A stretch of DNA of 9,385 bases from an uncultured Oscillospiraceae bacterium (GTDB taxonomy: Bacteria; Bacillota_A; Clostridia; Oscillospirales; Oscillospiraceae), in NCBI GenBank assembly GCA_900754605.1, contig CAAEDK010000158.1, forward strand, positions 1-9,385, written 5' to 3'. The number at the start of each line of letters is the position of its first letter. Position 1 is the stretch's first letter. Positions 1 to 9,385 of this stretch are shown here, in pieces. Below the pieces are notes generated by a model. That model ran no database searches. It saw only the letters and a list, made by a program, of their open reading frames with translations, and had not been told where the DNA came from. A program made the translations under genes and the position numbers.

Positions 1-9
1 TCAACCAAG

Positions 10-28
10 GTTTTGCCTCCGGCAAAAC
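10..28 (-). terminator. Hairpin downstream of the DUF815 gene, possible terminator
   Basis: GTTTTGCC and GGCAAAAC form a perfect 8-bp stem around a 3-nt loop. The stem extends by four more pairs (6-9 with 30-33) if base 29 is bulged. It lies about 60 bp past the stop codon of the minus-strand ATPase gene. No clear U-run follows on that strand, so it may be a non-canonical terminator, an mRNA 3' end stabiliser or a dispersed palindrome. Confidence 0.45.
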
Positions 29-50
29 GCTTGTGCGCCGCGGGGCGGCG

Positions 51-66
51 GGGCGCTTCCGCGCCC
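51..66 (-). other. GC-rich hairpin just after the DUF815 stop codon
   Basis: GGGCGC and GCGCCC pair perfectly around a 4-nt loop, 22 bp beyond the stop codon of the minus-strand ATPase gene. There is no U-tract. With the hairpin at 10-28 it forms a tandem pair of 3' structures that may protect or end the ATPase mRNA. Confidence 0.35.
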
Positions 67-88
67 GTGGGAGATGCGGGACACCCGG

Positions 89-1288
89 TCACAGGCTCAG
101 GCTGGCAATAAACTGTTTCGCCGTTCGCGGCGTCCGGCCCGGGTTGCGCATCTCCCACTTGACCGCCTCGGCACGAAGACTATCCCGGTCCAAGGCAATC
201 CCCGCCTGCTCCGCCATCCCCTCCACCAGCTCCAGGAACTCCGCCTGATTCAGCGCCAAGTAGGGTATGCGCAGGCCGAAGCGGTCGGACAGGGAGGTCT
301 TCTCCTGAATGGTCTCACTGGCGTCCACCTCGTCCCCCGCCCGGTCAGAGAAGGTCTGCCGCACCAGCCGCCGGCGGTTGGAGGTGGCATAGACTGCCAC
401 GTTGGCGGGCCGCCGCTCTAAGCCGCCCTCCAGGATGGTCTTGAGGGCGGAGTAGGTCTTGTCGTCCTGATCAAAGGCCAGATCATCGATGAACAGGATG
501 AATTTCAGCCGCCGCCCGCCCAGGGTACGGATGAGCCGGGGCAGATCAGCCAGCCCCTCCTTCTGCACCTCGATGAGGCGCAGGGCCTCAAAGCCGGGCA
601 GGGTGAGCAGGTTCTTCACCGTGGCGGACTTGCCGGTGCCGCTGTCGCCATACAGGAGTACATTGTTCACCAGGTTGCCCTCCAGCATGGCCCTGGTATT
701 GGCGATGACCCGGTTCCGCTGGAGCTCATAGCCCAGCATCTCGTCCGCGCCGGGACAGTCGGGTTGCTCCACCGGGCAGAGCGCCCCATCTTCCCACAGG
801 AAAGCCCGGTGCCGGGCAAAGAGCCCCGCGCCGTTGGCCCGGTAGAACTCCGTCAGCTCCGCAAAAGAAAACGGGCTGCTCCCCCGCCACCGGGGCAGGT
901 TGGCCAGCACCGGCCCATACTCCCGCGGCGCTTTCCCCCCCACCTCAGCGAGCACCTGGTCCCAGTCCAGCTCCGCCAGCAGGGTGAACGTCTCAATATC
1001 CCGCCGGGCGGCCGCCTCCAGGGCGGGGTCCTCCCCGCCCCGCTCCGCCAGAGCGGCATAGGGGGATTCCCGATCCCGGAGCCGGCCGTCCAGCCATTCC
1101 CCCAGGCTCCGGCTCCCCGCGCTCCGCAGGGCATAGAACAGCCGGGCGTAGTCCTCCACGGCCCCGCTGCCGTCCCCGGCGGACAGCTTATCCAGTACCC
1201 CCAGCGCCAGGCGCATCACTGGCTCATCCACAACAGGCCGGTAGGCCGCTACCCCCCGCAGGGCGCAGCGCAGCATGTCGGTTGTCAT
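89..1288 (-). CDS. DUF815-family AAA+ ATPase
   Basis: This 399-aa protein has a complete P-loop ATPase core. The Walker A motif GDSGTGKS is at residues 214-221, the Walker B segment FILFIDDL at 263-270, a sensor-1-like ATSNRR at 301-306, and a conserved SLSDRFGLR segment at 332-340 that probably carries the arginine finger. An alpha-helical N-terminal region of about 190 residues precedes the core. This layout and the motifs match the DUF815 family (PF05673) of AAA+ ATPases, whose cellular role is poorly defined. No membrane segment is visible, so a cytoplasmic location is inferred. The ATG at 1288 has a good purine-rich site (GGGGAGAGG) just upstream and a near-consensus promoter behind it. 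The gene is markedly GC-rich with strong G/C bias at third positions, unlike the genes right of about 1500, and probably belongs to the host chromosome. Family assignment is firm; function is not known. Confidence 0.9.
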   Translation of the reverse strand: MTTDMLRCALRGVAAYRPVVDEPVMRLALGVLDKLSAGDGSGAVEDYARLFYALRSAGSRSLGEWLDGRLRDRESPYAALAERGGEDPALEAAARRDIETFTLLAELDWDQVLAEVGGKAPREYGPVLANLPRWRGSSPFSFAELTEFYRANGAGLFARHRAFLWEDGALCPVEQPDCPGADEMLGYELQRNRVIANTRAMLEGNLVNNVLLYGDSGTGKSATVKNLLTLPGFEALRLIEVQKEGLADLPRLIRTLGGRRLKFILFIDDLAFDQDDKTYSALKTILEGGLERRPANVAVYATSNRRRLVRQTFSDRAGDEVDASETIQEKTSLSDRFGLRIPYLALNQAEFLELVEGMAEQAGIALDRDSLRAEAVKWEMRNPGRTPRTAKQFIASLSL

Positions 1289-1330
1289 TTTCCTCTCCCC
1301 TCTCGCGTTTGTTCTATCTGTGTCGGTTTT

Positions 1331-1359
1331 ATTGTAAGCGCCTCCCCTCCGGCTGTCAA
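1331..1359 (-). promoter_or_regulatory. Sigma-A-type promoter of the DUF815 gene
   Basis: Read on the minus strand, a perfect TTGACA -35 box (1359-1354) is followed by exactly 17 bp and then TACAAT (1336-1331), which matches the -10 consensus at five of six positions. Transcription should begin near 1324, giving a leader of roughly 36 nt before the ATG at 1288 that contains the ribosome binding site. It is the best-matching promoter in the window. Confidence 0.8.
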
Positions 1360-1399
1360 TGTCCGCGTTTTCTTTCCAAATGAAACCACTGGCTGCGCC

Positions 1400-1428
1400 G
1401 CATAGGCAAAAGAAACCTGCGGATAATA
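1400..1428 (+). promoter_or_regulatory. Possible forespore sigma-G-type promoter of the truncated spoVT-like gene
   Basis: GCATA (1400-1404), a 17-bp spacer and GATAATA (1422-1428) resemble the sigma-G pattern gHATR, 17-18 bp, CATWHTA, with one mismatch at the first -10 base. In Bacillus subtilis spoVT is a sigma-G gene, and the position, about 35 bp before the ATG at 1464, is right. The match is short and was found by eye, so it is tentative. It supports the idea that the fragment downstream keeps its native promoter. Confidence 0.4.
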
Positions 1429-1451
1429 AGGGCTGTAACTACAACCGCAGG
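1416..1451 (+). other. Inverted repeat overlapping the spoVT-like ribosome binding site
   Basis: CCTGCGG (1416-1422) and CCGCAGG (1445-1451) are perfect 7-bp inverted arms separated by 22 bp. The right arm runs into the ribosome binding site AGGAGGAG (1449-1456) and the left arm touches the possible -10 element. It could be an operator half-site pair or an RNA stem hiding the ribosome binding site. With the gene cut off downstream it may now be a relic. Confidence 0.35.
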
Positions 1452-1463
1452 AGGAGTTTATAG

Positions 1464-1502
1464 ATGAAAGCGACTGGTATCGTGCGCCGTATCGACGAAT
1501 GA
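1464..1502 (+). pseudogene. spoVT: 5' remnant of an AbrB/SpoVT-type transition regulator gene
   Basis: A strong ribosome binding site (AGGAGGAG, 1449-1456) leads into ATG and 12 codons reading MKATGIVRRIDE, followed directly by TGA. That peptide is the characteristic N-terminus of the SpoVT/AbrB swapped-hairpin DNA-binding family. In intact members it continues into a LGR-VIPKE-IRR segment completing the DNA-binding domain. None of that continuation is present in any frame downstream, so the gene is cut after codon 12 rather than frameshifted. It diverges from the DUF815 gene and keeps its upstream region. The simplest reading is that insertion or recombination placed foreign DNA at about 1499. 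The family match is strong for so short a stretch; the choice of spoVT over another abrB-like paralogue is inference. Confidence 0.65.
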
Positions 1503-1593
1503 GATATAATAGGGCAAAGTCGGAAACCACTATGAATGGCTGTTGTTTCGCTGATTTTGTCCAAATTCCAGAACATATTCGCCATATTTGTTG

Positions 1594-1643
1594 GCTCCGA
1601 CATTTCGATACTCCATAAAAAAGGGGGGCAGTCATGTCGGAGC
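1594..1643 (+). promoter_or_regulatory. 10-bp inverted repeat in the parA leader
   Basis: GCTCCGACAT (1594-1603) and ATGTCGGAGC (1634-1643) are perfect inverted arms. The 30-nt interval contains the A6G6 ribosome binding site (1617-1628) of the small leader ORF, and the right arm begins with that ORF's ATG. The right arm can alternatively pair with 1656-1663 (GGAGCGAG with CTCACTCC, one mismatch). A further stem, AACGCC with GGCGTT (1670-1675 and 1683-1688), follows. Mutually exclusive stems over a leader peptide suggest post-transcriptional control, or alternatively an operator for the partition proteins. Confidence 0.45.
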
Positions 1644-1705
1644 GAGCTGGAAACGCTCACTCCAGGCATAACGCCGAGGGTGGGCGTTTCCTATTCCGGG
1701 TTTAA
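1634..1705 (+). CDS. Possible 23-aa leader peptide upstream of parA
   Basis: An ATG with a strong ribosome binding site (AAGGGGGG, 1621-1628, 5 nt before the start) opens 23 codons, beginning MSERAGNAHS and ending in TAA at 1703-1705, 28 bp before the parA start. The product is basic with no membrane segment or recognised domain. Its coding region is covered by the alternative stems described for the leader, so ribosome passage would change which stem forms. It could be a true regulatory leader peptide or a chance ORF; only the ribosome binding site and placement support it. Confidence 0.35.
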   Translation: MSERAGNAHSRHNAEGGRFLFRV

Positions 1706-1733
1706 TTCTCACGAAAGAAAGAGGGTACATAGA

Positions 1734-2561
1734 ATGGCGATTATTTTGGCGATCACAAACTCCAAAGGTGGTGTCGGTAAAACCACAACTTGCGCTAACC
1801 TCGGGGCCGCCTTGTCCGCAGCAGGAAAGGCCGTTCTTCTGGTAGACAATGATCCCCAAGGCGATCTGACAAAAGTAATGCGCTCTGACCCTAAATCATT
1901 GAAATACACGCTTGCAAATCTGATGAATGCAGTGCTGGATGATACCGAGCCTGAACTCTTTGTAAATAGGGCGGTCATTGAGGGGGCTGGCATTCACTAC
2001 ATCCCGGCAAATTCCAAACTGGCTGGTGTGTCCAGCCGGCTGGTCGCTCTGCAAATGAGCAGCCGTTACCGCGGCGGAGAGACCGGCGGTACTCCCTGTG
2101 AGCTGGTTATGGCTCGTGTCCTGGAGCTTTTCCAGTCGCAGTATGACTACATCTTAATTGACTGTGGTCACAGTATGGATCTGCTGACCATCAATGCGCT
2201 GGCTGCGGCCCATCAAGCCATTGTCCCCGTGCAGGCCCACTACTTGGCTATGGAAGACATGGCTGATACCTTGGAGGTCATTCAGACAATCCGCCAAGGG
2301 ATTAACCCCAAATTAGCTGTCGGTGGTATTTTGCTGACGATGTACCAAGGGCGTACCAATCTGTGCCGGGGCATACAGGACGAGATCCAAGCCGACTACG
2401 GCAACGCATTTACCGTATTTTCCTCCCCCATTGATTTCTCAATCCGTGTTGCAGAACATCCCATTGGAGCGGCCAGTATCTTTGCATACGAGCCGAACAA
2501 CCCCGCTGCAAAGGCTTACTCCGCCGTCGCACAAGAGGTGCTATCCTATGGCCAGAAATAA
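1734..2561 (+). CDS. parA: ParA/Soj-type partition ATPase
   Basis: This 275-aa protein is a deviant-Walker ATPase of the ParA/MinD family. It drives segregation of plasmids, chromosomes or excised conjugative elements by ATP-dependent DNA binding that is reset by ParB. The deviant Walker A KGGVGKTT is at residues 11-18, the A' motif DNDPQG at 38-43 and Walker B YILID at 139-143, with the expected C-terminal alanine-rich region. Where most relatives read D-C-P-P-S after Walker B, this one reads DCGHS (143-147). The ATG at 1734 has GAGGG 8 nt upstream and gives the standard ParA N-terminus; the frame stays open upstream to 1536, but that extension has no family resemblance. The stop codon lies inside parB, so the two are co-translated. 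Length is typical of small element-borne ParA proteins. Confidence 0.92.
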   Translation: MAIILAITNSKGGVGKTTTCANLGAALSAAGKAVLLVDNDPQGDLTKVMRSDPKSLKYTLANLMNAVLDDTEPELFVNRAVIEGAGIHYIPANSKLAGVSSRLVALQMSSRYRGGETGGTPCELVMARVLELFQSQYDYILIDCGHSMDLLTINALAAAHQAIVPVQAHYLAMEDMADTLEVIQTIRQGINPKLAVGGILLTMYQGRTNLCRGIQDEIQADYGNAFTVFSSPIDFSIRVAEHPIGAASIFAYEPNNPAAKAYSAVAQEVLSYGQK

Positions 2562-3579
2562 AGTGCAGGACGCACTCCGGCAACGGAAACGAAGTGAAGC
2601 GGAGGCGGCGATGGCAAATGGCCCGCCGGAGGAGGGAGCCTACCAATGCTTTTTCAATCGCGATGATCTCCCCTCTCCTATGGAGGGTGGAACGCTTTGT
2701 GATTTTCCGCTGGCCCAGTTGAGTGGTTTTCCCGACCACGAGGAGCATTTCCCTCTCTATACCGGAGCGCGGCTGGAGGACATGGTGGAGAGCATCAGGC
2801 GGCATGGAGTTCAGTCTCCCATTCTGGTCTGGAAAACTGCTGAGGGCACCTATATTATAATTAGCGGCCACAATCGGGTCAATGCCTCAAAGATTGCTGG
2901 ATTGACTACAATCCCAGCCGTTATCCGGACAGACTTAACTCAGGAAACCGCGGAAGACCTGTTCTATGAGATGAACTTCCGGCAGCGGTCCCTCGCGGAT
3001 ATGCTGTTTTCTCAGAGAGTCCTTTGCATTGCGGCCCACTACAATATGCTCAAGCGCCAGGGGCGCCGCACGGATCTCCAGACTTTTGAAACAACTTCTC
3101 CTGACACTCAGGAAAAGTCCCATACGGATGTAAAAATCGCACAGGAGTATGAACTGACCAGGGATAAGGTATCCAAGTATTGCCGCTATGCTACATTATA
3201 CCGTCCGCTGCTTCTGCTGATGAATAGCGGAAAACGACTGGGACAACTGGCTGCGTATGAAATCAGCTTCGTGGAGGACCATAGCCTTCAGGAGTGCATC
3301 TATCAGTTTATTTCGGAAGGGAGTGCCTCTATTTCCACGGCAAAAGGGAAAAAGCTCCGCGCCGCTTTTGAAGACGGCAAACTGGATGCCTCCCAGATCA
3401 AATCCATATTGAGCGGAGGCGGCTTGTCTACCTCAAAGCAACCGGGGCGGCGCGTTTCTGTCACGCTCCCTCCGGCCTTTGCACCGTACTTCCCGCCCAA
3501 GGCCACCACAAAGCAAATCGAAGAAACCATACAAAAAGCCCTGGCTCTGTATTTCAAGACCATGGGAAATGCTTCATAG
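2548..3579 (+). CDS. parB: ParB/Spo0J-type partition protein
   Basis: This 343-aa protein is the DNA-binding, probably CTP-using partner of the ParA encoded just upstream, with which its gene overlaps by 14 bp. Residues 50-130 carry the ParB N-terminal fold: the FPLAQL entry strand, LEDMVESIRRHGVQSPILV (75-93), and the nucleotide-pocket box, here ISGHNRVNASKIAGL (105-119) instead of the chromosomal GERRYRA form. Residues 190-216 look like the helix-turn-helix that reads the centromere-like site. The C-terminal part (from about 300) is short and unlike chromosomal ParB dimer domains. The box variant is typical of plasmid and element proteins. The ATG at 2548 is preceded by AAGAGGTG. A strong terminator follows 18 bp after the stop codon. 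No obvious repeated parS array was found in the window. Confidence 0.88.
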   Translation: MARNKVQDALRQRKRSEAEAAMANGPPEEGAYQCFFNRDDLPSPMEGGTLCDFPLAQLSGFPDHEEHFPLYTGARLEDMVESIRRHGVQSPILVWKTAEGTYIIISGHNRVNASKIAGLTTIPAVIRTDLTQETAEDLFYEMNFRQRSLADMLFSQRVLCIAAHYNMLKRQGRRTDLQTFETTSPDTQEKSHTDVKIAQEYELTRDKVSKYCRYATLYRPLLLLMNSGKRLGQLAAYEISFVEDHSLQECIYQFISEGSASISTAKGKKLRAAFEDGKLDASQIKSILSGGGLSTSKQPGRRVSVTLPPAFAPYFPPKATTKQIEETIQKALALYFKTMGNAS

Positions 3580-3597
3580 TCCAGTAAAGCAAATAGG

Positions 3598-3639
3598 CTC
3601 GGCACCCCTATCGACCGGGAGTGCCGGGTCTTTCTTTTT
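3598..3639 (+). terminator. Rho-independent terminator after parB
   Basis: An 8-bp stem (3598-3605 with 3621-3628, including one T-G pair) is extended by three G-C pairs across a bulged A at 3620. It closes an 8-nt loop and is followed by TCTTTCTTTTT. It sits only 24 bp before the next gene's start codon, leaving no room for a promoter after it, so it may act as a partial terminator or attenuator between the partition genes and the surface operon. Confidence 0.8.
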
Positions 3640-3663
3640 ACTTTTTACAGGAGGCGGTTGCCA

Positions 3664-4107
3664 ATGTCAAAGAATCTTTATCTCTGTGTCCCCGACCCAT
3701 TTGATAGTTCGACCGGTGCGCGGCTGGAGCGTATGGGAATTCTGCGCCCGGATGGCGAGGTAAATGTTGAAGTAATGCGGGCTTTTGTGCAGATCTTCGG
3801 CGGCTTATTTTTTGATGATCTGTGCGATTTCTACTCCGATCAAGGAGAGGTGTCTGCTGTGACGGCAGCTTTTTCAGAGTTGGCCGCCCGCAAAGATTGT
3901 CAGAACATTTATCTGCTGATCTCCCTTCAGTATGATACCATTCGGAAACCGCTCCCTGATCCCATCTGGTGGCTGGCCGGCTGCGCACCAGCCCTGTCGC
4001 TGTTTTGTCTGGGTTTTGTAGAACGGCTTCTGGAACTGTCGGAAAATCAGGCCAGCAACGGGAAGGAGATGGTTGCCAATGAAACTGCTGATTGCTGTAC
4101 CGGCTGA
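3664..4107 (+). CDS. Hypothetical protein, 147 aa, first gene of the surface operon
   Basis: I do not recognise a family. The protein begins MSKNLYLCVP and has a mildly acidic first half with hydrophobic stretches (FVQIFGGLFF, 41-50; IWWLAGCAPALSLFCLGFVE, 101-120). The second could be a membrane-associated helix or a buried one, but is interrupted by a proline. It has five cysteines, two adjacent near the C-terminus. The ATG at 3664 is preceded by a consensus AGGAGG (3649-3654) with 9-nt spacing; a TTG at 3658 is too close to that site to be the start. The 3' end overlaps the RelE/Gp49-like gene by 29 bp, so translation is probably coupled. It lies directly behind the parB terminator. Gene reality is well supported by the ribosome binding site and the overlap; its role is unknown. 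Confidence 0.7.
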   Translation: MSKNLYLCVPDPFDSSTGARLERMGILRPDGEVNVEVMRAFVQIFGGLFFDDLCDFYSDQGEVSAVTAAFSELAARKDCQNIYLLISLQYDTIRKPLPDPIWWLAGCAPALSLFCLGFVERLLELSENQASNGKEMVANETADCCTG

Positions 4108-4483
4108 GGGGAGCGTTCCCCTTTTGGAGTTCTTTGGGTTGCTGGATGAAAAGCAACGGCAAAAGCTGCTTTCGCTTTTTGCCCTTCTCCTACAATCTCC
4201 AGCGGCAGTCATGCGCGAGCCCTATGTCAAGCACTTCTGCATCGAGCGTTACCAGGCGCTCTATGAACTGCGAGCCAAGAGCAAAAACCTGGTCCGCATC
4301 ATTTTCACACTCACTGATGACGGGGACATCCTGTTTCTCACGCCGTTTATCAAGCGTCATAAGCGGAACACCATGCAGGCGCTGGACCGCTCCCTGGACT
4401 GTTTGACGCACATCAGAGATGGATCATGCTCTACGCAAGAGCTGTCCATAAAATTCTTTCTCAACGGAGGTATCACAGTATGA
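4079..4483 (+). CDS. RelE/HigB-like (phage Gp49-like) domain protein
   Basis: This 134-aa protein resembles the Gp49-like branch of the RelE/HigB fold (PF05973). The diagnostic run is LYELR (61-65), RIIFTL (73-78) and FLTPFIKRHKRNT (86-98), then a C-terminal helix. Known members are often mRNA-cleaving toxins paired with a helix-turn-helix antitoxin. Here the basic cluster after the last strand is kept, but neither neighbour is an HTH protein, so a toxin role is not established. An N-terminal extension of about 40 residues and a C-terminal tail of about 20 go beyond the core. The ATG at 4079 follows AAGGAGA with about 9-nt spacing. The gene overlaps its predecessor by 29 bp and its TGA overlaps the next ATG (ATGA), so it is embedded in the operon. 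Confidence 0.6.
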   Translation: MKLLIAVPAEGSVPLLEFFGLLDEKQRQKLLSLFALLLQSPAAVMREPYVKHFCIERYQALYELRAKSKNLVRIIFTLTDDGDILFLTPFIKRHKRNTMQALDRSLDCLTHIRDGSCSTQELSIKFFLNGGITV

Positions 4484-4572
4484 CGAAACACAAATTCATT
4501 TGGGCTGGGCTTGCCATCGGAGTCCCCGCACTGGTCCTGGCGCTCTGGAAAGGCTGGTGGTGTAAGGTATGA
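4480..4572 (+). CDS. 30-aa single-span membrane microprotein
   Basis: The sequence begins MTKHKFIWAGLAIGV and ends KGWWCKV. Residues 7 to about 24 form one strongly hydrophobic helix flanked by lysines on both sides, which suggests a small membrane protein. The ATG overlaps the TGA of the RelE-like gene (ATGA, 4480-4483) and its own TGA overlaps the ATG of the next gene (ATGA, 4569-4572). A GGAGG site (4466-4470) sits 9 nt upstream. Precise coupling on both sides is good evidence that it is translated, despite its size. It resembles no known family that I recognise. It could be a partner or stabiliser of the membrane protein encoded next, or a short holin- or toxin-like peptide; the former fits the context better. 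Confidence 0.65.
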   Translation: MTKHKFIWAGLAIGVPALVLALWKGWWCKV

Positions 4573-5675
4573 AAAAAGTGGCAATCCTGCTGGCGCTTTT
4601 TTGTATGCTGACGGTCACTGCCTCCGCCGCCTATATTCCCGAGGATGTAATATCCGAAAATCGGGATGGCCGACAGCTCATCGTCAAAACCTATATGCTT
4701 CCCCCTGATGCAGACCCCAGCGGTCTGGTAGAGGAGCCTTTCGAGGTGGAGGGCTATTCCTACCACCATCTTGAAACGGTCAAAGAGGAACAGACATTCG
4801 AGGATTCTAAAATCCAAACGGAGGTCGTCACGCTGGAAACAGATGTAGATGATCTTGCGGCTATTCTGGAACAGCTGGATGCCAGCATGGAGTACAACAA
4901 GGATGGCTATTCCGGAGTGCTGACTCTGGACCACACTACAATCCAAACCGAAGCCGCAGGCTATACCACTAAATACTATACGATTACCGATACCAAGCAG
5001 TTTACAGGCCTGGACCGAAACGATCCCTCCTATGTCCCTACTACTACTGTCAAAAACGGAAGCACCTTGAAGCTGAGTGACATTTCCTGGACCGTGACAG
5101 GGACCGGCCTGGCCGATGATACGCTGGTTCCCACTTCATACACGGCTACGGCAACTTATACCGCTACGGGGAGCAGAAGTGTAGCTACCGGATATGTGAC
5201 AACGGCCAGCTATACCGGCGAAATAAAGGCCGAGGGTGTTGAAGCAGTCAAGTACACCGTGACCTACCTTGGAAGTCCGGTGGGATTCCTGGCTGGCCTC
5301 AATCCCATGTGGCTCCTCGCCGGGGGAGGGCTTTTGCTGCTTGCAGGTACCGGGGGCATTATTTATATCATGAAACGGCCCCGCGCAGTAATTTATGCTA
5401 TGAACGCCCGAGGCGTCGCCTATAAGAAATTGGGCAAGCAGAAGATTTCCACCCGCACCCCTAAGCTGGATCTGACGAAGCTCCGGGAATACCCGGCTGG
5501 AGACGCAAGCGTGGAGCTTCCCAGCAAGCTGGCCCATAAGCTCGCCGGCAGGATCATCACTATCCAGATGTATGGCGGGAGCCGCACCCATCTGGTGGAG
5601 GCCTACGACGGGCAGGACAGTTACTGGTTTGCCATCAAGGAGGATGCGGAGGAAAAGGAGGAAAGTGAATCGTGA
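4569..5675 (+). CDS. Exported single-span membrane protein with cytoplasmic tail, unknown family
   Basis: This 368-aa protein starts with a typical signal peptide (MKKVAILLALFCMLTVTASA, likely cut near residue 20). About 220 extracellular residues follow, rich in Thr, Tyr and Asp with beta-strand character (long Thr-rich run at 188-216). A single span lies at about 246-267, then a positive stop-transfer KRPR (269-272) and a cytoplasmic tail of about 100 residues ending in an acidic Glu-rich stretch (358-367). The tail has the look of a small compact domain. I recognise no family. The start at 4569 overlaps the microprotein stop, and its stop overlaps the sortase start (GTGA), so it is co-translated with both. 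This suggests a membrane partner of the sortase machinery, for example a surface sensor or assembly platform, but that role is inferred from context only. Confidence 0.75.
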   Translation: MKKVAILLALFCMLTVTASAAYIPEDVISENRDGRQLIVKTYMLPPDADPSGLVEEPFEVEGYSYHHLETVKEEQTFEDSKIQTEVVTLETDVDDLAAILEQLDASMEYNKDGYSGVLTLDHTTIQTEAAGYTTKYYTITDTKQFTGLDRNDPSYVPTTTVKNGSTLKLSDISWTVTGTGLADDTLVPTSYTATATYTATGSRSVATGYVTTASYTGEIKAEGVEAVKYTVTYLGSPVGFLAGLNPMWLLAGGGLLLLAGTGGIIYIMKRPRAVIYAMNARGVAYKKLGKQKISTRTPKLDLTKLREYPAGDASVELPSKLAHKLAGRIITIQMYGGSRTHLVEAYDGQDSYWFAIKEDAEEKEESES

Positions 5676-6424
5676 AAAGGCTCAGGGGACTTTGCCTGTC
5701 CCTGGCGGGGCTCATGCTGATGACTACGCCGGCCCTTGCTGCGGACTACAACTTTGAAACACCGGCGCCCAAGGACTTCTATGGGAGCACTTCCTACGAA
5801 GAGGTCTACGGGGCTCAGTATAACTACGGTGGCACAAACGCGGTGGACTTTCTTGATCCCCTGGCCGACAGCGCCCCCGGGATCTCCATCAACAGCGGCT
5901 CTTCACTGGAATACGGGATCAATTCAGGAAGTGGGAGCATTTACCCCGATAGTTCCGGAAGCAGCTACCCCATCCAGTGGGGAGATGTTCCCACGCTTCC
6001 AGCGACCCAGTTCACAGCGGTGAGCGAAGTAGAGCGGAACGATGGCAGCATTGGTACTCTGGTAATCCCCAGCCTGGGAATTCGCTATAAGGCTTATGAC
6101 GGTACTGATTCTGCTTCCATGCGCAAAGGTGTGGGCCACTTCCCCAGCACAAGCGCCTGGGAGGGAAACATCGGTCTGTGCGGACACAACCGGGGCTCCA
6201 GCCACAACATCGGCGCAATCAAGGATCTGGAAATTGGCGATACCATTCGGTATCAGACCAGCCTGGGGACAAGGACCTATGCGGTGAGTTCGGTCAAGAT
6301 CATAGACTGGACTGACTGGAGCTATTTGAACAGCACCTCAGACAACCGGATCACGATTATCACCTGCTTGGCCAATCAGCCTACCAAACGGGTTTGTGTT
6401 CAGGGGATCGAAATAAGTTCATAA
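5672..6424 (+). CDS. Sortase (class B/D-like transpeptidase)
   Basis: This 250-aa protein ends in a sortase fold. The catalytic His172 is in LCGHNRG, Cys232 in ITIITCLA and Arg240 in TKRVCVQG. Sortases cleave sorting signals of exported proteins and join them to the peptidoglycan or to pilin subunits on the outer face of the membrane. The N-terminus (residues 1-24) is a hydrophobic export segment ending A-L-A-A, which resembles a cleavable signal peptide rather than the usual uncut anchor. It is followed by a low-complexity Ser/Gly linker (67-100). Residues 125-250 carry the catalytic domain. The start is GTG at 5672, 10 nt after a consensus AGGAGG (5656-5661), overlapping the previous stop by 4 bp. 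The likely substrate is the adhesin at 8105, whose C-terminal sorting signal lies beyond the window. Class assignment is uncertain. Confidence 0.88.
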   Translation: MKRLRGLCLSLAGLMLMTTPALAADYNFETPAPKDFYGSTSYEEVYGAQYNYGGTNAVDFLDPLADSAPGISINSGSSLEYGINSGSGSIYPDSSGSSYPIQWGDVPTLPATQFTAVSEVERNDGSIGTLVIPSLGIRYKAYDGTDSASMRKGVGHFPSTSAWEGNIGLCGHNRGSSHNIGAIKDLEIGDTIRYQTSLGTRTYAVSSVKIIDWTDWSYLNSTSDNRITIITCLANQPTKRVCVQGIEISS

Positions 6425-6539
6425 AATTTTTATCGAATATTTCCTTGGCGCTTTCATTGGGAATTATGTGAAAATAGCAAAATCGCAGAACATATTTATT
6501 GACTTTCGTTTTATCGGTAAAGGCGTTTCAAAAAAACCT

Positions 6540-6568
6540 TTGACAAGTCCCGATTTTCGCCTTATTTT
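6540..6568 (+). promoter_or_regulatory. Sigma-A-type promoter for the 69-aa gene and SLH gene
   Basis: A perfect TTGACA (6540-6545) is followed by a 17-bp spacer and TATTTT (6563-6568), four of six to the -10 consensus. The start would be near 6575, about 35 nt before the ATG at 6609. A small inverted repeat, CCTTA (6560-6564) with TAAGG (6576-6580), spans the -10 and start site and could be an operator. The 6425-6539 stretch before it is AT-rich and holds nothing else I can name; no clear terminator follows the sortase gene. Confidence 0.6.
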
Positions 6569-6608
6569 GGTCTTGTAAGGACGCTCCAACGAGAAAAGGG
6601 GGATTGTC

Positions 6609-6818
6609 ATGGTTAAGGAGTTTCCGAAAGGAAAAGAGTGGCTGCTGGACAATTCCGCGCTCCGGGTCAGTCTGGACATGACCTTTGATGTCCCTGAAGA
6701 GATTGCGGAGCAGTTAGAATTGTGGGGTCTTAATATCTTTGAAACTTGCGAATATGATCCCACATGCCGGCGGCTAAAAATGAGCGCCAGCACGACGCTA
6801 TATCGAAAGGGGGCATAA
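6609..6818 (+). CDS. Hypothetical protein, 69 aa
   Basis: This is a small soluble protein without signal peptide or membrane span, beginning MVKEFPKGKEWLLD and holding two cysteines (C47 and C53) in a region CEYDPTC. It matches no family I know. The ribosome binding site AAAAGGGGGA sits just upstream of the ATG, and a promoter is found about 40 bp further up. Its stop codon is 4 bp before the SLH protein start, so the two are almost certainly co-transcribed and probably translationally linked. Possible roles include a regulator of the SLH gene or a small accessory protein; nothing in the sequence decides this. Confidence 0.65.
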   Translation: MVKEFPKGKEWLLDNSALRVSLDMTFDVPEEIAEQLELWGLNIFETCEYDPTCRRLKMSASTTLYRKGA

Positions 6819-6822
6819 TGGA

Positions 6823-7962
6823 ATGAAACAAAAACGCCTTTTACCGTTGTTCCTTTGTCTGTGCCTGCTGTTTGTACTGCCGGTTAAGGTAAGCGCCGCA
6901 GACAACAGCGAGCAGGAAACCTCCGCAGCCTATCTCCGTGAGCAGGGGATCATGGTCGGTGACGGCAATGGCGAGATGAACCTGGACTCTGGACTGACCC
7001 GGGCCCAGCTGGCCACAGTCCTGACCCGCCTGCATGGAAACCCAGAGCATGTGCAGGTCGATCAGGCATTCTATACCGGACAATGTAAATTCCCGGATGT
7101 GCCGGAGTGGGCCAGGCTCTATGTTGGTTACTGCTATGCCAACGGCCTGATGGTCGGCTATGATACCGGGGCCTTTGGCGCCGACGATGGAGTGACACCT
7201 GCGGCCGCCTGCACTGTTGTTCTGAGATATATGGACCTGCCGGACACCGAATGGGACTACTCTACCGCCTGCCAGACGGCATTGGACTTTGGGCTGACTT
7301 CGGTGGAAGTTGCTGTTAAAGCTGAAGTCACCCGCGGTGATTTGGCGGTCATGCTCTACCGGGCACTGGGTAATACTGATGCCTCCAGCGAGCATCAGGG
7401 GGAAACCCTGAGCAGGAATGCAGACGGCTCCATCAACCCGCCCGCCGACGGCTCTCAGTATATCCCTCAAGTGGGCGATGTGATCCGCTGCGATGACGGC
7501 ACCAACTATACCATCACTGATGTAAGCCGGTGGGACAAGAACATGTTTGCCTCCGGCCCAATCGGTCCCTTGCCGGAGCCAACCTGTGACTGGAGCTTGC
7601 TCGAACAGCCAGAATTACCGAAAGTGGAGGTGAGACATTTCCAAAACCAGACTGGCGATCATCTCCGTATCCTCAATCTCTATGAAACCAGGCGGATGCT
7701 TTACACACTTTACAATGCTATTGGGGATAGCTCAACCACCTGGGAAAATGGAGCGCCCAAACTCACCTCAAAAGGAAACCAACTCGTTCACATCAACCTT
7801 GGCTTTTCAGAAGATCTCGCGTACCAAATGTTCTGGCCCTGGCGAGAAAGTGAGATTATAAAGGTGTTTAATGGAATACCTGGTACCTATTCTATGCAGG
7901 CCTGGGATGTCTACAAGGACGGTCAATTCCTACACACCGAATACCAGATTCGTATAAACTGA
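6823..7962 (+). CDS. Secreted S-layer-homology (SLH) domain protein
   Basis: This 379-aa protein has a signal peptide (residues 1 to about 25, hydrophobic core LFLCLCLLFVLPV, cleavage near VSA-A). Up to three SLH-type repeats follow at about 30-72 (GLTRAQLATVLTRL), 89-137 (FPDVPEWARLYVGYCYANGLM) and 143-183 (EVTRGDLAVMLYRAL). SLH domains bind secondary cell-wall polymers and hold proteins non-covalently on the surface. Residues 210-379 form a C-terminal region without a recognised family. It begins YIPQVGDVIRCDDG and carries a WPWRESE motif near 338-344. The ATG at 6823 is 9 nt after AAAGGGGG and 4 bp after the upstream stop. A strong terminator follows, so the gene ends its own short transcription unit. 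It is an outer-surface, wall-bound protein next to a sortase and an adhesin. The SLH repeats are clear; the C-terminal role is unknown. Confidence 0.85.
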   Translation: MKQKRLLPLFLCLCLLFVLPVKVSAADNSEQETSAAYLREQGIMVGDGNGEMNLDSGLTRAQLATVLTRLHGNPEHVQVDQAFYTGQCKFPDVPEWARLYVGYCYANGLMVGYDTGAFGADDGVTPAAACTVVLRYMDLPDTEWDYSTACQTALDFGLTSVEVAVKAEVTRGDLAVMLYRALGNTDASSEHQGETLSRNADGSINPPADGSQYIPQVGDVIRCDDGTNYTITDVSRWDKNMFASGPIGPLPEPTCDWSLLEQPELPKVEVRHFQNQTGDHLRILNLYETRRMLYTLYNAIGDSSTTWENGAPKLTSKGNQLVHINLGFSEDLAYQMFWPWRESEIIKVFNGIPGTYSMQAWDVYKDGQFLHTEYQIRIN

Positions 7963-7967
7963 TTTGG

Positions 7968-8009
7968 AAAGAAAGGCAGCGTGCCACTCGGCACACTGTC
8001 TTTCTTTTT
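7968..8009 (+). terminator. Strong rho-independent terminator after the SLH gene
   Basis: A long stem pairs AAAGAAAGGCAG (7968-7979) with CTGTCTTTCTTT (7996-8007). After one C/A mismatch it continues as GTGCC with GGCAC around an ACTC loop. The descending arm runs into TTTCTTTTT. Its paired A- and T-rich base makes it potentially bidirectional. It begins 5 bp after the SLH stop codon and insulates the adhesin gene. Confidence 0.88.
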
Positions 8010-8104
8010 GCCCATTTTGCATTCCCTACAATTCAATCAAGCCCAATCAAGGGGGGATGCACCTATGGGTAGGGGCGTCCTCCCGATTTTTATGGAGGTC
8101 GCTC

Positions 8105-9385
8105 ATGAAAAAAAGACTGATTTCGATGCTCCTGGCTCTCCTTGCGGTCATGGGGCTCCTGCCAACCGCCGCTTTTGCTGCGTCCACCCCAGAGGAAGCC
8201 TTGGGGGAAGTTCAGATTTACAATGGCGGGGTTGAAATGTCTTATCTGTCCATCAATGGGCGGATCAGATCCCAAATTTACACCTATTACAATTATGATA
8301 ACGGGAGCGGGAGCACTCGGGAGATTCCCGCTTACTGTGTCAACCCGAACACGCTGGGGGTCCCTCAGACCGTGGGAGTCGGTGAGAGTATTGAATATCT
8401 CGCCGATGAAAAAGCCAGCGATCCCAAGGTTGTCGGTATCGTGGCCAACGGCTATCCCACGCGAAGCCTGGCCGAGCTGGGACTGGAAAACAAATATCAG
8501 GGCTACTACGCAACTAAAATGGCCCTGTGGTGTTATCTTCTCAGCAACTGGGACATCAACAACCTCAAGGTCAATCCCAACCTGACCGGCGTAGAACTTC
8601 AAAGAGCACAGAAGATTTTGGCTGCGGCAAAGGACATTTACGCCCGTGGTACGGCCTGGAATGAAATGCTCTCCCCTGAAGTGACCTGTACCCCAGACCG
8701 GGATACCGCCTATGAGGTCACCATTGACGGAAAGCAGTACAAGCAACAGGTCTTTACTTTCTGGTCTAAAACCTGGGTATGCGATTACTCCGTCAATGTC
8801 GCGTTTTCTGTGCCGGACGATGTACCTGATGGGACCCGCATCGTGGACATGAATAATCAGGATATTACCACGATCACCACTGAGGGTACAGGCGACGGCT
8901 ATGCCGGCAAATTCAAAATCCTATATCCTCTGGAAAGTGTGCAGGGCAAGACCGGCAGCGTCCAGTTGTCTTTCAACACAAATGTCTATAAGTACGCTGT
9001 ATTTTTTGCGATATGTCAAGAGAAAGATGAATATGGCGAACTCCAGAATTATGTGGTAGATACTGACCCCACTACAACAACGCAGTTGTCCGCATACAGC
9101 AACTACTCGGACGGTACGACCATCGAGTATGAAACCGGATTGCGCATCATCAAGTATGAGACCGGCACCGAGATTCCAATTAGTGGGGCACTGTTCGAGG
9201 TCATCGGCCCCGACGGTGATTCCGTAGGTACTTTTGTGACCAACGGGGACGGCCGCATCGAAATTCCGCTTAAAAAGAGCGGGAATTATACCGTAGTTGA
9301 ACGGGAAGCTCCACAGCATTATATGATCAGCGAGGAGCCTGCCCAGAATGTCACCGTCGTCTACGATGAAGTAGCCGAGGTGACA
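8105..9385 (+). CDS. Thioester-domain and CnaB-type surface adhesin, partial (3' end outside window)
   Basis: The frame is open from ATG 8105 to the last base, giving 427 residues with no stop. A signal peptide occupies residues 1 to about 26 (LLALLAVMGLLPTAAFAA). A TQXA/thioester-like head follows. The thioester-type Cys78 is in AYCVN, matching the [YFL]C-hydrophobic-[DN] motif, and the segment at 137-142 reads TKMALW where the family signature is TQxA-hydrophobic-W. Possible partner glutamines are Q215 and Q287. From about 345 a SpaA/CnaB prealbumin-like domain begins, with RIIKYE (candidate isopeptide Lys350), PISGALFEV (358-366), and TVVEREAP (candidate Glu399). Such proteins are covalent host- or cell-binding adhesins, usually ending in a sortase signal, which would lie beyond the window. 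GGAGG at 8094-8098 is 6 nt before ATG 8105. An upstream in-frame ATG at 8057 would spoil the signal peptide. Confidence 0.85.
   Translation, partial: MKKRLISMLLALLAVMGLLPTAAFAASTPEEALGEVQIYNGGVEMSYLSINGRIRSQIYTYYNYDNGSGSTREIPAYCVNPNTLGVPQTVGVGESIEYLADEKASDPKVVGIVANGYPTRSLAELGLENKYQGYYATKMALWCYLLSNWDINNLKVNPNLTGVELQRAQKILAAAKDIYARGTAWNEMLSPEVTCTPDRDTAYEVTIDGKQYKQQVFTFWSKTWVCDYSVNVAFSVPDDVPDGTRIVDMNNQDITTITTEGTGDGYAGKFKILYPLESVQGKTGSVQLSFNTNVYKYAVFFAICQEKDEYGELQNYVVDTDPTTTTQLSAYSNYSDGTTIEYETGLRIIKYETGTEIPISGALFEVIGPDGDSVGTFVTNGDGRIEIPLKKSGNYTVVEREAPQHYMISEEPAQNVTVVYDEVAEVT

What the first reader, a model, noticed from the sequence alone, without database searches (positions are those of the whole stretch)
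1400..1502. spoVT/abrB-type gene cut after 12 codons marks a probable element boundary
Seen: a strong ribosome binding site and the exact N-terminus MKATGIVRRIDE, then an immediate TGA and no continuation of the DNA-binding domain in any frame. A possible sigma-G promoter precedes it. GC-rich DNA lies left of it and lower-GC DNA with parAB and surface genes lies right. Family knowledge: this N-terminus belongs to SpoVT/AbrB proteins, and SpoVT acts late in sporulation. Inference: a mobile element inserted at about 1499, possibly disabling or rewiring a sporulation regulator. The missing 3' part of the gene may sit at the far end of the element.
Basis: partly seen in the sequence, partly recalled or inferred. 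Interest (0 to 1): 0.7.

Follow-up and report, generated by a model that had tools for sequence, protein, structure and literature searches.

The report
Conjugative element splits sporulation gene spoVT
A mobile conjugative element has inserted itself into the twelfth codon of the sporulation gene spoVT of a gut bacterium, and comparison with relatives shows that this gene is a repeated docking site for mobile elements that cut it without destroying its pieces, so whether such bacteria can finish a spore may depend on the element jumping out.

Summary
The stub is real. Host DNA ends at base 1498, in codon 12 of spoVT. A near-identical genome (G345, 6 mismatches in 1,498 bases) carries the empty site with a whole 180-codon spoVT. 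From base 1499 the window is one end of an integrative conjugative element, 99.975% identical to one in another species at the same spoVT site. There the rest of spoVT lies 153 kb away, beyond three large serine recombinase genes.

Two things go further. (1) The element's ends carry -10 (TATAAT, 1505-1510) and -35 (TTGACA, far end) boxes; joined in a circle they make TTGACA-17-TATAAT pointing at parAB. (2) Another kind of element docks at codon 33 of spoVT: at least 51 of 400 family genomes have the 3' part in a long frame; in the 24 of these checked that frame is a serine recombinase, and protein ends are exchanged in frame. Most carriers keep two other spore genes.

Excision, promoter activity and a link to sporulation are inferred; nothing was measured.

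The parts
89..1288 (-). host gene for a DUF815 AAA ATPase (left flank, chromosomal)
   Evidence: PF05673 E 9e-81; same place in G345, 99.6% identical flank
1400..1428 (+). sigma-F/G-like promoter of spoVT (GCATA, 17 bases, GATAATA)
   Evidence: pattern; similar sequence before many stubs of relatives (by eye). Consensus recalled, activity not tested
1449..1456 (+). ribosome binding site AGGAGGAG of spoVT
   Evidence: sequence
1464..1502 (+). spoVT stub: host codons 1-11 and part of 12, closed by element-derived GAA TGA
   Evidence: whole 180-codon gene in G345
1494..1498 (+). attL core GACGA; crossover dinucleotide most likely GA at 1494-1495
   Evidence: shared by attL and attR of G007; in G003 attL reads GAGGA and attR GACGA, leaving GA common
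1499..9385 (+). one end of the integrative conjugative element (runs off the window)
   Evidence: 2 mismatches in 7,887 bases to the element in L007, whose flank differs
1505..1510 (+). TATAAT, -10 half of a promoter completed only when the element is circular
   Evidence: kept in the eight left ends read (window, L002-L007, G163); no sigma-70 match uses it in the integrated form
1593..1690 (+). leader with two conserved hairpins (about 1593-1643 and 1650-1690) before parA
   Evidence: RNA fold z -4.1; alignment of 7 loci
1734..2561 (+). parA
   Evidence: AAA_31/CbiA
2551..3579 (+). parB
   Evidence: PF02195
3664..4107 (+). protein of unknown function
   Evidence: no Pfam
4082..4483 (+). Gp49-like (DUF891) protein
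   Evidence: PF05973
4569..5675 (+). protein of unknown function, secreted/membrane by eye
   Evidence: no Pfam
5672..6424 (+). sortase
   Evidence: PF04203
6609..6818 (+). small ORF, 69 aa, unknown
   Evidence: no Pfam
6823..7962 (+). SLH-domain surface protein
   Evidence: PF00395
8105..9385 (+). thioester/SpaA-type surface protein, cut by the window end
   Evidence: PF08341, PF17802

Best explanation
The stub is attL of an integrative conjugative element that integrates site-specifically, by serine recombinases coded at its other end, into codon 11-12 of spoVT. Integrated, it leaves spoVT in two pieces and its own parAB leader with a -10 box but no -35 box, while the spoVT sigma-F/G promoter faces into it. 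Excised, spoVT is whole again and the joined ends complete a consensus promoter (TTGACA-17-TATAAT) that would fire into the leader and parAB and so help keep the circle while it moves. Shown by sequence: the insertion, the empty site, both ends (in relatives), the gene content, the split promoter geometry. Inferred: that it excises, that the triplet does it, that the promoter works, and when.
For: Empty site in G345. Same site in spoVT in L002-L007, 6 of 7 close ParA loci. Element 99.975% identical to L007 while the host promoter/stub is 79% identical: recent transfer between species. Remaining spoVT codons at the far end in G007 and G003, and a piece in L034 of G006. Recombinase triplet plus a small resolvase-type ORF next to attR; VirD4 and RepA_N genes in the G007 element. 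Joined ends of G007, G003 and G006 give TTGACA-17-TATAAT, 3 of 3; TTGACA also at two further codon-12 right ends, G161 and G260. In the integrated left end no sigma-70 match uses this TATAAT.
Against: No circular form (attP) was seen: 0 matches in viral contigs; genomes were not searched for it. The window does not reach the recombinases or attR. G003's copy lacks about 16 kb of the G007 transfer region. No relaxase was named by Pfam among the ten G007 proteins scanned. TTGACA and TATAAT may be kept as recombinase contacts rather than as a promoter; five other exact TTGACA-16/18-TATAAT sites lie in the 158 kb G007 stretch. A weak promoter match (9 of 12, 1706-1735) lies just before parA in the integrated form.
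Confidence: 0.82

Rival explanations
1. Developmental switch: like skin, SPbeta and gin, the element leaves spoVT on a sporulation cue, restoring the regulator when it is needed.
For: Hosts keep spore genes: SpoIVA matched in 54 of 57 genomes with cut spoVT, SASP in 50 of 57. Cut pieces are not decayed: 30 of 33 residues invariant in 25 codon-33 stubs with free synonymous change; dN/dS of the 3' part 0.024 (G004/G006) and 0.136 (G237/G395). A C. difficile spoVT mutant made no heat-resistant spores (PMC3789822, passages), so a permanent cut should be costly.
Against: The selection evidence concerns the codon-33 elements, not the window's kind. Four related genomes (G158, G257, G294, G327) give 0.28-0.40, and more diverged pairs up to 0.80. 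spoVT is a forespore gene in C. difficile, so excision there would be inherited by the spore. Recent insertion also explains intact pieces.
Confidence: 0.27
2. Plain parasitism: the element uses a conserved gene that is dispensable in vegetative growth; the carriers simply cannot finish spores until chance excision or loss.
For: Triplet serine integrases are known to disrupt their target genes in streptococci (PMC4701971, passages); 2 mismatches in 7,887 bases point to a very recent arrival.
Against: Double insertions at codons 12 and 33 with intact pieces (G004, G005, G006; probably G163) may mean long residence.
Confidence: 0.57
3. The stub is a decayed pseudogene, a leader peptide, or an assembly join.
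For: Only 12 codons.
Against: Empty site with whole gene; same junction in 6 of 7 loci, isolate genomes among them by title, and both ends on one contig in two.
Confidence: 0.02

Closest known systems
Streptococcal ICEs with triplets of serine integrases (Ambroset et al. 2016, PMC4701971; listing and passages seen)
   Same: Three serine recombinase genes in a row at one end, same orientation, very short direct repeat, target gene disrupted, sometimes an ORF between triplet and target
   Different: Targets there are mutT, traG, hsdM; here spoVT. parAB, sortase and surface proteins at the opposite end
Sporulation-gene intervening elements: gin in gerE (PMC5595907, passages and section 11 read), SPbeta in spsM (PMC4191935) and skinCd in sigK (PMC5025042) (search listing and start of abstract only)
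   Same: Serine-recombinase element inside a sporulation gene; gin also splits a short regulator gene
   Different: Those serve mother-cell genes and excise in sporulation; spoVT is a forespore gene and excision was not tested here
Circular-junction promoter of Tn4451/Tn4453 (Lyras and Rood 2000; only the title seen, in the reference list of PMC13023037; details recalled)
   Same: Promoter completed by joining the element's ends, large serine recombinase element
   Different: By its title it serves the recombinase TnpX; here it points away from the recombinases to the parAB leader
Single-serine-integrase ICEs in rumA (PMC4701971, passage)
   Same: Like the codon-33 elements: the attachment site lies in the integrase gene, so integration exchanges 3' ends with the target
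   Different: In rumA the exchange changes the reading frame of both proteins; in spoVT it is in frame on both sides

Membership tests
SpoVT | N-terminal MKATGIVRRIDDLGRVVIPKEIRR and C-terminal SpoVT domain in one gene at the empty site | tested here: met
   G345: 180 codons, matches TIGR02851 positions 1-180 at 209.7 bits, below its curated cut-off of 235.9, which only 2 of 400 family genomes pass
ICE with serine integrase triplet | three large serine recombinases next to one end | tested here: met
   G007 by Pfam; G003 by position and DNA similarity. The window itself does not reach that end
ICE with serine integrase triplet | conjugation genes | tested here: inconclusive
   VirD4 coupling protein in G007; relaxase not named; a likely VirB4 ORF spanning two fetched stretches was not scanned; G003 lacks about 16 kb there
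ICE with serine integrase triplet | site-specific insertion with short repeat | tested here: met
   GA to GACGA at one place in spoVT
ICE with serine integrase triplet | excision as a circle and transfer | not testable with these tools
   needs cultures; attP not found in viral contigs
Sporulation-gene intervening element (skin, SPbeta, gin) | interrupts a sporulation gene whose halves stay intact | tested here: met
   G007 and G003 halves; whole gene in G345. For the window itself only the left half is seen
Sporulation-gene intervening element (skin, SPbeta, gin) | excises during sporulation and restores the gene | not testable with these tools
   needs cultures
Sporulation-gene intervening element (skin, SPbeta, gin) | recombinase or directionality factor under a sporulation sigma factor | not tested
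   promoters of the triplet were not examined
Tn4451-type junction promoter | -35 and -10 on opposite ends, 17 bases apart when joined | tested here: met
   3 of 3 elements with both ends
Tn4451-type junction promoter | drives the recombinase gene | tested here: not met
   it points to the parA end; recombinases lie behind it

The most novel reading that the evidence does not exclude
spoVT is a shared docking gene through which mobile elements hold the forespore programme of gut Oscillospiraceae. The window's ICE turns the gene off on entry and, on leaving, restores it and switches on its own parAB through a promoter assembled at the circle joint. The codon-33 elements go further: integration swaps protein ends in frame, giving recombinase::SpoVT-sensor-domain and SpoVT-DNA-binding::recombinase-tail chimeras, so that the recombinase changes its own C-terminus, and perhaps its direction, on integration.
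Probability: 0.28. Interest if true: 0.88.

Novelty: new variant of a known kind. Interest (0 to 1): 0.68.

Why it matters
Many gut Oscillospiraceae carry sporulation genes, yet (recalled) it is often unclear which can make spores. At least 51 of 400 genomes sampled from this family have the 3' part of spoVT in a recombinase-length fused frame at codon 33, and the window's kind at codon 12 was seen in 6 of 400 by left end. If excision restores spoVT, spore formation and thus spread between hosts would depend on a mobile element, which a simple PCR can test. The in-frame exchange of protein ends at codon 33 offers a directly testable idea for how a serine recombinase could sense its own state.

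Tried and rejected
Plasmid and phage collections: blastn with window 1380-3600 found nothing. Rfam: no match in the window. Viral contigs: no attP or left end, no relative of the tail-form recombinase or of ParA confirmed. Pseudogene, leader peptide and assembly join were rejected by the empty site. dN/dS: one search printed the 40 closest of the codon-33 pairs and the 30 closest intact pairs; most are saturated and I lean only on pairs with dN under 0.2. Literature: no held paper has both 'spoVT' and 'serine recombinase', or 'stage V sporulation T', 'recombinase' and 'fusion'; 'spoVT' with 'prophage' and 'interrupted' gave 2 papers that look unrelated by listing; (3 of 4 terms, 1,526 papers, 20 listed) listed one paper holding spoVT once, on Neisseria prophages, not opened; one search listed 3, not opened. 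Most subscription papers are not held.

Full report
What is in the window. Bases 1-1498 are host chromosome: a DUF815 AAA ATPase gene on the minus strand (89-1288), a sigma-F/G-like promoter (1400-1428) and the first eleven and two thirds codons of spoVT. From 1499 on the DNA is element: GAA TGA closes the stub, TATAAT lies at 1505-1510, then a structured leader, parA, parB, a Gp49-like protein, sortase and surface-protein genes. G+C falls from 0.653 to 0.522.

Empty site. A search of 400 genomes of the family with the flank (108 with a match) found G345, whose 1,498 bases match with 6 mismatches, and which carries a whole spoVT of 180 codons in place of the stub. The two sequences part at base 1499. 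G345 has no copy of the element's left end by pattern with up to 3 mismatches.

Same element elsewhere. ParA as query gave 19 loci in genome contigs; 7 are Oscillospiraceae at 82-100% identity, 12 are proteobacterial at 28-30% and were set aside. In 6 of the 7 (L002-L007) the same spoVT stub precedes the element; L001 lies in another place and its genome has spoVT over its whole length. L007 (Pseudoflavonifractor sp. Marseille-P3106) has 2 mismatches in 7,887 bases of element against 79% identity in the spoVT promoter and stub: the element moved between species recently. Each of G002-G007 has one match to a spoVT N-terminal pattern, the stub. The left end occurs in 6 of 400 family genomes (G004 was not in that sample).

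Far end. In G007 and G003 the rest of spoVT, from about codon 12-13, lies on the same contig 153 kb and 67 kb away. Before it stand three large serine recombinase genes and a small resolvase-type ORF. The G007 element holds VirD4 and RepA_N genes; about 16 kb between the surface genes and the end of VirD4 has no counterpart in G003. So this is an integrative conjugative element, reduced in G003; a relaxase was not named.

Junction promoter. Right ends read ...TTGACACATTAGGA, left ends GANGAATGAGATATAAT. Joined, G007, G003 and G006 give TTGACA, 17 bases, TATAAT (3 of 3). Two further codon-12 right ends, G260 and G161, keep TTGACA although the next six bases differ. The same exact arrangement with 16-18 bases occurs nowhere in the window or the 74 kb G003 stretch and 5 times in the 158 kb G007 stretch, both strands. 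Integrated, the two boxes are up to 153 kb apart, and a sigma-70 scan of 1300-1760 finds no match using this TATAAT; it does find a weak one (9 of 12) at 1706-1735. The joined promoter would read into the leader and parAB. Its function is inferred; the boxes could also be recombinase contacts.

A second docking site in the same gene. Rescoring 79 of the 400 genomes whose best spoVT match was weak showed 50 in which the 3' part of spoVT sits in an open frame of 657-830 aa, and G006 makes 51. Fragments at contig ends were not counted. For 24 of these 51 (and G004, outside the sample) the upstream part was compared with the recombinase P0001: 25 of 25 match at 52-100% identity over 468-584 aligned positions. 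The rest were not compared. In 36 of 53 genomes searched (50 plus G004-G006) a true N-terminal stub (91-100% identity, codons 1-32/33) was found, 13 on the same contig and in the right order, 9.6-40 kb from the fusion; 17 had none at that identity. Of the 36, 30 came with loci; in 30 of 30 the frame runs on past GDP for 23-30 codons into a tail that looks alike in most of them, e.g. SQTTWTWWEMFCYGMLDLAKRTGLDCTS. In the public protein set, 115 of the best 120 hits to one fusion (8,000 scored) carry both recombinase and SpoVT_C domains. Of the five without, P0059 ends in such a tail and the other four end otherwise. A search with the last 65 residues of P0059 listed 120 of 402 hits; 3 of the 120 run through the tail: P0059, P0122 and P0123. 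P0123 begins with a Mur-ligase domain and may be chimeric. P0059 and P0119 differ at 17 of 585 recombinase positions, at none of the last 132, and then end in tail and SpoVT respectively, which is what an excised and an integrated form would look like; a circle itself was not seen. G004, G005 and G006 (probably also G163) carry both insertions; L034 of G006 is the piece of spoVT left between them.

Are the pieces still under selection? In 25 codon-33 stubs, 30 of 33 residues are invariant with up to six synonymous codons; five more stubs, with V at codon 6 and I at codon 16, were not in that count, and most of the divergence may predate insertion. For the 3' part, two pairs whose recombinase diverged about as much as spoVT, so that the insertion may be shared by descent, give dN/dS of 0.024 (G004/G006) and 0.136 (G237/G395). 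G057/G202 gives 0.143, but its recombinases are closer than its spoVT genes. Four related genomes (G158, G257, G294, G327) give 0.28-0.40 in six pairs, which speaks for relaxation there or for something else. Among the 30 listed intact pairs the two with dN under 0.1 give 0.121 and 0.069; the others, more diverged, 0.30-0.61. For the window's own kind there is no such pair.

Hosts keep spore genes: a SpoIVA match in 54 of 57 genomes with cut spoVT and 18 of 23 with whole spoVT, some in pieces; SASP in 50 of 57 and 20 of 23. G007's spoIVA is itself in two pieces 252 kb apart. In C. [quoted passage not shown]

What is known. Triplets of serine integrases and disrupted targets are known for streptococcal ICEs, and rumA elements exchange 3' ends with their integrase gene but out of frame (PMC4701971, passages). 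Elements in sigK, spsM and gerE are excised in sporulation (start of abstracts; PMC5595907). A promoter formed by the circular form is known for Tn4451 (title only). spoVT as a target was not found by searches of the held library.

Verdict. The mechanism is a known kind with new features: spoVT as target, a split promoter for parAB, and, at codon 33, in-frame exchange of protein ends. Whether this is a developmental switch is open.

Noticed in passing
window 1593-1690: Leader before parA has two strong hairpins, z -4.1; aligned in 7 loci, 3 of 60 predicted pairs show a change on both sides, but the covariation term is small (-0.17 of -67). Could be an attenuator.
   Followed up: partly
G007 C20:236830-237279 and 489488-490534: spoIVA lies in two pieces 252 kb apart, residues 1-150 and 144-492; G006 also has spoIVA in two pieces on two contigs. 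A second sporulation gene may be a docking site.
   Followed up: no
L165 (G037): Recombinase-spoVT fusion and N-terminal stub are on one contig but in reversed order, about 19 kb apart.
   Followed up: no
L169 (G313): The next relative of the window's flank (80% identity) has a codon-33 stub with tail instead.
   Followed up: partly
L006 about 9704-9961: About 260 bases of extra DNA inside the leader of the Flavonifractor An306 copy.
   Followed up: no
G345 C174:7392-7856; window 1-154: Bases 1-154 of the window recur, in whole or part, as extra copies beyond the DUF815 gene in G345.
   Followed up: no
L001: Related ParA element outside spoVT, beside a tRNA-like sequence (recognised by eye, not by a tool).
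   Followed up: no
G003 element, position 45200-45898 of the joined, reversed stretch: An ORF that looks like the start of metK (by recall), shorter than usual, lies between the element's ends.
   Followed up: no
P0123: Mur-ligase N-terminus joined to a tail-form recombinase end; assembly chimera or another insertion.
   Followed up: partly
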